A model generated the notes under the pieces. It worked only from the letters and a program-made list of their open reading frames with translations. It did no database searches and was not told the origin of the DNA. The position numbers were made by a program, and so were the translations under genes. This document shows positions 1 through 64,000 of a stretch of DNA of 64,000 nt, piece by piece. This stretch comes from a bacterium endosymbiont of Escarpia laminata (GTDB taxonomy: Bacteria > Pseudomonadota > Gammaproteobacteria > Chromatiales > Chromatiaceae). How positions within the stretch are numbered: the stretch's first letter is position 1; every line of letters begins with the position of its first letter. The DNA lies in assembly GCA_003660235.1 (NCBI GenBank), contig QGON01000069.1, forward strand, positions 186,001-250,000, given 5' to 3'.

Positions 1-1
1 G

Positions 2-508
2 ACCGGTGATGCCGATGGTTTTGTATTCAAGCCGGCGGAGCACCTAGCGTTGCATCCGGGTCAGACGGCAACCATCGAGTACCATGGGCAGCCGGTAGGC
101 TGGATTGGCATGTTGCACCCCGAGCTGGAGAAAAAACTCGATCTCTCAGGTGCCACCTACCTCTTTGAAATATTATTGGAGAGTGTCGAAAAGGGTCTTC
201 TGCCGGCATTTGAGCCGCTCTCCAAGTTTCCCTCCATCCGCCGGGATATCGCGCTGGTGGTGGACGAATCGGTGACATTTGAAGCAGTACGCGCCTGCGT
301 TCGTGAGGCGGCCCCCGAGATTGTTAAAGACATTCGTCTTTTTGATGTCTATACTGGGGATAACATAGATTCGGGTCGAAAAAGCCTCGCATTGGGATTG
401 ATTTTACAGGAAAAATCTCACACGCTTATTGACGAAGAAGTTGAAGGTGTGGTCGACACTGTGTTAAAAAGATTGTCTAAAGAATTCGGTGCGAAGTTGA
501 GAGAATAG
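2..508 (+). CDS. pheT: Phenylalanyl-tRNA synthetase beta subunit, C-terminal part
   Basis: Only the last ~168 residues are present; the reading frame is open to the left window edge, so the gene begins outside. The C-terminal ~95 residues form the ferredoxin-fold anticodon-binding (FDX-ACB) domain, with the typical FPSIRRDIALVV entry strand and the late GRKSLALGL and LIDEEVEG motifs. In the cytoplasm the PheS2PheT2 complex charges tRNA-Phe. The stop is 3 nt before ihfA, the order seen in most gammaproteobacteria (pheS-pheT-ihfA), so ihfA is probably co-transcribed. Nothing unusual. Confidence 0.96.
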   Translation, partial: TGDADGFVFKPAEHLALHPGQTATIEYHGQPVGWIGMLHPELEKKLDLSGATYLFEILLESVEKGLLPAFEPLSKFPSIRRDIALVVDESVTFEAVRACVREAAPEIVKDIRLFDVYTGDNIDSGRKSLALGLILQEKSHTLIDEEVEGVVDTVLKRLSKEFGAKLRE

Positions 509-511
509 GAT

Positions 512-817
512 ATGTCACTGACCAAAGCGGACATGGCAGAGAGATTGTTCGAGGAACTCGGACTCAATAAACGCGAAGCCAAAGAGATGGTGGAGATGTT
601 TTTTGAGGAGATTCGCCATGCCCTGGAAGAGGGCAGCCAGGTGAAGATCTCCGGGTTTGGTAATTTTGACCTGCGTGAAAAGAAACAGCGGCCTGGGCGT
701 AACCCCAAGACCGGCGAAGAGATCCCGATCTCAGCCCGGCGGGTAGTTACATTCAGGCCCGGACAAAAACTCAAAGCACGGGTAGAAGCCTATGCTGGAT
801 CCCAGCAGCAGCAATAA
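512..817 (+). CDS. ihfA: Integration host factor subunit alpha
   Basis: 101 residues, the usual IHF-alpha length. The protein opens with [17 protein letters not shown] and carries the HU/IHF signature [23 protein letters not shown], including the DNA-intercalating proline region near residue 65. With IhfB it forms the nucleoid heterodimer that bends DNA sharply and assists recombination, replication and sigma-54 transcription. An AGGAT Shine-Dalgarno-like stretch precedes the ATG. The last 26 nt overlap the next gene, supporting one pheT-ihfA-merR transcript. Confidence 0.97.
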
Positions 818-1151
818 CCAACTGCCCTCGATTCCGGGCAAACGCTATTTCACCATTGGCGAGGTCAGCGATCTCTGCCAGGTGAAACCCCATGTGCTTC
901 GCTACTGGGAGCAGGAATTCCCCCAGCTCAAGCCGGTGAAGCGGCGTGGTAACCGGCGTTATTATCAGCGTCACGACGTGCTCATGATCCGTCAGATTCG
1001 CAGCCTGCTCTATGAACAGGGATTCACCATCGGCGGTGCCCGCCAGCAGCTCTCCGGTGATACAGCCAAGGACGATCAGAACCAGAGTCATCAGATTGTG
1101 AAACAGCTGCGTGTCGAACTTGAGGGCCTGCTGCAGATACTAAAAAGATAG
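792..1151 (+). CDS. MerR family transcriptional regulator downstream of ihfA
   Basis: 119 residues. The N-terminal winged helix (about residues 18-88) has the MerR pattern [25 protein letters not shown] followed by [13 protein letters not shown]. The C-terminus is a short helix of the dimerising coiled-coil type with no cysteine-rich effector tail, so it is not a metal sensor of the MerR/CueR kind. It starts inside the 3' end of ihfA, the conserved position of this short MerR protein in many gammaproteobacteria. Its target is unknown. Confidence 0.9.
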
Positions 1152-1204
1152 CCCCGGTATGGATTGACAATGCAGGGTTAACTGCCTAGTATTCTCCCTC
1201 CTTT

Positions 1205-1281
1205 CCGGGCGTAGCGCAGCTTGGTAGCGCACCACAATGGGGTTGTGGGGGTCGGATGTTCGAATCATCTCGCCCGGACCA
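1205..1281 (+). tRNA. tRNA-Pro (anticodon TGG)
   Basis: A 77-nt cloverleaf with acceptor arms CCGGGCG (1205-1211) and CGCCCGG (1271-1277), D-arm GCGCAGC..GGTAGCGC, anticodon loop containing TGG, T-arm GGATG TTCGAAT CATCT, discriminator A and encoded CCA. The unusual purine-rich loop ATGGGGT matches bacterial tRNA-Pro. It follows the merR gene closely and has its own terminator immediately downstream. Confidence 0.96.
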
Positions 1282-1292
1282 ATCAGGAAGAA

Positions 1293-1322
1293 GCCGAAGT
1301 GAATTACCACTTCGGCTTTTTT
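1293..1322 (+). terminator. Rho-independent terminator of tRNA-Pro
   Basis: Perfect 9-bp stem GCCGAAGTG / CACTTCGGC with a 6-nt loop, followed by six T residues. It lies 12 nt after the tRNA-Pro CCA end. Confidence 0.92.
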
Positions 1323-1452
1323 AATGCCTCGAATTCTTCACTAAACCCTGTATGGGTATATTCTGCTCTGCATGAATATTTGAAAATGCGTGGAAATGCG
1401 AATTGATATTATTCGAGATACGCTATTGTTGTGTGCGGTAATCAATATCGGA

Positions 1453-2880
1453 CTATAGTGCATTTGAGCCAGCGTTTTGCAGTTTCGGCTCAGTGGGTAT
1501 TTCAATCCAGAACTTTGATCCCTCTCCGGGTTCGCTCTCCACGCCGATAGTTCCACCCATGAGTTCAACTATCCGTTTTGATATTGAGAGCCCAATACCT
1601 CTGCCACCAGCCATCTTATCGGCTGCGTGACGGGTGAATGAGTCGAATATGGTGAGCATCTCTTCTTGAGTCATGCCTGTGCCTGTGTCAGAGATGTCAA
1701 TGCGCAGTGTGTCGAAGATCTCCGTTTCAAGCGCAAGAGATACACTGCCATGATCATGATTGTATCTAATGGCGTTGTTAACCAGCTCCCGCAATACTTG
1801 TGTGAGCCGTTCCCGGTCTGCTGTGATTATTATTGGCTGAGGGGGTAAAACAGACCTGAGCTTGATATGGCGTTCTGAGGCCTTCGCTTGAAGTTCGTTG
1901 AGCACGTTTTTGATCATTTGCCCGGCATCGACTCTCTCCAGGGTAAAGGAGGGATTCGTTGAGGTGATCTGATCGAGGTCCAGCAGTGAATTGATCAAGC
2001 CGAGTAATCGCTTGCTGGCCGCAAGGATTTCCTCGACCGACATGGCCTGATCTGGCGTGAGTGGCTCATCCGTGTCGAATGCCAATATCTGGGTAAATCC
2101 CATGATGGCGTTCATTGGCGTGCGAAGTTCATGACTCATGCGGGCGAGAAAATCTGACTTCGCCTGATTTGCCTGCCAGGCTTCATCCCTGGCCAGGATC
2201 AGGGCCTGCTCGTTGGCCTGTAGTTTTGCTGTCATTTTATTGAAGGCAATGCTGGTTTGGGCCAGTTCATCCCTGCCTCGTACTTGAATGCGGTGTTCCA
2301 GACTGCCGTCAGCCAGTTTACGTGAAGCATCCCGCAGTTCCTTGAGTTGGCGGGTCAGGTAGAGACCGAGCGCAAAAGAAAACAGTGCGGTGAGGGCCAT
2401 CTCGATACCGGCAATGGCCATTGCCCGATTGCGGGCTTTCTTCATTCCTTCCGTGATGCGGTCGGTGGAGATACCGACTTCCACTCTGCCAAAATGGATA
2501 CCGCTTTCCACGATTTCGGCATGGGTGTCGAAAACCAGATCCCGGACATTTTCCAGTTTGGTGTCGTCTGCAAAAGAGCGGGAGAGCAGTTCCGGATCGC
2601 CGCCCTCTGCCAATACAACTTCATTGTCCATTACTCTCGCATACAGCACCCCGGGATTGCGGAGTATCTCCTGAACAAAGCTTTCAAGGGAGGCCAGATC
2701 GGTAGAGAGAACCGCGTTCTTGGTGGTTGTGGCGAACAGGGTGGCCGTTGTCGAGGCATGCTCGATGAGCTGTTCTTCATTTGACTGGCGCAGGAAGTTC
2801 AGACCGCTCCATACCAATATCGTCAGCAGTATCGCCTCGATACAGGCGATACCGAGCATGGTTTTGAGTCTGAACGACAC
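1453..2880 (-). CDS. Membrane sensor histidine kinase
   Basis: 475 residues starting at GTG. There is an N-terminal membrane helix (about 7-29), a ~120-residue extracytoplasmic segment, a second helix (about 153-175), a HAMP linker (about 176-230), then HisKA with phospho-acceptor His250 in MSHELRTPMN and a HATPase_c domain (N box RELVNNAIRYN, G boxes DTGTGM and GGRGIGLS). It should autophosphorylate in response to a periplasmic signal. It follows the PhnD-type binding protein gene by 6 nt, so the binding protein may present the ligand to the kinase. No response regulator gene is adjacent, and the ligand is unknown. Confidence 0.93.
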   Translation of the reverse strand: MSFRLKTMLGIACIEAILLTILVWSGLNFLRQSNEEQLIEHASTTATLFATTTKNAVLSTDLASLESFVQEILRNPGVLYARVMDNEVVLAEGGDPELLSRSFADDTKLENVRDLVFDTHAEIVESGIHFGRVEVGISTDRITEGMKKARNRAMAIAGIEMALTALFSFALGLYLTRQLKELRDASRKLADGSLEHRIQVRGRDELAQTSIAFNKMTAKLQANEQALILARDEAWQANQAKSDFLARMSHELRTPMNAIMGFTQILAFDTDEPLTPDQAMSVEEILAASKRLLGLINSLLDLDQITSTNPSFTLERVDAGQMIKNVLNELQAKASERHIKLRSVLPPQPIIITADRERLTQVLRELVNNAIRYNHDHGSVSLALETEIFDTLRIDISDTGTGMTQEEMLTIFDSFTRHAADKMAGGRGIGLSISKRIVELMGGTIGVESEPGEGSKFWIEIPTEPKLQNAGSNAL

Positions 2881-2886
2881 GCCTTA

Positions 2887-3720
2887 TCAGCCTTCGGTCA
2901 GCTTTTTCAGGAGATCTATACCCAAGGCCCGTACGTCATCCCAGTCTTTGTCCTCTCCCGCTTCGATACCTTTGAAATTGATATTGGTAAGCAACTGTTT
3001 TCCTTCCGGATCGTTTTCCATGTTGATCATGACTTCTCTTATTCGTGTTATGACGGCAGGATCCACTCTTGGATGTGCGGCGAATGCATGGGGGGTGAAG
3101 GGCTCACTGGTCCAGAGTACCCGCAATTGTTCTCTGACTGCTGGATCGACGTTGTTGAATGTGCGCTGAATACCGCCACCGGCAACATACAAGCCTTTTG
3201 CAACGGTGCGATATACGGAGTCGTGGGAGGAGACATATTTGGCAGAGAAGGGGATATCGTTGTTGGTGAGGTTTGCCCGGGGGAGCACACTTGCGGCAAA
3301 TGCAGCGGGCGCGGGGAAAGCGAGAGTTTTACCCGAGAGGTCATGCAGGGGGTGAATGGCGCTCTCTTTGCGAACCACCATGATTCCGCGAATCCGTTTG
3401 TTTTTCTGCCGGGCAAATACCTCATACCCTGGAGAACGGTGGAATACTGTGTAGTGGTATGGATTCATGTAGGCGATATCATATTCACCTTTGGCGCAGC
3501 GTCGTTCGAATTCCGGGATGTTGGGTGCTGTTTTGAACACAAGCCGGGTGCCGCTCTTCTTCCCGATATACTGCATTATTGGTCCCCACAAACGGGCCAG
3601 TTTGGTCGCCGACTGTTGTGGAACGAGGCCAAATGTGAGCGTAGGTGGCTCTTGGGCTGCTGCAGGCTGAATGGTGGAAAGAATGAAGAGTGCTGCAACT
3701 GCCTGAATCAGGTATTTCAT
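2887..3720 (-). CDS. PhnD-type phosphate/phosphonate periplasmic binding protein
   Basis: 277 residues from the ATG chosen here, which begins a clean signal peptide (MKYLIQAVAALFILSTIQPAAAQ). An upstream in-frame ATG would add 16 polar residues. The mature protein follows the PhnD/SsuA-like type II binding fold: TFGLVPQQSA near the N-terminus, DIAYMNPYHYTVFH, and a NNVDPAVREQLRVLW segment. No transporter permease or ATPase gene is nearby; it is paired with a histidine kinase instead. A sensory rather than transport role is therefore likely, by inference from context. The ligand (phosphite, phosphonate, other oxyanion) cannot be told from sequence. Confidence 0.88.
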   Translation of the reverse strand: MKYLIQAVAALFILSTIQPAAAQEPPTLTFGLVPQQSATKLARLWGPIMQYIGKKSGTRLVFKTAPNIPEFERRCAKGEYDIAYMNPYHYTVFHRSPGYEVFARQKNKRIRGIMVVRKESAIHPLHDLSGKTLAFPAPAAFAASVLPRANLTNNDIPFSAKYVSSHDSVYRTVAKGLYVAGGGIQRTFNNVDPAVREQLRVLWTSEPFTPHAFAAHPRVDPAVITRIREVMINMENDPEGKQLLTNINFKGIEAGEDKDWDDVRALGIDLLKKLTEG

Positions 3721-3933
3721 GCTGTGTCTCCGGTCATTGTTACTAAGATTGATCCCCATCAGTGCCACATTGCCTGGTAACAGTGCAAACTAACTTAATG
3801 ACTATCGGCAATCTTCTTGAAAACTGTGCTGTTTTTTAACGGGATCTGGAAGGCCGGGTGATTTGAGAAAGGAGGGGAAATGGAAGTCGATCTGATGCTG
3901 AGGATTTCGCTTGGCTGAAAGTGTGATCTGTTG

Positions 3934-4192
3934 ATGAGTGATTCGATTGATTTATGGCACGTCTACATCCTGAAGTGCTGTGACGGCACGCTCTATACCG
4001 GGATTGCCAAGGATGTGGTTGCACGGGTCAAGAAACATAATTCAGGGCAGGGTGCCAAACACTCGTGGCAGACTGCCGGTTGAATTACTCTACACGGAAT
4101 CTGTTGGCCCGCATGGAGATGCCTTGAGGCGGGAGATGGAGATCAAGCGTATGTCTGCCGGCAAAAAACGTAAGTTGGTCTATTCAGGATAG
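3934..4192 (+). pseudogene. GIY-YIG nuclease family (YhbQ-like) gene with a one-base frameshift
   Basis: From ATG 3934, frame 1 encodes LWHVYILKCCDGTLYTGIAKD, the GIY-YIG opening, and stops at 4083. The rest (RGRLPVELLYTESV..., ending KRKLVYSG) continues in frame 2 to 4192. The normal sequence would read AKYTRGRLPVELLY; restoring one base after AAA at about 4059/4060 rejoins the frames. Such ~90-residue single-domain proteins (UPF0213) are common and of uncertain function. It is either a true pseudogene or a sequencing/assembly indel. It is convergent with glcE, and its stop lies inside the glcE 3' end. Confidence 0.82.
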
Positions 4193-5241
4193 AGCCGTCC
4201 CGGGTTAAAGATGAATTTGGGATCGAATACCCGTTTCAGACGTTGATGCAGTAACGTAACAGTGGGATTCAGGGGATGGAATATCTCGCCGCTACGATCA
4301 CCATTTCGAAACAGGGTGGCGTGACCACCGGTTACACCAACAGCAGAGCGGATGGTCTCCATTGAGTGATCTCCCTTGAACCATCTCAATGCACCGCCCC
4401 ATTCGATGAGCTGTTCCCCCGGTAGAGCAAAGTCAGCCGCTGGCGGCATTGAGAGCCGCCAGAGCGGGGCGTCGGTCTGAAAAAAGGCTAACTGCTGATC
4501 GCGAAGCTCTTGCCAGAACATTTCAGCATTTTCGAACCGTTCACCGCCGAAGCGTTTTTGGAGCTGTGATACTCGGGTTTCATCACAATCAAACCGAATG
4601 CGTAGTTCTCCATCCATGTGACAACTGCCGGAGATGGGGGCGGCATCCAGACTTAAACGCTGCGTGATTGCATGAGCATTCTCTGTGTCGGCTTCAAATA
4701 AAAGGGTTGTCTCCTGCGGCGGCAGAGGCAGGACTTTTATCGACACCTCCAGCAGGATGCCCAGAGTGCCCAAGGCACCGGCCATGAGCCGTGAGAGGTC
4801 ATATCCTGCCACGTTTTTCATCACTTGGCCGCCGAAGTTCAGAATCTGCCCCCGCCCATCCAGCAGTTTGATCCCCAACAGCAGATCCCTGGGAGCACCA
4901 AACCGGGGACGGCGCGGGCCGCTGAGACCACTCGCAATGGCGCCACCGATTGTCGATGCCTCTGTGAAATGCGGTGGCTCGAAGGGGAGCATCTGCTGTT
5001 GTGCCGTCAGTGCTGCCTCGATCTCGGAGAGTGGCGTGCCGCCACGGGCGGTGACAACCAGTTCAGTGGGTTCATAATTCACTATGCCCTGATGTTTGCT
5101 CAGGTCAAAGGGTTCTCCGGTCAATTCACGGCCATAAAAACCTTTGCTGTTGCCTCCTCGCAGACAGAGTTGTTGTCCGCTCTCCACCGCCTGAATCACT
5201 TCGGCTTGCAGCACTTCACTGATGTCTTGGTTGCTATCCAC
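4180..5241 (-). CDS. glcE: Glycolate oxidase FAD-binding subunit GlcE
   Basis: 353 residues, normal for GlcE. It has the PCMH-type FAD-binding fold: VTARGGTPLSEIE, then STIGGAIASGLSGPRRPRFG, VMKNVAGYDLSRLMAGALGTLG and the C-terminal FNPGRLY motif. With GlcD and the iron-sulfur subunit GlcF it oxidises glycolate to glyoxylate at the inner membrane. It starts directly after the glcD stop codon. The usual third gene, glcF, is not downstream (the frameshifted GIY-YIG gene is there) nor elsewhere in the window. Confidence 0.94.
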   Translation of the reverse strand: MDSNQDISEVLQAEVIQAVESGQQLCLRGGNSKGFYGRELTGEPFDLSKHQGIVNYEPTELVVTARGGTPLSEIEAALTAQQQMLPFEPPHFTEASTIGGAIASGLSGPRRPRFGAPRDLLLGIKLLDGRGQILNFGGQVMKNVAGYDLSRLMAGALGTLGILLEVSIKVLPLPPQETTLLFEADTENAHAITQRLSLDAAPISGSCHMDGELRIRFDCDETRVSQLQKRFGGERFENAEMFWQELRDQQLAFFQTDAPLWRLSMPPAADFALPGEQLIEWGGALRWFKGDHSMETIRSAVGVTGGHATLFRNGDRSGEIFHPLNPTVTLLHQRLKRVFDPKFIFNPGRLYPE

Positions 5242-6735
5242 TTAGAAACGCTCCAGCTCAGGAAAACGCAGCTGTCCGGCGTGCACATGCATGGCACCGA
5301 ATTCGGCGCAGCGGGCGAGGGTGGGGATCGCCTTGCCGGGATTGAGTAGGTTATCAGGGTCGAAGGCTGCCTTTACTGCATGGAAGATCTCAAGCTCCGC
5401 ATCAGGGAACTGGGCGCACATCTGGTCGATCTTCTCTAAACCCACACCGTGTTCACCGGTGATGGTGCCACCTGCTGCCACGCAGAGTTCCAATATCTCG
5501 CCGCCGAATTGCTCGGCTTTTTCCAGCTCACCTGGGATATTGGCATCGTAGAGAATCAGAGGGTGCAGATTGCCGTCACCGGCATGAAAGACGTTGGCGC
5601 AGCGAAGGTCATAGCGTTCGGACATCTCGGCGATTTTCTTCAGAACCATCGCCAGTCGTTTGCGTGGGATAGTGCCGTCCATACAGTAGTAGTCTGGCGA
5701 GATTCGACCCACCGCCGGGAAGGCTGCCTTGCGTCCTGCCCAGAAACGCTGCCGCTCGGCCTCATCCCTGGAGATGCGCACTTCGCTGGCTCCGGATTGC
5801 TTCAGGATGGAACAGACAGACGCCACCGAAACCGTAACTTCATCCTCGCTACCATCCAGTTCACAGAGCAGAATGGCAGCGGCCTCCACCGGGTAACCCG
5901 CATGGATGAAGGATTCTGCAGCGCGCAGGGAGAGGTTATCCATCAGTTCCAGTCCGGCGGGAATGATGCCGTTGGCGATGATAACGGCAACCGCATTGCC
6001 TGCGGCCTCTACCTCGTCGAATGCCGCCAGGATGACCTGAGCCTTGGCAGGTATCGGCAGCAGTTTGACCAGCACCTCCACAATCACCCCCAACATGCCT
6101 TCAGAACCGGTCATTAACGCCAGCAGATCGAGACCTGGACTGTCGAGACCGCCACCTCCCAGAGTGATTTGCTCTCCTTCAATGGTGATCAGAGTGACTT
6201 CCAGCAGGTTGTTCACGGTCAGACCATATTTCAGGCAATGTACCCCTCCTGCGTTTTCCGCCACGTTGCCGCCGATGGAGCAGGCGATTTGGGAGGAGGG
6301 GTCGGGTGCATAGTAGAGCCCATGAGACCGGGCAGCATCACTGATCGCCAGATTGCGCACACCCGGCTGCACCCTGGCGCGCATATTCGGCTGGTCGACT
6401 TCCAGGATCTTATTCAGACGCGCCAGACTGAGCAGTACACCCTCTTCATGGGGCAGCGCACCACCAGAGAGTCCGGTTCCGGCACCGCGCGCCACCACGG
6501 GTATTTTGTTGGTGTGGCAGTAACGGAGGATGGCCTGAACCTGGCCTGTATCATAGGGCAATAGCACGATCAGGGGCACCTGCCGGTAAGCAGAGAGTCC
6601 ATCGCACTCATAGGGGACCAACTCCTCTTCCCGATAGATGACTGCCTCTGTGGGCAGCATCTTCAGGAAGGCATCGGCCAGGATTCGGCGTTGTCGCTGC
6701 CTGCGTAGTGAATTGTTGTCTGATTGACCCTGCAT
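5242..6735 (-). CDS. glcD: Glycolate oxidase subunit GlcD (FAD-linked oxidase)
   Basis: 497 residues. The N-terminal PCMH FAD-binding domain (about 50-230) shows VPVVARGAGTGLSGGA, DPSSQIACSIGGNVAENAGG and the LMTGSEGMLGVIVEV motif. The C-terminal FAD-oxidase domain has FHAGDGNLHPLI and GTITGEHGVGLEK with catalytic-region histidines. It is the flavin subunit that dehydrogenates glycolate, typically the product of phosphoglycolate phosphatase after RuBisCO oxygenation. First gene of a tight glcD-glcE pair. Confidence 0.95.
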   Translation of the reverse strand: MQGQSDNNSLRRQRQRRILADAFLKMLPTEAVIYREEELVPYECDGLSAYRQVPLIVLLPYDTGQVQAILRYCHTNKIPVVARGAGTGLSGGALPHEEGVLLSLARLNKILEVDQPNMRARVQPGVRNLAISDAARSHGLYYAPDPSSQIACSIGGNVAENAGGVHCLKYGLTVNNLLEVTLITIEGEQITLGGGGLDSPGLDLLALMTGSEGMLGVIVEVLVKLLPIPAKAQVILAAFDEVEAAGNAVAVIIANGIIPAGLELMDNLSLRAAESFIHAGYPVEAAAILLCELDGSEDEVTVSVASVCSILKQSGASEVRISRDEAERQRFWAGRKAAFPAVGRISPDYYCMDGTIPRKRLAMVLKKIAEMSERYDLRCANVFHAGDGNLHPLILYDANIPGELEKAEQFGGEILELCVAAGGTITGEHGVGLEKIDQMCAQFPDAELEIFHAVKAAFDPDNLLNPGKAIPTLARCAEFGAMHVHAGQLRFPELERF

Positions 6736-6925
6736 TGGGCCATTCTTTCAAAAAAAACGGTTGAGGTTAACCTGTTTCTCAACTGGAAATAGAGGGCAGC
6801 TTATGGAGCGGAATCAAATCAGATTAATATACTAAAATAGTTCATGGGATGCCGCCTATCCCACGTTCTCCTGAGTACATACACGATCAAACTGATTTGA
6901 CGCCGCCCCTGTACACCGAAAGGGG

Positions 6926-7252
6926 TTATTTCCAGGCTCTGCCATTACCGGCTGCCCGGCCTCTGCCATAGGCCTTACCCGTACCTGCAAAGGTACCCTT
7001 GCCAATGGCTATGCCCCTGCCGGAGACGGTGCCTGAACCCTTTTTGTGCTGGATATTACCGTTACCGTCGCGGTAGATAACGACGCCTTTTCCGCTGGCG
7101 GTGCCTGAACCCCTGACGATGCCGGTGCCTTGGGCGACGCCAGAACCCTGAACCCAGCCTTTGCCCTTGACATGACCCTGTCCGGCATTTGCGCTGAAGG
7201 CAACAGTGGTGAGAAGGCCCAGAATGGTGAGTTTTGCGAGCAGTGATTTCAT
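6926..7252 (-). CDS. Exported small protein of xxxGxG hexapeptide repeats
   Basis: 108 residues. A signal peptide (about 1-23, ending FSANA) precedes a mature part built from about ten hexapeptide units xxxGxG, such as WVQGSG, VAQGTG, IVRGSG, IAIGKG, TFAGTG and KAYGRG. The array is interrupted once by a polar stretch VVIYRDGNGNIQHKK. The mature protein is strongly basic and has no cysteine. I do not recognise a named family. The regular period suggests a small beta-solenoid or amyloid-like surface or periplasmic protein, which is inference. It stands alone, in the same direction as its neighbours. Confidence 0.78.
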   Translation of the reverse strand: MKSLLAKLTILGLLTTVAFSANAGQGHVKGKGWVQGSGVAQGTGIVRGSGTASGKGVVIYRDGNGNIQHKKGSGTVSGRGIAIGKGTFAGTGKAYGRGRAAGNGRAWK

Positions 7253-7370
7253 TGTTATTACCTCTGTTGGTAAGTGTTGTTTGAATGATTTGACGACAGC
7301 TTTTTGGTCGTCTCACTGTGTAAAACGCGCCAGCATGGGAATGGTTGACAAGGAATATTATTGAATCTGA

Positions 7371-8855
7371 TCAGTCTGCTTTTGCAGGAAAGAAGAGTTG
7401 CTCCAGCAGATCCGGGTCGTCGAAATGGCGGCGACCCACAAAAGCTGTGGCATGACGGCCACGCTGACGCATTGCGCCAGGCGAAGCTATACCCATCGGC
7501 CAGAGCAGCCAGCGTTCCCCTCTCTCCGTCCCTTGTACGATTCCGTCCTCAGAGAAGAGCGAACGACTGCCGAAGGGATGTGGGAGGGTTGTCAGTTGTT
7601 GGTAATCGATCAGTTCGTAACGCTTGCCAGAGTTCAGGATCGCGTTAGAGAACTTGCGGATGTGATGTGCGCCTGCGGTGAGTCTTATCTCCTTGCGCTG
7701 CGCCGATTCACGAACCGTGCCGGCCAGGAGAGGTGATTCAGCACTTGAGGGTGGCTGGAATGTCAGGGCCGGCGTGGGGAAAAGCGTGTGATAGCAGCCG
7801 CAGTTATGGATGGTGTCATAGAGCAGCGGTTGGCCGGAGGGAGAGAGGGTAACCCGAAAGTTCAAACCATCCAGATGGCCTCCAAGAATATCAAAACGGC
7901 TCTTCAGTGGGCGGGCGGGAAACCAGATGACATAGTTTAACTGCAACAGGTTTTGGCCCTGCCAGCGGGTGAAAGTTTTATATGTATAGGCTACAGGCCT
8001 GCTGGTATCGATATTGGGTGGATTGCCGTTGGAATCAAATCTGGGTGTGCCGAAGCGGTCATTATCATCTTCTGTCTCAACGACCCAAATCGGTGCGAAG
8101 TTCAACAGCAGTTGCTGCAGTTCTATTCCATCCACGTCGGGAAGTTTGAGGGGGTTGGCGGTGGCTTTTGAGAGGATATTTGCCACTCTGTCACTGCTTA
8201 TCGTTTTTCCGGCAGGGGGAATATAACGTATAGACACCTCATCAGATTGTCTGTCCGATGTTCCGCTCAAACGCAACCTTGCTTTATCCCGCCAGTTGCT
8301 GGCGGCGATATCAACAAAGATGGCTGTGATGGGGTAGAGGCCAATTGCCCTTTGTAGAGACGAGTAGTTGTCGTTTACCTTTATTATGCGTTGCAGTTGT
8401 GACTGTTTCTCTGTCTCCCCAAGTCGTTCTGTGCTGAGTATTGTGCGGCAAAGGTGCAGTTGTTGTTCCAGCGAAGGATCGGTGTCGGCATTGCTTAATT
8501 CTGCGTGCCGGGCTTCACGGTCCATCTGCTCCAGTTGGCTGAGCCACTGTGCATAACTGTCTGTGGATAGGTTTTCATCGGAGAGGAAAGCAAAGAAACG
8601 ATTGGTGCGCAGCCAGGGAAAATCGGGGATACGTGCAAATCCACCATCAACTGTACCGGCTTGAAAAGCCAGCGCGTCCGCCTGTTGAAACAGTGCCAGG
8701 CATTCGGTCGTTGCATTTTCGGCCGCTGCCGGCCCGGTTTGCAGTGTGCTGCATCCTGTGATTTGTAACAGCACACTCAGGACGCAAAGGCATGCGCGCC
8801 ACCCTCTATTTGGCGCTGTTGATCCGCCAGTTGTAATGATGGTCTTCAATCTCAT
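7371..8855 (-). CDS. Hypothetical exported lipoprotein
   Basis: 494 residues from the ATG at 8855. This start gives a positively charged N-terminus, a hydrophobic stretch and the lipobox ITGC; an upstream start would add 29 polar residues lying inside the preceding gene. It is probably anchored to the outer membrane. The body has many short aromatic-rich segments (PDFPWLRTNRFFAFLSDE, NLLQLNYVIWFPARP, YDTIHNCGCYHTLFPTPAL), reminiscent of large uncharacterised envelope proteins, but I recognise no named domain. It overlaps the end of the DUF547 gene by about 50 nt, so the two are likely co-transcribed. Confidence 0.8.
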   Translation of the reverse strand: MRLKTIITTGGSTAPNRGWRACLCVLSVLLQITGCSTLQTGPAAAENATTECLALFQQADALAFQAGTVDGGFARIPDFPWLRTNRFFAFLSDENLSTDSYAQWLSQLEQMDREARHAELSNADTDPSLEQQLHLCRTILSTERLGETEKQSQLQRIIKVNDNYSSLQRAIGLYPITAIFVDIAASNWRDKARLRLSGTSDRQSDEVSIRYIPPAGKTISSDRVANILSKATANPLKLPDVDGIELQQLLLNFAPIWVVETEDDNDRFGTPRFDSNGNPPNIDTSRPVAYTYKTFTRWQGQNLLQLNYVIWFPARPLKSRFDILGGHLDGLNFRVTLSPSGQPLLYDTIHNCGCYHTLFPTPALTFQPPSSAESPLLAGTVRESAQRKEIRLTAGAHHIRKFSNAILNSGKRYELIDYQQLTTLPHPFGSRSLFSEDGIVQGTERGERWLLWPMGIASPGAMRQRGRHATAFVGRRHFDDPDLLEQLFFPAKAD

Positions 8856-9621
8856 CGATCTTAGATAGCTGTGTGAGAAGCGCTGGTTCTGCGTAACGCC
8901 GGAAATGTGCCAGCAAGTGCTGATCGCTGCCGCCAAAATCATCTTTAAACCAATGATAGATGCTGGAGACGATCAACTCTCCATCTTCGATGTTCACCCC
9001 TCTGGGGTGATTGATGTACTCCCGCGAGCTTTGTTCCAGGAGACTCTCCGTATTTTTTACCGTGAATGCGCTCTGCTGCAGGTTGGGGCAGCCGATAGAC
9101 GCGCAGTTCAAGGCATAGTGGAGCCGGGGGTCACGCCAGATGGGACGGAGAATACGGTGTTCGATTTCATCGAGCGCGATTTTGTGGCCATCGATGGTAA
9201 AGAGCTTCTTGCCCCAGGGGCCATTGCTGAAGATCCCTGGAGAGATGTCGATATCGAGGATGGAGTCCACCGGATAGTGATTGAGTATGACCATCACGGT
9301 GCCGGCATTGTAGAGATTGATCCAGAAAGCGCGTTGCTGATCACTGTTGAGGCGGGGTACAGGCGTTTGTTGCAACTGATTCAGGTAGGCCTGTAACTCT
9401 GCCTTCGCTGCCGTGTTGACCCCTGCGTAGTCGACACGGTTGATGCCATCGCCACCCTGAGACAGATAATTGTCGAGAAAGTCTTGCCAGGGGGCATGGT
9501 CGACCAAAAGTGATGAGGTTTCATCATGGGTTTGCCAACGCGGCCAAAGTTCGGCCTTGGGGGCGGCGTATATCCCAGTGATGAATCCCAGGAGGGTGAG
9601 AAAGAGTGCGAATCGAATCAT
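8806..9621 (-). CDS. DUF547 domain exported protein
   Basis: 271 residues with a signal peptide (about 1-19, ending GIYA). It carries the DUF547 pattern: FWINLYNAGTVMVILNHYPVDSI, then KKLFTIDGHKIALDEIEHRILR and DPRLHYALNCASIGCPNL, ending in YINHPRG and HWFKDDFGG. The conserved cysteines in NCASIGC are typical. DUF547 proteins occur widely in the periplasm of gammaproteobacteria without a proven reaction. It lies upstream of, and overlaps, the lipoprotein gene. Confidence 0.9.
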   Translation of the reverse strand: MIRFALFLTLLGFITGIYAAPKAELWPRWQTHDETSSLLVDHAPWQDFLDNYLSQGGDGINRVDYAGVNTAAKAELQAYLNQLQQTPVPRLNSDQQRAFWINLYNAGTVMVILNHYPVDSILDIDISPGIFSNGPWGKKLFTIDGHKIALDEIEHRILRPIWRDPRLHYALNCASIGCPNLQQSAFTVKNTESLLEQSSREYINHPRGVNIEDGELIVSSIYHWFKDDFGGSDQHLLAHFRRYAEPALLTQLSKIDEIEDHHYNWRINSAK

Positions 9622-9654
9622 GGTCTCCAGCCTAAATAGATGCAGTGTAAGCTC

Positions 9655-9739
9655 GTAGGTCTGATCAAGCGTAGCGGATCAGGCAGAAGACCCGATATGT
9701 CAATGGTCTTGCCGGTTCCGCAAGCTTGAACCGATCTAC
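9655..9739. repeat. Interspersed imperfect palindrome, copy A
   Basis: Arms GTAGGTCTGATCAAGCGTAG... (9655-9684) and ...CAAGCTTGAACCGATCTAC (9711-9739) are imperfect inverted repeats about 30 nt long around a ~26-nt centre. The same unit recurs at 18945-19032 and 32643-32729, always between genes. It could fold as a long hairpin in RNA and may act in transcript ends; it resembles a REP/MITE-type sequence. Confidence 0.82.
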
Positions 9740-9793
9740 AGAGATACGTATTTACTGTGCTGTTGGATGCATAGAAACCATGAAACCTCAAAT

Positions 9794-10666
9794 TCAACTG
9801 TCAATCTGATCCTTGATCGTCTTGCCGATCTCCGCAGCGTTCTGTACGACATACACACCCAGTTCAGCCAGTCGTTTTTTCTTCGCCTGCGCAGTGTCCG
9901 ACTCGCCGGAGATGATCGCACCAGCGTGACCCATGCGGCGTCCCCGCGGCGCGGTGGCGCCGGCGACAAAACTGATCAGTGGTTTACTCATGTGCGCCTG
10001 AGCCCAGATAGCGGCATCCACCTCTTGTGATCCACCGATTTCGCCAATCATAAGCACCGCGTCAGTATCCGGATCCTGTTCGAACATTTGCATAATAGCG
10101 AGGAAATCACAGCCGTTTACCGGATCGCCACCGATGCTAATGCCTGTAGAGAGCCCAAGCCCCAATTCACTCATCTGCTCTACCGCTTCGTAATTGAGAG
10201 TGCCGGAACGGGAGACCACGCCAATACGGCCGGCTTGGTAGATGTGCGCGGGCATGATGCCCACTTTGCACTCACCGGGGGTGATGATACCCGCAGTATT
10301 CGGCCCGATGATGATGGCATCGTGACCCACCAGGTAGCGTTTGACACGCACCATGTCCTGCACCGGCACTCCATCAGTGATCACCACTATGACTTTGATG
10401 CCTGCTTCGATCGCTTCCATGATGGCATCGGCGGTAAATGGGGGAGGGACGAAGATGGCGCTGACATCAGCCTCTGTCTCTGCCACTGCATTGTGAACGG
10501 TATCAAAAACCGGACGTTCGATATGCAGCATGCCACCCTTTCCCGGAGTCACACCACCGACGACATTGGTGCCTATCTTTATCGCCTCTTCAGCGTGAAA
10601 CGTGGCGTGTTGTCCGGTAAAGCCCTGAAAGATAACCCTTGAATCCTTGTTGATCAGTATGCTCAT
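9794..10666 (-). CDS. mtkB: Malate-CoA ligase (malate thiokinase) subunit alpha, SucD-like
   Basis: 290 residues, the length and fold of a succinyl-CoA synthetase alpha subunit: CoA-binding [26 protein letters not shown], the [17 protein letters not shown] region and [22 protein letters not shown], which contains the phosphohistidine site. The ATGA overlap with the beta-subunit gene, and the malyl-CoA lyase gene at the head of the operon, point to malate rather than succinate as substrate: malate + CoA + ATP giving malyl-CoA. A plain sucCD assignment remains possible from this subunit alone. Confidence 0.83.
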
Positions 10667-11835
10667 ACCCCTGTTCCTTTGGCTGCCGCCACCGATTTTT
10701 TCGCGGCGTCACTGAGTCTCTCTGCAGGGATGTAATCGAGGCCTGACTCTTCAAGAATCCTGCGGCCCTCTTCCAGATTGGTGCCCGCCAGTCGAACCAC
10801 GATAGGTACTTCAATCCTCTGATCCCCCATCGCCTTGATGATGCCCTTGGCAATCCAGTCGCAGCGGTTGATGCCTGCATAGATGTTGAGCATGATCGCT
10901 TTGACATTGGGGTCTTCGAGCACGATGCGAAAGGCGTTGGCGATCTTCTCCGGTGACGCGCCGCCGCCTACATCGAGGAAGTTGGCCGGACGGCCGCCAT
11001 AGTGGCTGATGGCATCCATGGTCGCCATCGCCAGTCCGGCCCCGTTGACGATGCAGCCCACATCGCCATCCAGTGCAATGTAGTTGAGATCATGACCCGA
11101 GGCCTCGACCTCTTTTGGATCTTCCTCGTCAAAGTCTCTCAGGTCGATGATATCCGCCTGGCGGAAGAGGGCATTGCCATCGAATGACATCTTCGCGTCC
11201 AACGCCAGAAACTGACCCTCAGTGGTTCGTACAAGTGGGTTGATCTCCAGCATCAAGGCGTCATTGTCGCGAAAGCAGCGGTAGAGCTGTTTCATCATAC
11301 GCGCGACAGTGATGATCTGCTTACCGTTGAGACCGATTTTTGTGGCGATCTTGCGGCACTGAAAATCCTGCATTCCGACAGCGGGATCGATGGTTTCGTG
11401 AACCACTTTATCGGGACTGATCTGAGCCAGTTCTTCGATATTCATGCCGCCGGATGCGGAGGCGATCAGTGTGATGCGCTGGCTGTTACGATCGATAACG
11501 ATACCAAGATAGTATTCAGCATCGATATTGTGGGCCTGCTCAACCAGCACGCGCTGGACCAGTCGACCTGCTTTGCCGGTCTGCTTGGTGACCAGACGGG
11601 TGCCGATCATCCGGTCGGCGTGTTGCTGAACGGCTTCCAGAGAGTCTGACAACTGTACGCCGCCCGCCTTGCCGCGTCCTCCGGCGTGTATCTGAGCCTT
11701 GACCACCCAGCCATCGCCACCCAACTCTTCAGCAACTGCCAGTGCCTGATTGCCGGAGTGGGCCACCCGGCCTTCGGGTACGGGAATGCCGTAGGAACGG
11801 AAGATTTCTTTGGCTTGATACTCATGAATATCCAC
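10663..11835 (-). CDS. mtkA: Malate-CoA ligase (malate thiokinase) subunit beta, SucC-like
   Basis: 390 residues with an ATP-grasp domain (VVKAQIHAGGRGKAGG; MLEINPLVRTTEGQFLALDAKMSFD) and a CoA-ligase domain (GCIVNGAGLAMATMDAISHYGG, NFLDVGGGASPEKI). The segment NIYAGINRCDWIAKGI resembles methylotroph MtkA, which has AGINRCDW, and departs from the FGGI seen in succinyl-CoA synthetases. That, plus the adjacent mcl, is the basis for the malate assignment. The complex is cytoplasmic. It sits 11 nt after mcl and overlaps mtkB by 4 nt. Confidence 0.85.
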   Translation of the reverse strand: MDIHEYQAKEIFRSYGIPVPEGRVAHSGNQALAVAEELGGDGWVVKAQIHAGGRGKAGGVQLSDSLEAVQQHADRMIGTRLVTKQTGKAGRLVQRVLVEQAHNIDAEYYLGIVIDRNSQRITLIASASGGMNIEELAQISPDKVVHETIDPAVGMQDFQCRKIATKIGLNGKQIITVARMMKQLYRCFRDNDALMLEINPLVRTTEGQFLALDAKMSFDGNALFRQADIIDLRDFDEEDPKEVEASGHDLNYIALDGDVGCIVNGAGLAMATMDAISHYGGRPANFLDVGGGASPEKIANAFRIVLEDPNVKAIMLNIYAGINRCDWIAKGIIKAMGDQRIEVPIVVRLAGTNLEEGRRILEESGLDYIPAERLSDAAKKSVAAAKGTGV

Positions 11836-11846
11836 GCCCGTCCTCC

Positions 11847-12812
11847 TCAGACCGCCTGTTTGCTGATCTGCTCTACCTTTTCAAGCACAACCTGGGCTTG
11901 TTTGATAGAAGCGGCGTCGATCATCTTTCCATCCAGGTTGACCGCGCCCTTGCCTTCAGCTTCGGCCTCTTCCATCGCCAGGATGATGCGCTGGGCACGA
12001 TCCACCTCGGCCTCTCCGGGAGAGAAGACCTCATTGGCCAGGGCAATCTGTGAGGGGTGAATCGCCCATTTACCTTCCCCGCCCAGTGCCGCAAAGGCCC
12101 TGGCCACAGCCAGGTAGCCCTCCGGGTCGCTGAAATCGCCAAAGGGTCCATCGATGGGGCGCAGGCCATAGGCGCGGCAGGCAACGATCATCCGGGACAT
12201 GGCGAAGTGCCACTGATTGCCCAGATAGGTCTGCCGGTTACCATTTTCATCAGGGCTGTCGAGCATCAAGTAGTCTGGGTTGGGTCCCCCCATGCTGACA
12301 GTTCTGGCTTGGGTGGAAGCGGCGTAGTCGGCAACGCCGAAGACCAGTGCTTCCAGCCGGTCGGGACAGGTTTGGGCGATGGCCTCCACGTTGGCCATGC
12401 CCATGGCGGTTTCGATCAGGGCATGCAGGTTGATCGGTTTCAGCCCTTTGGCTGCCTCGATCTGTTCCAACAGCAGGGCGACAAACTGCAGGTCGGAGGG
12501 TTGACCGACCTTGGGTACCAGCAAAGTATCCAACTTGTCACCAGCCTGTTCCGCAACATCGATGATGTCGCGATAGCAAAAGTGGGTGTCCAGCCCGTTG
12601 ATGCGCACAGAGACGGAACAGTCTGACCAGTCGAAATTGTTCAGCGCATGGATGACATTTTTCCTGGCCTGCTCCTTGTCGGGGACGGCGACGGAGTCCT
12701 CCAGATCAAGAAACACGAGATCGGCGCCCGCCTTGGGGGCTTTTTCCAGCATTCGCATGTTACTGCCGGGTACTGCCAGTTCACTCCGGTGCAGGCGGTT
12801 TTTATAGGCCAT
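11847..12812 (-). CDS. mcl: Malyl-CoA lyase / HpcH-HpaI aldolase family CoA-ester lyase
   Basis: 321 residues from ATG 12812, chosen because GAGGGAG lies just upstream; a longer start adds 20 residues. The TIM-barrel citrate-lyase-beta-type fold shows RSELAVPGSNMRMLEKA, ADLVFLDLEDSVAVPDKEQAR, VRINGLDTH, ALIETAMGMANVEAI and EGKWAIHPSQI, with metal-ligand and base positions typical of malyl-CoA lyases. It reversibly cleaves malyl-CoA to acetyl-CoA and glyoxylate. First gene of mcl-mtkA-mtkB; glyoxylate from the nearby GlcDE is a plausible partner substrate (inference). Confidence 0.86.
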   Translation of the reverse strand: MAYKNRLHRSELAVPGSNMRMLEKAPKAGADLVFLDLEDSVAVPDKEQARKNVIHALNNFDWSDCSVSVRINGLDTHFCYRDIIDVAEQAGDKLDTLLVPKVGQPSDLQFVALLLEQIEAAKGLKPINLHALIETAMGMANVEAIAQTCPDRLEALVFGVADYAASTQARTVSMGGPNPDYLMLDSPDENGNRQTYLGNQWHFAMSRMIVACRAYGLRPIDGPFGDFSDPEGYLAVARAFAALGGEGKWAIHPSQIALANEVFSPGEAEVDRAQRIILAMEEAEAEGKGAVNLDGKMIDAASIKQAQVVLEKVEQISKQAV

Positions 12813-13191
12813 CCTCTTTTCTCCCTCTTTAATTTTGCTTCGATTGAGTGTGTGATTCAGTTCATACCCCAAGTATCCTCCTATTTAACATAGGCATTAC
12901 CGGCTTAACAGAGAATTATTGCGGTATTGCATTGTGCAAATCACGGCTTGGTTGGGCTGAGATCCGGGGAGGATGGATGTAAGTCAATTCAGGATATTTT
13001 ACGATATGTTCAACTGCCGCCTATTTGTTGTCTTTATCCTTTTTAAGGTATAAACCTCAAGTATCATGTGGGTGGCCAAGTTTGAACGGCAGTCGTGTCA
13101 TGAAAGGTTTTCAATCTATATATAATTTGGTTGTTTTTCGTTGACTCTATTTTTGGGTAATATTTCGATTATGCAATTTCCGGTCTTTTTG
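12813..13191. other. Intergenic region between divergent mcl and TonB operons
   Basis: No convincing gene in about 380 nt. A weak sigma-70-like pair TTGTTG (13025-13030) and TATAAA (13049-13054), 18 nt apart, points toward the TonB operon. It is the only promoter candidate I can name, and it is uncertain. Confidence 0.3.
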
Positions 13192-13947
13192 ATGAGACTT
13201 TTCCGGCTTGTCGTACTCCTTGTGTTTCTACCGCTTCCGGTTCTGGCTGACAGCTTCAGTGCAGCGCTTTCTGAGCAGCAGAGGGCGGTCAGTGAGGCTA
13301 TCGATTCGCAGAAGCGGGTCGAGCAACTCGACGACGAGTCCCGCAATCTGTTGGAAAGCTATCGTCAGGTCACTGCAGAACTGGAAAGACTGGAACAGTA
13401 CAATGAGCATCGTCAGCGTTTCGTCGCCTCGCAGGACGAAGAGCTTCAGCGTCTTGCCGAGCAGCTTCTCTCCATCGATAACACCCGTCGCGAAATTGAA
13501 CCGCTTATGGAACGGATGCTGGACGTGTTGGATCGTTTCGTCGAACTGGATACGCCTTTTCTACCGGGTGAGCGTGCCAAACGTATTGCACAGTTGCAGG
13601 ATCTTGAGGGACAGAGCGATGCCACTCTTCCCGAGCGTTATCGTCGTTTGCTGGAGGCCTACCAGGTGGAGACCGAGTACGGGCGAACCATCGAATCCTA
13701 CCGCGGAAAACTGGAACTCGATGGTGAGCCGCGTTTGGTGACTTTTCTGCGCTTGGGACGGGTTGCGCTCTACTACCTGACGCTGGATGGCAAGGCCGCG
13801 GGTATTTGGAATAGAGCGGTTTCCCGTTGGGAACCGCTGGCGCTGGAACACAACCGCAAGATCGACAGGGCGCTGCAGATTGCCGAAAAACGGCTCCCCC
13901 CCGATCTGATGCCGCTCCCTCTGATCGTGCCGGAGCGGATGCAATGA
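13192..13947 (+). CDS. DUF3450 periplasmic protein of the TonB2-type operon
   Basis: 251 residues from ATG 13192, which opens a standard signal peptide (MRLFRLVVLLVFLPLPVLADS). ATG 13171 and TTG 13141 are alternatives without better ribosome sites. The mature protein is a long helical coiled coil (about 25-130) with LERLEQYNEHRQRFVASQDEE, followed by YQVETEYGRTIESYRGKL, typical of DUF3450. In Vibrio-like TonB2 clusters this gene precedes ttpC, exbB, exbD and tonB, as here. It overlaps the ttpC start by 4 nt (ATGA). Its presumed role is in coupling the energising complex to the periplasm. Confidence 0.85.
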   Translation: MRLFRLVVLLVFLPLPVLADSFSAALSEQQRAVSEAIDSQKRVEQLDDESRNLLESYRQVTAELERLEQYNEHRQRFVASQDEELQRLAEQLLSIDNTRREIEPLMERMLDVLDRFVELDTPFLPGERAKRIAQLQDLEGQSDATLPERYRRLLEAYQVETEYGRTIESYRGKLELDGEPRLVTFLRLGRVALYYLTLDGKAAGIWNRAVSRWEPLALEHNRKIDRALQIAEKRLPPDLMPLPLIVPERMQ

Positions 13948-15296
13948 AGAGATTACTCTTGCCGCTGTTCATACTAATGTTATCCCAAAGCAGTCTGCTT
14001 TTTGCTGCCAAGGCTGATTCTTTAGAGAGTCTGTTGCAGCAGGTGCGGGAATCCAGGCAACTGCAGAAGCATAGGGATACGGCGAGAGAGCAGCGGTTTC
14101 TCGAACAGCGGGATCAACGCCAAAGTCTGCTTGACGAGGCCAAACAGGCACTTGCCGCCGCCAGGCAGAAAAAGTTGGAGTTGGATCAGCGCTACACTGA
14201 AAATCAGGGGCGTCTGATCGAAGATCGGGCTCAACTGAAAGAGAAGAGCGGTACCCTGGGCGAACTATTCGGCAGTGTGCGCCAGGTGGCATCCGAGAGC
14301 CGGAATATTTTTGGCGCTTCGTTGATCAGTGTGGAACGGCCACAGGATCTGCTGTTGTTGGATGAACTGGCGGGCAGTCAGAAGCTCCCCTCTATTGAAA
14401 AACTGGAGGCCCTCTGGCAACTGTTTCTCGAACGTCTGGTGGAAGCGGGTAAAATCAAACGTTTTGAAACGCCCGTGATTACCAGCGATGGGGTCGAGCA
14501 GATTGAGATGGTTACCCGGATTGGTCTCTTCAACGCCATATCCAACGGACGTTATCTACGCTATCTGCCGGAGAGCGGTCGTCTGATGGCGTTGGGCCGG
14601 CAGCCCACTCCGCGTTTTCAGTTGATGGCGAAAAAATTTGAGACCGCCGAAGAGACAATAGAAACCATGGCGATCGATCCCTCACGCGGCGCAATTCTGT
14701 CGCTGTTGGTACAGTCACCCACTCTGCTGGAGCGCATTCGGCAGGGTGGGGTTATCGGTTACATCATCATCGGCTTGGGTGCGGTGGGTATTTTGCTGAC
14801 CCTCGAACGACTGATTTTACTCTTCGTTACCGGACGCCGGGTTAAAAAGCAGATTGGTAATCGTTTGGCATCCGGGAAGAATCCCCTGGGACGCCTGATG
14901 CTGGCGATGAAAACGCAGGCCGATAGCAATGCCGAAGCGCTGCAACTGCGTTCTGACGAGGCCATCCTGAAAGAGTTGCCCGCACTGAGGCGGGGATTGC
15001 CGATGTTGGGTATCCTGGCAGCTGTTGCCCCCCTGCTGGGGTTGTTGGGTACAGTTACGGGCATGATCGAGACATTTCAGTCGATTACCCTGTTCGGAAC
15101 CGGTGATCCAAAATTGATGTCCGGCGGTATTTCCCAGGCGTTGGTGACTACTGAACTGGGACTGGCGGTAGCGATACCTCTGGTGCTACTGCACAGTTAT
15201 CTCTCCGGCCGCAGCAACCGGCTGATCCAGATCCTTGATGAACAGAGTGCTGCACTGGTGGCGCATAGGGCGGAAATAAGTGGAACGGCTGATTGA
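13944..15296 (+). CDS. ttpC: TtpC-like MotA/TolQ/ExbB proton channel protein
   Basis: 450 residues from ATG 13944, which overlaps the upstream stop. A signal-type N-terminus (about 1-22) leads to a long coiled coil (about 25-110), a periplasmic segment, a membrane helix near 255-290 (GGVIGYIIIGLGAVGILLTLE) and the MotA/TolQ/ExbB channel domain (LPMLGILAAVAPLLGLLGTVTGMIETF; GISQALVTTELGLAVAIPLVLLH). This large ExbB paralogue is the fourth component of TonB2 systems. It overlaps exbB by 17 nt. Confidence 0.9.
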   Translation: MKRLLLPLFILMLSQSSLLFAAKADSLESLLQQVRESRQLQKHRDTAREQRFLEQRDQRQSLLDEAKQALAAARQKKLELDQRYTENQGRLIEDRAQLKEKSGTLGELFGSVRQVASESRNIFGASLISVERPQDLLLLDELAGSQKLPSIEKLEALWQLFLERLVEAGKIKRFETPVITSDGVEQIEMVTRIGLFNAISNGRYLRYLPESGRLMALGRQPTPRFQLMAKKFETAEETIETMAIDPSRGAILSLLVQSPTLLERIRQGGVIGYIIIGLGAVGILLTLERLILLFVTGRRVKKQIGNRLASGKNPLGRLMLAMKTQADSNAEALQLRSDEAILKELPALRRGLPMLGILAAVAPLLGLLGTVTGMIETFQSITLFGTGDPKLMSGGISQALVTTELGLAVAIPLVLLHSYLSGRSNRLIQILDEQSAALVAHRAEISGTAD

Positions 15297-15708
15297 GTGG
15301 CTGCCAACCGATAGTCTGCGCTTCCTGGAGCAGGGCGGACCTGTGCTCTGGCTGATCCTGCTGCTGTCGTTGTTGATGTGGAGCATGATCACGCTCTGTT
15401 ACAGCCGTATCTGGTTTGCCGGAATCGGGCCTGCCAGGATTGCGGGACAGAGTCGTTTGCCCCTCATCACTGCCCTGGCTCAGATCCTGCCGATGCTTGG
15501 TCTGCTTGGGACTGTGGAGGGCATGATCGACGTTTTCTATGTTATTGCAAGCCACGGTACAGGCAATATTCGTGGCATGGCGGGGGGCATCTCCAGCGCT
15601 CTGATCACCACTATGGCGGGGCTGGTCACTTCACTCTCCGGCTTCTACTTCGTCAGTGATCTGCGTCACCGTCTGCAGGATGCGGCATGTTGCGGGGAGA
15701 TTACCTGA
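15280..15708 (+). CDS. exbB: ExbB-type proton channel subunit (short TonB2 form)
   Basis: 142 residues with a GTG start inside the ttpC 3' end. One N-terminal membrane helix (about 18-42) is followed by two more in the channel motif ILPMLGLLGTVEGMIDVF and GGISSALITTMAGLVTSLSGFYF. ExbB is normally longer; the shortened TonB2-type form lacks the big cytoplasmic loop. With ExbD it converts proton motive force into TonB movement at the inner membrane. The stop TGA overlaps the exbD ATG. Confidence 0.88.
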   Translation: MERLIEWLPTDSLRFLEQGGPVLWLILLLSLLMWSMITLCYSRIWFAGIGPARIAGQSRLPLITALAQILPMLGLLGTVEGMIDVFYVIASHGTGNIRGMAGGISSALITTMAGLVTSLSGFYFVSDLRHRLQDAACCGEIT

Positions 15709-16121
15709 TGCGCCACCGGCATACTGAATCTGAAAGTGGCGGCGTTACCATCAACCTGACGCCACTGATCGACATGGTCTTCATCCTGCTGATCTTTTTC
15801 ATGGTGACCTCCTCCTTTGTGAAAGAGACCGGGGTTGATATTGACCGGCCCAGTGCGGCTACAGCAGTTCGTAAGGAGCTTGCCAGCATCCTCATTGCCG
15901 TTACCAGTAAAGGAGAGGTCTGGATCGACAAACGCCGCGTTGATCTGCGGGCAGTGCGCGCCAATGTTGAACGTCTGCATGCGGAGAATCCGGAAGGGGC
16001 GGTGGTGATCCTGGCTGATGAGCAGGCGCCTACCGGCATTGTGGTGCGGGTATTGGATCAGGCACGTTTGGCAGGGGTGGAGAGTGTTTCAATTGCCGCT
16101 TCACAGGATGCCGGGGGATGA
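15708..16121 (+). CDS. exbD: ExbD biopolymer transport protein
   Basis: 137 residues. The start at 15708 is preferred over ATG 15687 because GGGGAG lies 8 nt upstream and it overlaps the exbB stop as TGATG. It has one membrane helix with the essential aspartate (NLTPLIDMVFILLIFFMVTSSF) and the periplasmic domain with KGEVWIDKRRVDL and ADEQAPTGIVVRVLDQAR. It partners ExbB and TtpC. The 3' end overlaps tonB by 4 nt. Confidence 0.92.
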   Translation: MRHRHTESESGGVTINLTPLIDMVFILLIFFMVTSSFVKETGVDIDRPSAATAVRKELASILIAVTSKGEVWIDKRRVDLRAVRANVERLHAENPEGAVVILADEQAPTGIVVRVLDQARLAGVESVSIAASQDAGG

Positions 16122-16762
16122 GCCGTTCGGTCTATCTTCCTGCAATCCTGTTTGCCCTGTTGGTGAATGTAGCCCTCTTCTGGGCCATGCAGCGCATGGT
16201 GACCGGGGAGAGTGCAACGCTCGACCGGTCGGTGGCCGAACCATTGGTGGTGGATTTCATACGCCTGAATGCGGAGCCGGAGCCTCCGCCACCAGAGTTA
16301 TCGGATGAACCGGATCAACCGCCACCAACATCCTCGCCCAGCGCACCGCAACCTCAACGGCTCACTTTCAAGCAGCCAGGAAACAAACTGCCGAACTGGG
16401 ACACACCGAAGATCGATATTCCTCTGAACATTGGCTCGGGCCCCTATCTTGGCGCTTTTCGTCCGCCTGCGATGCTGGTTGTCCCTCCTTCTGATCCTGT
16501 CCCGCTGGTGCGTTTAGCGCCACGTTACCCTCAACGAGCGTTGCTGCGTCATGTGGAGGGCAGCGTCACCTTGAGCTTTACTATCGCAGCCGATGGCTCA
16601 GTGAGTGATCCAGAGGTGTTGGAAGCGGAACCTGTGGGTTATTTCGAGCAGGCAGCGCTGCGGGCGATTCGGCGCTGGAAGTTTCAACCGAAAATTGAGG
16701 ATGGGATTGCCGTTTCCCGGCCTGCAAGCCAGACCATCCACTTTACGATGAAGAAAAAATGA
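16118..16762 (+). CDS. tonB: TonB energy transducer
   Basis: 214 residues. One N-terminal membrane anchor (about 5-27), a proline-rich spacer (PEPPPPELSDEPDQPPPTSS), then the C-terminal TonB domain (RYPQRALLRHVEGSVTLSFTIAADGSV ... YFEQAALRAIRRWKFQP). It spans the periplasm and pulls the plug of TonB-dependent receptors. It is co-transcribed with exbBD and overlaps the TPR gene by 4 nt. Its nearest receptor gene, at 18 kb, is broken. Confidence 0.93.
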   Translation: MSRSVYLPAILFALLVNVALFWAMQRMVTGESATLDRSVAEPLVVDFIRLNAEPEPPPPELSDEPDQPPPTSSPSAPQPQRLTFKQPGNKLPNWDTPKIDIPLNIGSGPYLGAFRPPAMLVVPPSDPVPLVRLAPRYPQRALLRHVEGSVTLSFTIAADGSVSDPEVLEAEPVGYFEQAALRAIRRWKFQPKIEDGIAVSRPASQTIHFTMKKK

Positions 16763-17964
16763 AGTGGTTGGGTCTGCCTGTTTTGTTGCTCCTGCTGGTG
16801 GGTTTTGGTACCCATGCAGAAGAAGAGGGTAGGAATGAGTACATCGCCACACAGCTCACATACGACTATCTGTTTCTGGTCGAGGCGCTGATCCGTCACG
16901 AACGATATACAGAGGCTGCCGAAGAGTTGAATGGATTATTGACTCGTGTGGCCGACAATCGCTACGAAACAGCCCTGGTTCATCAGACCTATGGCTATGT
17001 TGCTATCGGCCTGAATGATTATCCCGCTGCCATCACCCATTTCATGCGGGCGATCAACTCATCAGCCCTGCCAGATCAGGTTACCCATAGCCTGCGCTAC
17101 ACCACGGCTCAGTTACAGTTGCAGGAAGATGATGCCAAAGCGGCGCTGCAACTGTTGCAGTTATGGTTTGAGTTGGAACAGCAGCCACCTCCCCGTGCGC
17201 ACGTGCTACTGGCGCAGGTCTATCGTTCGTTGGCACGGTGGAAACCGGCAATCAAGGCACTGAAACTCGCGATCAAACAGTCGGATGAAGTTGAAGAGTC
17301 CTGGTATCAGTTGCTTGTCGGATTCTATCTGGAAACTGAGCAGTTGCAGCCGGCTGCTGAACTGCTGCAAAAGATGGTAGGCATGTTTCCCGACAATGCA
17401 GGTTATTGGCGTCAACTGGCCGGTGTATTGATGCAGCAGCGGCGGGAAAAGGCGGCCACGGCGGTAATGGCGCTGGCGGCCGAGAAGCGATTGTTGAAAG
17501 CGGGGGAGCTTCGTCGTCTTGCCAACCTCTATCTGCACCAGAATATGCCGCTGGATGCAGCTGAGCTGGTGGAAACCCATATAATGTCAGGATTGCTCAA
17601 GGCCAATGTCCGAAATCTGAGTCTACTGGCCGATGCGTGGGTGCTGGCCCGTGAGCCTGAGAAAGCGTTGCCGATTTTTTCACGGCTGTCTAATATCGAT
17701 CTTAGCGGCAGATCGGACCTGAAGTGGGGATCATTATTGATTGAGCTGGAGCTTTGGGAAACCGCTGCAACCCGATTGCAGCGGGGTATCGAAAGAAAGA
17801 AAAAACCTTCTGCTCGCGACTGGTTGTTATTGGGTACGGCATATGCCCGATCGGAACGCCATCAGCAGGCTATCGAAGCTTTCACCAAGGCGCGGGACGC
17901 TTCGGGAAAAAAACAGGAGCGCCATCAGGCCGAACAGTGGCTTGAGTATCTGATGGCAAAGTAG
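16759..17964 (+). CDS. TPR-repeat periplasmic protein of the TonB2-type operon
   Basis: 401 residues with a signal peptide (about 1-20, GFGTHA). The mature part is tandem tetratricopeptide-like helical pairs throughout (YGYVAIGLNDYPAAITHFMRAI; WKPAIKALKLAIKQ; LLLGTAYARSERHQQAIEAFTKA). A TPR protein is the usual last member of DUF3450-ttpC-exbB-exbD-tonB operons and is thought to assist TonB2 function in the periplasm. It overlaps tonB by 4 nt. Confidence 0.88.
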   Translation: MKWLGLPVLLLLLVGFGTHAEEEGRNEYIATQLTYDYLFLVEALIRHERYTEAAEELNGLLTRVADNRYETALVHQTYGYVAIGLNDYPAAITHFMRAINSSALPDQVTHSLRYTTAQLQLQEDDAKAALQLLQLWFELEQQPPPRAHVLLAQVYRSLARWKPAIKALKLAIKQSDEVEESWYQLLVGFYLETEQLQPAAELLQKMVGMFPDNAGYWRQLAGVLMQQRREKAATAVMALAAEKRLLKAGELRRLANLYLHQNMPLDAAELVETHIMSGLLKANVRNLSLLADAWVLAREPEKALPIFSRLSNIDLSGRSDLKWGSLLIELELWETAATRLQRGIERKKKPSARDWLLLGTAYARSERHQQAIEAFTKARDASGKKQERHQAEQWLEYLMAK

Positions 17965-18876
17965 CCCCGATTGTTACAATTTCAGCGCCGTACGCCCGAT
18001 CGCTCTTGGCGGCCGACCAACCTGAAGCCCTTTCCGATGTTGTGGTCGAAGGTGAGGCGCAATCCTCTTCCGCGCTAACTGTCATGCCCTTGGACAAGCC
18101 ATCCCAGGGTATGCCGGCAGATGCCGCTGATCTGCTTCGTGGGTGTCAGCCGTAGCGTGCGCACGGTGGATGCCAGTGAACGTTATATTGCCAGTTTCAT
18201 GAGGATGGGTGCCATGGTGCTGGACTGGGTGGGCAATCCGGAACTCGACCCTGAACAACATCACCAAATTGAGGCAGGTTTCGAAGTCGACGGAGATGCC
18301 TGGTCGAGCGGTTTTACTGCCTATTACAATGATGTCAGCGACTATATTCTGCGGGATCTGGCGCGTGGTCAGGATGGTATTCTGCTCGCCAATGGAGCCA
18401 CCATCTACCGCAATATCGAAGCCAGATTCTATGGACTGGAGTGGGAGGGATTCTATTATATATCGAATTCAGTCTCCGGCCGGGCAAGTCTTGCCTATGT
18501 GAATGCGGAAAATACCACCGACAGTCGTCCTATCGCCCAGATCGCGCCGCTTGAGATGACCCTGGGTGCGGATTACACCATCGGCGCTTGGGATCTTGGC
18601 GCTACCGTCAGAGCGAATGCCGAACAGACACGGGCCGATATCATTGACGGAAGCGGTCAGGATGTCGGAGAGACCGCTGGGTGGGTAGTGCTCGATCTTT
18701 TCGGCAGTTATGCTGTAACCGATAGCGCCAGTGTGCGCTTTGGTGTCAACAACCTGTTCGACAAGACCTACGCTTATCATGTGAACCGGGCAAATCTCGA
18801 CCCCTTCAGCCCTGAAGCGATTCAGGTCAACGAGCCTGGTCGTGAGCTTTGGGTGAAAGGTTCAGTGAAGTTCTAA
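17961..18876 (+). pseudogene. TonB-dependent receptor with large internal deletion
   Basis: One frame (17961-18155) encodes a TonB-box/plug beginning: LSDVVVEGEAQSSSALTV, then ADAADLLRG, and then hits TAG. The C-terminal ~240 residues of an outer-membrane barrel (FVGVSRSVRTVDASERYIASF ... VRFGVNNLFDKTYAYHVNRAN ... GRELWVKGSVKF) resume in another frame from about 18135. The rest of the plug and the first half of the barrel, on the order of 350 residues, are missing. There is no clear signal peptide or start codon. The barrel end resembles OprC-type receptors. It follows the TonB operon directly and was probably its substrate receptor before the deletion. Confidence 0.85.
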
Positions 18877-18884
18877 TAGGTAAA

Positions 18885-18914
18885 CGCAGGCACGGACTTT
18901 TAGCCGTGCCTGCG
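18885..18914. terminator. Inverted repeat after the receptor remnant
   Basis: An 11-bp perfect stem CGCAGGCACGG / CCGTGCCTGCG with an 8-nt loop lies 9 nt after the receptor stop. No T-run follows, so it may be a hairpin that stabilises or ends transcripts rather than a classical terminator. Confidence 0.55.
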
Positions 18915-18944
18915 CTTCAAACTATCTGCTATTGCATTTTTATC

Positions 18945-19032
18945 GTAGGTCGGTTCGAGCGTAGCAGAACCGGCAAGCCGCATTTGATATATCGACTTTG
19001 TTGCCTGATCCGCGGTGCTTGATCAGGCCTAC
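18945..19032. repeat. Interspersed imperfect palindrome, copy B
   Basis: Left arm GTAGGTCGGTTCGAGCGTAG... (18945-18974) and right arm ending GCTTGATCAGGCCTAC (19003-19032) are inverted versions of the unit also found at 9655-9739 and 32643-32729. It lies between the receptor remnant and the end of the H1-like gene. Confidence 0.82.
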
Positions 19033-19052
19033 TGGTTCTACGGGATATCGGT

Positions 19053-19355
19053 CTATCTATTTCGCAGCATACCATCCACGATCTGTTCACACTCGAACCA
19101 GTCGTTCTGGTCACTTCCATGCTCGAAGTTGCGTTGTTCCGCCCGGTAATAGGCCATAGTGGCGATCATCTCGTAGCGTTCGCGGGGGCTGATTACCGGC
19201 TTAGTGGATTTGGCGGCAACAACCCTTTTCTTTGCTGGCATGGCCTTTTTCTTGGCTGCCACCTTCTTTTTGGCGACAACTTTTTTCTTGGCAGCCACCT
19301 TCTTTTTGCTGGCTTTGGGTTTTTGGGTCTCGCCGATCTTTGTTTTCTTACTCAA
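19053..19355 (-). CDS. Lysine/alanine-rich H1-like protein with DUF2934 domain
   Basis: 100 residues. The first ~50 are a basic tail of KKKVAAKKK-type repeats like bacterial histone H1-like proteins; the last ~45 form a DUF2934 domain (SPRERYEMIATMAYYRAEQRNFEHGSDQNDWFECE). The start is a TTG (19353-19355), fixed by a strong AGGAGA ribosome site about 7 nt upstream and by the SKKTK opening. It is probably a small nucleoid or DNA-associated protein; function is inferred from composition only. Confidence 0.85.
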   Translation of the reverse strand: MSKKTKIGETQKPKASKKKVAAKKKVVAKKKVAAKKKAMPAKKRVVAAKSTKPVISPRERYEMIATMAYYRAEQRNFEHGSDQNDWFECEQIVDGMLRNR

Positions 19356-19433
19356 GTTTACTTCTCCTGATTGCAGTCATGATAACCATACATTTTATAC
19401 AAAAAATAGGAACAAGCCATTACCAAATAGGGA

Positions 19434-21002
19434 TTATTGGGGAGATGGTCTGTTTTTCAATGCATCAAGATGGCTGAGACGGCTTCCTTCCTGTTCCAGC
19501 CAAAGTGACTCAAATTCTGATTTCCAGGCGTCGACAGCGGCATGAATGCCTTCGGTGAGTCCTTTTGAGAGGGTGCCTGCGATCGAAGGGCGCAGTTTTC
19601 TTTGCACCATCCAGGGAATGAACCAGGCAAGCAGAATCAGCAGGCCTGAGTGGACGGCAAAGTCGATGCCCAGAAAATGCCCCTCTCCCTGAGTACCGGC
19701 ATGAAAACGGGTGATGATGTGATAGATTGCCCACCCCGCTGCCGATAACGGCAAAAACCAACTCAGCCCCCCTGTTATTTTGAAGAAAAAACGCTGTACG
19801 GCTGTGCCTGGTTTGGCCAGCGCCTTGCCCACGGAGCTTTCCAGTTGCGCCTCAAAGGTTGATTGCAACTTCTCTGGAATGGCAGAGAGTGGTCCGGCAT
19901 AAGGTGTTACCGGGATGTCATGCTGGCCAAGCAGATTTTCGAGTTCGGTGGTCAAGTCACTGATAAGGTCGTTGAAGCGTTTACTCCAGATCTGTTCAAC
20001 CACTTGCTTGGTGGTCGGAAGCGAGGTGGGCAGAGTTGTTTGACGCTTGAAGAGGGATTGCGATAGCTGCTCCTGCGCCAAGAGTGTCTGCTTGAGGAGC
20101 GTGCGATTGAGCAGAAGCGCATCTTCGATCTCATTGAGCCACTCTGCTGTGGTCCCCTGCCAGGCATCGGCCACTTCAGTGCGCCCAAACCCTTCGAGGC
20201 GTTGCCTGAGCGCCTGTTCAACCGCGTGCAGTTCATTGAGCTGTGCCTGTACGCCAAGCTGTTGCAACAGCGCAAGCCCGTGTGCTTCGATTGCATGATT
20301 GATGGTCTGTTCCAGCTGAGGGAAGTCGTCGTCACCCCCATTTTTTCGGCAACTGGTGCGCAGAATATTGGGTGTATCAAATGCCTCTTTTTGTAATCGC
20401 TGCCGAAAGTCCTCCAATTGTGGATCTGACCCCCGATCCCAATGGTTCATGACAAACAGCCAGTGGTGTTTTGCGCTACGCTGTTGCAGCAAACGCCAGC
20501 CGACATCGTCATGGTAGCGCTCGGGACTGACCACATAGACCAGCCAGTCGATATAGGGTAGCCAGGCCTCTACCTGCTCCCTGTGTGACTGTTCCACGCT
20601 GTCGAAGTCAGGCATGTCGAGCCATGCAATCAGACGGCGCTTCTCATCCTGATGGTAGGCGATCCGGGTATGCTCAACAGGTAGTTCATCAGGCAGTTTT
20701 CCCAGCTGATAATCTTCGTGAAGGTAGAGGGTGACCTCCTGTGAGGTGGGGCGCTGTACGCCGACGCGGGCAATATCTCCCCGGGCAAGACGGTTGAGCA
20801 GGCTACTCTTGCCGACACCCGTCCCGCCGAAGAAGGCGACGATCAAAGGACGCTGCCCCTGCTGGGCAAAGAGCGCATCAGCCTGTTGCTGTTCGATCTG
20901 CTGAAACCGATTGAGATCGCTGCTGCTGAGCCAGCCATCCTGCTGTACGGCCTCGGCCCATTGCTTGAGGCCCTGATATTGCTGTTTGAACTGTTCGATC
21001 AT
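19434..21002 (-). CDS. Dynamin-like/YcjX-type membrane GTPase, second of a pair
   Basis: 522 residues. The GTPase domain (about 45-215) has P-loop GGTGVGKSSLLN, a switch region TSQEVTLYLHE, G3-like WLDMPDFDSV and G4-like VMNHWDRG. The middle is helical (about 220-370). Two hydrophobic helices near 400-465 (GGLSWFLPLSAAGWAIYHII; HSGLLILLAWFIPWMV) suggest membrane insertion, as in bacterial dynamin-like proteins. The start overlaps the upstream GTPase stop by 4 nt, so the two likely work together, as paired dynamin-like proteins do elsewhere. Role unknown; membrane remodelling is inference. Confidence 0.82.
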   Translation of the reverse strand: MIEQFKQQYQGLKQWAEAVQQDGWLSSSDLNRFQQIEQQQADALFAQQGQRPLIVAFFGGTGVGKSSLLNRLARGDIARVGVQRPTSQEVTLYLHEDYQLGKLPDELPVEHTRIAYHQDEKRRLIAWLDMPDFDSVEQSHREQVEAWLPYIDWLVYVVSPERYHDDVGWRLLQQRSAKHHWLFVMNHWDRGSDPQLEDFRQRLQKEAFDTPNILRTSCRKNGGDDDFPQLEQTINHAIEAHGLALLQQLGVQAQLNELHAVEQALRQRLEGFGRTEVADAWQGTTAEWLNEIEDALLLNRTLLKQTLLAQEQLSQSLFKRQTTLPTSLPTTKQVVEQIWSKRFNDLISDLTTELENLLGQHDIPVTPYAGPLSAIPEKLQSTFEAQLESSVGKALAKPGTAVQRFFFKITGGLSWFLPLSAAGWAIYHIITRFHAGTQGEGHFLGIDFAVHSGLLILLAWFIPWMVQRKLRPSIAGTLSKGLTEGIHAAVDAWKSEFESLWLEQEGSRLSHLDALKNRPSPQ

Positions 21003-22729
21003 TGCGCCAGGGCCTCCAGCTCAGACTCTGCCGCAAACAGTTGTTGTTGGTCGATGCGGCAGAGTCCAGGGTCGGAGAGATTTTCCGGCAACCCCAAAAG
21101 CGCCTGCTTCAGCACATCGGCAAATAACTGTTCCCGGACAGCCTTCAATTGAATTGCCTTCAAGTCCTGTTCCACAGTAAACATATAGTGCCCCAATGCT
21201 CCCTCGGTGAGCAGGGTGGAAAATGACAGCATCGCCGGGGCGAGGATCAGGTCGTTCAGCCCGATGCCGCCGGTCTTTAGTGCTAACGCCAGTGCAGCGA
21301 CATCTGCGGTGACACGGGCGGCTCTCAGGCTGTTGAGAGTGGCGGGGTGTTGCTGCAGATGGATAAAGAGCCTCTGGCTTGCGTTTTCGATTTCAATCTC
21401 GAAAAGTTGCTGATGGTGTTTCGCCGTTTCCAGCGCCTGTGTTTCGATTGTTTTGCGCTCGGAGGAGAATTGGCTCAACAGGCTCTGCCACCAGCGTGGC
21501 ACATTCTGGTCAGAAATCGTCTGCTCTCCGATCTCCCGCTGCAATCTCAATAACAGGTGGTTTACCGCATCAGTCAACACGTTGATCTCGTGGTCCGGGC
21601 TGGTCGAAGCGGACTTGCCGCTCTTGCGACGATAGATGGCCTGTAGTTTTCTAGCGGGCCAGGAAAGGAGTTCACGGGCTTTGACCAGTCCCCCGGCAAT
21701 GCCCGGAATCTCTATCAGCTCAAGCAGCCGGGCGAGGGTGCGTTGCAGGGTGTCACTGTAGTGCGGATTTTCAAGATAGTCCCGTTCATAGAGCGCGATG
21801 GATTCGTCGATAGTGGCTTCAACCAGTGATTGCCAATATTGCCCTGCGGCAATCTCCTGGCGTACTGTTTCAGTCCAGCTCGGCCAGTGCTGTTGCAGTA
21901 GCTGTTGCAGATGATTTGCTGGAAAGGGTTGTGGCCGTCGTCCGAGCTGTTCGCTGATGGCCCGCCGCAGTTCGGCTGCGCTCCCAGTGGCTTGCAGCTG
22001 TTCGTCTCCCATTACGAAAGGGAGAGGTATGACGTCGAGGGCTTCGATGTGCTCTTTTTTCAGTCGCTGCCGAATCTCCCGCTCCAATAATTCAGCTTCT
22101 TCCAAATTTGTCTTGTTCAGGCAAATCAGTAGTGGCGTATGCAGTGGGGCGATGAGTCGTAATAACTGCCATACAGACTGGTCGGCGTATTTTTCCCGGC
22201 TGACAACCAGGAGGATAAGGTCAGCCATGGCACACAATACAGGTACGCGTTGCCGGTAGCTGCGTGAGCTGACCGAATCGAAATCGGGGCTGTCCCAGAC
22301 AATGGCGGGTACGAAAAAGCCTGTGCCGGCACTGCTGATGGCTCGAAGCGTATATCCCAGAGGGTCTGCAGCATCGAGCGTCTGTTTCTGTTGCCAGCCG
22401 GGAAACTGTTTTGCGATTGCAAGCTGTTGCGTTTTGCTGAGTGCGACTGTGGCAAATCCTTGGGGGTGTTGGGTAAAACCGGCGAGGGGACTCGCTTCCG
22501 CCAGCGATTCCTCCAGCAACAGGTTGACCAGGCTGCTTTTACCCGATTGGGTGGGGCCGACTACCATCAGCTGTCGTGGGGCAGACGTTTCTTCAGTTAG
22601 ACGATAGCGTCTCAGTAGTGCGTCAGCATAGATGAGTGCATCCGATTCGAAGTCGGGGATCTCAGGTCTTGTCTCCAAGCAGGAGATCAGCCGGGTGACG
22701 AGTTGCTGTAGATGTTCCAGTTTAGCCAC
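20999..22729 (-). CDS. Dynamin-like GTPase, first of a pair
   Basis: 576 residues, GTG start. The GTPase domain (about 48-240) has P-loop GPTQSGKSSLVN, WDSPDFDSVSSRSYRQRV at the G3 position and LICLNKTNLEEAE at G4 (NKTN in place of NKxD). A long helical region follows. A moderately hydrophobic stretch near 475-520 (TADVAALALALKTGGIGLNDLILAPAML) could touch the membrane. It is the upstream partner of the 522-residue GTPase. No named ortholog is recognised. Confidence 0.8.
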   Translation of the reverse strand: MAKLEHLQQLVTRLISCLETRPEIPDFESDALIYADALLRRYRLTEETSAPRQLMVVGPTQSGKSSLVNLLLEESLAEASPLAGFTQHPQGFATVALSKTQQLAIAKQFPGWQQKQTLDAADPLGYTLRAISSAGTGFFVPAIVWDSPDFDSVSSRSYRQRVPVLCAMADLILLVVSREKYADQSVWQLLRLIAPLHTPLLICLNKTNLEEAELLEREIRQRLKKEHIEALDVIPLPFVMGDEQLQATGSAAELRRAISEQLGRRPQPFPANHLQQLLQQHWPSWTETVRQEIAAGQYWQSLVEATIDESIALYERDYLENPHYSDTLQRTLARLLELIEIPGIAGGLVKARELLSWPARKLQAIYRRKSGKSASTSPDHEINVLTDAVNHLLLRLQREIGEQTISDQNVPRWWQSLLSQFSSERKTIETQALETAKHHQQLFEIEIENASQRLFIHLQQHPATLNSLRAARVTADVAALALALKTGGIGLNDLILAPAMLSFSTLLTEGALGHYMFTVEQDLKAIQLKAVREQLFADVLKQALLGLPENLSDPGLCRIDQQQLFAAESELEALAQ

Positions 22730-22923
22730 TCATTTCTTTACATGTAAGAGTCAAAAGCCGAAAAATCCTTGTCCACAAAAAACGCGGATAAAAAAGTATT
22801 GATTGAGTGTTCATTTGCGTTTTTTGCGGACGAAATAATGATAATGGGTTTGAGGCATTTGTTTGCTAGCCTATGACCACATTTTCAACATCAGTGGTTC
22901 CCATCCATAGAACATCAAGATTT

Positions 22924-23008
22924 CTCTCGCAAAAGCGCAAAGAAACAATTATTATACGTTGAATAACAATAAGTTATAACTTTGCGATCTTGGCGTCTTA
23001 GCGAGAGT
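22924..23008. repeat. Dyad repeat of the CTCGCAAAGGCGCAAAG type
   Basis: Left arm CTCTCGCAAAAGCGCAAAG (22924-22942) and right arm CTTTGCGATCTTGGCGTCTT...AGCGAGAG (22980-23007) are related inverted sequences flanking an AT-rich centre. This type of intergenic repeat is common in environmental proteobacterial genomes. The rest of 22730-23027 between the GTPase and pgm genes shows no gene. Confidence 0.6.
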
Positions 23009-23027
23009 CGCTGTTTCTGGACGGACA

Positions 23028-24722
<1,695 letters not shown>

Positions 24723-24757
24723 TTAGAACCCCATCATATGGTTAAATGCATATGCTG

Positions 24758-24787
24758 CTTGAAATCGGAACGGCCTGTCCCCACTTA
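24758..24787 (+). promoter_or_regulatory. Sigma-32 (heat-shock) promoter of htpG
   Basis: CTTGAAA (24758-24764), a 14-nt spacer and CCCCACTTA (24779-24787) match the sigma-32 consensus CTTGAAA-N11-16-CCCCATnT closely. It faces htpG and lies about 110 nt upstream of its ATG, as expected for a heat-shock gene. Confidence 0.8.
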
Positions 24788-24896
24788 CATCATGGATTTG
24801 TTAGAATCCGCCCAAATTTACCGTACTACTGCCACTATTCCTGCCTGAGCCGGCAGGATTGTAGATTATTGACTGCGATGGAGGTCGCTTTCACCC

Positions 24897-26804
24897 ATGT
24901 CTGTTGAAGCACAAAAAGAGACCCTGGAGTTCCAGGCGGAAGTCAGTCAGGTTTTGAACCTGGTTATACGATCTCTCTACAGCAACAAAGAGATCTTTCT
25001 GCGCGAATTGATCTCAAATGCCTCCGACGCGGCGGAGAAGCTGCGTTTCGAGGCGCTAACCGATGATGCACTCTTCGAGGATGATCCGGATCTGAAGATC
25101 CGCGTCACCTTCGACGAGGAGGCGGGAACACTTACCATCTCAGATAACGGCATCGGCATGAACCGACATGAGGTGTCCGAGACCATAGGCACCATCGCCA
25201 ATTCCGGCACCAAGAAGTTCTTCGAATCGATGACGGGTGATCAGAGCAAGGACAGCGAGATGATCGGCCAGTTTGGTGTCGGTTTCTACTCCTCCTTCAT
25301 CGTTGCCGACAAGGTGACACTGATTACACGCCGCGCCGGTCTGGGTGAGGAACATGGTGTGCGCTGGGAGTCGGACGGGCAGGGTGCCTACAGCATTGAA
25401 AACGTCGATAAGCCAGGTCGGGGTACCGATGTAATCCTCCATCTCAACGAGGATGAGAAGGAGTTCCTGGCAGGCTACCGTCTGCGCGGCATCATCTCCA
25501 AGTTCTCCGACCATATCTCCATGCCGGTTGAAATGGAGAAAGAATTCTACGGTGAGGATGAAGAGAAACCTGAGACCCCTGAATTTGAACGGGTCAATAC
25601 CGGTACCGCTTTGTGGATGCGCGCCAAATCCGAGATATCAGATGAGGAGTATGACGACTTCTACAAGCACGTCTCCCACGATTTCGAAGCGCCGCTGGCC
25701 CACGCCCATAACCGGGTGGAAGGTAACAACGAATACTCTGCACTGCTCTACATTCCGAGCCGCGCACCCTTTGACATGTGGGACCGGGATCAGAAACACG
25801 GGGTGAAACTCTTTGTGCGCCGTGTCTTCATCATGGACGAGGCGGAAAAACTGATGCCGCGCTACCTGCGCTTCGTTAAGGGAGTGGTCGATTCCGACGA
25901 CCTGCCGCTCAACGTCTCCCGTGAGATCCTGCAGCACAACCGCAAGATCGACACCATCCGCCAGGCCAACACCAAGCGCGTGCTGGGTGTGCTGGAGAAG
26001 ATGGCGAAAAACGACGCGGAAAAGTATCAGATCTTTTGGGATCAGTTCGGCAAGGTCATGAAAGAGGGGCCCGCGGAGGATTTCGGCAGCAAAGATAAAA
26101 TTGCAGCGCTGCTGCGTTTTGCCTCCAGTCACAATGAAGGTGACGAGCAGAATGTTTCGCTGGATGATTACCTCTCCCGCATGCCTGAGGGACAGGAGAA
26201 AATCTACTATATCACCGCCGAAAGTGCCGCGGCCGCCCGTTTCAGCCCCCATCTTGAGGTCTTCAAGAAGAAGGGCATTGAAGTCCTGCTGCTCTCTGAC
26301 CGGGTGGATGAGTGGTTGGTGTCCGGTCTTACCGAGTATGAAGGTAAGTCGCTACAGTCCGTGGCCAAGGGCGAACTCGACTTGGGTGACATGGATGACG
26401 AGGAAGAGAAAGCTTCCCAGGAGAAACAGGCGGAGGAGCACAAGGGCCTGTTGGAAAAGATGAAAGATGTGCTTGGCGAAGGTGTCAAAGAGGTGCGTAT
26501 CAGCCATCGGCTTACCGACTCCCCTGCCTGTTTGGTAGTGGAAGACCACGACATGAGCGCCAACCTTGCCAGGGTACTCAAGTCCGTGGGTCAGGACGCG
26601 CCCGCCACCGCCCCAATCATAGAGATTAATCTGGAGCATCCGCTGGTGGAACGTCTGGAAAATGAGGACGATGAGGCCCGTTTCGGCGATCTCACCCAGG
26701 TTCTGTTTGACCAGGCGCAACTGGCAGAGGGGGGGCAGTTGGATGATCCGGCCGCTTTTGTACGGCGTCTGAACCGCCTGATGCTGAATCTGTCGGGTAA
26801 ATAG
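24897..26804 (+). CDS. htpG: Molecular chaperone HtpG (Hsp90)
   Basis: 635 residues, standard length. GHKL ATP-binding domain (about 10-220): LISNASDAAEKLRFEAL, ISDNGIGMNRHEV, GTIANSGTKKF and IGQFGVGFYSSF. Middle domain with LPLNVSREILQHNRKI; acidic DDEEEKAS linker; C-terminal dimerisation domain. Cytosolic ATP-dependent chaperone of the stress response. It is preceded by a sigma-32-type promoter. Confidence 0.98.
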   Translation: MSVEAQKETLEFQAEVSQVLNLVIRSLYSNKEIFLRELISNASDAAEKLRFEALTDDALFEDDPDLKIRVTFDEEAGTLTISDNGIGMNRHEVSETIGTIANSGTKKFFESMTGDQSKDSEMIGQFGVGFYSSFIVADKVTLITRRAGLGEEHGVRWESDGQGAYSIENVDKPGRGTDVILHLNEDEKEFLAGYRLRGIISKFSDHISMPVEMEKEFYGEDEEKPETPEFERVNTGTALWMRAKSEISDEEYDDFYKHVSHDFEAPLAHAHNRVEGNNEYSALLYIPSRAPFDMWDRDQKHGVKLFVRRVFIMDEAEKLMPRYLRFVKGVVDSDDLPLNVSREILQHNRKIDTIRQANTKRVLGVLEKMAKNDAEKYQIFWDQFGKVMKEGPAEDFGSKDKIAALLRFASSHNEGDEQNVSLDDYLSRMPEGQEKIYYITAESAAAARFSPHLEVFKKKGIEVLLLSDRVDEWLVSGLTEYEGKSLQSVAKGELDLGDMDDEEEKASQEKQAEEHKGLLEKMKDVLGEGVKEVRISHRLTDSPACLVVEDHDMSANLARVLKSVGQDAPATAPIIEINLEHPLVERLENEDDEARFGDLTQVLFDQAQLAEGGQLDDPAAFVRRLNRLMLNLSGK

Positions 26805-26830
26805 CGTTCGCAGAAAACAGCAGTTCTGTC

Positions 26831-26900
26831 GGTCGGGTTAGATGCACAGTGTTTCAAGCTGGGATTTACCACTTGGTTTTGTGTGCATCGTAACCCGACC
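26831..26900. repeat. Inverted repeat between htpG and adk
   Basis: GGTCGGGTTAGATGCACA (26831-26848) and TGTGCATCGTAACCCGACC (26882-26900) are near-perfect inverted arms around a 33-nt centre. No T-run follows. It may act as an htpG transcript end or be a single copy of a GTCGGGTTA-type intergenic palindrome, a common repeat class in gammaproteobacteria. Confidence 0.65.
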
Positions 26901-27007
26901 TGCGTTTTCGATATTATTCATCAATCACCATAAGACCCGTATATCCACCCATTGATAGCCTCGAATAGTCGACCGGGTGGTGCTGTGTCAGACTCTGTCC
27001 ACCATAA

Positions 27008-27664
<657 letters not shown>

Positions 27665-27686
27665 AGAGACAGGCCTGGAAACAGAG

Positions 27687-27710
27687 AGCCGGGATTTTTC
27701 CGGCTTTTTT
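27687..27710 (+). terminator. Rho-independent terminator of adk
   Basis: Stem AGCCGG / CCGGCT with a 7-nt loop, followed by six T residues, 22 nt after the adk stop. Confidence 0.85.
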
Positions 27711-27822
27711 GTGCAGAAACTCAATCGAAGAATTAATGTGATGCCCGTCTGACGGGCGGATGACTTTATTAGAAGGTCCTGATATTATTCTGGCGGATTT
27801 CACTGAATTTAAGAGGCTGAAC

Positions 27823-28200
27823 GTGGCTGTCGTAGAGCTGACCAAAGAAAATTTTGAAGAGACCATTTCCAACAACGATTTTGTGATTATCGATTTTTGG
27901 GCACCTTGGTGTGGTCCCTGCCGCTCCTTCGCACCGACCTACGAGAAGGTTTCAGAGGATCATTCCGAGATCGTTTTTGCCAAGGTCAATACAGAGGATG
28001 AGCAGGAACTGGCGATGCAGTTCCAGGTTCGTTCCATTCCGACCCTGATGATTTTCCGCGAGCAGATCATCATCTTCTCCCAGCCCGGCGCATTGCCGGA
28101 GTCAGCTTTCAAGGAGCTGATTGGCCAGGCCGGTGGACTGGTCATGGATGAGGTTCGTGCCCAGATCGAGGAAGAACAGAAGGGCGAGCAGAACGCCTGA
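27823..28200 (+). CDS. Thioredoxin with C-terminal extension
   Basis: 125 residues from GTG 27823. This start has an AAGAGG ribosome site 6 nt upstream and gives the family opening MAVVELTKENFEE; a longer open frame adds 21 unlike residues. Active site WCGPC (Cys30, Cys33) in DFWAPWCGPCRSFAPTY; cis-proline in VRSIPTLMIF. About 15 acidic and polar residues beyond the fold end in EEEQKGEQNA. It is a cytoplasmic thiol-disulfide reductant. Monocistronic, with its own terminator. Confidence 0.93.
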   Translation: MAVVELTKENFEETISNNDFVIIDFWAPWCGPCRSFAPTYEKVSEDHSEIVFAKVNTEDEQELAMQFQVRSIPTLMIFREQIIIFSQPGALPESAFKELIGQAGGLVMDEVRAQIEEEQKGEQNA

Positions 28201-28222
28201 TTATTCCGTTGAATTGAAGAGA

Positions 28223-28256
28223 AAACCCCGGTAGTTTGGACTGCCGGGGTTTTTTT
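28223..28256 (+). terminator. Rho-independent terminator of the thioredoxin gene
   Basis: Stem ACCCCGG / CCGGGGT extended by A-T pairs, followed by seven T residues, about 24 nt after the thioredoxin stop. Confidence 0.9.
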
Positions 28257-28306
28257 ATGGGGCAGACAGCTAAAATTCATATGCGTCGATCACCGGTTTC
28301 AGGATC

Positions 28307-28795
28307 ATGAGAGCACCTTACTATCCCTGGAGTTTGAGAAGTCTGCTGAGTGGGCGGCCAACGATTGGTGTGGTGATCGACCTCAGCGAAGAGAACTATA
28401 GTCTGCTGATGCGCATGGCCCCGGAACTGCACTTGATCAAAGGCGAACTGCTCTCATGTCTTGATCACGGCATGGATCTGCATCTGGAGATCAAGGAGCA
28501 GACGCCATACACAACACTTCTCCATTTGACCTACTATTTCCCCCATGCCACCGGGCACTATCCCGACCCTGACGCAATGTTGCGTGTCTATCACGATTCA
28601 CGACAGGTGGATGTGATCGATATTCGCCAGTCGGCACTGCCTCTCAAACGTTGGGGCGACAACCCAACGCTCGAACAACGTTGGAAGATCAATCTCTTTC
28701 TCTCTAAATGGCTGGCTTATTGTGTGCTGCAGGGACACAGTTTCAATCCGGGAGGGGCGGAGTTTTCCGGTGTCCATGCCTTCGAAGCACTGTAA
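28307..28795 (+). CDS. DUF1249 (YqiB-like) protein
   Basis: 162 residues. The family features are present: VIDLSEENYSLLMRMAPEL near the N-terminus, LHLTYYFPHATGHYPDPDAMLRVYHDSRQVDVIDI, and a C-terminal KWKINLFLSKWLAYCVLQGH-like segment (here RWKINLFLSKWLAYCL-type). DUF1249 proteins are cytoplasmic and small, with no known reaction; in enterics yqiB lies near cpdA and parE. Here it stands alone between a thioredoxin gene and uvrY. Confidence 0.88.
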   Translation: MRAPYYPWSLRSLLSGRPTIGVVIDLSEENYSLLMRMAPELHLIKGELLSCLDHGMDLHLEIKEQTPYTTLLHLTYYFPHATGHYPDPDAMLRVYHDSRQVDVIDIRQSALPLKRWGDNPTLEQRWKINLFLSKWLAYCVLQGHSFNPGGAEFSGVHAFEAL

Positions 28796-28904
28796 GCAAT
28801 AACATTGTTTCTCAACGGTTAACAACAATGTAGAATCCCCGGGTGCTTCGGCATGGGTAAATGCAAATGCGGGACGCAGCTTTTCAGTGTTTTATGGGGA
28901 ATCT

Positions 28905-29552
28905 ATGATTCGGGTATTGTTGGTTGACGATCATGAGTTGGTGCGGACCGGTGTCAAGGGTATTCTCGAACGTGCCTCTGATATTGAAGTCGTGGCAGAG
29001 GCAGCCAACGGTGAGGATGCGCTGCAGATGGTTCAGCAGGCCTCTCCCAATGTGGTTTTGATGGACGTGAATATGCCGGGCATCGGTGGTATCGAGGCGA
29101 CCCGGCGCATTCTGCGTATCACTCCTTCAGTGAAAATCATAGCATTGACCGTGCTTGATGACGATCCATTTCCTGCCCGGCTAAACGAGGTTGGGGCCAC
29201 AGGATACCTTACCAAAGGTTGTCCGGCGGATGAGATGATCGAAGCGATCCGCACCGTCTACCGGGGCAAACCCTATGTCTCCTCTGAGATGGCGAGAAAA
29301 CATATCCTCACCGACTGGAAGCGTCAGTCCGCAACGCCTTTCCAGGAACTCTCATCACGGGAGATGCAGGTCATGCTGCTAATCCTGGAGGGTCAACGCA
29401 ATCAGGAGATCTCGGACGGGCTTTGCCTGAGTCCGAAGACCGTCAGTACCTACCGTCAGCGCATCTACGAGAAACTCGGTGTGCGTAACGATGTGGAACT
29501 GCCCCGTCTCGCCTATCGATACGGTATCCTCAACGACAACGGCCAGAGCTGA
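28905..29552 (+). CDS. uvrY: UvrY/GacA-type LuxR-family response regulator
   Basis: 215 residues from ATG 28905 (MIRVLLVDDHELVRTG); an earlier in-frame ATG adds six residues. Receiver domain with acidic pocket D8/D9, phospho-acceptor Asp54 (LMDVNMPG) and Lys in YLTKGCPADEM. C-terminal HTH LSSREMQVMLLILEGQRNQEISDGLCLSPKTVSTYRQRIYEKLGV. Known orthologs (BarA/UvrY, GacS/GacA) activate CsrB/RsmZ-type small RNAs. The uvrY-uvrC-pgsA order is conserved, here with a glycosylase gene inserted. Confidence 0.94.
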   Translation: MIRVLLVDDHELVRTGVKGILERASDIEVVAEAANGEDALQMVQQASPNVVLMDVNMPGIGGIEATRRILRITPSVKIIALTVLDDDPFPARLNEVGATGYLTKGCPADEMIEAIRTVYRGKPYVSSEMARKHILTDWKRQSATPFQELSSREMQVMLLILEGQRNQEISDGLCLSPKTVSTYRQRIYEKLGVRNDVELPRLAYRYGILNDNGQS

Positions 29553-30175
29553 TGCCGTTCAATCAGGAGTGCCGCCTCTGCCCGAGGCTGGCCGCCTTTC
29601 TCGATCAGGTTAAAGCCGACTACCCAGCTTACCATGCGCGTCCGGTGGCCCCGTTTGGCGCCCCTGACACCCAGTTGCTCATCGTTGGTCTTGCGCCAGG
29701 TATGCATGGGGCCAATGCAACCGGTCGTCCATTCACCGGTGACCATGCCGGCATCCTGCTTTATGAAACGCTGCACAAGTTCGGTTTCGCCAGCGCTCCG
29801 GAATCCCTCGCTGCGGACGATGGGCTGACACTGCACAACTGCCGCATCACCAACGCGGTAAAGTGCCTGCCGCCACAGAACAAACCCGTGGGTGCGGAGA
29901 TTAACGCCTGTAACAACTTTCTTCGGGAGGAGCTGCAGATGCTTGCAGGGAACAGTGTGATCCTTGCGCTCGGTTCCATTGCCCATAAGGCGGTAGTGAA
30001 AGCCTGCGATGGCAGGCAGAAGGACTACCTTTTTGGTCATGCCGCCGAGCATCAACTACCCAGCGGGTTGCGGCTGCTCGATTCCTACCATTGCAGCCGT
30101 TACAACACCCAGACCAAACGTCTTACCACCAAGATGTTTCAAGAGGTCTTCGCCCGCGCAAGAGACCTGCTCTAA
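29552..30175 (+). CDS. Family 5 (UDGb-type) iron-sulfur uracil-DNA glycosylase
   Basis: 207 residues. Motif LLIVGLAPGMHGANATGRPFTGDHAG matches family 5 UDGs, whose motif 1 lacks the usual catalytic Asp/Asn. Four cysteines probably bind a 4Fe-4S cluster: CRLC at the N-terminus plus NCRITNAVKC and NACNNF. C-terminal motif LLDSYHCSRYNTQTKRLT provides the histidine loop. It removes uracil and other deaminated bases from DNA. It sits between uvrY and uvrC and overlaps the uvrY stop by one base, making a repair cluster. Confidence 0.9.
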   Translation: MPFNQECRLCPRLAAFLDQVKADYPAYHARPVAPFGAPDTQLLIVGLAPGMHGANATGRPFTGDHAGILLYETLHKFGFASAPESLAADDGLTLHNCRITNAVKCLPPQNKPVGAEINACNNFLREELQMLAGNSVILALGSIAHKAVVKACDGRQKDYLFGHAAEHQLPSGLRLLDSYHCSRYNTQTKRLTTKMFQEVFARARDLL

Positions 30176-30193
30176 CCCGGTATACTACGCCGA

Positions 30194-32026
30194 ATGAGTG
30201 AGACACCGTCCCACCCCGGCTTTGATGCCAAGACATTCCTCTCGACACTGACCTCCCGTCCCGGTGTCTACCGGATGCTGGGCCAGGATGACAAACTTCT
30301 ATATGTCGGCAAAGCGAAGAACCTGAAAAAGCGGGTCAGTAGCTACTTCAGCCGCTCTCTGAACCGGCGTATCCAGCTGATGGTCTCTCAGATCGAGGGC
30401 ATCGAAGTGGTGGTGACCCATACCGAAGCGGAAGCGCTGATCCTGGAAAACAACCTGATCAAGTCGTTGAAGCCCAAGTACAACATACTGCTGCGGGACG
30501 ACAAGAGCTATCCCTACATCCATCTCTCCACTGATCAGAAGTTTCCCCGTCTGAGCTTTCGGCGTGGTGCCCGCACGGGTAAGGGGCGCTATTTTGGTCC
30601 CTATCCCAGCGCCGGTTCGACCCGCGAAACATTGCAGATTCTGCAAAAACTCTTCTCCGTGCGTCAGTGCGAAGAGAGTTTCTTCCGCAATCGCTCCCGG
30701 CCCTGCCTGCAGTATCAGATCAAACGGTGTGATGCCCCCTGCGTCGACCTGGTCGATGAAGAGACCTACGCCAGAGATGTGCGACATGCGGTGCTTTTTC
30801 TGGAAGGCAAGGCTAACCGTGTGATCGATGAGCTGGTGGCGCGCATGGAGTCAGCCTCCCGGACACAGGCGTTTGAAAAGGCAGCACTCTACCGGGATCA
30901 GATCAAACGGCTGCGGCGTATTCAGGAGCGGCAGTATGTCAGCGGGGAGGGCGGCGATCTCGATATCGTGGCGGCCTCCCTGATAGGAAGCAGTGCTTGC
31001 GTGCAGGTCTTTTTTATCCGCTCAGGACGCAATCTGGGCAATAAGAGTTTCTATCCGGGGATACCCTCCGGGGCCAACGAGGCCAGAGTGCTTTCGGCGT
31101 TTGTCTCTCAATACTATCTCGACAAACCTGTGCCTTCCGAGATTCTCCTTAATAAGGAACCGCAGGACAGAATCCTGCTGCAAGAGGTGTTAAGTAACCA
31201 ATCGGGCCACAAAGTGCGTCTCAGCAGCCGGGTCAGAGGTGAGCGGGCTCGCTGGCTCAGGATGGCCGAAGGCAATGCGGAGCTGGCACTCAAAGCCCGG
31301 CTGGCCAGCCGTATCGATATGGAGGGACGGCTGCAAGCGCTGCAACGGGCACTTGACCTGCCGGAACTGCCCGCTCGCATGGAGTGTTTCGACATCAGCC
31401 ATACCCGGGGTGAATTGACGGTGGCCTCCTGCGTGGTGTTCAACGAGCAGGGGCCGCTGAAGTCCGACTATCGCCGTTTCAATATTGAGGGGATCACGCC
31501 GGGAGACGACTATGCCGCTATGCAGCAGGTGCTGGAACGCCGCTACACCCGTATCAAAAAAGGTGAGGTGCCGATGCCGGATATCCTCTTCATCGATGGC
31601 GGCAGGGGGCAGATCGGCGTAGTGGAGGAGAGTCTGCGAGAGTTGGGGATTTCCGGGTTGACTTTGGTGGGCGTGGCCAAGGGAGCGGATCGAAAAGCAG
31701 GAATGGAGCAGCTCTTCTTGTTAGGCAGCAGTACGCCGATTATACTGCCTGCGGACTCCCCCGCGCTGCATCTGGTTCAGCAGATTCGGGACGAGGCCCA
31801 TCGCTTCGCCATCACCGCTCATCGTCAGCGTCGAGAGCGTAAACGCAGAACCTCGGTGTTGGAGGAGATCCCCGGCATCGGTCCCAAGCGGCGCCAAAGG
31901 CTGCTGAGACAGTTCGGTGGCCTACAGGAGCTTGCCCGGGCCGGCATAGAGGATATATCGCGGGTGGAGGGCGTCAGTCTGAAGCTGGCGGAACAGATTT
32001 ATCAGACCTTTCATGGAGAAGATTAA
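30194..32026 (+). CDS. uvrC: Excinuclease ABC subunit C
   Basis: 610 residues. N-terminal GIY-YIG domain (about 16-95; SRPGVYRMLGQDDKLLYVGKAKNLKKRVSSYF), cysteine cluster RQCEESFFRNRSRPCLQYQIKRCDAPC, UVR motif near 200-235, RNase H-like endonuclease half (MECFDISHTRGELTVASCVVF; DILFIDGGRGQI) and C-terminal helix-hairpin-helix (IPGIGPKRRQRLLRQFGG). It makes both incisions in nucleotide excision repair. The 3' end overlaps the longest possible pgsA frame. Confidence 0.98.
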   Translation: MSETPSHPGFDAKTFLSTLTSRPGVYRMLGQDDKLLYVGKAKNLKKRVSSYFSRSLNRRIQLMVSQIEGIEVVVTHTEAEALILENNLIKSLKPKYNILLRDDKSYPYIHLSTDQKFPRLSFRRGARTGKGRYFGPYPSAGSTRETLQILQKLFSVRQCEESFFRNRSRPCLQYQIKRCDAPCVDLVDEETYARDVRHAVLFLEGKANRVIDELVARMESASRTQAFEKAALYRDQIKRLRRIQERQYVSGEGGDLDIVAASLIGSSACVQVFFIRSGRNLGNKSFYPGIPSGANEARVLSAFVSQYYLDKPVPSEILLNKEPQDRILLQEVLSNQSGHKVRLSSRVRGERARWLRMAEGNAELALKARLASRIDMEGRLQALQRALDLPELPARMECFDISHTRGELTVASCVVFNEQGPLKSDYRRFNIEGITPGDDYAAMQQVLERRYTRIKKGEVPMPDILFIDGGRGQIGVVEESLRELGISGLTLVGVAKGADRKAGMEQLFLLGSSTPIILPADSPALHLVQQIRDEAHRFAITAHRQRRERKRRTSVLEEIPGIGPKRRQRLLRQFGGLQELARAGIEDISRVEGVSLKLAEQIYQTFHGED

Positions 32027-32027
32027 T

Positions 32028-32612
32028 ATGTGGAATATCCCCAATCTTCTCACCTTGCTGCGGATCGTCCTGATACCGGTCTTCGTGCTGATTTTCTATC
32101 TGCCGGTCGAGTGGGCGCGGATTGGCTGCGCCGCCGTCTTCGCTCTGGCAGCAGTCACCGACTGGTTGGATGGATTTCTGGCCCGCCGCTGGGGACAGGT
32201 GTCACCCTTTGGGGCCTTTCTCGATCCGGTTGCCGACAAGCTGATGGTCGCCGTTGCTCTGTTACTGCTGGTGCAGTCGGAACCCACCCCCTGGCTGGCA
32301 CTGCCCGCCGCCATCATTATCGGACGTGAGATCACCATATCGGCCCTGCGGGAGTGGATGGCCGCACTGGGGGCTCGGGCTCAGGTGGCGGTGTCTGTCA
32401 TTGGCAAATTCAAAACTGCGGTTCAGATGTTGGCTATTCTGCTACTGATCATTCAGCAAGACTTGTGGGGATTGCCGATCCATACAGTCGGTTTTGTACT
32501 GCTCTATATATCGGCGATTCTGACGCTCTGGTCGATGATTATCTATCTGCGTGCAGCCTGGCCCAGTTTGATGGGCCAGGTTGTGGTCGAGGGTGAACTG
32601 GAAAAAGAGTGA
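32028..32612 (+). CDS. pgsA: CDP-diacylglycerol-glycerol-3-phosphate 3-phosphatidyltransferase
   Basis: 194 residues from ATG 32028, which has GGAG in the uvrC tail upstream. Inner-membrane enzyme with several helices and the CDP-alcohol phosphotransferase signature D-G-x2-A-R-x8-G-x3-D-x3-D, seen as DWLDGFLARRWGQVSPFGAFLDPVADK. It makes phosphatidylglycerophosphate for PG and cardiolipin. Conserved partner of uvrC in gammaproteobacteria. Confidence 0.95.
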   Translation: MWNIPNLLTLLRIVLIPVFVLIFYLPVEWARIGCAAVFALAAVTDWLDGFLARRWGQVSPFGAFLDPVADKLMVAVALLLLVQSEPTPWLALPAAIIIGREITISALREWMAALGARAQVAVSVIGKFKTAVQMLAILLLIIQQDLWGLPIHTVGFVLLYISAILTLWSMIIYLRAAWPSLMGQVVVEGELEKE

Positions 32613-32642
32613 GTAACCACCTTATTCCACCCATCCTGAAAT

Positions 32643-32729
32643 ATAGGCTGGATCAAGCGTAGCGGATCCGGCATAAGCTGTTTGTTCATGGCGCATTTTG
32701 TCTGATCTGCTGTGCTTGATCAGGCTTAC
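32643..32729. repeat. Interspersed imperfect palindrome, copy C
   Basis: ATAGGCTGGATCAAGCGTAG... (32643-32672) and ...GTGCTTGATCAGGCTTAC (32700-32729) form the same kind of dyad as copies at 9.7 and 18.9 kb. The right arm is most like copy B, the left arm most like copy A. It lies between pgsA and the 1212-residue gene. Confidence 0.82.
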
Positions 32730-32775
32730 GGGTTATTGGTATTTCCTGGTGGTCAATTTCACCTAGACTAGTGGT

Positions 32776-35700
32776 ATGCCAACCAGCCGCAGGATCTTTG
32801 TTGCCATCCTGATTCTGGGCGCCTATTCCCAGATCGTGCAGGCTCTTCTGATCAGAGAGGGGCTGGTGGTCTTCTACGGCAACGAAGTGAGTTTGGGCGC
32901 TTTCTTCGGTAGCTGGCTCTTCTGGCTGGCGCTGGGGTCCCTGCTGGTGGTGCGTTGGCGGGAATCGCCTGTGGTGCAGGATCCTCTGCCCTGGATCAGC
33001 CGCTTGTTGCTACTGCTACCTTTGGTACTGATCCTGCAGGTGTTGATGTTGCGCACCGTGCGTCTGCTGTTGGATGTCTCCGCCAGCGAATTCGTACCAC
33101 TGGGGGAGCTCTTCCTCTCCCTCTTTCTTATTGTCGCCCCTGGCAGCCTGCTGTTGGGTATCGCCTTTCCGCTGGCCTGCAAAGCGTTGCGGGATTTTGC
33201 CGGTGATGGGGGGGATCAGGGTACCGTCAGGGATATCTCCCGGCTCTACATTGCGGATGCACTGGGGGCCCTGCTGGGTGGGGTACTCTTCACCTTCGTC
33301 TTTATACAGTGGCTGGGAATCACCGGTACGCTTGGGGTGACTACCCTGTTGCTGGCGGTCACAGCGCTAAAATTAAAACGAGGCAACGCCGGACTACGCT
33401 GGCCAGCTATCCTGCTGGCAGTTCTCGGTTTAATCATTGCTTTACCTGTAGTCAGTCCCTGGCTCGACCGGCAGATGGAGACCTTGCGTTTTTCCACCTT
33501 GCAGCCGGGCCTGGAATTGTTCGATGCGACGGAGACTCGCTATGGGCATTTGGCTATTGCGGGTTTTGGCGAGCAGACGACGCTGGTGAACAACGGCCAG
33601 GTGGCAGAGAGCTTCCCCTTGCCGTTCGAGATTCGCCAGCAGGCCGCCTATCTCATGTCCCAGGCGGCAGGCGCAAAACGGGTGCTGCTGTTCGGCGGAT
33701 TTGCCAGTGGCCTGGCGGTGGAACTGCTGCACTATCCGGTCACCCGAATCGACGTTGTGGAAGAGGATGAGCAGGCCTTCCGGAAAGTCATGCCCTACCT
33801 GCCGGAGCAGAGCCGCAAGGCATTGGCCGATCCCCGTATCCAGATTCACTTCATGGATGGTCGGCGCTATCTCAACAGCTTACCGGCGGCCGAACACTAC
33901 AATCTGGTGCTGGTACTCAATGCGACGCCTTCCAGCGCCTACAGCAACCGCTATTTTACCTCGGAGTTCTACCAGGGCGTGCGGCATCAACTCGCGCCAG
34001 ACGGGGTGTTTTGCACCCGCGTGAGTGGCGCCTCCAATTATCTCGGGCGTACGGTTCGCAGTTTCAGCGGGTCGGTCTTTCGCACGCTGCGGGAAGTGTT
34101 GCCAAATGTCGCGGTCGCACCCGGTGATAACTATCTCTTCTGTGCATCCATCGCTGCCGGACGAGTGACTGAATCGGCGTCGGAGCTGGAGTCACGCTAC
34201 CTGGATATCCCGCTCGAAGATCATCGGTTCCCGGCGAAGGTCTTCTACACGATCTTGCCGGATGATGAGGTGCGTTTTGTGCGGGATCAGCTGGAGCAGC
34301 CCGGCAGTGAACGCAACAGCGATGCACGGCCCGTTACCTACTACCTGAACATGCTGTTGTGGGGACAGTTCAGCGCCTCTGGCTTTGCCGACTGGATGGA
34401 ACAGTTGCGTGGTGTGGGGATCTGGGCTTATCTGCTGCCGATGTTGCTGTTTCTTCTGCTCTGGCTGCTGCGCGCCTCACTTGAAGGTGGTCAACGCACC
34501 AGTCGTCTGCGCAAGGCATCCACGCTGATCCTCTTCGTGCTTGGATTAGTTGCGATGGCCGCCCAACTTGCCGTGCTGTTCAGTTACCAGTCCCATGTCG
34601 GCTTTATGTTTGAGCGGGTGGCCCTGCTCAATGGGCTTTTTATGACCGGTCTGGCGTTAGGGGCAGCGGTGGGCAGTCTGCTGACGCGTACCGATCGTCC
34701 TGCCCTCCGCCTGGGGATCGTACTGATACTGGTGACCGCAGTTCTGGTTGCGCTGCCTCATCTGTTGAACTGGCTTGGTCAGTTGGCGATTGGCTGGCAG
34801 GAGTGGGGCTATCCCCTGATCTCGCTGCTGTTGGGCCTGCTGGCGGGAACAGGGTTTCCGTTGGCAGTAAAGATCACCGAATTGGAGCAGGCAGCAGTGG
34901 TGCGCAGCAGTGGCATTACCCAGGCGGCGGATAACCTGGGTGGTGCTGTTGGCGGACTGATGACCGGGGCGTTGATGGTGCCGCTGCTTGGTATCGAGTG
35001 GAGCAGCTATCTGCTGGCGATCTTCACCCTACTGATGCTCCTGCCGTTGCTGTTTACAGCAATAGCGCCGCATAGGATGACGACATTACAACTCAGGGGC
35101 AAGCACGCCTTTCCCTGGCCCAATCTGGGGTGGGGGCTGGTTTTTCTCGTGTTGCTGAGTCTTGCCTGGGCACAGTATCAGCAAGTCATAAAACCTGCGC
35201 CTCAACTCCACTTCAGTGATCAATTGCTGGCGGCGGTCAGTGAATCAAGCGTGTTTGAACTGAAGGAAATACCTTTCATTCACTATCTTGGGTCAGTTCC
35301 GAATAGTACGGGTGATACTGTTGCCCTGGCTACAATGGCGGTGGCGCCGGATGTGTCGGGTTTTGCCGGACCGATCAACCTGTTGCTCTCCGTGGATGCA
35401 ATGGGGCGATTGCGGGGTGTGCGTTATATCGATTCCAATGAGACTCCCTCCTATATTTCCGGCATCGATGGTTGGCTTACCGGGCTTGCAGGAACGGATC
35501 TCTCGGCTGAACCATTATCACTTTCCCGTGTTGATGCCCTCACCGGAGCGACCGTCAGTAGTAAGGCGGCATTGGCATCGATCAATCAGGCGGTTCACGT
35601 GGCAGGGCAAACCGCGTTCGGCAAAAGTTTTGCCCAAGTCGCATCACAAGAGGAGGCACAACCCGCTTGGTACGCTCCTGAGTTTATGGTGACAGTGGGA

Positions 35701-36414
35701 CTGCTGCTGCTGTTTTTTCCCGTTTATCTTTCCGGCAGTGAAAATGGCAGATTGATCTATCAGTTCGCTGCCTTGATGATTCTTGGGTTTTGGCTCAACA
35801 GCCAGGTGACTGAGGTGGATCTGGTCAATCTTGGTTTTGGGCTTTTCTCCTCTATTGCCGATAATCCGCAACATTGGCTGCTGATCGGATTTGCGCTTGT
35901 TACGACCCTGCTGTTTGGTCCGGTCTGGTGTGGCTATCTCTGTCCGTTTGGGGCATTGCAGGAGTTTGTCTCCCGAATCGGGCATCGGCTGGGCTTGCGC
36001 AGCTATGCCAGCCGCCCGTTGGATTCCCGGCTGCGGTTTTTGAAGTATCTGCTGCTCGGTTTGTTGTTGATTGTGGTATGGGGTGGCGGTGATTCATCCT
36101 GGGCACTATTCGATCCGATGCAGTATGTATTCGGTGAGCACTGGCCTGAATGGATGCTTGGAATTCTGCTGTTGGTCTTGCTGGGGGCGCTGTTCCACTA
36201 CCGTTTTTGGTGCCGTTATCTCTGCCCGCTGGGGGCGTTTTTGGCCTTCGGCAATAAATTTGCCCTGTGGCAGCGGCTGGCGCCGGAGCGCCGTTTTAAC
36301 CATTGTGACCTCGGAGTGCGGGAAACCTTCGATATCGACTGTATCCGTTGCAACCGCTGTCTTACCGGCAGGGATACCCATCTCAAGCTCCGTGGGTTCG
36401 GCAAGGAGAGATAG
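32776..36414 (+). CDS. Giant membrane fusion: spermidine synthase-like, FMN-binding and polyferredoxin domains
   Basis: 1212 residues. The order is: ~6 membrane helices (1-235); a spermidine-synthase-like Rossmann domain (about 240-560; VLLFGGFASGLAVELLHY, YFTSEFYQGVRHQLAPDGVF) whose SAM-binding glycine loop is degenerate; a second block of ~8 helices (570-800); an FMN-binding domain with the flavinylation-type motif DALTGATVSS (near residue 918); and a NapH/NosR-like membrane polyferredoxin (CGYLCPFGAL, CRYLCPLGAF and a final CIRCNRC). It probably passes electrons across the inner membrane; the role of the synthase-like part is unknown. It heads a cluster with AmrS and AmrBA. Single uninterrupted frame. 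Confidence 0.85.
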   Translation: MPTSRRIFVAILILGAYSQIVQALLIREGLVVFYGNEVSLGAFFGSWLFWLALGSLLVVRWRESPVVQDPLPWISRLLLLLPLVLILQVLMLRTVRLLLDVSASEFVPLGELFLSLFLIVAPGSLLLGIAFPLACKALRDFAGDGGDQGTVRDISRLYIADALGALLGGVLFTFVFIQWLGITGTLGVTTLLLAVTALKLKRGNAGLRWPAILLAVLGLIIALPVVSPWLDRQMETLRFSTLQPGLELFDATETRYGHLAIAGFGEQTTLVNNGQVAESFPLPFEIRQQAAYLMSQAAGAKRVLLFGGFASGLAVELLHYPVTRIDVVEEDEQAFRKVMPYLPEQSRKALADPRIQIHFMDGRRYLNSLPAAEHYNLVLVLNATPSSAYSNRYFTSEFYQGVRHQLAPDGVFCTRVSGASNYLGRTVRSFSGSVFRTLREVLPNVAVAPGDNYLFCASIAAGRVTESASELESRYLDIPLEDHRFPAKVFYTILPDDEVRFVRDQLEQPGSERNSDARPVTYYLNMLLWGQFSASGFADWMEQLRGVGIWAYLLPMLLFLLLWLLRASLEGGQRTSRLRKASTLILFVLGLVAMAAQLAVLFSYQSHVGFMFERVALLNGLFMTGLALGAAVGSLLTRTDRPALRLGIVLILVTAVLVALPHLLNWLGQLAIGWQEWGYPLISLLLGLLAGTGFPLAVKITELEQAAVVRSSGITQAADNLGGAVGGLMTGALMVPLLGIEWSSYLLAIFTLLMLLPLLFTAIAPHRMTTLQLRGKHAFPWPNLGWGLVFLVLLSLAWAQYQQVIKPAPQLHFSDQLLAAVSESSVFELKEIPFIHYLGSVPNSTGDTVALATMAVAPDVSGFAGPINLLLSVDAMGRLRGVRYIDSNETPSYISGIDGWLTGLAGTDLSAEPLSLSRVDALTGATVSSKAALASINQAVHVAGQTAFGKSFAQVASQEEAQPAWYAPEFMVTVGLLLLFFPVYLSGSENGRLIYQFAALMILGFWLNSQVTEVDLVNLGFGLFSSIADNPQHWLLIGFALVTTLLFGPVWCGYLCPFGALQEFVSRIGHRLGLRSYASRPLDSRLRFLKYLLLGLLLIVVWGGGDSSWALFDPMQYVFGEHWPEWMLGILLLVLLGALFHYRFWCRYLCPLGAFLAFGNKFALWQRLAPERRFNHCDLGVRETFDIDCIRCNRCLTGRDTHLKLRGFGKER

Positions 36415-36484
36415 CGGTAATCGGGTAAAACACAGGCCGGAAGTTTCTGTCTAAACTGTTAGAAGAAAGCGGAAAATTTGGGCC

Positions 36485-36751
36485 ATGATATCCATGTTAC
36501 AAGCGATCCGACATTGGCATAGCAGTGATTACAGGCTCGTCGGGCTGTTGAGCCTGACGTTGGTCGTGATTGTGCTGTTTTTGGTCGGGCAGCAACAGAC
36601 GGAGATGACCGGCTCAAGCTGGCGGCGAATCGATATTAAAATCTTCCAGGAAAGGCTGGATAGCGGCAAGTTGAGCGCGCATGAGGCTGAGTGGTACCAC
36701 CCTGCCGAATCGGCTGAGTTGTCGTTACGCAAGCCGGGGGGAACGCCATGA
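36485..36751 (+). CDS. Small single-pass membrane protein
   Basis: 88 residues. One membrane helix (about 18-37, LVGLLSLTLVVIVLFLVG) and a polar extracytoplasmic tail (SWRRIDIKIFQERLDSGKLSAHEAEWY). Not recognised as a family. It overlaps amrS by 4 nt and follows the polyferredoxin fusion gene, so it is probably part of that membrane complex or operon. Confidence 0.75.
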   Translation: MISMLQAIRHWHSSDYRLVGLLSLTLVVIVLFLVGQQQTEMTGSSWRRIDIKIFQERLDSGKLSAHEAEWYHPAESAELSLRKPGGTP

Positions 36752-37728
36752 GAGAGGTGGTTTGCGAACTCTGTCCGCGCAAGTGTGTGATCCCCGAAGG
36801 GGGGGCAGGTGACTGCCGGGTGCGGGTCAATATTGCTGGCAAACTGCTGGCTTCCACCTACGGACGGCCCTCCGCGATGCATGTCGATCCGATGGAGAAG
36901 AAACCGCTCTACCATTTTCATCCCGGTTCACCCGTGTTTTCCATTGCGACGGCAGGCTGCAACCTGCACTGCCTCAACTGCCAGAACTGGCAACTCTCCC
37001 AAAGTGGCGGGGAGGAGATAGAGGAGATCTTCAACGCTGACCCCGTGGATCTCGTCGCTCTGGCCAGAGATCAGGGCTGCGAAAGCATCGCCTACACCTA
37101 CTCCGATCCGGTGGTTTTCTACGAATATGTCTATGACAGCAGTATCCTGGCGCATGAGGCCGGGATGCAGAATGTATTCATCACCGCCGGCTATATCAAT
37201 ACCGAGCCTCTGCGCCGTCTCTGCAAAGTGATCGATGCCACTAACACCGATCTGAAGGCATTCGACGACGGCTTCTACCGCAAAACCACCGGGGCAACGC
37301 TGCAGCCGGTATTGGATGCCCTGGTGACTTTTCGGGAGGAGGGGGTCTGGCTGGAGGTGACCAATCTGCTTATCCCGACGCTGAATGATGATCTCTCCAT
37401 GATCCGGCGCATGGCGAAGTGGATCAGAAGTGAGTTGGGGGAGGACACCCCCCTCCACTTCAGCCGTTTTCATCCCATGTACCGGATGCGCAACCTGCCG
37501 CCGACGTCGGGAGAGACCCTGGACCGTGCGCGTCAGGAGGCGATGGATGCGGGGTTGAAATATGTCTATATCGGCAATATCTCAGGACATATGGGCAATT
37601 CAACCTACTGTCCGGTCGACGGCACTCTGTTGATCAAGAGAGAGGGTTTCCTGATCAGTGAATACAACCTGACCAGCGACGGTCGCTGCCCGACCTGTAA
37701 TGAGCCGGTTCCGGGAGTCTGGCAATGA
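36748..37728 (+). CDS. amrS: AmmeMemoRadiSam system radical SAM enzyme
   Basis: 326 residues. An N-terminal cysteine cluster CELCPRKCVIPEGGAGDCRVR precedes the radical SAM motif CNLHCLNC (CxxxCxxC) in TAGCNLHCLNCQNWQLSQ. The C-terminus has a further cysteine pair (CPTCNEPVPG). It belongs to the PflA-like AmrS family, conserved with Memo and AMMECR1 homologues in bacteria and archaea; the substrate is unknown. It overlaps both neighbours by 4 nt (ATGA), so it is in one operon with the small membrane protein, the Tat peptide and AmrBA. Confidence 0.93.
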   Translation: MREVVCELCPRKCVIPEGGAGDCRVRVNIAGKLLASTYGRPSAMHVDPMEKKPLYHFHPGSPVFSIATAGCNLHCLNCQNWQLSQSGGEEIEEIFNADPVDLVALARDQGCESIAYTYSDPVVFYEYVYDSSILAHEAGMQNVFITAGYINTEPLRRLCKVIDATNTDLKAFDDGFYRKTTGATLQPVLDALVTFREEGVWLEVTNLLIPTLNDDLSMIRRMAKWIRSELGEDTPLHFSRFHPMYRMRNLPPTSGETLDRARQEAMDAGLKYVYIGNISGHMGNSTYCPVDGTLLIKREGFLISEYNLTSDGRCPTCNEPVPGVWQ

Positions 37729-37901
37729 GGATGAGAGAGATGATGAAACGCAACAGGCATTCCCGCAGACGTTTTCTGGGAGTGCTGGGTGGTATGCTCG
37801 CAGGAGTGATGGCCCTCCCCTGGACGGTTAGAAGCGCGCGGGAGAAGAAAATGGCCATGCGTGAGGCGGACTACTACCGGCCCAGGGGATCAGACGAATA
37901 G
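37725..37901 (+). CDS. Small Tat-signal protein in the Amr operon
   Basis: 58 residues. The N-terminus HSRRRFLGVLGGMLAGVMALPW is a twin-arginine-type signal/anchor, followed by a short basic tail ending EADYYRPRGSDE. The ATG overlaps the amrS stop by 4 nt and the stop is 12 nt before the AmrBA gene. Such short Tat proteins often act as small subunits or chaperone-like anchors for exported redox enzymes; no catalytic residues are visible. Function unknown, but its operon position makes it real. Confidence 0.72.
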   Translation: MRMREMMKRNRHSRRRFLGVLGGMLAGVMALPWTVRSAREKKMAMREADYYRPRGSDE

Positions 37902-37913
37902 GGGGAGAGGAGA

Positions 37914-39464
37914 ATGAGATTCGGTCAGTTTCGGCTATGGATAATTGCCGCGCTGCTGCTGGCGGGGCTGTTGCTGATACCCCAGTCCCTTGCGGGTGAA
38001 AAGGTCAGGGAGAGTGTGCTTGCAGGCGCCTGGTATCCGGATAATTCGCTACAGCTGGCCAAGGTTGTGGACGGCTTTCTGGATGACCCTTCCAATGTCC
38101 GGCCCAAGGCGAAAAATCCTCTCCGGGCGCTGATCGTTCCCCACGCCGGTTACAAGTACAGCGGACCAACCGCAGCCAAAGCCTTCAGGTTGGTGCGCGG
38201 CATGGATTTCACACGGGTTCTGTTGCTGGCACCCAGCCACTACAGCGCCTTCAAAGGGCTCTCCATTGCGGATGTGGATGCCTATCAGACTCCGCTGGGC
38301 TCTGTGCCGCTGGATCAGGTTGCAGTGCAGCAATTGCGCAGGTCTCCCCTCGTCAGTGCCCATACAGAGGCACACAAACGGGAGCACAGCATAGAAATTG
38401 AACTGCCGCTGCTGCAACGCGTGTTGGAGCCAGGCTGGAAACTGGTGCCGGTACTGGTGGGGCAGATGGACGATGAGGCCTACCCGCAGGCAGCAAAACT
38501 GCTGCGGGAGCTGGCGGATGAGCAGACCCTGGTGGTGGTCTCCAGCGACTTCGCCCACTATGGCAAACGGTTTGGCTATACGCCGTTTCCGTTGAATGAT
38601 GAGACGCCTGCAAATATCCAGCAACTGGATGAGGATGCGATTGAACGGATAGTGGCGGGGGATGCAAAGGGGTTTCTCGACTATCAACAGCGCACCGGAA
38701 TCACCATCTGTGGATTTCGTCCCATTGCACTACTGCTGCACATGCTGCCGGTCTCGGCTGAACTGGAACAGCTGGTCTATAAGACCAGCGGTCAACTGAC
38801 CGGCAACTATGAAAATTCGGTCAGCTACGTGGTGATCACAGTGAATGTTCCGACAGCAATCGCCGGCAGCCAGGGTTCAGGCCGTAGTCTGAGTAGCGAG
38901 CAGCTCAAGAGGTTGCACCAGATTGCCGTGGCCGGAGTCAGGCGTGCGGTACTGGATGACAAGCATGAAGGCGAACAGTTGCTGCGCAATCTGCCGCCGG
39001 AGCTTGAGCGGCCTTCCGGGGCATTCGTGACTCTCAAGAAGGATGGCATGTTGCGTGGTTGTATCGGCTATATTCGACCACGCGACCCACTCTTCCAGGC
39101 TGTGTTGAAGAATGGTGGTAATGCAGCGGTGCGGGACCGCCGCTTTCCGCCGGTAACGCCGGAAGAGTTGGAGGGGCTTGAGATCGAGGTGAGCGTGCTG
39201 ACGCCTCCGCGTGCCATTGCCCACTACGAAGCGTTCAAAGTGGGTCAACAGGGCATTATTTTAACAAAACAGGGTCGTAGTGCGGTTTTTCTTCCGGAGG
39301 TTGCGCTGGAGCAGGGTTGGAATCGGGAGCAGACGCTGACCTATCTGGCGAGAAAGGCGGGATTGCCCGCTGATGCCTGGAAAGAGGGGGCAGAGTTTGA
39401 AGTGTTCTATAGTGAGAAGTATGCAGCACCTTATGGCTCCAGCCATGAGACTGCAAAGGAGTAA
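37914..39464 (+). CDS. Exported AmrB-AmrA fusion (Memo domain plus AMMECR1 domain)
   Basis: 516 residues. A signal peptide (about 1-27) is followed by a MEMO-like domain (about 30-310) of the LigB-dioxygenase fold with ALIVPHAGYKYSGPTAAKAF, LLLAPSHYS, HKREHSIEIELPLLQ and VVVSSDFAHYG. Then comes an AMMECR1 domain (about 330-510) with SGAFVTLKKDGMLRGCIGYIRP, ALKNGGNAAVRDRRFPPV-type helix (here VLKNGGNAAVRDRRFPPV) and GIILTKQGRSAVFLPEVA. In other genomes amrB and amrA are separate or fused and pair with amrS. The signal peptide places this copy in the periplasm, which is notable because AmrS is cytoplasmic. GGAGAGGAG upstream is a strong ribosome site. Confidence 0.92.
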   Translation: MRFGQFRLWIIAALLLAGLLLIPQSLAGEKVRESVLAGAWYPDNSLQLAKVVDGFLDDPSNVRPKAKNPLRALIVPHAGYKYSGPTAAKAFRLVRGMDFTRVLLLAPSHYSAFKGLSIADVDAYQTPLGSVPLDQVAVQQLRRSPLVSAHTEAHKREHSIEIELPLLQRVLEPGWKLVPVLVGQMDDEAYPQAAKLLRELADEQTLVVVSSDFAHYGKRFGYTPFPLNDETPANIQQLDEDAIERIVAGDAKGFLDYQQRTGITICGFRPIALLLHMLPVSAELEQLVYKTSGQLTGNYENSVSYVVITVNVPTAIAGSQGSGRSLSSEQLKRLHQIAVAGVRRAVLDDKHEGEQLLRNLPPELERPSGAFVTLKKDGMLRGCIGYIRPRDPLFQAVLKNGGNAAVRDRRFPPVTPEELEGLEIEVSVLTPPRAIAHYEAFKVGQQGIILTKQGRSAVFLPEVALEQGWNREQTLTYLARKAGLPADAWKEGAEFEVFYSEKYAAPYGSSHETAKE

Positions 39465-39467
39465 AAG

Positions 39468-39905
39468 ATGAAACGGTTACTGACAATATTGAGTTTGGTT
39501 GTGTTGCTGAGTCTTGCTTTCCTGGTGAATGCCCAGCCGCCCTATGGAAATCCGGGATACATGGGATCACCTCCCCAGACTTCCGGTTACCGCCATTTTC
39601 AACGGTTGAGAATCGAAAAGGGCAGGAGCGAAGCGGGATATGTGGTAAGGATCCATACCGAAAATATCGATCCCCAAGCGGTTCAGGTGGCTGTGAAGGG
39701 AAGATTCCTGGTGATCAGTAATGATACCAGCCAGGAGACGGAACGGAGCAGTGACCGGGGTAGTTATAGTTACAGCCGCAGCTCGAGCAGTTTCAGTCAA
39801 CGCATTTCGATTCCCAGGGATGCTGATGTGGAGAATATGAAACGGGCTGAAAGTGAGAACCTGGTTACTATTACCCTGCCGGTGCGTGAGGGTTTTCGTT
39901 ACTGA
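39468..39905 (+). CDS. Exported Hsp20/alpha-crystallin-like protein
   Basis: 145 residues. A signal peptide (about 1-22, LVNAQ) then a single alpha-crystallin-type beta-sandwich: GYVVRIHTENIDPQAVQVAVKGRFLVIS, a serine/tyrosine-rich loop, SFSQRISIPRDADVENMKRAESENLVTITLPV. It lacks the C-terminal IxI extension of true small heat-shock proteins. It begins 3 nt after the AmrBA stop, so it is the last gene of the operon. A periplasmic holdase or adhesive role is inference. Confidence 0.82.
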   Translation: MKRLLTILSLVVLLSLAFLVNAQPPYGNPGYMGSPPQTSGYRHFQRLRIEKGRSEAGYVVRIHTENIDPQAVQVAVKGRFLVISNDTSQETERSSDRGSYSYSRSSSSFSQRISIPRDADVENMKRAESENLVTITLPVREGFRY

Positions 39906-40019
39906 TTTCGCCACTTGAAGAGGGAGTGGACCTTAAATCCCTGTTTTCTTTTGTATGGAGGGGATAAAGGGTTGACAGTAGCACCTGTGTCGTTAAAATA
40001 CGCCTCGTTCGTAAGTGAC

Positions 40020-40095
40020 GCGGGAATAGCTCAGCTGGTAGAGCACAACCTTGCCAAGGTTGGGGTCGCGAGTTCGAATCTCGTTTCCCGCTCCA
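40020..40095 (+). tRNA. tRNA-Gly (anticodon GCC)
   Basis: A 76-nt cloverleaf: acceptor GCGGGAA / TTCCCGC, D-arm GCTC..GAGC, anticodon loop with GCC in CCTTGCCAAGG, T-arm CGCGAG TTCGAAT CTCG, discriminator T and encoded CCA. It is followed by its own terminator, then tRNA-Cys. Confidence 0.96.
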
Positions 40096-40104
40096 ATTTT
40101 AAAG

Positions 40105-40130
40105 AGCCTCGGCTAAACCGAGGCTTTTTT
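40105..40130 (+). terminator. Rho-independent terminator after tRNA-Gly
   Basis: Perfect stem AGCCTCGG / CCGAGGCT with a 5-nt loop, running into a T-run. Confidence 0.9.
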
Positions 40131-40177
40131 GTTTCAAGATCTGCGCCTAAATGGTGGTAGAATCTGAGCCTCTCATA

Positions 40178-40251
40178 GGCTGAGTGGCAGAGTGGTTATG
40201 CAGCGGCCTGCAAAGCCGTGAACCTCGGTTCGATTCCGGGCTCAGCCTCCA
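40178..40251 (+). tRNA. tRNA-Cys (anticodon GCA), probable island attachment site
   Basis: A 74-nt cloverleaf: acceptor GGCTGAG / CTCAGCC, anticodon loop with GCA in CGGCCTGCAAAGCCG, T-arm CTCGG TTCGATT CCGGG, discriminator T and encoded CCA. The last 51 nt are repeated with six mismatches at 49691-49741. All DNA after it in the window is accessory in character, which fits integration at this tRNA. Confidence 0.96.
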
Positions 40252-40540
40252 TATTATTTCTCTATTAATCAATAGAATATAGTCATTATCTCTATATAAC
40301 TTTAAGCAAAAAGTGGTTCTTTTTACCTAAGAAAACCACTCCTGCCACTCGAAAAACCACAAAGAAGACACTCGTGTAACGGACAGAAAAGCCGTGGACG
40401 TCAGTTTTCTACTCCGTTATCTTGTGTTTTTCTGTTAGAAATTCAATGTCAAGTTCTGATACTGAAACTCGTCAATCCATACTACTACCGATACAAGAGC
40501 CCTTGTGGGGTAGAGCGGCCTGTGTTGTTGGCCTATACGG
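40252..40540. other. AT-rich non-coding DNA at island left edge
   Basis: About 290 nt between tRNA-Cys and the helicase stop hold no gene. AAAGCCGTGGACG (40388-40400) matches the variant form of the tRNA-Cys segment at 49701-49713 and may be a second, decayed attachment-site remnant. Confidence 0.4.
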
Positions 40541-43127
40541 CTAATCAAGGAAAGTCCCGCTATCCTCTTCTCGGTATCCCATTGAGCGATATCCGACACG
40601 TCGTTTTCCATACATTCTCGCGAGCATGGGCACCTTGCTATCAACGTAGTCGACAATACGCACTTCGCGTTTGCCAGGATGTAGCCGGTGCAGTCGCCCA
40701 GCATATTGTACGAGGGTACCTTTCCACGAAACCGGTAGCGAAAGAAACAGGGTATCCAAGCGTGCATCATCAAATCCTTCACCGATGTATCTTCCGGTTG
40801 CCAGCAGTAGGCGCTCCTCTTCCATTGGAATAGAGGCGAGTTGTTCCTGGACTTTGCGCCGTTCTTTTGCAGACTGTCCTCCCTGTAGAACGACGATATG
40901 CCGGACAAAGCCTTTTAACCGTTGATGGAGATCCTCAAGGTGGTTTTTGCGTTCCGTCAGCAGGATCGGTGATCGACCTTCTTCCATAGCCAGCAGAACA
41001 TCATCAATGATCCGCTCGTTGCGTTTTTCATCGGCTATCAACAGGCTGTAGAGTTCTTGAATGGTTATATCGGATGCCTGCATGGGAGGCTCAAAGCCGG
41101 TTTCCCTAACTACAAGTCGATGTTCGAAGGGGCGTTGCGCTAACTGACTACGTGGATCGACCCTGAATCGAATCGGCCCGATCTGCATATGGGTGATGGG
41201 CTGGTGGCCGTCGCGGCGCTGCGGTGTGGCGGTCAACCCAACAACGTATCGTGCCTTTATCTCGGAGAGGACTCGTTCGAACGAAACAGCTGGCAGATGG
41301 TGGCATTGATGCACACCATCCATGGTGTGCCCCCTTCGGGCGCACTGAAGTGCGTCCAATTTCGCTCCCGGCGAAATTGTCGTCAATGATAACCTGCCCA
41401 TACTTGGCCACGATGTCGTCCATGGTCTCTTTTCGGGACAGGCTCTGGAGCATGGCCACGTCGATTTGCCCTGTCAGCTTGCGTTTCCCACCACCAATCT
41501 GACCGATTGATTTCGCATCGCGGTCAAGAAAGATGCCAATCTGCGATCTCCATTGTTCCAACAGCGGCTGTCTATGCACCAGGATCAAGGTGCTGCACAT
41601 TCGCGCAGCGATCAGGTAGGTTCCAAGGACGGTTTTCCCGAAACCAGGTGGCGCCACGATCACGCCGTTGTCGTGCCCGAGTATGGCTTTCGCTGCTTGG
41701 TGCTGGGCATCGGTCAATTCACCGAAGAAGCTAACATCCACGGGATCGCCGAGGCTTCTCAGATCTTCCACCTCAAGGTGGCTTTTGTATTCCTGGAGCA
41801 ATGCCTGTACGTCGTCGAGACACCCTCGCGGCAGACTGATGTGCTTTCCATGATCTTCGGCGCAGGAGATTACTCGGGGAGTCAGTGCCGTGGAAAGTCG
41901 AAGATTTTGTTTCTTGTAGAATTCTGGGTTCTGGAATGCGGCAAACCGTTGGATCTGATTGATCAAGGGCGACGGTAGGCCGGCTTTCTCGATGTAAAGA
42001 CGTTGGGATAAAATACCTCGAACCTGGTGTGGGATGGGATCGGTGATCGGAATACGCTTCGGTTTTCGGGAAGGTGGCCTCAGCCATGGGCTGGCATCAT
42101 CAACATCCTCCTCGGTAATGGCAATCTGAAGACCAGTCACCTGGCCACGTGTTGTGGCTTCCATGGTGATCTTTTCAACCTTCTCTACCTGAATCGGAAC
42201 AAGCGATGTGAGAAATTCCCACTGATCTGGAAATGGCTCCAGTTCGTCGTTCAGAAAGAGGGTATTGTTTTTCTGTCGCGGGTGATATTGAAGCGGGAGA
42301 GCGATGAGATTGCCGAAGCCACCATTGGGTAAGGTATCCTGGTTTGGGAAAAGCCGGTCATAGGACGCCATGCTGAGTTGATGTCGTCTGGCCATGGTTT
42401 CCGTAATCAGATAGCTACCCATCTTTCTTGCTATCGCTGCGGAAACAAGATTGCTGAAAAAGAACCAGACGTGTGCACCATTTCCAGAACGGGAACGTTC
42501 AATGGCATAAGGAACGCCTGCTCGCCGACAGGTTTCCGTAAAAGCCATAACGTCTTTACGCCAAGCTGCTTTGTCAAAATCGGCTGCGAGAAACCGGCAG
42601 GTATCGTCCTTCAGCATAGGGTATACGCCAATGATGTGACGTCCCTGGAGATGGTCCAGAATCACCTCGGTTGTTACCGGCAGGAAGGCCTGATTGGGGC
42701 ACTCACCGCATTTTACCCGGGGCTTCTCACATACTCCGCGAATCCACTCATTCGAACAGGCAGGCGAATAACCCTTCTTGCCCGTTTTTTGGTTCTGCCA
42801 CAATTTTGGATACACATCCTCTCGGCCTCGAAAGAGGCGGATAAAAAGGGCGATCTTCTCGTCTGGTGTTACGACTGCAGGGATGCAGGAGGTAGAGCAA
42901 TGCATGGAGCAATTGCCGAGATTTTCCTCTGTAGAAACGGGAGCTTCTGCTGGATGTTTTGGTTTGTGCGTTGTCTCCTTGTTATCTGGTGTCAGACGTC
43001 CTCTCAGCGATCTGAGTGTTGTCTCAGATTCTTCTTGCTGTTTTTGGAGACGGGTAATTTTCTGTTCGACTGCGGCGATTTTTCGCAGAATGATTTCGCG
43101 AGCAGAAATCTCCATAGTCAGGTCCAA
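40541..43127 (-). pseudogene. TOTE-type primase-helicase gene broken by a 73-nt insertion
   Basis: Two frames make one ~840-residue protein. The N-part (from 43127) has a coiled coil, a TOTE-type archaeo-eukaryotic primase domain with CEKPRVKCGECPNQ, FLAADFDKA (metal aspartates) and ERSRSGNGAHVWFFF, then a superfamily 2 helicase with VIVAPPGFGKTVLGTYL and VHRQPLLEQW. It runs to GQVIID and is then cut. The rest (CHHLPAVSFERVL, VGLTATPQRRDGH, YAGRLHRLHPGK) continues to 40541 in the next frame. The break is a 73-nt hairpin-rich insertion exactly between the codons for D-E and C-H-H of the DEAH-type box. Without it the two parts join in frame. Confidence 0.85.
41307..41379. mobile_element. 73-nt insertion made of consecutive hairpins
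   Basis: Within 73 nt lie four palindromes: GCACACCAT-CC-ATGGTGTGC, GCCC-CCTTC-GGGC, CGCACTGAAGTGCG and AATTTCGC-TCCCG-GCGAAATT. Removing it restores the helicase reading frame and the residues I-I-D-E-C-H-H. No ORF fits inside, so it would be mobilised in trans, or be a REP-like unit. No second copy is seen in this window. Confidence 0.75.
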
Positions 43128-43208
43128 TTCAGATGTTCAGTCGGTTGCTCCAACACCACTCAGATTTTCCACGGACCACCGGGCTGCCATTGTCCGGTGA
43201 AGGCTTGG

Positions 43209-44071
43209 TTATGTTGGCTGCATAAGAAATGTCTCGAGCAGATGGCAGACCTCCTCAATCGATGGGGGAGTGGAGGTGGTAAGCAGTATTCCCTTACTTA
43301 GAAACGCATTCCACTGCAGGTTTTTCTGCTTGTCATCGTAGAATGTTGAACTAAGGCCGGATGGTGTTTGTTTGGGTAAGGGCGTTTGGCGACGTGCAAA
43401 GGTGTTACGGACGGCTTCGGATAACGTGAGCCCGTTGAACTCAAACTGATGAGCCATTATCCAAAGGTCATAGAAGTCCTTCATCCGGCTGTTTGCCATA
43501 CCCAGGTTGACCAGAGCTTGGTATTTTTCGGCCACTACAGTTTCCCGCGGGTAGACCCTCAAGCGAGGCGTCGGATATTCCAGTAGTGTGGGATACTCAA
43601 CCTCTTCCGGTTCAGGCGTTACGGCGTCGCCGAACCCAATATCAGCCTGGATTGGGATGCGGGCACCGGCCAGCTCACCGAGCAGTACCACGCGTGTGCC
43701 ACCGTATTCAGTCGCATCGCGGATCGATTCAACTCTAACGCTGTCAGCAAGGAATACCAAACCGTCATCCTCAACAGGGAGGTCGCACAAGTTGCGAAAG
43801 ATTTCTCGTAGTGCCGCTTCTCCGCTGTCGCCGAATCCGAGGAAGTCTACATCGCGGGTTGGGCGATGCATCTGGTCGTCCCACAGGGTGAAAAGCATTG
43901 CGTCCTTCAGTATGAGCGATTGCGGTACTCCGATTGGCTCAGCCGGTACAAAAGTCGTTCCAGCCCATAGCGGGTCAGGATCAACTGGAACTCCTCACCT
44001 CGCTGCCTTGCCAGTTCGAGCAACCGGTCCCGCACTGAGGCCGCAGTGTTCCTCCCCTGTTTACCTATCAT
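43209..44071 (-). pseudogene. AbiEii-type nucleotidyltransferase toxin gene with frameshift
   Basis: The N-terminus (from ATG 44071: KQGRNTAASVRDRLLELARQ ... LERLLYRLSQSEYRNR) ends at a stop at 43907. The rest (LKDAMLFTLWDDQMHRPTRDVDFLGFGDS ... RMKDFYDLWIMAHQFEF) is in another frame to 43209. Families read RFILKGAMLF across this point; one base is missing near 43915. The TRDVDFL motif carries the nucleotidyltransferase metal aspartates. In AbiE systems this is the toxin, restrained by AbiEi. The start overlaps the AbiEi stop by 4 nt. Loss may be real or an indel error. Confidence 0.83.
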
Positions 44072-44676
44072 GTCGCAAGCGATCCCAGATAGGGTCGCAT
44101 GACGTTCTGAACACGGCAAACCTTAGCGTATTGCCAGAGGTCATCCATAGTGCAGCGCCGCGACCGCCAGCATTCCCTGAGTGCCTCGATGGAAACATCC
44201 AGCCCAATTTTATTTCGATACTTGAAGCAATCGGCCACAGTCTTTGCTGGTGTGAATACGGGTACGATTACCCCCTCAATCCGGTGTTCCTCCACGCCGG
44301 CATCGAGCGCTGCCGAAGAGAAACGGACAATACGTAGAGGAGGGTACTCCACACGTGGCCGCCAGGCCTTCCCACTAATGGCCAGCCAAACTTCGAAGGG
44401 CGACTGTGTAGTGAGTTCGTGAAAACGCAGGGCGGATAGGAGGCAGATTACTCCTTTCGGTACGCGTTTACAGACCTCGGCCAGAGAGCGGTGCTCGCTT
44501 ACGTTGGTACCGGGAAGCACATAGAGTCCCCGGCCGATTCGTTGCAGCTTACCGGCTGCGTGGAGTCTACTGAGATAGATCCGTGGGATGCCGTAAGGAT
44601 CGAGGTCCCGGGGACGCAGAACCCCTTCCTTTTGTACCAGTTCCAGCACCTTGTCTGTCTGAGTCGTTTGAGTCAT
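44068..44676 (-). CDS. AbiEi-like antitoxin with N-terminal winged helix
   Basis: 202 residues. N-terminal winged-helix domain (VLELVQKEGVLRPRDLDPYGIPRIYLSRLHAAGKLQRIGRGLYVLPG) followed by the AbiEi C-terminal domain (CLLSALRFHELTTQSPFEVWLAI, PVFTPAKTVADCFKYRNKIGLDVSIEALREC). AbiEi proteins are transcriptional autorepressors and antitoxins of type IV abortive-infection systems. Upstream partner of the frameshifted AbiEii gene. It appears intact. Confidence 0.9.
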   Translation of the reverse strand: MTQTTQTDKVLELVQKEGVLRPRDLDPYGIPRIYLSRLHAAGKLQRIGRGLYVLPGTNVSEHRSLAEVCKRVPKGVICLLSALRFHELTTQSPFEVWLAISGKAWRPRVEYPPLRIVRFSSAALDAGVEEHRIEGVIVPVFTPAKTVADCFKYRNKIGLDVSIEALRECWRSRRCTMDDLWQYAKVCRVQNVMRPYLGSLAT

Positions 44677-44789
44677 TAGGTATGAATGTTACATTACATA
44701 GGAAAAAGTATACAAGTTCCGAGGAATTAGAACGCAAGCTGGTAGAAAGATCGGGTATGGTCATCGGTATAGTTTTTAGGAGTTAAAGT

Positions 44790-44921
44790 TTAACTACTCT
44801 TCTCCGGTGCCAGCGCAGAGGCATTCAGCTCGAAATCTTCATGCCTGCTGAGGCGGCAGCGTCGTTTGGCCTCGACCCACTGTTGATCCTTGTTAGAACC
44901 CTGTCGTTTCGATTTGGCCAC
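44790..44921 (-). CDS. Possible 43-residue ORF downstream of the SNF2 helicase
   Basis: A GTG-started frame encodes a basic peptide MAKSKRQGSNKDQQWVEAKR... ending ALAPEKSS. It is not recognised and could be a gene remnant. The flanking arms AAACGAAACT (44965-44974) and AGTTTCGTTT (45005-45014) form an inverted repeat just past the helicase stop. Confidence 0.3.
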   Translation of the reverse strand: MAKSKRQGSNKDQQWVEAKRRCRLSRHEDFELNASALAPEKSS

Positions 44922-45017
44922 GGGTGTTTTCCCGGTAAAGCTGAGTTGAGCAGCTCGTCTTCTCAAACGAAACTTATACCCGGAGGGTGTAAGTACTGAG
45001 TGTCAGTTTCGTTTAGT

Positions 45018-47801
45018 CTACTCCAGGAGAGAAGTAGCCTGGGAAAGAAGGTCGTCGCTTTGTTTGATTAGTTTACCCGCTTGAGCTTCATCCATCTCGG
45101 GTTGATCCTCTCGCAGATGGGTGAGCAGAGACAAAGTTTCGGCTGGCAACAGGTTCGCCTGTACCAGCCTTGACTCGATCAGTTCCTGAGCCGGCGTTTT
45201 TTCAGTATCGTGTCCCCGCCAAAAGAGCAGGGCGTGCAAGGCCGTCTCCACGGCATCACGCATCGGGACGAGAGCTTCTGTTGAAAAGCCGCCTTCGGTG
45301 AGCACTTTCGCCATTCGCCGTTTATGTTCACTCTGGGCCAGGCGGTTGCGGGCCTCGGTCAGATGTTTTGATTGTTCGTCATCTTTTGGCTTATCCTCGG
45401 CCGGGGCGCGGTACACCGTTCTGACTGTATCCTGGTTGGTGTTCAAGACGCCGGCCTCGATCAGCTGCTGAATGGTTGCAAAGGAATCCCGGTCCAGCAA
45501 TTTCAATTGTGGCGTCTGCTCGGGGAACCGTTCTTGCAATTGCCGGGTAAGGGAACCCTGCAGAGCATCGCTCAGCCGGTCTGCCACCACCAGCAGAGTC
45601 TGCTGTGCTCCCTCGCCGTGCAGTTCCATCAGTTCCAGATGATGGCTCCACTGTGAAAGAATATCGTCCCGCAGACGATCGAGCGGATCGGTGGGTGGCA
45701 TTTGTGGTTCTTTTGACTCACCCACTATCAGGGTATCGATTCGCTCCAAAAAAGCGACTCGGCCGGAGGGGAGGTCCATTTCATTTTTGCCTTTACCATC
45801 CACTACGCCTTCGGCCAGGGAACGCTTCTGCTCCAGCAGAGAGAGCATGCGGTGTTCGATGGAGCCTTCAGATACAAGATTGATTACCTGCACCGGGCGT
45901 TTCTGGTGCTTTCGCCAGGCACGGGCGATGCGCTGCTCCAGTTTTGCCGGATTCCATGGCATATCCAGGTTGATCACTACATCGGCCACCTGCAGGTTGA
46001 GTCCTACGGAGCCTGAGTCGGTGGAGAGGAATAGTCGACACTCGGGATCGTCCTTGAAACGCCGGATCTCGTCACGGCGTTTTGGCTGCGGGATCTTGCC
46101 GGTATGTAAAGCGTAGCCCAGCCCCATCTCCTCGGCCTGCTCCCGGACCAACTGCAACATACGCTCCCACTCCGAAAAGATAATGATCTTGTGGTCACCA
46201 TCCTCCATGATTTCCTGGAGGATGTTGCCAAGCTCCTTCAGCTTGGGTGAGATGCGGCAATTTTGATCCAGAATATAGGGCGTGTCACAGAGCATACGCA
46301 TGCAGGCCAGATAAAGTTGGAGCTGTTCCATCTCCTCTTTTTTCAGTGGCCGCTTTTTGGCCGTAGCGGCAAGACGCGCCACTCTCGACTCGTACTCCCC
46401 GTAGCGCAGCACCTGCTCTTTGTGCATGGGGACGAAATAGGTGTTTATCGTGCGGCCTGGCAGCTGCCCCTCTACCTCCTCTTTACGTCGGCGCAGCATG
46501 ATGGGCTGCAGCTTTTTATGCAGCTGATTGAGGTTCCTGTAGCCAATGGCGCGCCCTTTCTCATCCAGTTTGTAGAAGTCACGGTTGAAGCGGAACAGAG
46601 GGCCGAAGATATGTGGATCCAGGAACTGAACGATCGAATAGATTTCGTCAATGCGGTTCTCTATCGGTGTGCCGGTAAGTACAAAAGCGTAGGGGCTTTT
46701 CAGGCGCTTGATTGAGATCGCTGTCTTGGTTTGCCAATTCTTGATGCGCTGAGCCTCATCCAGAATGATGACATCCGGGGCCAGGATGGTATTGATTTCC
46801 TCTGTATCTGACCGAACCTGTTCGTAGCTGGCAAGTGAGAAGAATGCAGGGTCTTCGTATTGGCGCAGACGCTTGGCACGCGTCCCCTGGATAATGCTTG
46901 AAGGCAGGCTGGTGAATTTGTCGATCTGTTCCTCCCATTCGCCCTTGAGCGAAGCGGGGGAGATCACCAATATTCGCCGGATGCCCCAGGTACGGCGCAG
47001 CAGCTCACAGGCGGCGATTGCCTGCACCGTTTTGCCCAGGCCCATCTCGTCCGCCAGCAGAGCACGGCCGGTGAATGCCAGGTGCAGCATGCCCTCCTGC
47101 TGGTATGGGTAGAGAGGGTGCTTGACAAGATCGAGGCTCGCATTTCCTGCTGCTACCTCAGTCTCAAAGTGTTGGCGGCTGCGGATCTGTTGCGCGTGCC
47201 GGTCCAGTGTATCGAGCCAGGTATTCAACTCATGTGACCACCGGATCCTGCGCCTGACAGCTGGGTGAGAGGTGTTAATTGCCCGTTGCATGGCAGGCAG
47301 TGTGTCGAGGGGATTATCCGCCAGGATGCTGTCGCTGGAAAAGAAGGGGGTGATGAGACCCCGAGCCTTGGAACGGCGATGTCCGCCTTCTGGCCAGCGT
47401 ATCCGGACTTGGTGGTCCCGCCGGTCCAGAAAGATTTCGATGTATGGACTGCCTTTGGCTGCTGCATTCTGGAAAGCGCGCTTGCGCCTGTACTGGAGCC
47501 TGTTCAGCGTTGCCTCGATATGCTTACAGGTGCCCAGGCCATTGATACGGTGGTCGGGGCAGTCGCAGCTATTGATGGGTTCTACAAGTGAACGAATCTC
47601 TACACGATAAGTTTGCTCGTTGTTGGAGTCGACCTGATAGACACCGAAAAAGTTATCGTCCTGCGCCTGGGATTCAATCCGTGATGGTTCATTCAGACCG
47701 CGCAAACGACGGCGTTCGATCTCATCGGCGTCACTGGTTGACCAGCCTGATGGTCGAACCAGTCTTTGGGAATTTTTATTACGTTTCTTTGTTTTCGACA
47801 T
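45018..47801 (-). CDS. SWIM zinc finger SNF2-family helicase
   Basis: 927 residues. A SWIM-type zinc finger near residues 79-94 (C79xC81 ... C92xH94 in SCDCPDHRINGLGTCKH) precedes a Swi2/Snf2 ATPase: Walker A DEMGLGKTVQA (251-261), DEAQRIKNW, TGTPIENRIDEI, STDSGSVGLNLQVADVVINLDMPWNPAKLEQRIARAWR. The tail of about 250 residues is helical. Such helicases translocate on dsDNA and occur in defence islands (for example beside restriction or DISARM-like genes). It is the largest intact gene of the 40-50 kb island. No nuclease or methylase partner is next to it. Confidence 0.92.
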   Translation of the reverse strand: MSKTKKRNKNSQRLVRPSGWSTSDADEIERRRLRGLNEPSRIESQAQDDNFFGVYQVDSNNEQTYRVEIRSLVEPINSCDCPDHRINGLGTCKHIEATLNRLQYRRKRAFQNAAAKGSPYIEIFLDRRDHQVRIRWPEGGHRRSKARGLITPFFSSDSILADNPLDTLPAMQRAINTSHPAVRRRIRWSHELNTWLDTLDRHAQQIRSRQHFETEVAAGNASLDLVKHPLYPYQQEGMLHLAFTGRALLADEMGLGKTVQAIAACELLRRTWGIRRILVISPASLKGEWEEQIDKFTSLPSSIIQGTRAKRLRQYEDPAFFSLASYEQVRSDTEEINTILAPDVIILDEAQRIKNWQTKTAISIKRLKSPYAFVLTGTPIENRIDEIYSIVQFLDPHIFGPLFRFNRDFYKLDEKGRAIGYRNLNQLHKKLQPIMLRRRKEEVEGQLPGRTINTYFVPMHKEQVLRYGEYESRVARLAATAKKRPLKKEEMEQLQLYLACMRMLCDTPYILDQNCRISPKLKELGNILQEIMEDGDHKIIIFSEWERMLQLVREQAEEMGLGYALHTGKIPQPKRRDEIRRFKDDPECRLFLSTDSGSVGLNLQVADVVINLDMPWNPAKLEQRIARAWRKHQKRPVQVINLVSEGSIEHRMLSLLEQKRSLAEGVVDGKGKNEMDLPSGRVAFLERIDTLIVGESKEPQMPPTDPLDRLRDDILSQWSHHLELMELHGEGAQQTLLVVADRLSDALQGSLTRQLQERFPEQTPQLKLLDRDSFATIQQLIEAGVLNTNQDTVRTVYRAPAEDKPKDDEQSKHLTEARNRLAQSEHKRRMAKVLTEGGFSTEALVPMRDAVETALHALLFWRGHDTEKTPAQELIESRLVQANLLPAETLSLLTHLREDQPEMDEAQAGKLIKQSDDLLSQATSLLE

Positions 47802-47869
47802 GATGGGAATGTATTGTATGGATGGCTTACGAATTCATATAACGACTATTCTACTGAAAGTTTTCAACA

Positions 47870-48172
47870 ATGGCCTTTGATAAAGAGCCCGTCGGATACG
47901 AGAAAACAGTGCTCTCTGATCTCCAGGGGAGCTGGCAGAACCTGCGGGACACGGTGGTGTATACCGGCTGGGAGCGTGCATTGTTGCATATCGACGAGGG
48001 TATGAGTTGGGAGTCGGTCAGAAACCTCCAGTATATGAGCAAATGTCTGCTCCTAGTGCGCAATATTCTTATACAAGACAAAGCGCCAAAAGAGGTCTTA
48101 TTTTGGTTAGAGGAGGTGAACAGGATGATGGATGTTGCGCTCCATACGCTCAGAAAAGGTGAGGTCGATTGA
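47870..48172 (+). CDS. Hypothetical helical protein
   Basis: 100 residues, divergent from the SNF2 helicase gene by 68 nt. It is predicted mostly helical (SWQNLRDTVVYTGWERALLHIDEGMSWESVRNLQYMSKCLLLVRNIL). No recognised domain. Its divergent placement next to the helicase suggests a shared control region. Confidence 0.62.
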   Translation: MAFDKEPVGYEKTVLSDLQGSWQNLRDTVVYTGWERALLHIDEGMSWESVRNLQYMSKCLLLVRNILIQDKAPKEVLFWLEEVNRMMDVALHTLRKGEVD

Positions 48173-48228
48173 GCCACATCGTCAGAAGGGTACTGCCAAC
48201 TTCACGCTAAATCGGCCAGACTATAGGC

Positions 48229-48374
48229 ATGAAAGATGCCAAGCAGTTATACTATGGATACCGATTGTCCTCCGACAATCATCAGTCACGCCGTTTGGCT
48301 GTATCATCGCTTCTGCCTGAGCCTGCGAGATGTGGAGGACCTTTTGGCCGAACGCGGAATTGCCGTGGTTTGAT
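48229..48374 (+). pseudogene. IS6-family transposase N-terminal remnant
   Basis: ATG AAAGATGCCAAGC begins MKDAKQLYYGYR; after a one-base shift (extra G in CGATTGTCC) it continues ISHAVWLYHRFCLSLRDVEDLLAERGIAVV and stops. This is the first ~45 residues of an IS6/IS26-type transposase (normally near 230). No catalytic DDE part or inverted repeats remain. Confidence 0.8.
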
Positions 48375-48449
48375 CGGCCTTGTACAAAAAAGTATTCCTC
48401 GCCTCACGTCGGTTCCGAATATTGCAACAACGCCCGTTTCAGTCTGTAA

Positions 48450-48531
48450 TTTATACGGAGTGATAATAAAAATCCGTATAATTCACTCGATATCTTGAAT
48501 TATACGGAGTAAATTAGTATTCTCCGTATAA
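48450..48531. promoter_or_regulatory. Four-half-site operator upstream of the nucleotidyltransferase gene
   Basis: The 10-mer TTATACGGAG occurs directly at 48451-48460 and 48500-48509 and inverted at 48473-48481 (TCCGTATAA) and 48522-48531 (CTCCGTATAA). They make two palindromic pairs about 50 nt apart in an AT-rich stretch ending 20 nt before the ATG at 48552. This is the layout of a cooperative repressor site. The rest of 48375-48450 shows nothing. Confidence 0.68.
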
Positions 48532-48551
48532 ATCTCCTGGGGCTTTTTTGT

Positions 48552-49586
48552 ATGCTTAGACTGCCGCAAACAATTCAACTCCTGTATGCCGAACTATTAC
48601 AGCAATGCGCCATTGCATTGCCAAATCAGCGTGGTATCTCCTTTGTATCAAAGCAGGTTAGTGGTAACCGCTATTGGTACATGGAACTGGTGGTTGGAAG
48701 CACCAAGCGTCAATACTCATTGGGGCGTGATACGGATCTGCTTCGCGGGCAAATCGATAAACAGAAGAGCTTGTTTGCTCATGCTGCACCAGATCTAAAG
48801 CAGCGAGAAAAACTTGTAAAAATGCTGGTTAGCGGTGGTACCTTTGCTCCGGGTGGTTCTGCCGGGCGGGTACTTGAGGTGCTTGGCCAGTCAGGTGCAT
48901 TTTTATCCGGTGGCATACTTGTTGGCTCTCACGCCTTCAACAGCTACGGTAACATGCTGGGCGTGAGCTGGGATTCTGCCGCTATGTACACGCAGGATAT
49001 GGATCTTGCCAGTTATCGTCAGATAGAAATTGTGATGCGTCATGATGCTCCTGACGTGAAGTCCACCTTATTGGAATGCGGATTGGGTTTTTTTGAAGTA
49101 CCTGCACTGAATTCCAAGTCCCCATCCACCAGTTTTAAGATTCGGGGCCAGGAGTTTCATGTTGATCTTCTGACCCCATTATATGGACCGAACACCAGCA
49201 AGCCGGTGTATTTATCACACTTTAACAGCTATGCGCAGCCCATGCGGTTTTTGGAATATCTGCTGGATGATAGTCAGGGTGCTGTTGTTCCTTTCCGTAG
49301 TGGTGTTCTTGTGAATGTCCCGGATCCGGCACGTTTTGCAGTACACAAGCTTGTAGTATCTCAGCGCCGGCCTGTAGCACAGCAAACCAAGGTCAGAAAA
49401 GATATTCAACAGGCAAGTGAACTGCTTTCCGTTCTGTTGGAGGATCGCCCCGGAGATGTTTGGATAGCACTGGAGGCGGCGTTTGCCATGCCTGAGAAAT
49501 TCCAATCACAGCTTGCCAAAGGTGTTGAGTATCTGCCTTTGCCGGTTAAAGAGGCGGTAACAGCGCATATTTCCTCAGCAAGGTGA
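48552..49586 (+). CDS. GSU2403-type nucleotidyltransferase-fold protein
   Basis: 344 residues. N-terminal segment ISFVSKQVSGNRYWYMEL, then a nucleotidyltransferase fold with GGILVGSHAFNSYGNMLG, YTQDMDLA (metal aspartates) and FKIRGQEFHVDLLTP. It matches the GSU2403 family, related to AbiEii/MNT toxins, and could be a toxin-like transferase. No partner antitoxin gene is visible beside it, but the upstream region holds a repeated palindromic operator. It lies just inside the right boundary (tRNA-Cys fragment) of the island. Confidence 0.82.
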   Translation: MLRLPQTIQLLYAELLQQCAIALPNQRGISFVSKQVSGNRYWYMELVVGSTKRQYSLGRDTDLLRGQIDKQKSLFAHAAPDLKQREKLVKMLVSGGTFAPGGSAGRVLEVLGQSGAFLSGGILVGSHAFNSYGNMLGVSWDSAAMYTQDMDLASYRQIEIVMRHDAPDVKSTLLECGLGFFEVPALNSKSPSTSFKIRGQEFHVDLLTPLYGPNTSKPVYLSHFNSYAQPMRFLEYLLDDSQGAVVPFRSGVLVNVPDPARFAVHKLVVSQRRPVAQQTKVRKDIQQASELLSVLLEDRPGDVWIALEAAFAMPEKFQSQLAKGVEYLPLPVKEAVTAHISSAR

Positions 49587-49690
49587 TCAAGATTCAGATC
49601 ACCTAATTCCACTTCACCAACCTTGCCAATACTAAGTGGGGTGGCATAGCGAGTGGCAAAGAGCATAACCTATTGAAATATAGGAAAGTA

Positions 49691-49741
49691 CAGTGGCCTG
49701 CAAAGCCGTGGACGCCGGTTCGATTCCGACCTCAGCCTCCA
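49691..49741 (+). repeat. Partial tRNA-Cys copy, probable island attachment site (attR)
   Basis: 51 nt covering the tRNA-Cys anticodon arm to the CCA end match 40201-40251 at 45 of 51 positions. There is no 5' half, so it is not a functional tRNA. It marks the far end of a 9.5-kb segment that begins at the intact tRNA-Cys. Confidence 0.8.
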
Positions 49742-49768
49742 CATTAAATATAAGTAATATCAAATAGT

Positions 49769-49796
49769 TAAGGCGCTTTTTAGCGCCTTTTTCTTT
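49769..49796 (+). terminator. Terminator-like hairpin after the tRNA-Cys fragment
   Basis: Stem AAGGCGC / GCGCCTT with a short T-rich loop, followed by TTTCTTT. It follows the tRNA copy as such hairpins follow tRNA genes, suggesting the fragment came with its original downstream sequence. The rest of 49797-50004 is non-coding as far as I can see. Confidence 0.65.
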
Positions 49797-50004
49797 GCCT
49801 GCTAGATTCTCAATACCCGCCAAATTAGGCTGAAAACTGCCTCAAAATGCCTGTCTCTGGCGGTAACACCACCCGCACTATTTTAATATTGCCGATAACG
49901 CGAGTGATGAGGGAGTATATAGCGATAGCAACCTGCAGATCTCGTGGAGACAAGTTTGAGTTCATTGTCAAACGGAAGGGATTGTTACCGAAGCCGATTT
50001 ATCT

Positions 50005-51728
50005 AGAGTCTGCTCAATAACTCTAACTTGTTGAAATCACTATAATATCCATCCTCTGCGTAGTATACTAATGCACGAAAAATGAACCCACCCCATTGAA
50101 AACTGTGCACCTATGATTCGCTACTGCAGCCAAAAACAACTTTCCCTCGCTGAGTTTGACTGGCCCTTCCAAGTTGCACTTGATGAACATAACCGCTGGG
50201 TCAAGATGAGTGAGTGTATTCCCTGGAATGAACTGGCCGAGGGTTATTATCAAGGGCTCTCCACCAAGCAAGGGCGGCCTGCCAAAGATGCCCGCTTAGT
50301 CATTGGTGCAGTGATTATCAAGCACAAGCTCTGTTTATCTGATCAAGAGACCGTCGCGCAAATCCAGGAGAACCCATACCTTCAGTACTTCGTCGGACTA
50401 CCCGGTTATCAGATGGAGGCACCGTTTTCGCCTTCGTTGTTTGTCGAGATTCGAAAGCGGATGGGACAGGAGGTTTTCGAGGTCTTTCATGGTGCCATCA
50501 TCGACTCACTGGAAAGTGTAAAGTCGAAGAGAAAGTCCAACGCTCAAAACCTGCCGCAGTCCGGCACAGTCGAACGATCACAAGAACAGGATGATAATAA
50601 TGATCTACCCTCGGATTCGAGAAGCACGACTGGAGAACCCAAAGTAAAATATCAGGGAAAGTTGATACTGGATGCCACGGTAGCGCCGCAGGCGATCCGT
50701 TATCCTACCGACTTGAGTTTGCTCAATGAGGCACGTGAGTTCAGTGAGCAAATCATCGATAAACTTTATCCAAAGACCGGGTTGAATAAGAAAACACGGA
50801 CCTATCGACAGAAAGCACGCAAGGCTTTTGTGGCCATTGTGAAACAGCGCCGGCCCACTGCAAGAGTACGGCATCGAGGGATCAAGCAACAGTTGCAGTA
50901 TCTTCGTCGCAACCTGGGCCATATTGAACGCTTACTTGAGCATTGGCCGATTGGGACAAGGCTCCCCTTGCCCCGCTGGCTGTTATATCGTTACTGGGTG
51001 ATTCAACATGTCTATGAACAGCAGTGGGAAATGTATTGCAACAAGAGTCGTCGCTGTGATAACCGGATAGTCAGCATCAGCCAACCGTATGTGCGACCGA
51101 TCATCCGAGGCAAGCAAAACAAGGCGGTGGAGTTTGGTTCCAAGCTGAGCGTAAGTCTGACCGACGAAGGTATAGCCCAAGTCGATTATCTTCGCTGGGA
51201 CGCCTTCCATGAAGGAGGGGATTTAAAATCCCAGGTCGAGGCTTATCATACACGTTATGGATACTACCCCGAAGTCATACTAGGCGATCCGGTCTACGGC
51301 ACCCGAGAGAACCGGCGCTATCTCAAGCAACACGGGATCCGTTTTGCAGGGAAGCCGCTGGGGCGGCCAAAGAAGGTGACAGAGGCCAACCGGGAAGAGT
51401 TGAAGCAGTTGAAGGCACAGCGACGAGAGGAGTATCTGCAACGCATTCCGATTGAGGGTAAGTTTGGCCAGGGGAAGAATGGCTATCGGCTCAACTATAT
51501 TCGAGCCAAGCGAGCAGACACTTCTGAAGCCTGGATCAACAGTATCTTCTTGGTGATGAACTTGCTGATCCTGTTGAGGATCTTTTTTGCGCTTGGGAAA
51601 AGGGGCGCTGCTCTGGTTCGGTTAGTGCTACTGCAAGTAGAGAAATTGTTGCTCTGCCATCATCAGGCTAACCAGCCAGCACACTATTTTCGCCCGGCAG
51701 TGGTGCTCTGACTTACTGAGCAGACTCT
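50005..51728 (+). mobile_element. IS5/IS1182-superfamily insertion sequence
   Basis: A complete element of about 1724 bp. Its ends are 16-nt inverted repeats with one mismatch: AGAGTCTGCTCAATAA (50005-50020) and TTACTGAGCAGACTCT (51713-51728). ATCT flanks both ends (50001-50004 and 51729-51732), a likely 4-bp target duplication. It contains one intact transposase gene. Confidence 0.87.
50113..51711 (+). CDS. DDE transposase of the IS5/IS1182-like element
   Basis: 532 residues, uninterrupted. The N-terminal DUF772-like region (GRPAKDARLVIGAVIIKHKLCLSDQETVAQIQENPYLQYFVGL) leads to a DDE core: Asp in LILDATVAPQ, Asp in ILGDPVYGTREN, and Glu in PIEGKFGQGKNGY. A ~60-residue polar insert separates the halves. 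It cuts and pastes the element marked by the AGAGTCTGCTCA ends. Both ends and the gene look functional, so the IS may be recent. Confidence 0.92.
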   Translation: MIRYCSQKQLSLAEFDWPFQVALDEHNRWVKMSECIPWNELAEGYYQGLSTKQGRPAKDARLVIGAVIIKHKLCLSDQETVAQIQENPYLQYFVGLPGYQMEAPFSPSLFVEIRKRMGQEVFEVFHGAIIDSLESVKSKRKSNAQNLPQSGTVERSQEQDDNNDLPSDSRSTTGEPKVKYQGKLILDATVAPQAIRYPTDLSLLNEAREFSEQIIDKLYPKTGLNKKTRTYRQKARKAFVAIVKQRRPTARVRHRGIKQQLQYLRRNLGHIERLLEHWPIGTRLPLPRWLLYRYWVIQHVYEQQWEMYCNKSRRCDNRIVSISQPYVRPIIRGKQNKAVEFGSKLSVSLTDEGIAQVDYLRWDAFHEGGDLKSQVEAYHTRYGYYPEVILGDPVYGTRENRRYLKQHGIRFAGKPLGRPKKVTEANREELKQLKAQRREEYLQRIPIEGKFGQGKNGYRLNYIRAKRADTSEAWINSIFLVMNLLILLRIFFALGKRGAALVRLVLLQVEKLLLCHHQANQPAHYFRPAVVL

Positions 51729-51794
51729 ATCTCTCTGCAGCCCCACCAAGTTCCTGAATACTGTCTCAATGCCGATCATGGTTTTTCTCTTCGG

Positions 51795-53432
51795 TTGCGA
51801 GTCATGGGCACTCTTTCGCAGGCGAGCTATGAGTGTCCGACTCACCCCGTTTCTGTGACGGACACGCCGGAAAGTCGGGAGTTTACCTTGAGCGGTGGCA
51901 GTGCGCAGATGGACCGGGATTTTGTCCTGCTCTTGCGTGAGGCTGAAGGGCAGGGAGGCGATACTCTTGTCGCCCCAGATGGTGATCAGCACTTGGTGCT
52001 TGCCTCTTTTCATCCAAATATTCCCACCAGTGATCAGGCATCGCCGCGTTGCATTAAATTGGTGATCGATTGTTCAGGTTCCATGGGGGGTGATTCCATC
52101 GCTCAGGCACGGGCTGCGTTACATGAGATCCTGGCCATGCTGGAGCCTCACGATTGGTTCAATATCATCGCCTTTGGTTCCAACTATCGTATGCTCTCAG
52201 AGAAGCTCCGGCCTGCATCGGAAGATAGTCTCTCAATGGCTGCCCGTTTTGTTGCCGAACTTGATGCCAATATGGGAGGGACGGAGATTGGTGGCGCCCT
52301 GGATGCTGCCTATGTCAGTGGTGTGCGTGAAGGATTAAGCCCGGATCTATTGCTGATCACCGACGGAGAGGTGTGGCAGCATGATGCGGTAATACAAACT
52401 GCTCGTCGTTCGGATCACCGTATCTTTACTGTAGGCGTCGGCAGTGCCGTCTCTGAAACGTTCCTGCATCAGTTGGCTGAACAGAATGGCGGAGCCTGTG
52501 AACTGGTCTCTCCCCGTGAAGGGATGGCTGAACACATTGTGCGTCATTTTCGGCGCATCGATCAGCCAGCGGCCGCATCGGTTCGAGTAGAGTGGCTAGT
52601 CTCTCCAATACGGCAGTTTCCCAGGGAGATAGGAACGGTTTTCGCGGGTGATACGCTCCACCTATTCGCCTGGTTCGAAAAGCTGCCTCATGGCGAGGCA
52701 ATCTTGGTTATTGATTCTGCTGAAGGTGAGTCATTACGGCAAAGGGTAAGAATTGTCGGGGAGAGTGAAACAGCAAACGCGATCCGTTCTGCCCTGCCGA
52801 GAGTGGCCGCGCATACTCAGATTGGTTCCGACTCCTCGGTTGAATCGAAAGAGCTTGCGGTTCGCTACCAACTGGTCACGGAACAGACCAGCTGCATCCT
52901 GGTATATCAGCGGGACATCGAACAGAAGGCCGATGGTGTGCCGGCGCTGCGCAAGGTGCCTCAAGTGCTGGCTGCAGGACGGGGTGGTATGGGGCAGGTG
53001 GATGCTTGTATGTCTCTCTCGGAATCAGTTTGCGCAAGCGTTGCCAGTAGTGAGCTAGCCGATTTGGATTATGATGATGCAGATATGGAGTATCTTGATA
53101 TTCCTCCGATGTTACGAAGGCATCGTAGCGGCAGCTTGATCGAAAATCTTAATCGACGTTTTGATGAAACCACCACCAACATTTTCAGGATAGCTACTGT
53201 TGCTGAGCTTAGGACACTCGGGTTGGATTATCTCATTGCAGATGAGCTTGACGCATTGGTGGATGAAGGCATGGATGAGCGCAGCGTGGTGATCAGCTAC
53301 CTGCAATTGCTTATCAAAACCTCACAGGATGCGGTCGCCAGCCGCCATCTGCAGCGCTTGGTAGGTCGTGCTGCAAAACAGTGGCAAGTGGATTCAGATG
53401 TTCGCGATGCGGTTAACGACTGTTGTTTGTGA
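51795..53432 (+). CDS. VWA-domain protein with truncated VIT domain
   Basis: 545 residues if TTG 51795 is used; the frame is open back to the IS end, and those residues (SLQPHQVPEYCLNADHGFSLRLRVMG) read as the middle of a VIT domain. The VWA domain (about 85-250) has the MIDAS DCSGSMGG, then TEIGGALDAAY and LLITDGEV. The C-terminal ~250 residues are helical. VIT/VWA proteins are exported or cytoplasmic scaffolds. The first part of the VIT domain is not found before the IS, so the gene is probably 5'-truncated and may be inactive. Confidence 0.8.
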   Translation: MRVMGTLSQASYECPTHPVSVTDTPESREFTLSGGSAQMDRDFVLLLREAEGQGGDTLVAPDGDQHLVLASFHPNIPTSDQASPRCIKLVIDCSGSMGGDSIAQARAALHEILAMLEPHDWFNIIAFGSNYRMLSEKLRPASEDSLSMAARFVAELDANMGGTEIGGALDAAYVSGVREGLSPDLLLITDGEVWQHDAVIQTARRSDHRIFTVGVGSAVSETFLHQLAEQNGGACELVSPREGMAEHIVRHFRRIDQPAAASVRVEWLVSPIRQFPREIGTVFAGDTLHLFAWFEKLPHGEAILVIDSAEGESLRQRVRIVGESETANAIRSALPRVAAHTQIGSDSSVESKELAVRYQLVTEQTSCILVYQRDIEQKADGVPALRKVPQVLAAGRGGMGQVDACMSLSESVCASVASSELADLDYDDADMEYLDIPPMLRRHRSGSLIENLNRRFDETTTNIFRIATVAELRTLGLDYLIADELDALVDEGMDERSVVISYLQLLIKTSQDAVASRHLQRLVGRAAKQWQVDSDVRDAVNDCCL

Positions 53433-53450
53433 AATGTTTACCTCTGGGCC

Positions 53451-53597
53451 TTGGGCGGTGAAATTATCGCTGCCATCAACTGGGATGAGTCTCTGCGCAA
53501 ACAGCCAGCAAAAGAGTTGGTGATCACTGGCGAACCGAATTCTGATCCAGATTCGACCAGCTTCACGGACTCACGGAATGAGTCACCGCCTCAGTGA
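53451..53597 (+). CDS. Possible short ORF or gene tail between VWA and ARPP-1 genes
   Basis: A frame open from 53436 with a TTG at 53451 encodes LGGEIIAAINWDESLRKQPAKELVITGE... and stops at 53597. No ribosome site or ATG is present, so it may be the frameshifted tail of the VWA protein. Low certainty. Confidence 0.3.
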   Translation: MGGEIIAAINWDESLRKQPAKELVITGEPNSDPDSTSFTDSRNESPPQ

Positions 53598-53639
53598 TAA
53601 TGACAACATCCTAAGTGTTCCCTGTCACAGGAGGTTGCC

Positions 53640-54635
53640 ATGTCCACCATTACCGAATGTCTTTCCCAGGTCAGATTGGGTGAACCACAAGTCCACCACA
53701 ATCTCGTTCTTTTTCCGTTGATCGCAGAAAAGAGCACCGAACCCCACTATCTCTTGCTGGATGAGGCCCTGGCGCGGGGATGCGCCCGCGTGACCGAAGT
53801 ATCCGAGTCAGGCTCTGTCCCGGAACTCAGGTTCGTCAACGAATGTGATCGTCCGGTGTTACTCCTCGACGGCGAGGAACTGGTGGGAGCAAAGCAGAAC
53901 CGCATACTCAATCTCACGGTTATGGCGCCAGCCCACAAGAGCATCATCATTCCTGTCTCCTGCGTGGAGGCGGGACGGTGGCGGGCCGAATCTGCCGACT
54001 TTGCCAGTGCCAAGCGCGCACACTATGCCGCAGGAAAAGCGAGCAAGGCAGCCCATGTAAGTGCATCCCTGCGCAATTCCGGCACCCGGCGTAGCGATCA
54101 GTCGGCAGTCTGGCAGGATATATCGGAAAAGTCTGCGCGAATGCAGGCCCACTCCAGGAGTGAAGCCGCTGCCGCGATGTACCAGCAGCATCGCGCCAGT
54201 CTGGACGATTTTCTCCAGGCTTTTCTACCGGTTGAAGAACAGGCCGGAGCGATGTTCGCAGTGAATGGCAGGATTGTAGGGCTGGATCTGTTTGACAGCC
54301 CCGCAACCCTTTCAAACCTGCTGGGCAAGCTTGTGGAAAGCTACGCGCTGGATGCTATCGACACGATGCAGACAGGGCCAGAGGGAGCGGCAACTGACGA
54401 CCCTCAAGTGATGCTGGATGACACCGCTAGGGCGGCAGTGGAATGCTTTCCTGCCGTGGGTGAAGGTGAGGATCTGCGCCTCCACGGCGAACGGCTCACC
54501 GGGGGTGCGCTGGTGAAGGAAGATCGGGTTATCCATCTCTGTGCCTTCAGGTTACAGGGCAGGGACAATGCTGCTGACCATGGAGGAAGCCGGTTTGCGA
54601 GGGCATCGCAACGCCGTAGTAGGTGGATACACTAG
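53640..54635 (+). CDS. ARPP-1 / DUF6569 family protein
   Basis: 331 residues with an excellent AGGAGG site 6 nt before the ATG. The core matches the ARPP-1 family: HHNLVLFPLIAEKSTEPHYLLLDEALARG, VLLLDGEELVGAKQNRILNLTVMAPAHKSIIIPVSCVEAGRW and FLPVEEQAGAMFAVNGRIVGLDLF. The last ~25 residues (ADHGGSRFARASQRRS) are atypical and run into a repeat, so the original C-terminus may be altered. Biochemical role unknown. It follows the VWA gene in the same direction. Confidence 0.86.
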   Translation: MSTITECLSQVRLGEPQVHHNLVLFPLIAEKSTEPHYLLLDEALARGCARVTEVSESGSVPELRFVNECDRPVLLLDGEELVGAKQNRILNLTVMAPAHKSIIIPVSCVEAGRWRAESADFASAKRAHYAAGKASKAAHVSASLRNSGTRRSDQSAVWQDISEKSARMQAHSRSEAAAAMYQQHRASLDDFLQAFLPVEEQAGAMFAVNGRIVGLDLFDSPATLSNLLGKLVESYALDAIDTMQTGPEGAATDDPQVMLDDTARAAVECFPAVGEGEDLRLHGERLTGGALVKEDRVIHLCAFRLQGRDNAADHGGSRFARASQRRSRWIH

Positions 54636-54641
54636 AACCCT

Positions 54642-54723
54642 GTCATTGCGAGGGAGCGCAGCGACCGCGGCAATCTCCTGCTACGGAGTACAACCCAGGG
54701 AGATTGCTATGCTTGCAATGACG
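54642..54723. repeat. CATTGCGAGGGAGCGCAGCG-type intergenic palindrome
   Basis: GTCATTGCGAGGGAGCGCAG... (54642-54680) and ...GAGATTGCTATGCTTGCAATGACG (54699-54723) are inverted arms. This dyad type is frequent in many proteobacterial genomes as an interspersed repeat. It directly abuts the ARPP-1 gene stop. Confidence 0.75.
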
Positions 54724-54876
54724 AAAAATGTCATTCATCCATAGGCTCCCTAAGGCCGGCGGAGGGTATGGAAAGTCCATAGCACTATCAGAAATCATGG
54801 ATAATGATACTGCGACAAGCGCTTGCGATAGACTCAGGCAGAGGAGAGGCGCTTTTTCCAAGGAGGCGTACCACAA

Positions 54877-55335
54877 ATGGGCATAGGCACAAAACTCATC
54901 CACAGAATTCGGGCCGACTACCAACTTGATTGGCAGGGTATCCACGGTGTATCTCACTGGAGCCGGGTCAGACAGAATGGTTTGCGATTGGCGGTAGAAA
55001 ATAGAGTGGATACCAGCGTCATTGAACTGTTCAGTGTCATTCACGATAGTTGCAGAGTGAATGACACAAACGATCCTGAACATGGGCCAAGGGCGGCCAG
55101 GTATGCTGAAATCTTGCGGACTGAAGGGATAATCCGGCTGACTGATGGCCAGATGAAGCAGTTAACGGCAGCCTGTGAAGGACACACCCACTCTCATACT
55201 CACGCAGATATGACCATTGCAACCTGCTGGGATGCAGACAGACTCGATTTGGGGCGAGTCGGTATAAGACCCGATCCACAGCGGATGGCGACGCAGGCGG
55301 GTGCCCTGCTGGCAAAAACCGCCGAGTATCTGTGA
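54877..55335 (+). CDS. Small HD-domain-like phosphohydrolase
   Basis: 152 residues. The arrangement HGVSHWSRVRQNG, FSVIHDSCRVNDTNDPEHGPRAARYA, AACEGHTHSHTHAD and WDADRLDLGRVG gives the H...HD...H...D pattern of metal-dependent HD hydrolases, with HD replaced by HDS in the second motif. The substrate (nucleotide or other phosphate) is unknown. It is 9 nt upstream of the methyltransferase gene, probably in the same transcript. Confidence 0.82.
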   Translation: MGIGTKLIHRIRADYQLDWQGIHGVSHWSRVRQNGLRLAVENRVDTSVIELFSVIHDSCRVNDTNDPEHGPRAARYAEILRTEGIIRLTDGQMKQLTAACEGHTHSHTHADMTIATCWDADRLDLGRVGIRPDPQRMATQAGALLAKTAEYL

Positions 55336-55344
55336 GCGCAGAAC

Positions 55345-55926
55345 ATGGACTACTATGAAAAAAATGCTGGGGCATTTATTGAATCGACCCTCCAGGTTGA
55401 CATGCAACCGCTTTATCAGCGTTTTCTTCCGCTGTTGCCAAGGTATGCTCATATTTTGGATGCTGGCTGCGGTTCTGGCCGCGATGCCAGGCATTTCATC
55501 AAAAATGGTTATCAGGTCACTGCTTTCGACGCCTCCACCGAGATTGCTGCCTTGGCTGAAAAAGAGATCGGACAATCAGTCCAAGTGCAACGTCTGCAAG
55601 ATATTCATTATCAAAACCAGTTCGATGGCATCTGGGCCTGCGCGTCGCTGCTGCATGTTCCCGCCAAAGAGTTACCAGATGTTTTCCATCGACTGACAGA
55701 TGCGTTGAAGCCCAATGGTGTGATCTACTGCTCATTCAAATATGGTCGGGGCGAATACGAAAAACAGGGCCGTCGATTCACCGATCTGGATGAGGCAGAG
55801 CTGCAGTCATTGGTAGGTGAGACCGAAACTCTGACAATAAAGGAATTGTGGGTTACGGCTGACCTCAGGCCAGGGCGAGATCATGAGCGATGGCTGAATG
55901 GAATTCTGGTAAGTTGTTGTGATTGA
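55345..55926 (+). CDS. Class I SAM-dependent methyltransferase
   Basis: 193 residues. Motif I ILDAGCGSGRDARHF, acidic loop TAFDAS, motif IV FDGIWACASLLHVPAKELPDVFHRL and motif post-I YCSFKYGRGEYEKQGRRFTDLDEAEL. This kind of small methyltransferase commonly acts on small molecules. Beside the PLD-helicase it could instead belong to a defence unit; no DNA methylase target motif (NPPY/DPPF) is seen. Confidence 0.88.
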   Translation: MDYYEKNAGAFIESTLQVDMQPLYQRFLPLLPRYAHILDAGCGSGRDARHFIKNGYQVTAFDASTEIAALAEKEIGQSVQVQRLQDIHYQNQFDGIWACASLLHVPAKELPDVFHRLTDALKPNGVIYCSFKYGRGEYEKQGRRFTDLDEAELQSLVGETETLTIKELWVTADLRPGRDHERWLNGILVSCCD

Positions 55927-55971
55927 GAGTGATATTGACCTGACTATGTAACAGGCTGACTTCCAGAATAG

Positions 55972-58830
55972 ATGAAAAAATCAAACCAATCATTAGTCAC
56001 CGGTGGTCAATCAGACCCGTTCCTCCCCCAGTTGCTCGATGCCATTAACCAGGCCACTGAGATCGATATCACCGTGGCTTTTATTCGTCAGAGTGGTCTG
56101 GGTCTTATCTTTGATGCATTGAGAGATGCAATGGATCGCCGCGCGGTGATTCGGGTGCTGACGTCTGACTATCTGGATGTGACCGAGCCGCAGGCGTTGC
56201 GGCGGTTAATGCTGCTGGCGGAGCGTGGGGCGGATGTTCGGTTGTTCTCAACGGCTGGCGATCCCAGCTTTCACATCAAGTCTTATATCTTTCTGCGTCG
56301 TGACGGTGACGATCTCTTCGACGGTTGCGCTTTTGTCGGTTCCAGCAATATCTCCAATATGGCACTGACCCGTGGTCTGGAGTGGAATCTGAGGGTGGAT
56401 TACCCGGCGGATTCGACCAAGTTTCTGGAGATCTTTGACAAATTTGAGGCGCTGTTCTCTGATTCGCGGCTATTTCCATTAACCCATGCTTGGATCGACG
56501 GCTATTCGGCGCGGCGTAGGGTGACATTGCGAGTGGTCAGTGGTGAGCCGGAAGAGGAGCCACTGCCAGCTACACCAACCGAGATTCAGGCAGAGGCGCT
56601 GCTGGCATTGCAGGCCACTCGAATTGCTGGTTATCGGCGCGGTTTAGTGGTGTTGGCCACGGGACTGGGTAAGACTTGGCTGGCGGCCTTTGATGTGCAA
56701 CAGATCAAAGCCAAGCGAGTGCTGTTCGTCGCCCATAGGGAAGAGATTCTAATGCAGGCTGAGGATACATTCGCTCGCATTCAGCCCGAAGCAAGCATTG
56801 GTTACTACAAGGGTAATGTCAGGGATAGTGAGGCAGATTTTATCTTCGCCTCGATTCAGACCCTGGGGCGGGACGAACATCTGCGACAGTTTGCGCCGGA
56901 CTGTTTCGACTATATTGTGGTGGATGAATTTCATCATGCCAACGCCCCCACCTATCGTCGCCTGATCAACTATTTCCAGCCGGGTTTCATGCTCGGTCTG
57001 ACGGCGACGCCGGAGCGTACTGATCAGGCGGACATACTTTCGTTGTGCGATGACAACTTGGTATTTGAGAGGAATTTCGTCGAGGGTATCAATGCGGATC
57101 TGCTGTGCCCGTTTCACTACCACGGCATTCATGACAGGACCGTGGAATATACCGAGATCCCTTGGCGTAATGGACGTTTTGATCCCCATGAGCTGAGTAA
57201 CCAGCTGGCCACCCGTGCCCGAGCCAGACACGCGCTTTCTGTGTGGAGGGAACTGCGCCAGAGCCGGACGCTGGCGTTCTGTGTCTCTCGTTCTCACGCC
57301 GAGTTTATGGCGGACTATTTCAAAAATAAGGGAATTCGCGTAGCGGCTGTACATGCCGAATCAGAACTGCCACGCCACGCGGCATTGAATCAGCTGGAGA
57401 GTGGCAAGCTGGAGGTGATCTTCTCGGTCGATTTGTTCAATGAGGGAACCGACCTTCCCTCCATAGATACCGTAATGATGCTCCGACCTACCGAGTCGAA
57501 AATCCTCTTCCTGCAGCAGTTGGGACGTGGTTTGCGCCTGCATCCCGGTAAGGCACATCTGCAAGTGCTGGACTTCATCGGTAATCACAAAGCGTTTTTG
57601 AACAAGCCGGAATCCCTGTTTGGGGTCTCCTCCCTGCGTGAATTCGTGCGGCGGCAACAGGGTGACGATCTGCCCCTGCCCAAGGGTTGTTATGCCAATT
57701 ACGATTTAGGTGTGATCGATTTTCTAAACGAAGTGATCCGAACCCTGCCACAAGGGATTGTTGAGACCTACGAACAGTTGAAGTCGGTGGAGCAACGGCG
57801 ACCCAATGCGGTTGAGATGTATCGCGCCAAGGCGAACTTTTCACATATTAGGAATAGATTTGATTCATGGTTTGATTTGGTTGCAGATCGTGGAGGACTG
57901 GATGCGGCTCAGAAAAGGGTTTTGAAACGCCACTGCGCCTACTTTCTTGAAGTCGAAAAGGCTGCCATGACCAAGTCGTATAAGATGGTGTTGGTGGAGG
58001 CGCTGCTGGAACTCAATGGTTTCATCCAGCAGCAAACCATTCATGATCTGGCGATCCGTTCCAGCGAGATTCTGTTACGCCGCCCGCCATTGATGATGAG
58101 GGATCTGCCAGGGGATTTTCAGAAACTGGCTGAAGTCATTGATGCCCGCCCTGGTTCGTGGATCGCTTACTGGAGAAGAAACCCAGTGAATGCATTTATC
58201 GGCGGTAATACCAACCAGAACCAGCCATTCTTTGCGTTGGTTGGTGACCGGTTGAAATCCAATTTTGAATTGGCAGCCGAAGATCGCGATAGCTTTCACG
58301 CCATGCTGCAGGAACTGGTTGATTACAAATTGGCCATGTATATGGATCGCGAGCAGCCAGACCCGGTAGAGACGCTGCCTGTTGTGATGGAAGCGGGTGG
58401 TGATTGGAATCAAATCACCTATTATCCCAATCTCAAGATCGCCTGTGGTCATTTCAAAGGCGCAGATGGTGAAGATGAAACCAAGGTAAAAATTGCGCCA
58501 CGTCATCGTATAGACCCCACGCGTCACTTTATCGCCCGTGCCACCGGCAACTCCATGGATGGTGGAAAGAATCCGATCTGTGATGGTGATTTTCTATTGT
58601 TGGAATGGATCAACTCTGCCCAGGCCGGTTCGAACCAGAATAAGATCATGGCTGTAAAGCTAAAGGATGATGACCAGTATATTCTGCGGATAGTGCGAAA
58701 ACGTGGTGAGAATGACTACTATCTAGAGGCAAAAAACTCCGACTATGCTGATTTGTATGTTACAGAAGAGATGCGTACATTCGCTCGTTTTATCAAGGTG
58801 ATCGCCTTGGATGAAGTGATGGAAGTGTGA
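55972..58830 (+). CDS. PLD-helicase-DUF3427 fusion with C-terminal S24-like domain
   Basis: 952 residues. N-terminal phospholipase D-type domain (about 20-170; HIKSYIFLRRDGDDLF then FVGSSNISNMALTRGLEWN), a superfamily 2 helicase (LATGLGKTWLAAF, VVDEFHHANAP, GLTATPERTD, FSVDLFNEGTDLPSID, QQLGRGLRLHPGK), a DUF3427-like linker and a C-terminal S24/LexA-type peptidase fold (RATGNSMDGGKNPICDGDFLLLEW). The S24 nucleophile Ser861 is present, but the lysine position reads LRIVRK (Arg906). Related helicases are found in phage-defence loci. It follows the methyltransferase gene by 45 nt. Confidence 0.9.
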   Translation: MKKSNQSLVTGGQSDPFLPQLLDAINQATEIDITVAFIRQSGLGLIFDALRDAMDRRAVIRVLTSDYLDVTEPQALRRLMLLAERGADVRLFSTAGDPSFHIKSYIFLRRDGDDLFDGCAFVGSSNISNMALTRGLEWNLRVDYPADSTKFLEIFDKFEALFSDSRLFPLTHAWIDGYSARRRVTLRVVSGEPEEEPLPATPTEIQAEALLALQATRIAGYRRGLVVLATGLGKTWLAAFDVQQIKAKRVLFVAHREEILMQAEDTFARIQPEASIGYYKGNVRDSEADFIFASIQTLGRDEHLRQFAPDCFDYIVVDEFHHANAPTYRRLINYFQPGFMLGLTATPERTDQADILSLCDDNLVFERNFVEGINADLLCPFHYHGIHDRTVEYTEIPWRNGRFDPHELSNQLATRARARHALSVWRELRQSRTLAFCVSRSHAEFMADYFKNKGIRVAAVHAESELPRHAALNQLESGKLEVIFSVDLFNEGTDLPSIDTVMMLRPTESKILFLQQLGRGLRLHPGKAHLQVLDFIGNHKAFLNKPESLFGVSSLREFVRRQQGDDLPLPKGCYANYDLGVIDFLNEVIRTLPQGIVETYEQLKSVEQRRPNAVEMYRAKANFSHIRNRFDSWFDLVADRGGLDAAQKRVLKRHCAYFLEVEKAAMTKSYKMVLVEALLELNGFIQQQTIHDLAIRSSEILLRRPPLMMRDLPGDFQKLAEVIDARPGSWIAYWRRNPVNAFIGGNTNQNQPFFALVGDRLKSNFELAAEDRDSFHAMLQELVDYKLAMYMDREQPDPVETLPVVMEAGGDWNQITYYPNLKIACGHFKGADGEDETKVKIAPRHRIDPTRHFIARATGNSMDGGKNPICDGDFLLLEWINSAQAGSNQNKIMAVKLKDDDQYILRIVRKRGENDYYLEAKNSDYADLYVTEEMRTFARFIKVIALDEVMEV

Positions 58831-58862
58831 TCCGTTCAGATGATTATTAGGAGACAATATGT

Positions 58863-59011
58863 ATGTCTACCATAGTCAGAAAAAAGATGCTCATATCGTA
58901 AGTCCCGTCAGGGATATTCAGGGGCAGAGCACGATTTAGTCAATAGTATACGAGAATATGGGTGAGTCTTTCAATTCACCTTACTTGTCAGTAAGTGAAT
59001 AGATGGCCTAA
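58863..59011. repeat. Decayed copy of antitoxin start plus ~95-nt repeat (copy 1)
   Basis: 58863-58894 copies the first ~32 nt of the antitoxin gene at 59543, with a one-base deletion in its A-run. 58916-59011 is a diverged copy of 59343-59436 (both contain CTTACTTGTCAGTAAGTG). Together they show a past duplication around the toxin-antitoxin genes. No intact gene lies in 58831-59108. Confidence 0.72.
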
Positions 59012-59108
59012 GATTTAGTTTATACCTATCTGCAAGGGCGCTATTGCGCCTTTGGTAGTAGGTTATCATGGTGTTTGTGAAAATATCACAAGACACATAG
59101 GTGATGAA

Positions 59109-59333
59109 ATGAATACAAAAGATCTGATTGATGAGGCAGTGTCACTTCCTGTGGAAGAGCGCGCGTTGGTATTCGATTCCTTGCTCAGAAGCCTAAACCA
59201 GCCAGAATCTGACATCGATAAAAATTGGTCGGCTGTAGCTCAAAGAAGGCTTGTTGAACTGCAGTCTGGAGCAGTGGACGCGGTACCAGGTGAGATAGTA
59301 TTTGAAAAAAAATGGAAAAGGTTCGATAAATGA
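59109..59333 (+). CDS. Addiction-module antitoxin (CHP02574 type), without toxin
   Basis: 74 residues from ATG 59109 (NTKDLIDEAVSLPVEERALVFDSLLRSLNQPESDIDKNW ... PGEIVFEKKWKRF). This is the short antitoxin family usually followed, with ATGA overlap, by a RelE/ParE toxin. The overlap ATGA exists at 59330, but the frame there reads into the repeat, not a toxin. The toxin gene has been lost or replaced. Confidence 0.87.
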   Translation: MNTKDLIDEAVSLPVEERALVFDSLLRSLNQPESDIDKNWSAVAQRRLVELQSGAVDAVPGEIVFEKKWKRFDK

Positions 59334-59342
59334 GTTTTTGGT

Positions 59343-59436
59343 GTTCAGGGGTAGACCACGCTTTATTCAATAATATGCGAGAAGATGGGGCTTTCAATTT
59401 ACCTTACTTGTCAGTAAGTGTTGAGAGGTGGCCTAA
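59343..59436. repeat. ~95-nt repeat, copy 2
   Basis: A diverged copy of 58916-59011, sharing the block CTTACTTGTCAGTAAGTG and GGCCTAA near its end. It lies between an orphan antitoxin and an intact toxin-antitoxin pair. Confidence 0.72.
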
Positions 59437-59542
59437 CTTCATATCAATTCCGGCTGGAATGCTATCGTACTCTCGGCGACAGGTTATTATGGTATCAAGT
59501 AATCAAGCTGATAGTAATAGCGAATAAATATGAGGATTAATA

Positions 59543-59731
59543 ATGTCTACCGTAGTTAGAAAAAAAGATGCCCACAGATTGGTTGACCAGCTACCGGAAA
59601 ATGCAACCTGGGAAGACTTGATGCACGAGATCTATGTACGTGAGGCTATTGAGAGTGGATTAGAAGACAGCAGGGCCGGCAGAACAAAAGATGTGAAGGA
59701 AATCAGAGGGAAACATGGACTCCCTGAATGA
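59543..59731 (+). CDS. RelB-like antitoxin
   Basis: 62 residues. C-terminal helix YVREAIESGLEDSRAGRTKDVKEIRGKHGL is typical of short type II antitoxins that wrap a RelE/ParE toxin; the N-terminus (VDQLPENATWEDLMHEI) would be the DNA-binding part. The stop overlaps the toxin start by 4 nt (ATGA). A remnant of the same start exists at 58863. Confidence 0.85.
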   Translation: MSTVVRKKDAHRLVDQLPENATWEDLMHEIYVREAIESGLEDSRAGRTKDVKEIRGKHGLPE

Positions 59732-60024
59732 AAGTTCACTGGACTGAAACGGCAGAACAGCATTTGGAGGCTATATATTCATACATTGCGCGAGACTCCA
59801 AAACATATGCGCTTCGTACGGTAGATCGGATTACAAAAAAATCACAGCAGATACGAGCGTTTCCTCTGTCTGGGCGTCAAGTTCCTGAATACGAAATGGA
59901 AGAAATCAGAGAAGTCTTTGTCGGCCCTTACAGAGTTATATATTACATAAAATCAAATCAAATTGATGTCATCGCGGTAATCCATGGAGCAATGGAAGTG
60001 CTGCGAGATACTGAAAACGATTGA
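59728..60024 (+). CDS. RelE/ParE-family toxin
   Basis: 98 residues. WTETAEQHLEAIYSYIARDSKTYALRTVDRIT, RAFPLSGRQVPEYEMEEIREVFVGPYRVIYYI and the C-terminal VIAVIHGAMEVL follow the RelE/ParE fold. ParE toxins poison gyrase and RelE toxins cut mRNA; sequence alone does not separate them here. It is paired with the preceding antitoxin by a 4-nt overlap. Confidence 0.9.
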   Translation: MKVHWTETAEQHLEAIYSYIARDSKTYALRTVDRITKKSQQIRAFPLSGRQVPEYEMEEIREVFVGPYRVIYYIKSNQIDVIAVIHGAMEVLRDTEND

Positions 60025-60094
60025 ATGTGGAGCAAGGTGCTTAAGGGCTGCGAAATAAATCTATTATTCCTGCCTGCTTATCTTTGGTAAGGCG

Positions 60095-62662
60095 ATGAAC
60101 TCGATTCCAGGCAAAGTTGTTGGTGGGTCAACTTATCTCTATGTTGATGTATTGCCTTATTTGGATAATGAACGGGCCTCGTACGTACAGAAAGCCGAGC
60201 AACTGGCTAAGGTTCAACGCCACGACCAATTTAACCTTGTACGTATTGACGGCGCTGGCCAAAGTATAGCGCTACTCAACTACCCCAGTTTTTCTGATGA
60301 CTCATTCCCTTTATTGCAAGAAAGCTGGCTGGTAAATTTAGATAGCTCAACTGTCAGCTACCGCACCTATGCTGATTCTCTCAACCCACCAATCCTTCGT
60401 CGCAAAGAGCTACTTCTCCAGCCGGATGACCCACGTCGCCAACTGTACGAAGAGCTGACCCGCACAGCAGAATCCATCGGCTTATTCGATGATCCAAAAC
60501 GCATCGGTTACCAGCGTCAATGGTTAGCGCTGATCCGTGAAAAGGGCTACCGAATAGAAGGGCATTCTTTGGTTCCGATCGGTAATGACGAATCGGTGGA
60601 AGAGGGCGAGGCGGATTTACCACCATTTCATGCCGATTGGGAAGCCTCTCGACAACTAACCGCCTTGGTTCGGTATGGCTTCTCCGCACCAGTACAGTCA
60701 CTAGCTCGCTATGTGTTTCTTGATGGAAGCCATCGGTTATTCGATTATGGTTGCGGTCGTGGAGATGATGTTCGTGGGTTGACCGAGAACGGTCTATCAG
60801 CGACAGGTTGGGATCCCTATTACGCACCAGATAACACCCTCTCGTCAGCGGATATTGTCAATCTTGGTTTCGTCATCAATGTAATAGAAGACTTCGACGA
60901 GCGCGTTGAGGCGCTCACCCGTGCCTGGTCGTTGGCAGAAAGGGTGCTGGTGGTTTCTGTGATGCTGGAAAACCAGAATGATCCTCGCGGTCAGCGGTTT
61001 CGCGATGGGGTGATGACTTTACGCGGGACTTTCCAAAAGTACTTCACCCAATCGGGGATTAAGACATTTCTTGAGCAGGTTCTGGATGAAGAGCCGATTC
61101 CCGTAGCGCCAGGCGTACTCTATCTGTTTCGCGATAAGGACATGGAACAGCGGTTTCTGATGGATCGATACCGCAGTAAGCATAATCGGCTTCGTACTCC
61201 ATCCACACAACAACGAGAACGTCCGAAGAGACAGCGCAGGGATCGGGTCGCTGAACGCATCGAAGCCTACCGGGAGCCGCTTAAGCGCTTATGGACGCAG
61301 TGGCTTCTCCTTGGGCGTAAGCCGGATAAATCTGAGGTGGAAGACCTCGTGACTCTGACAGGGGGCTTCGGCTCAGTACCCAAAGCACTACGTTTCTTGG
61401 AAAGGCGAAATGGACTAGCAGAAATACAGCAGGCAGCTTCACGGCGCGTTGACGATCTGGAGGTCTATTTTGCGCTCAATCAGTTCGAACGGCGACGCCC
61501 CTATAAACATCTAGAGAGAGGGTTGCAGCGCGATATCAAATCCTTTTTTGGTGACTACCGTAGCGCTCAGGTATCAGCTAGAGAGCTGTTATTCACTATT
61601 GCGGACACGCAAACGATCAAACAGGCATGTCAGCACGGGGCAGAGCATGGGCTCGGCTGGTTGGAAGAGGGCGAATCATTGCAACTTCATGCAAGCATGG
61701 TCGAGCAACTGCCCCCATTGCTGCGTATCTACTCGGGTTGTGCCGCAGTGCTTTATGGCGACTACCAAAATGCTGATCTAGTGAAGATACACATCAGATC
61801 AGGCAAGGTGAGTCTGATGCGGTTTGATGAGTTTGAAGACAAACCACTGCCTCGGATGATAGAGCGGGTCAAGATCAAACTCCGCGAGCAGGAGATCGAT
61901 TACTTTGCCTATGGAGAAGAGTACGAACCACCGTTCCTGTTTCGTAAGTCCCGCTATATCAACGAAGAGTTTCCCAACTACCCTGAGCAGGTTGCCTTTG
62001 AGGAGGCATTGGAAGGGGGTGAGCTATTCGACTTATCAGGTTATGGCCCTAAGCCAAGTGAGTTTCTTCAAACGCTGGAGATGAATCGATTGGCCATCGA
62101 TAAATTTGAATTAGTCCCCGCAACAACGATCCCGGATCTCGATACCCCCTGTGGTCAATACCTCACTTACCGCCAGCTCATCGAATGCGGTGAGACGCAA
62201 GCCCGAACCCGTCTACCGAACCTGCCCAAACAAGCCGAAAGTTACAACGCACTTCATGTTCTTGCGGTACAGGTACTCGATCCTGTTATCGACTACTTCG
62301 GTATGATCCACCTGACATATGGCTTCTGTTCTCCGGCTCTGGCCAGGGAGATACCTGGCCGTATCTCTCCCAAACTCGATCAGCATGCTTCTCATGAGCT
62401 GAATCGACTGGGTAACCCCGTCTGTCAGCGGCTTGGCGTTGCGGTGGATTTCATCGTAGAAGACGAGAGCATGCTGGAAGTGGCGCAGTGGGTGGTTGCC
62501 AATACGCCCTTTGACAGGCTCTACTTCTATGGCGACGGCAATCCTGTCCATGTGAGCTTTGGTCCGAATCACGATAGGCAGATCGTCCGCATGGTGACCA
62601 TCAAGTCTGGCAGGTTAGTGCCGCAGGTAGTATCTTCAGAGGCTTTCTTGGCGCTACGCTAA
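60095..62662 (+). CDS. DNA phosphorothioation-associated putative methyltransferase
   Basis: 855 residues. N-terminal ~110 residues (GKVVGGSTYLYVDVLPYL ... FNLVRIDGAGQSIALLNYPSF), a class I methyltransferase domain from about residue 210 (RLFDYGCGRGDDVRGL, TGWDPYYAPDN, GFVINVIEDFDERVEALTRAW) and a long C-terminal part. This family is associated with dnd phosphorothioation loci. None of dndA-E is in the window, so either the locus continues beyond the edge or this is a stand-alone copy. The role, probably a regulatory or modification accessory, is unproven. Confidence 0.88.
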   Translation: MNSIPGKVVGGSTYLYVDVLPYLDNERASYVQKAEQLAKVQRHDQFNLVRIDGAGQSIALLNYPSFSDDSFPLLQESWLVNLDSSTVSYRTYADSLNPPILRRKELLLQPDDPRRQLYEELTRTAESIGLFDDPKRIGYQRQWLALIREKGYRIEGHSLVPIGNDESVEEGEADLPPFHADWEASRQLTALVRYGFSAPVQSLARYVFLDGSHRLFDYGCGRGDDVRGLTENGLSATGWDPYYAPDNTLSSADIVNLGFVINVIEDFDERVEALTRAWSLAERVLVVSVMLENQNDPRGQRFRDGVMTLRGTFQKYFTQSGIKTFLEQVLDEEPIPVAPGVLYLFRDKDMEQRFLMDRYRSKHNRLRTPSTQQRERPKRQRRDRVAERIEAYREPLKRLWTQWLLLGRKPDKSEVEDLVTLTGGFGSVPKALRFLERRNGLAEIQQAASRRVDDLEVYFALNQFERRRPYKHLERGLQRDIKSFFGDYRSAQVSARELLFTIADTQTIKQACQHGAEHGLGWLEEGESLQLHASMVEQLPPLLRIYSGCAAVLYGDYQNADLVKIHIRSGKVSLMRFDEFEDKPLPRMIERVKIKLREQEIDYFAYGEEYEPPFLFRKSRYINEEFPNYPEQVAFEEALEGGELFDLSGYGPKPSEFLQTLEMNRLAIDKFELVPATTIPDLDTPCGQYLTYRQLIECGETQARTRLPNLPKQAESYNALHVLAVQVLDPVIDYFGMIHLTYGFCSPALAREIPGRISPKLDQHASHELNRLGNPVCQRLGVAVDFIVEDESMLEVAQWVVANTPFDRLYFYGDGNPVHVSFGPNHDRQIVRMVTIKSGRLVPQVVSSEAFLALR

Positions 62663-62746
62663 GTCAATGAATAAGGGTAAGTTCGTGGCTATGGAAGCTG
62701 ACGAAACCACCCACAAAATTCCCTATCTTTCTATAACGGAAACGGC

Positions 62747-63412
62747 ATGATGGAAGCTCAATTGACCTATTTGCAACTTAAGGAGAGACAACGCGAGATC
62801 CGCGATGGATTTTCCGAGGCTTTGGGGCTACGCACACACCGGGCCCTGAGCTGGTTGCAGCGGGCTGAGCAGGAGACTGATGACGGGGATGCCTGCTTTA
62901 TATTCCTCTGGATTTCGTTGAATGCCGCCTATGCAAATGATCTCCATGACCGACAACGGTTCAGTGAACGCCGGGTTCTGGTTAATTTCCTGAAACGTCT
63001 GATTGAATCAGATGCGGATAATCTGCTTGGCCAGATTGTTTGGGATGAGTTTCCGGGGTCTATACGGCTGCTTATCGACAGCAAGTATGTTTTTCAGCCC
63101 TTCTGGGAGTGCCAATATGGGCGCATGGGTGAGGTAGAGTGGCAGCGTGAATTCCAGCGAAGCAGGATATCCGCGAACAAAGCACTTGGCAGAATGGATA
63201 CAAAGAAGGTTCTTGCAGTAATTTTTGATCGTCTTTATGTGTTGCGGAATCAACTGATACATGGTGGTTCTACCTGGAACAGCCAGGTGAATCGAGCCCA
63301 GATTAGGGACGGGGTAAATATCATGATGTGCCTGGTACCAACCATTATTCATCTCATGATGGAGAATCCGACGGGATTATGGGGCGATCCCTGTTATCCG
63401 GTGGTTAAGTAA
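62747..63412 (+). CDS. HEPN-domain protein of the phosphorothioation neighbourhood
   Basis: 221 residues. Helical, with motif LYVLRNQLIHGGSTW near residue 166 that fits the HEPN R-x4-6-H ribonuclease pattern, and FIFLWISLNAAYAND near residue 55. Small HEPN proteins of this kind accompany dnd-type loci. It lies 84 nt after the putative methyltransferase gene, in the same direction. RNase activity is inferred from the motif only. Confidence 0.75.
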   Translation: MMEAQLTYLQLKERQREIRDGFSEALGLRTHRALSWLQRAEQETDDGDACFIFLWISLNAAYANDLHDRQRFSERRVLVNFLKRLIESDADNLLGQIVWDEFPGSIRLLIDSKYVFQPFWECQYGRMGEVEWQREFQRSRISANKALGRMDTKKVLAVIFDRLYVLRNQLIHGGSTWNSQVNRAQIRDGVNIMMCLVPTIIHLMMENPTGLWGDPCYPVVK

Positions 63413-63669
63413 GTGCTGTTGCCGCTGCTGGTCACCCCAAAATTCGTCACAATTATTGGTATGGAGGGCACTCTTTTAAAGAGTAAAATGAAGCGATTTC
63501 GGGCCAGTGATTCGTCTAATTGACAACTCTGCGACCATTCGGTACTTTTCTGGTAGGTAGAAAACGGTGTTTATTTCACCCTATGCTCACATTAGACTTT
63601 CTTATCAAAAGATCCACAATCTAAAATATAGTTTTCGGAGACCCTCCATATTTATCGCATGGCGCAGCT
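63413..63669. other. Non-coding DNA after the HEPN gene
   Basis: About 260 nt with no convincing gene; a short open frame at 63567-63755 shows no ribosome site or recognisable motif. Confidence 0.4.
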
Positions 63670-64000
63670 ATGTTGCGTTTCCACCAGAGTCTGATCACGT
63701 TCCTTACGGCCGCGATTTTCCTTACTACCCTGGCAGGGCACATGTTGCAGTCTGAATGGTTACGCCAACTTTACGATCAGCTGGGGTCCTCTGAGCATAG
63801 TTTGGCAAAAGGGCAGGATATAGAACGAGACCCGGGTCAGGGTCTAAAACGATTCAACCCAAAGCCATTGCGTGCCTTCGCCGGTAGAGTCGACGCCTAC
63901 GTGGGTACCCATAAAGACGTTCAAACCATCTTCGTTGCGAATCCAATCCCCCTGTATTTCCTCGACTTTTTGGAAAATGGGCCGCACATCGAGACCGTGT
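63670..64000 (+). CDS. Alternative open frame at the right edge, plus strand
   Basis: From ATG 63670 the frame is open to the window end (110 codons). It begins with a hydrophobic, signal-like stretch (MLRFHQSLITFLTAAIFLTTLAGHML). It conflicts with the minus-strand frame over 63844-63999; only one is likely real. No family recognised. Confidence 0.3.
   Translation, partial: MLRFHQSLITFLTAAIFLTTLAGHMLQSEWLRQLYDQLGSSEHSLAKGQDIERDPGQGLKRFNPKPLRAFAGRVDAYVGTHKDVQTIFVANPIPLYFLDFLENGPHIETV
63844..63999 (-). CDS. C-terminal end of an unidentified protein, minus strand
   Basis: 52 codons, open at the right edge, end in TAG at 63844. The peptide (DVRPIFQKVEEIQGDWIR ... GVDSTGEGTQWLWVESF) looks like real protein sequence in composition. 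No family recognised; it would run toward the HEPN gene. It conflicts with the plus-strand frame listed separately. Confidence 0.4.
   Translation of the reverse strand, partial: HGLDVRPIFQKVEEIQGDWIRNEDGLNVFMGTHVGVDSTGEGTQWLWVESF

What the first reader, a model, noticed from the sequence alone, without database searches (positions are those of the whole stretch)
41307..41379. 73-nt four-palindrome element inserted precisely in a helicase DEAH-box
The primase-helicase gene is split exactly between the codons for Asp-Glu and Cys-His-His of motif II. The intruding 73 nt are four back-to-back palindromes (cores ATGGTGTGC, GCCC/GGGC, CGCACT/AGTGCG, AATTTCGC/GCGAAATT) with no coding capacity. Removing 73 nt rejoins both halves in frame with a perfect motif. 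Such a clean, structured, non-coding insertion suggests an uncharacterised short mobile or REP-like element.
Basis: seen in the sequence. Interest (0 to 1): 0.75.

Follow-up and report, generated by a model that had tools for sequence, protein, structure and literature searches.

The report
Widespread four-hairpin repeat splitting a helicase
A 73-letter piece of DNA that folds into four hairpins has split a bacterial defence-type helicase gene at its catalytic core; it belongs to a large family of short structured repeats found in many bacteria, and the same spot in that gene carries one in three separate lineages.

Summary
The insert is real: 73 nt at 41307-41379 split the Glu codon of motif II (GA^A, D-E-CHH) of a TOTE-type primase-helicase (minus strand). 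Same-genus genomes have the empty site; at most 1 nt is duplicated. The insert is one member (E) of a large family: four hairpins, conserved loops, covarying stems. A covariance model finds it in 111 of 274 sampled genomes of the class and 49 of 200 of the phylum; Rfam has no match and ten paper searches showed none. Copies follow GA (142 of 164 sites), often in duplicated tRNA 3' tails (TTCGA^ATCC), in other palindromes, and in genes, where the sense copies examined keep frame without stops. In the motif II codon the 73 nt shift frame, and three lineages (tubeworm symbionts, Stutzerimonas stutzeri, an uncultured gammaproteobacterium) carry E at that nucleotide. A second Glu codon of TOTE genes (N-E-W) carries an in-frame E in three genomes. 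Best reading: a REP-like repeat moved in trans, probably as hairpin DNA, which knocked out this conflict gene. The mobilising enzyme and the cause of the recurrence are open.

The parts
41307..41379 (-). the 73-nt insert E (minus strand: CAATTTCGCC...GTGCATCA); 1-nt ambiguity (an A) at its ends
   Evidence: empty sites in G004/G005; model R1 match 41306-41382, 89.7 bits
41357..41379 (-). hairpin H1, 9 bp, loop with GGA (CCGGGAG)
   Evidence: GGA in 154 of 160 H1 loops scored among 164 copies
41341..41354 (-). hairpin H2 (CGCAC UUCA GUGCG), variable in the family
41332..41340 (-). hairpin H3 CCCGAAGGG
41311..41330 (-). hairpin H4, 9 bp, loop CAUGGAUG (CANGGANG type)
   Evidence: GGA in 158 of 164 H4 loops
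41380..43127 (-). upstream piece of the split gene: AEP-TOTE primase domain and first part of ResIII helicase up to motif II Asp-(Glu)
   Evidence: Pfam AEP-TOTE 8.7e-100, ResIII 4.5e-12
40541..41306 (-). downstream piece: Cys-His-His of motif II to the C-terminus, Helicase_C (an ATG at 41321-41323 inside H4 lies in this frame)
   Evidence: Helicase_C 2.4e-05, ResIII profile positions 134-164; ORF 40541-41401

Best explanation
E is one copy of a large, dispersed family of ~72-76-nt four-hairpin DNA repeats, REP/RPE-like and non-autonomous, that insert without target duplication after GA, best before A-(T/C)-C. Shown: family, structure, ends, empty site, target preference, and presence in tRNA tails, other palindromes and genes. 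Inferred: copies move in trans as folded single-stranded DNA handled by an enzyme that reads the hairpins (an HUH/Y1 transposase is the leading but unproven candidate). In the window E interrupted motif II of a TOTE conflict-system helicase and shifted the frame, so the gene most likely no longer makes an active helicase. Elsewhere, including a second codon of other TOTE genes, E is tolerated as an in-frame insertion of 24-25 residues.
For: Structure: in 15 sequences 12 of 23 pairs change on both sides; covariation score 0.388 against 0.113 in shuffles (0 of 500 as high) and 0.046-0.124 when slid. Spread. Empty site, at most 1 nt duplicated. Head-to-tail junction ATCA|CAAATC. Target: GA before E in 142 and A after in 108 of 164 unique sites. 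tRNA tails: TTCGA^(A)TCC in 30 of 164; of 32 loci chosen for such flanks 26 have a tRNA gene ending 33-231 nt upstream on the same strand. Genes: YqeY, UbiD, YgjP confirmed by Pfam on both sides of E, in frame and stop-free. TOTE N-E-W codon: in-frame 72-nt E in S. stutzeri, G149 and G251. DNA rather than RNA, a hint only: G-T 15 against A-C 16 mismatches in E stems, 6 against 0 in tRNA acceptor stems of the same loci, p 0.027. In L063 an antisense E puts a stop in another TOTE gene.
Against: No enzyme is linked. Y1 transposase and E co-occur only modestly (83 both, 28 E only, 91 Y1 only, 72 neither; odds ratio 2.35, p 0.0014, not corrected for phylogeny). E has no GTAG tag. Both pieces of the TOTE gene are free of stops and indels between G000 and G002 over 585+254 codons, dN/dS 0.205 and 0.079, much as among intact copies, which looks like a gene still in use; but E lies in a ~650-nt block more alike between the two than the rest, so the divergence may predate E. 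A 12-nt target preference ranks the motif II site only 55th-56th of 4926 position-strand choices (41st and 47th without T-loop sites), too weak to explain three lineages at one nucleotide. The low number of G-T pairs is shared by the tRNA control (6 of 525), so only the G-T:A-C ratio speaks.
Confidence: 0.62

Rival explanations
1. E is an intron-like or bypass element: removed from the mRNA, skipped by ribosomes, or precisely excised from DNA, so the split helicase is still made.
For: Identical-nucleotide insertion in the most conserved motif in three lineages, as homing introns and inteins do; all three inserts are 73 nt; upstream and downstream pieces are open in all three, with low dN/dS in G000/G002.
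Against: No Rfam match, intron families included. No matching take-off and landing codons at the two ends (upstream frame GAC GAC AAT, downstream frame CAT CAA TGC; read by eye). In other genes and at the TOTE N-E-W codon E stays in frame as coding sequence, which needs no removal. In the shared block 4 of 10 codon differences between G000 and G002 are nonsynonymous, one two codons before the Asp of motif II.
Confidence: 0.1
2. E is a mobile RNA device: its two GGA-loop hairpins bind the regulator CsrA/RsmA, so transcribed copies and arrays behind tRNAs act as sponges or as transplanted regulatory sites.
For: GGA in 154 of 160 H1 loops and 158 of 164 H4 loops, the latter mostly CANGGANG, against 31 of 164 in positions 31-46 between them. 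In the phylum sample 46 of 49 E-positive genomes have a CsrA match against 87 of 151 E-negative. Position behind tRNA genes suggests transcription.
Against: Within the class E and CsrA are not associated: 98 of 111 E-positive against 136 of 163 E-negative, p 0.30; 13 E-positive genomes show no CsrA match, several of them incomplete. G-U is no commoner than A-C in stems. The model was trained on such loops, so their conservation is partly built in. That GGA loops are CsrA sites is recalled knowledge.
Confidence: 0.12
3. E sequences are non-mobile scars: local quasi-palindrome correction keeps hairpins perfect and the family spreads only by recombination and horizontal transfer.
For: Watson-Crick stems without G-T preference are what template-switch correction would give; non-genic empty sites fold somewhat better than control positions in the same loci (131 sites, mean -26.4 against -23.1 kcal/mol, p 1.4e-5; 14 of 131 beyond the 5% control tail). 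At the TOTE N-E-W codon similar E copies in three genomes look inherited with the gene.
Against: Conserved loops and fixed ends at unrelated sites in many genera need a copying step; clean empty site in the same genus.
Confidence: 0.1

Closest known systems
CGTC-tagged REPs (include Neisseria dRS3 and Rickettsia RPE-4/RPE-6), Di Nocera et al. 2013, PMC3733652 (abstract, sections 6 and 7, passages read)
   Same: short palindromic repeats without known transposase, intergenic and intragenic, some nested in other palindromes; 8-9 bp stem and 5-nt loop resemble H1
   Different: single 20-40-bp hairpins with CGTC at one end and CCA tail; E has four hairpins in ~73 nt, inserts after GA, and sits inside what look like repeats of this type (L149, L153)
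GTAG-tagged REPs / RAYT (PMC2817692, passages read; PMC3733652)
   Same: dispersed hairpin repeats of gammaproteobacteria, inverted pairs, targets of IS elements
   Different: no GTAG tag, four hairpins; no E-flanked RAYT was seen, though none was looked for; E occurs inside what looks like such a REP (L147)
Rickettsia palindromic elements (RPE), as summarised in PMC3733652
   Same: in-frame, stop-free insertion in functional-type genes
   Different: other lineage and architecture; RPE sequences were not compared here; at the TOTE motif II codon E shifts the frame
MITEs such as ERIC, NEMIS, Nezha (named in PMC3733652)
   Same: size, no gene of its own, dispersed
   Different: no terminal inverted repeats of 15-30 bp and no target duplication
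CsrB/RsmX/Y/Z regulatory RNAs (recalled)
   Same: hairpin loops with GGA
   Different: no Rfam match at threshold, no G-U over A-C preference, dispersed and often genic

Membership tests
GTAG REP | GTAG tetranucleotide unpaired at one end | tested here: not met
   last letters before E are GA in 142 of 164; CGA 80, TGA 27
GTAG REP | single hairpin of 20-40 bp | tested here: not met
   four hairpins, modal length 72-73 nt
GTAG REP | cognate RAYT (Y1) transposase, REP-flanked | tested here: inconclusive
   Y1 (PF01797) in 83 of 111 E-positive and 91 of 163 E-negative genomes; E-flanked Y1 genes were not looked for
CGTC REP | CGTC (or TGTC/CCTC) at one end of an 8-9-bp stem that begins with A-T pairs, tail CCA | tested here: not met
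   on the reverse strand CGTC lies within 5 nt of H1 in 51 of 146 copies scored; the first stem pair is C-G in 12 of 14, no CCA tail
RPE-like intragenic palindromic element | in-frame stop-free insertion in protein genes | tested here: met
   YqeY, UbiD, YgjP (Pfam on both sides); L090, L130 (two copies), L144, L136 by open frame; TOTE N-E-W codon in three genomes. Not met at the TOTE motif II codon (73 nt) or in antisense HsdM (two stops)
MITE | terminal inverted repeats and target-site duplication | tested here: not met
   duplication at most 1 nt; ends C... and ...TCA are not inverted repeats
Rfam families incl. CsrB/RsmY clan | covariance-model match at gathering score | tested here: not met
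   window: best by E-value sot0042 16.2 bits against 88, RsmY 14.1 against 57; 15 further loci matched only tRNA and 5S rRNA
CsrA-dependent RNA | occurs where CsrA occurs | tested here: inconclusive
   associated in the phylum sample (46/49 against 87/151), not in the class sample (98/111 against 136/163)
self-splicing or bypass element | removal at RNA or translation level | not testable with these tools
   needs RNA or protein data

The most novel reading that the evidence does not exclude
E has a special tie to TOTE genes: a homing-like sub-lineage recognises Glu codons of the form YGA^ATG(G/C) in them (motif II D-E-C and N-E-W) and can leave motif II again at DNA or RNA level, so that it works as a reversible switch on a host conflict gene, while the wider family rides in tRNA tails, REPs and in-frame gene insertions.
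Probability: 0.12. Interest if true: 0.88.

Novelty: new variant of a known kind. Interest (0 to 1): 0.63.

Why it matters
A four-hairpin repeat present in about 40% of the sampled genomes of its class, without an Rfam family and not seen in the papers searched, would add a major class to the REP-like repeats. It offers clean tests of how repeats without a known transposase move: fixed ends, empty sites, a target rule. It can be misread as a gene, a regulatory RNA or a frameshift. The threefold presence at one catalytic codon of a defence-type helicase, and the in-frame copies at a second codon, make target choice against selection directly testable.

Tried and rejected
Plain DNA search: one full copy in the own genome, none in plasmids (queries from the window and from L100) or phages (query from L100); too insensitive once the structure model worked. 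tRNA-like cloverleaf: the fold does not fit and ARAGORN calls no tRNA at 41150-41550. Integron attC: considered by eye only, not tested. IS110 as carrier: in G394 copies of an IS110-type element (transposase confirmed) lie between or beside E copies; as far as the fetched ends allow, L217 lacks the left E and L219 the right E, which places E outside the IS, as its target. Target-sequence explanation for motif II: tested, only partly adequate. Selection test on the split gene: confounded by recombination. TOTE as the mover of E: TOTE genomes more often have E (16 of 22 against 95 of 252, p 0.0024, not corrected for phylogeny), but 95 of 111 E-positive genomes have no AEP-TOTE match.

Row accounting: searches gave 193 matches; 175 were carried into the flank work (18 dropped by me as repeated loci, further tandem copies or weak matches), 164 after removing repeated flanks. 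Copies are not independent, boundaries come from the model, and the model favours GA and GGA by training. Stem counts took 160 (H1) and 147 (H4) of 164 copies, those with nearly complete stems, and 75 of 78 tRNAs. The 32 loci were chosen for T-loop-like flanks. Other phase-compatible open frames were not checked for being genes; the antisense copies in L113 and L123 carry stops there.

Literature: ten searches; none of the listings named this element. Papers: PMC3733652 abstract, sections 6 and 7 and passages; PMC1525189 abstract; PMC2817692 passages; all others only as search listings. Subscription journals are mostly not in the library.

Full report
What is there. The gene on the minus strand at 43127-40541 is a TOTE-type primase-helicase: AEP-TOTE (8.7e-100) and ResIII upstream, the end of ResIII and Helicase_C downstream. 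It is interrupted by 73 nt, 41379-41307. The fold is far better than shuffles (z -4.62). Same-genus genomes G004 and G005 read ATCATCGATGAATGCCACCATC at the site, without insert; G002 has the insert. Filled and empty sites leave a 1-nt ambiguity (an A), so no target duplication beyond 1 nt. The cut lies inside the Glu codon GA^A of motif II.

A family, not a singleton. BLAST in relatives gave distant, mostly partial matches whose loci share one architecture: H1 with a GGA loop, H2, H3 CCCGAAGGG, H4 with CANGGANG loop, then TCA. In 15 sequences 12 of 23 pairs vary on both sides, covariation 0.388 against 0.113 in shuffles. Model R1 finds copies in 27 of 55 relatives at E<=0.01, and in 111 of 274 class genomes and 49 of 200 phylum genomes at E<=1e-4. 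No Rfam family reached its threshold. The own genome has two more, head to tail, between tRNA-Tyr and tRNA-Gly.

Where copies sit. In 164 unique sites taken from 175 of 193 matches, GA precedes E in 142 and A follows in 108; lengths peak at 72 (51) and 73 (37). Contexts: (a) duplicated tRNA 3' tails, TTCGA^(A)TCC, 30 of 164; of 32 loci chosen for such flanks, 30 hold a tRNA gene and in 26 it ends 33-231 nt upstream of E on the same strand; (b) inside other palindromic repeats, for example what look like a CGTC-type repeat CATTCCGGC..GCCGGA^ATCCAG (L149, L153) and a GTAG REP (L147), or both arms of a CTTTCTTTG..CAAAGA hairpin; (c) genes. Tandem copies join at the ends deduced from the empty site. 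In G394 an IS110-type element lies beside or between E copies, as REPs serve as IS targets (PMC1525189, abstract).

In genes. Pfam confirms both sides for YqeY, UbiD and YgjP. In these three and in L090 (PglZ domain on one side only), L130 (two copies), L144 and L136 (open frame only; no Pfam match for the L130 protein), sense copies keep frame and carry no stop; an antisense copy in HsdM has two stops. [quoted passage not shown]

TOTE genes. A scan of 84,980 species genomes for E at GA^ATGCCAC returned three records: the Escarpia spicata symbiont (contig length equals G002:C12), a gammaproteobacterial MAG (equals G364:C12) and Stutzerimonas stutzeri CLN100. The pattern demanded that site and TGCCAC codons, so the count is conditioned; G364 had already turned up unconditioned. 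All three inserts are 73 nt and shift the frame; upstream and downstream pieces are open in all three. The E copies of G000/G002 and S. stutzeri are each other's nearest (0.86-0.88; next 0.82 in G000, 0.815 in S. stutzeri); that of G364 differs (0.79 at best, to another locus). Without conditioning: of 29 TOTE loci from 23 related genomes, 3 carry E (L038, L039 at motif II; L063); of 24 TOTE loci from 22 class genomes, E lies in the gene in 3 (G000 and G364 at motif II, G251) and beside it in 1 (G361). Some loci are fragments. A second codon is also occupied: G149, S. stutzeri and G251 have a 72-nt E in the Glu codon of SPACAN-E-W, in frame and stop-free. These three copies are alike, so one old insertion inherited with the gene is likely. 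Both codons read YGA^ATG(G/C). L063 also has an antisense copy ending its frame. A 12-nt preference built from 161 other sites ranks the motif II site 55th-56th of 4926 choices, so its recurrence is not fully explained.

Dead gene or live gene. Over 585+254 codons G000 and G002 share open frames with dN/dS 0.205 and 0.079. However E sits in a block of about 650 nt more alike between the two than the rest, with 10 codon differences, 4 nonsynonymous, one of them Ile to Thr two codons before the motif II Asp in G002. The data fit a recent knock-out spread by recombination at least as well as a gene still in use. A read-through product would carry about 24 extra residues in the ATPase motif and need a frameshift. 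I favour loss of function here.

DNA or RNA. Stems of H1 and H4 are Watson-Crick in 2096 of 2162 counted cells, with 15 G-T and 16 A-C mismatches (stems preselected as nearly complete); tRNA acceptor stems from the same loci give 6 G-U and 0 A-C in 525 cells; p 0.027. An RNA under selection should favour G-U over A-C, so this hints at a DNA hairpin or at palindrome correction; the numbers are small. Against it, loops are conserved on one strand: GGA in 154 of 160 H1 and 158 of 164 H4 loops, as CsrA sites would be (recalled). CsrA goes with E across the phylum sample (46 of 49 against 87 of 151) but not within the class (98 of 111 against 136 of 163), so the CsrA reading stays open and weak.

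Mobiliser. Y1 transposase genes are somewhat commoner in E-positive genomes, but 28 of 111 lack a match. No gene was shown to be flanked by E as its own ends. CGTC REPs likewise lack a known transposase (PMC3733652).

Verdict. A real, precise insertion of a member of a widespread, apparently undescribed REP-like family; new variant of a known kind. 'Undescribed' rests on ten searches of one open-access library and on Rfam.

Noticed in passing
window 43209-47801: Beside the TOTE gene lie an AbiEii/AbiEi toxin-antitoxin pair (43209-43898, 44068-44676) and a SNF2-type helicase (45018-47801): a small defence-type cluster next to tRNA-Gly and tRNA-Cys (40020-40251).
   Followed up: partly
L239 (G361:C6) 3268-3342: Near another TOTE gene an E sits at a stop/start overlap (ATGA^A) after a protein that resembles by eye the AbiEi of the window.
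   Followed up: no
L122 (G000:C69) 2067-2215: Two head-to-tail E copies inside a palindromic tRNA-Tyr tail duplicate between tRNA-Tyr and tRNA-Gly, close to what reads as an EF-Tu gene.
   Followed up: partly
L012, L013, L112, L119, L126 and others: Downstream of tRNA genes lie duplicated 3' tails preceded by a partial inverted copy (GGAGGGATGAGAACC...GGTTCGA^ATCCCTCC), in places repeated every 140-180 nt; reminiscent of the E. coli tyrT/rtT repeats (recalled).
   Followed up: partly
L123 (G288:C183) 1431-3356: Seven E copies within 2 kb of what looks by eye like group II intron reverse-transcriptase debris.
   Followed up: no
L214-L221 (G394): An IS110-type element of about 1.46 kb in several copies, placed beside the 5' ends of E, in some copies between two inverted E.
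   Followed up: partly
L105 (G251): E sits at a stop/start overlap (ATGA); its own 3' end ...CATGA restores the start codon of the next gene.
   Followed up: no
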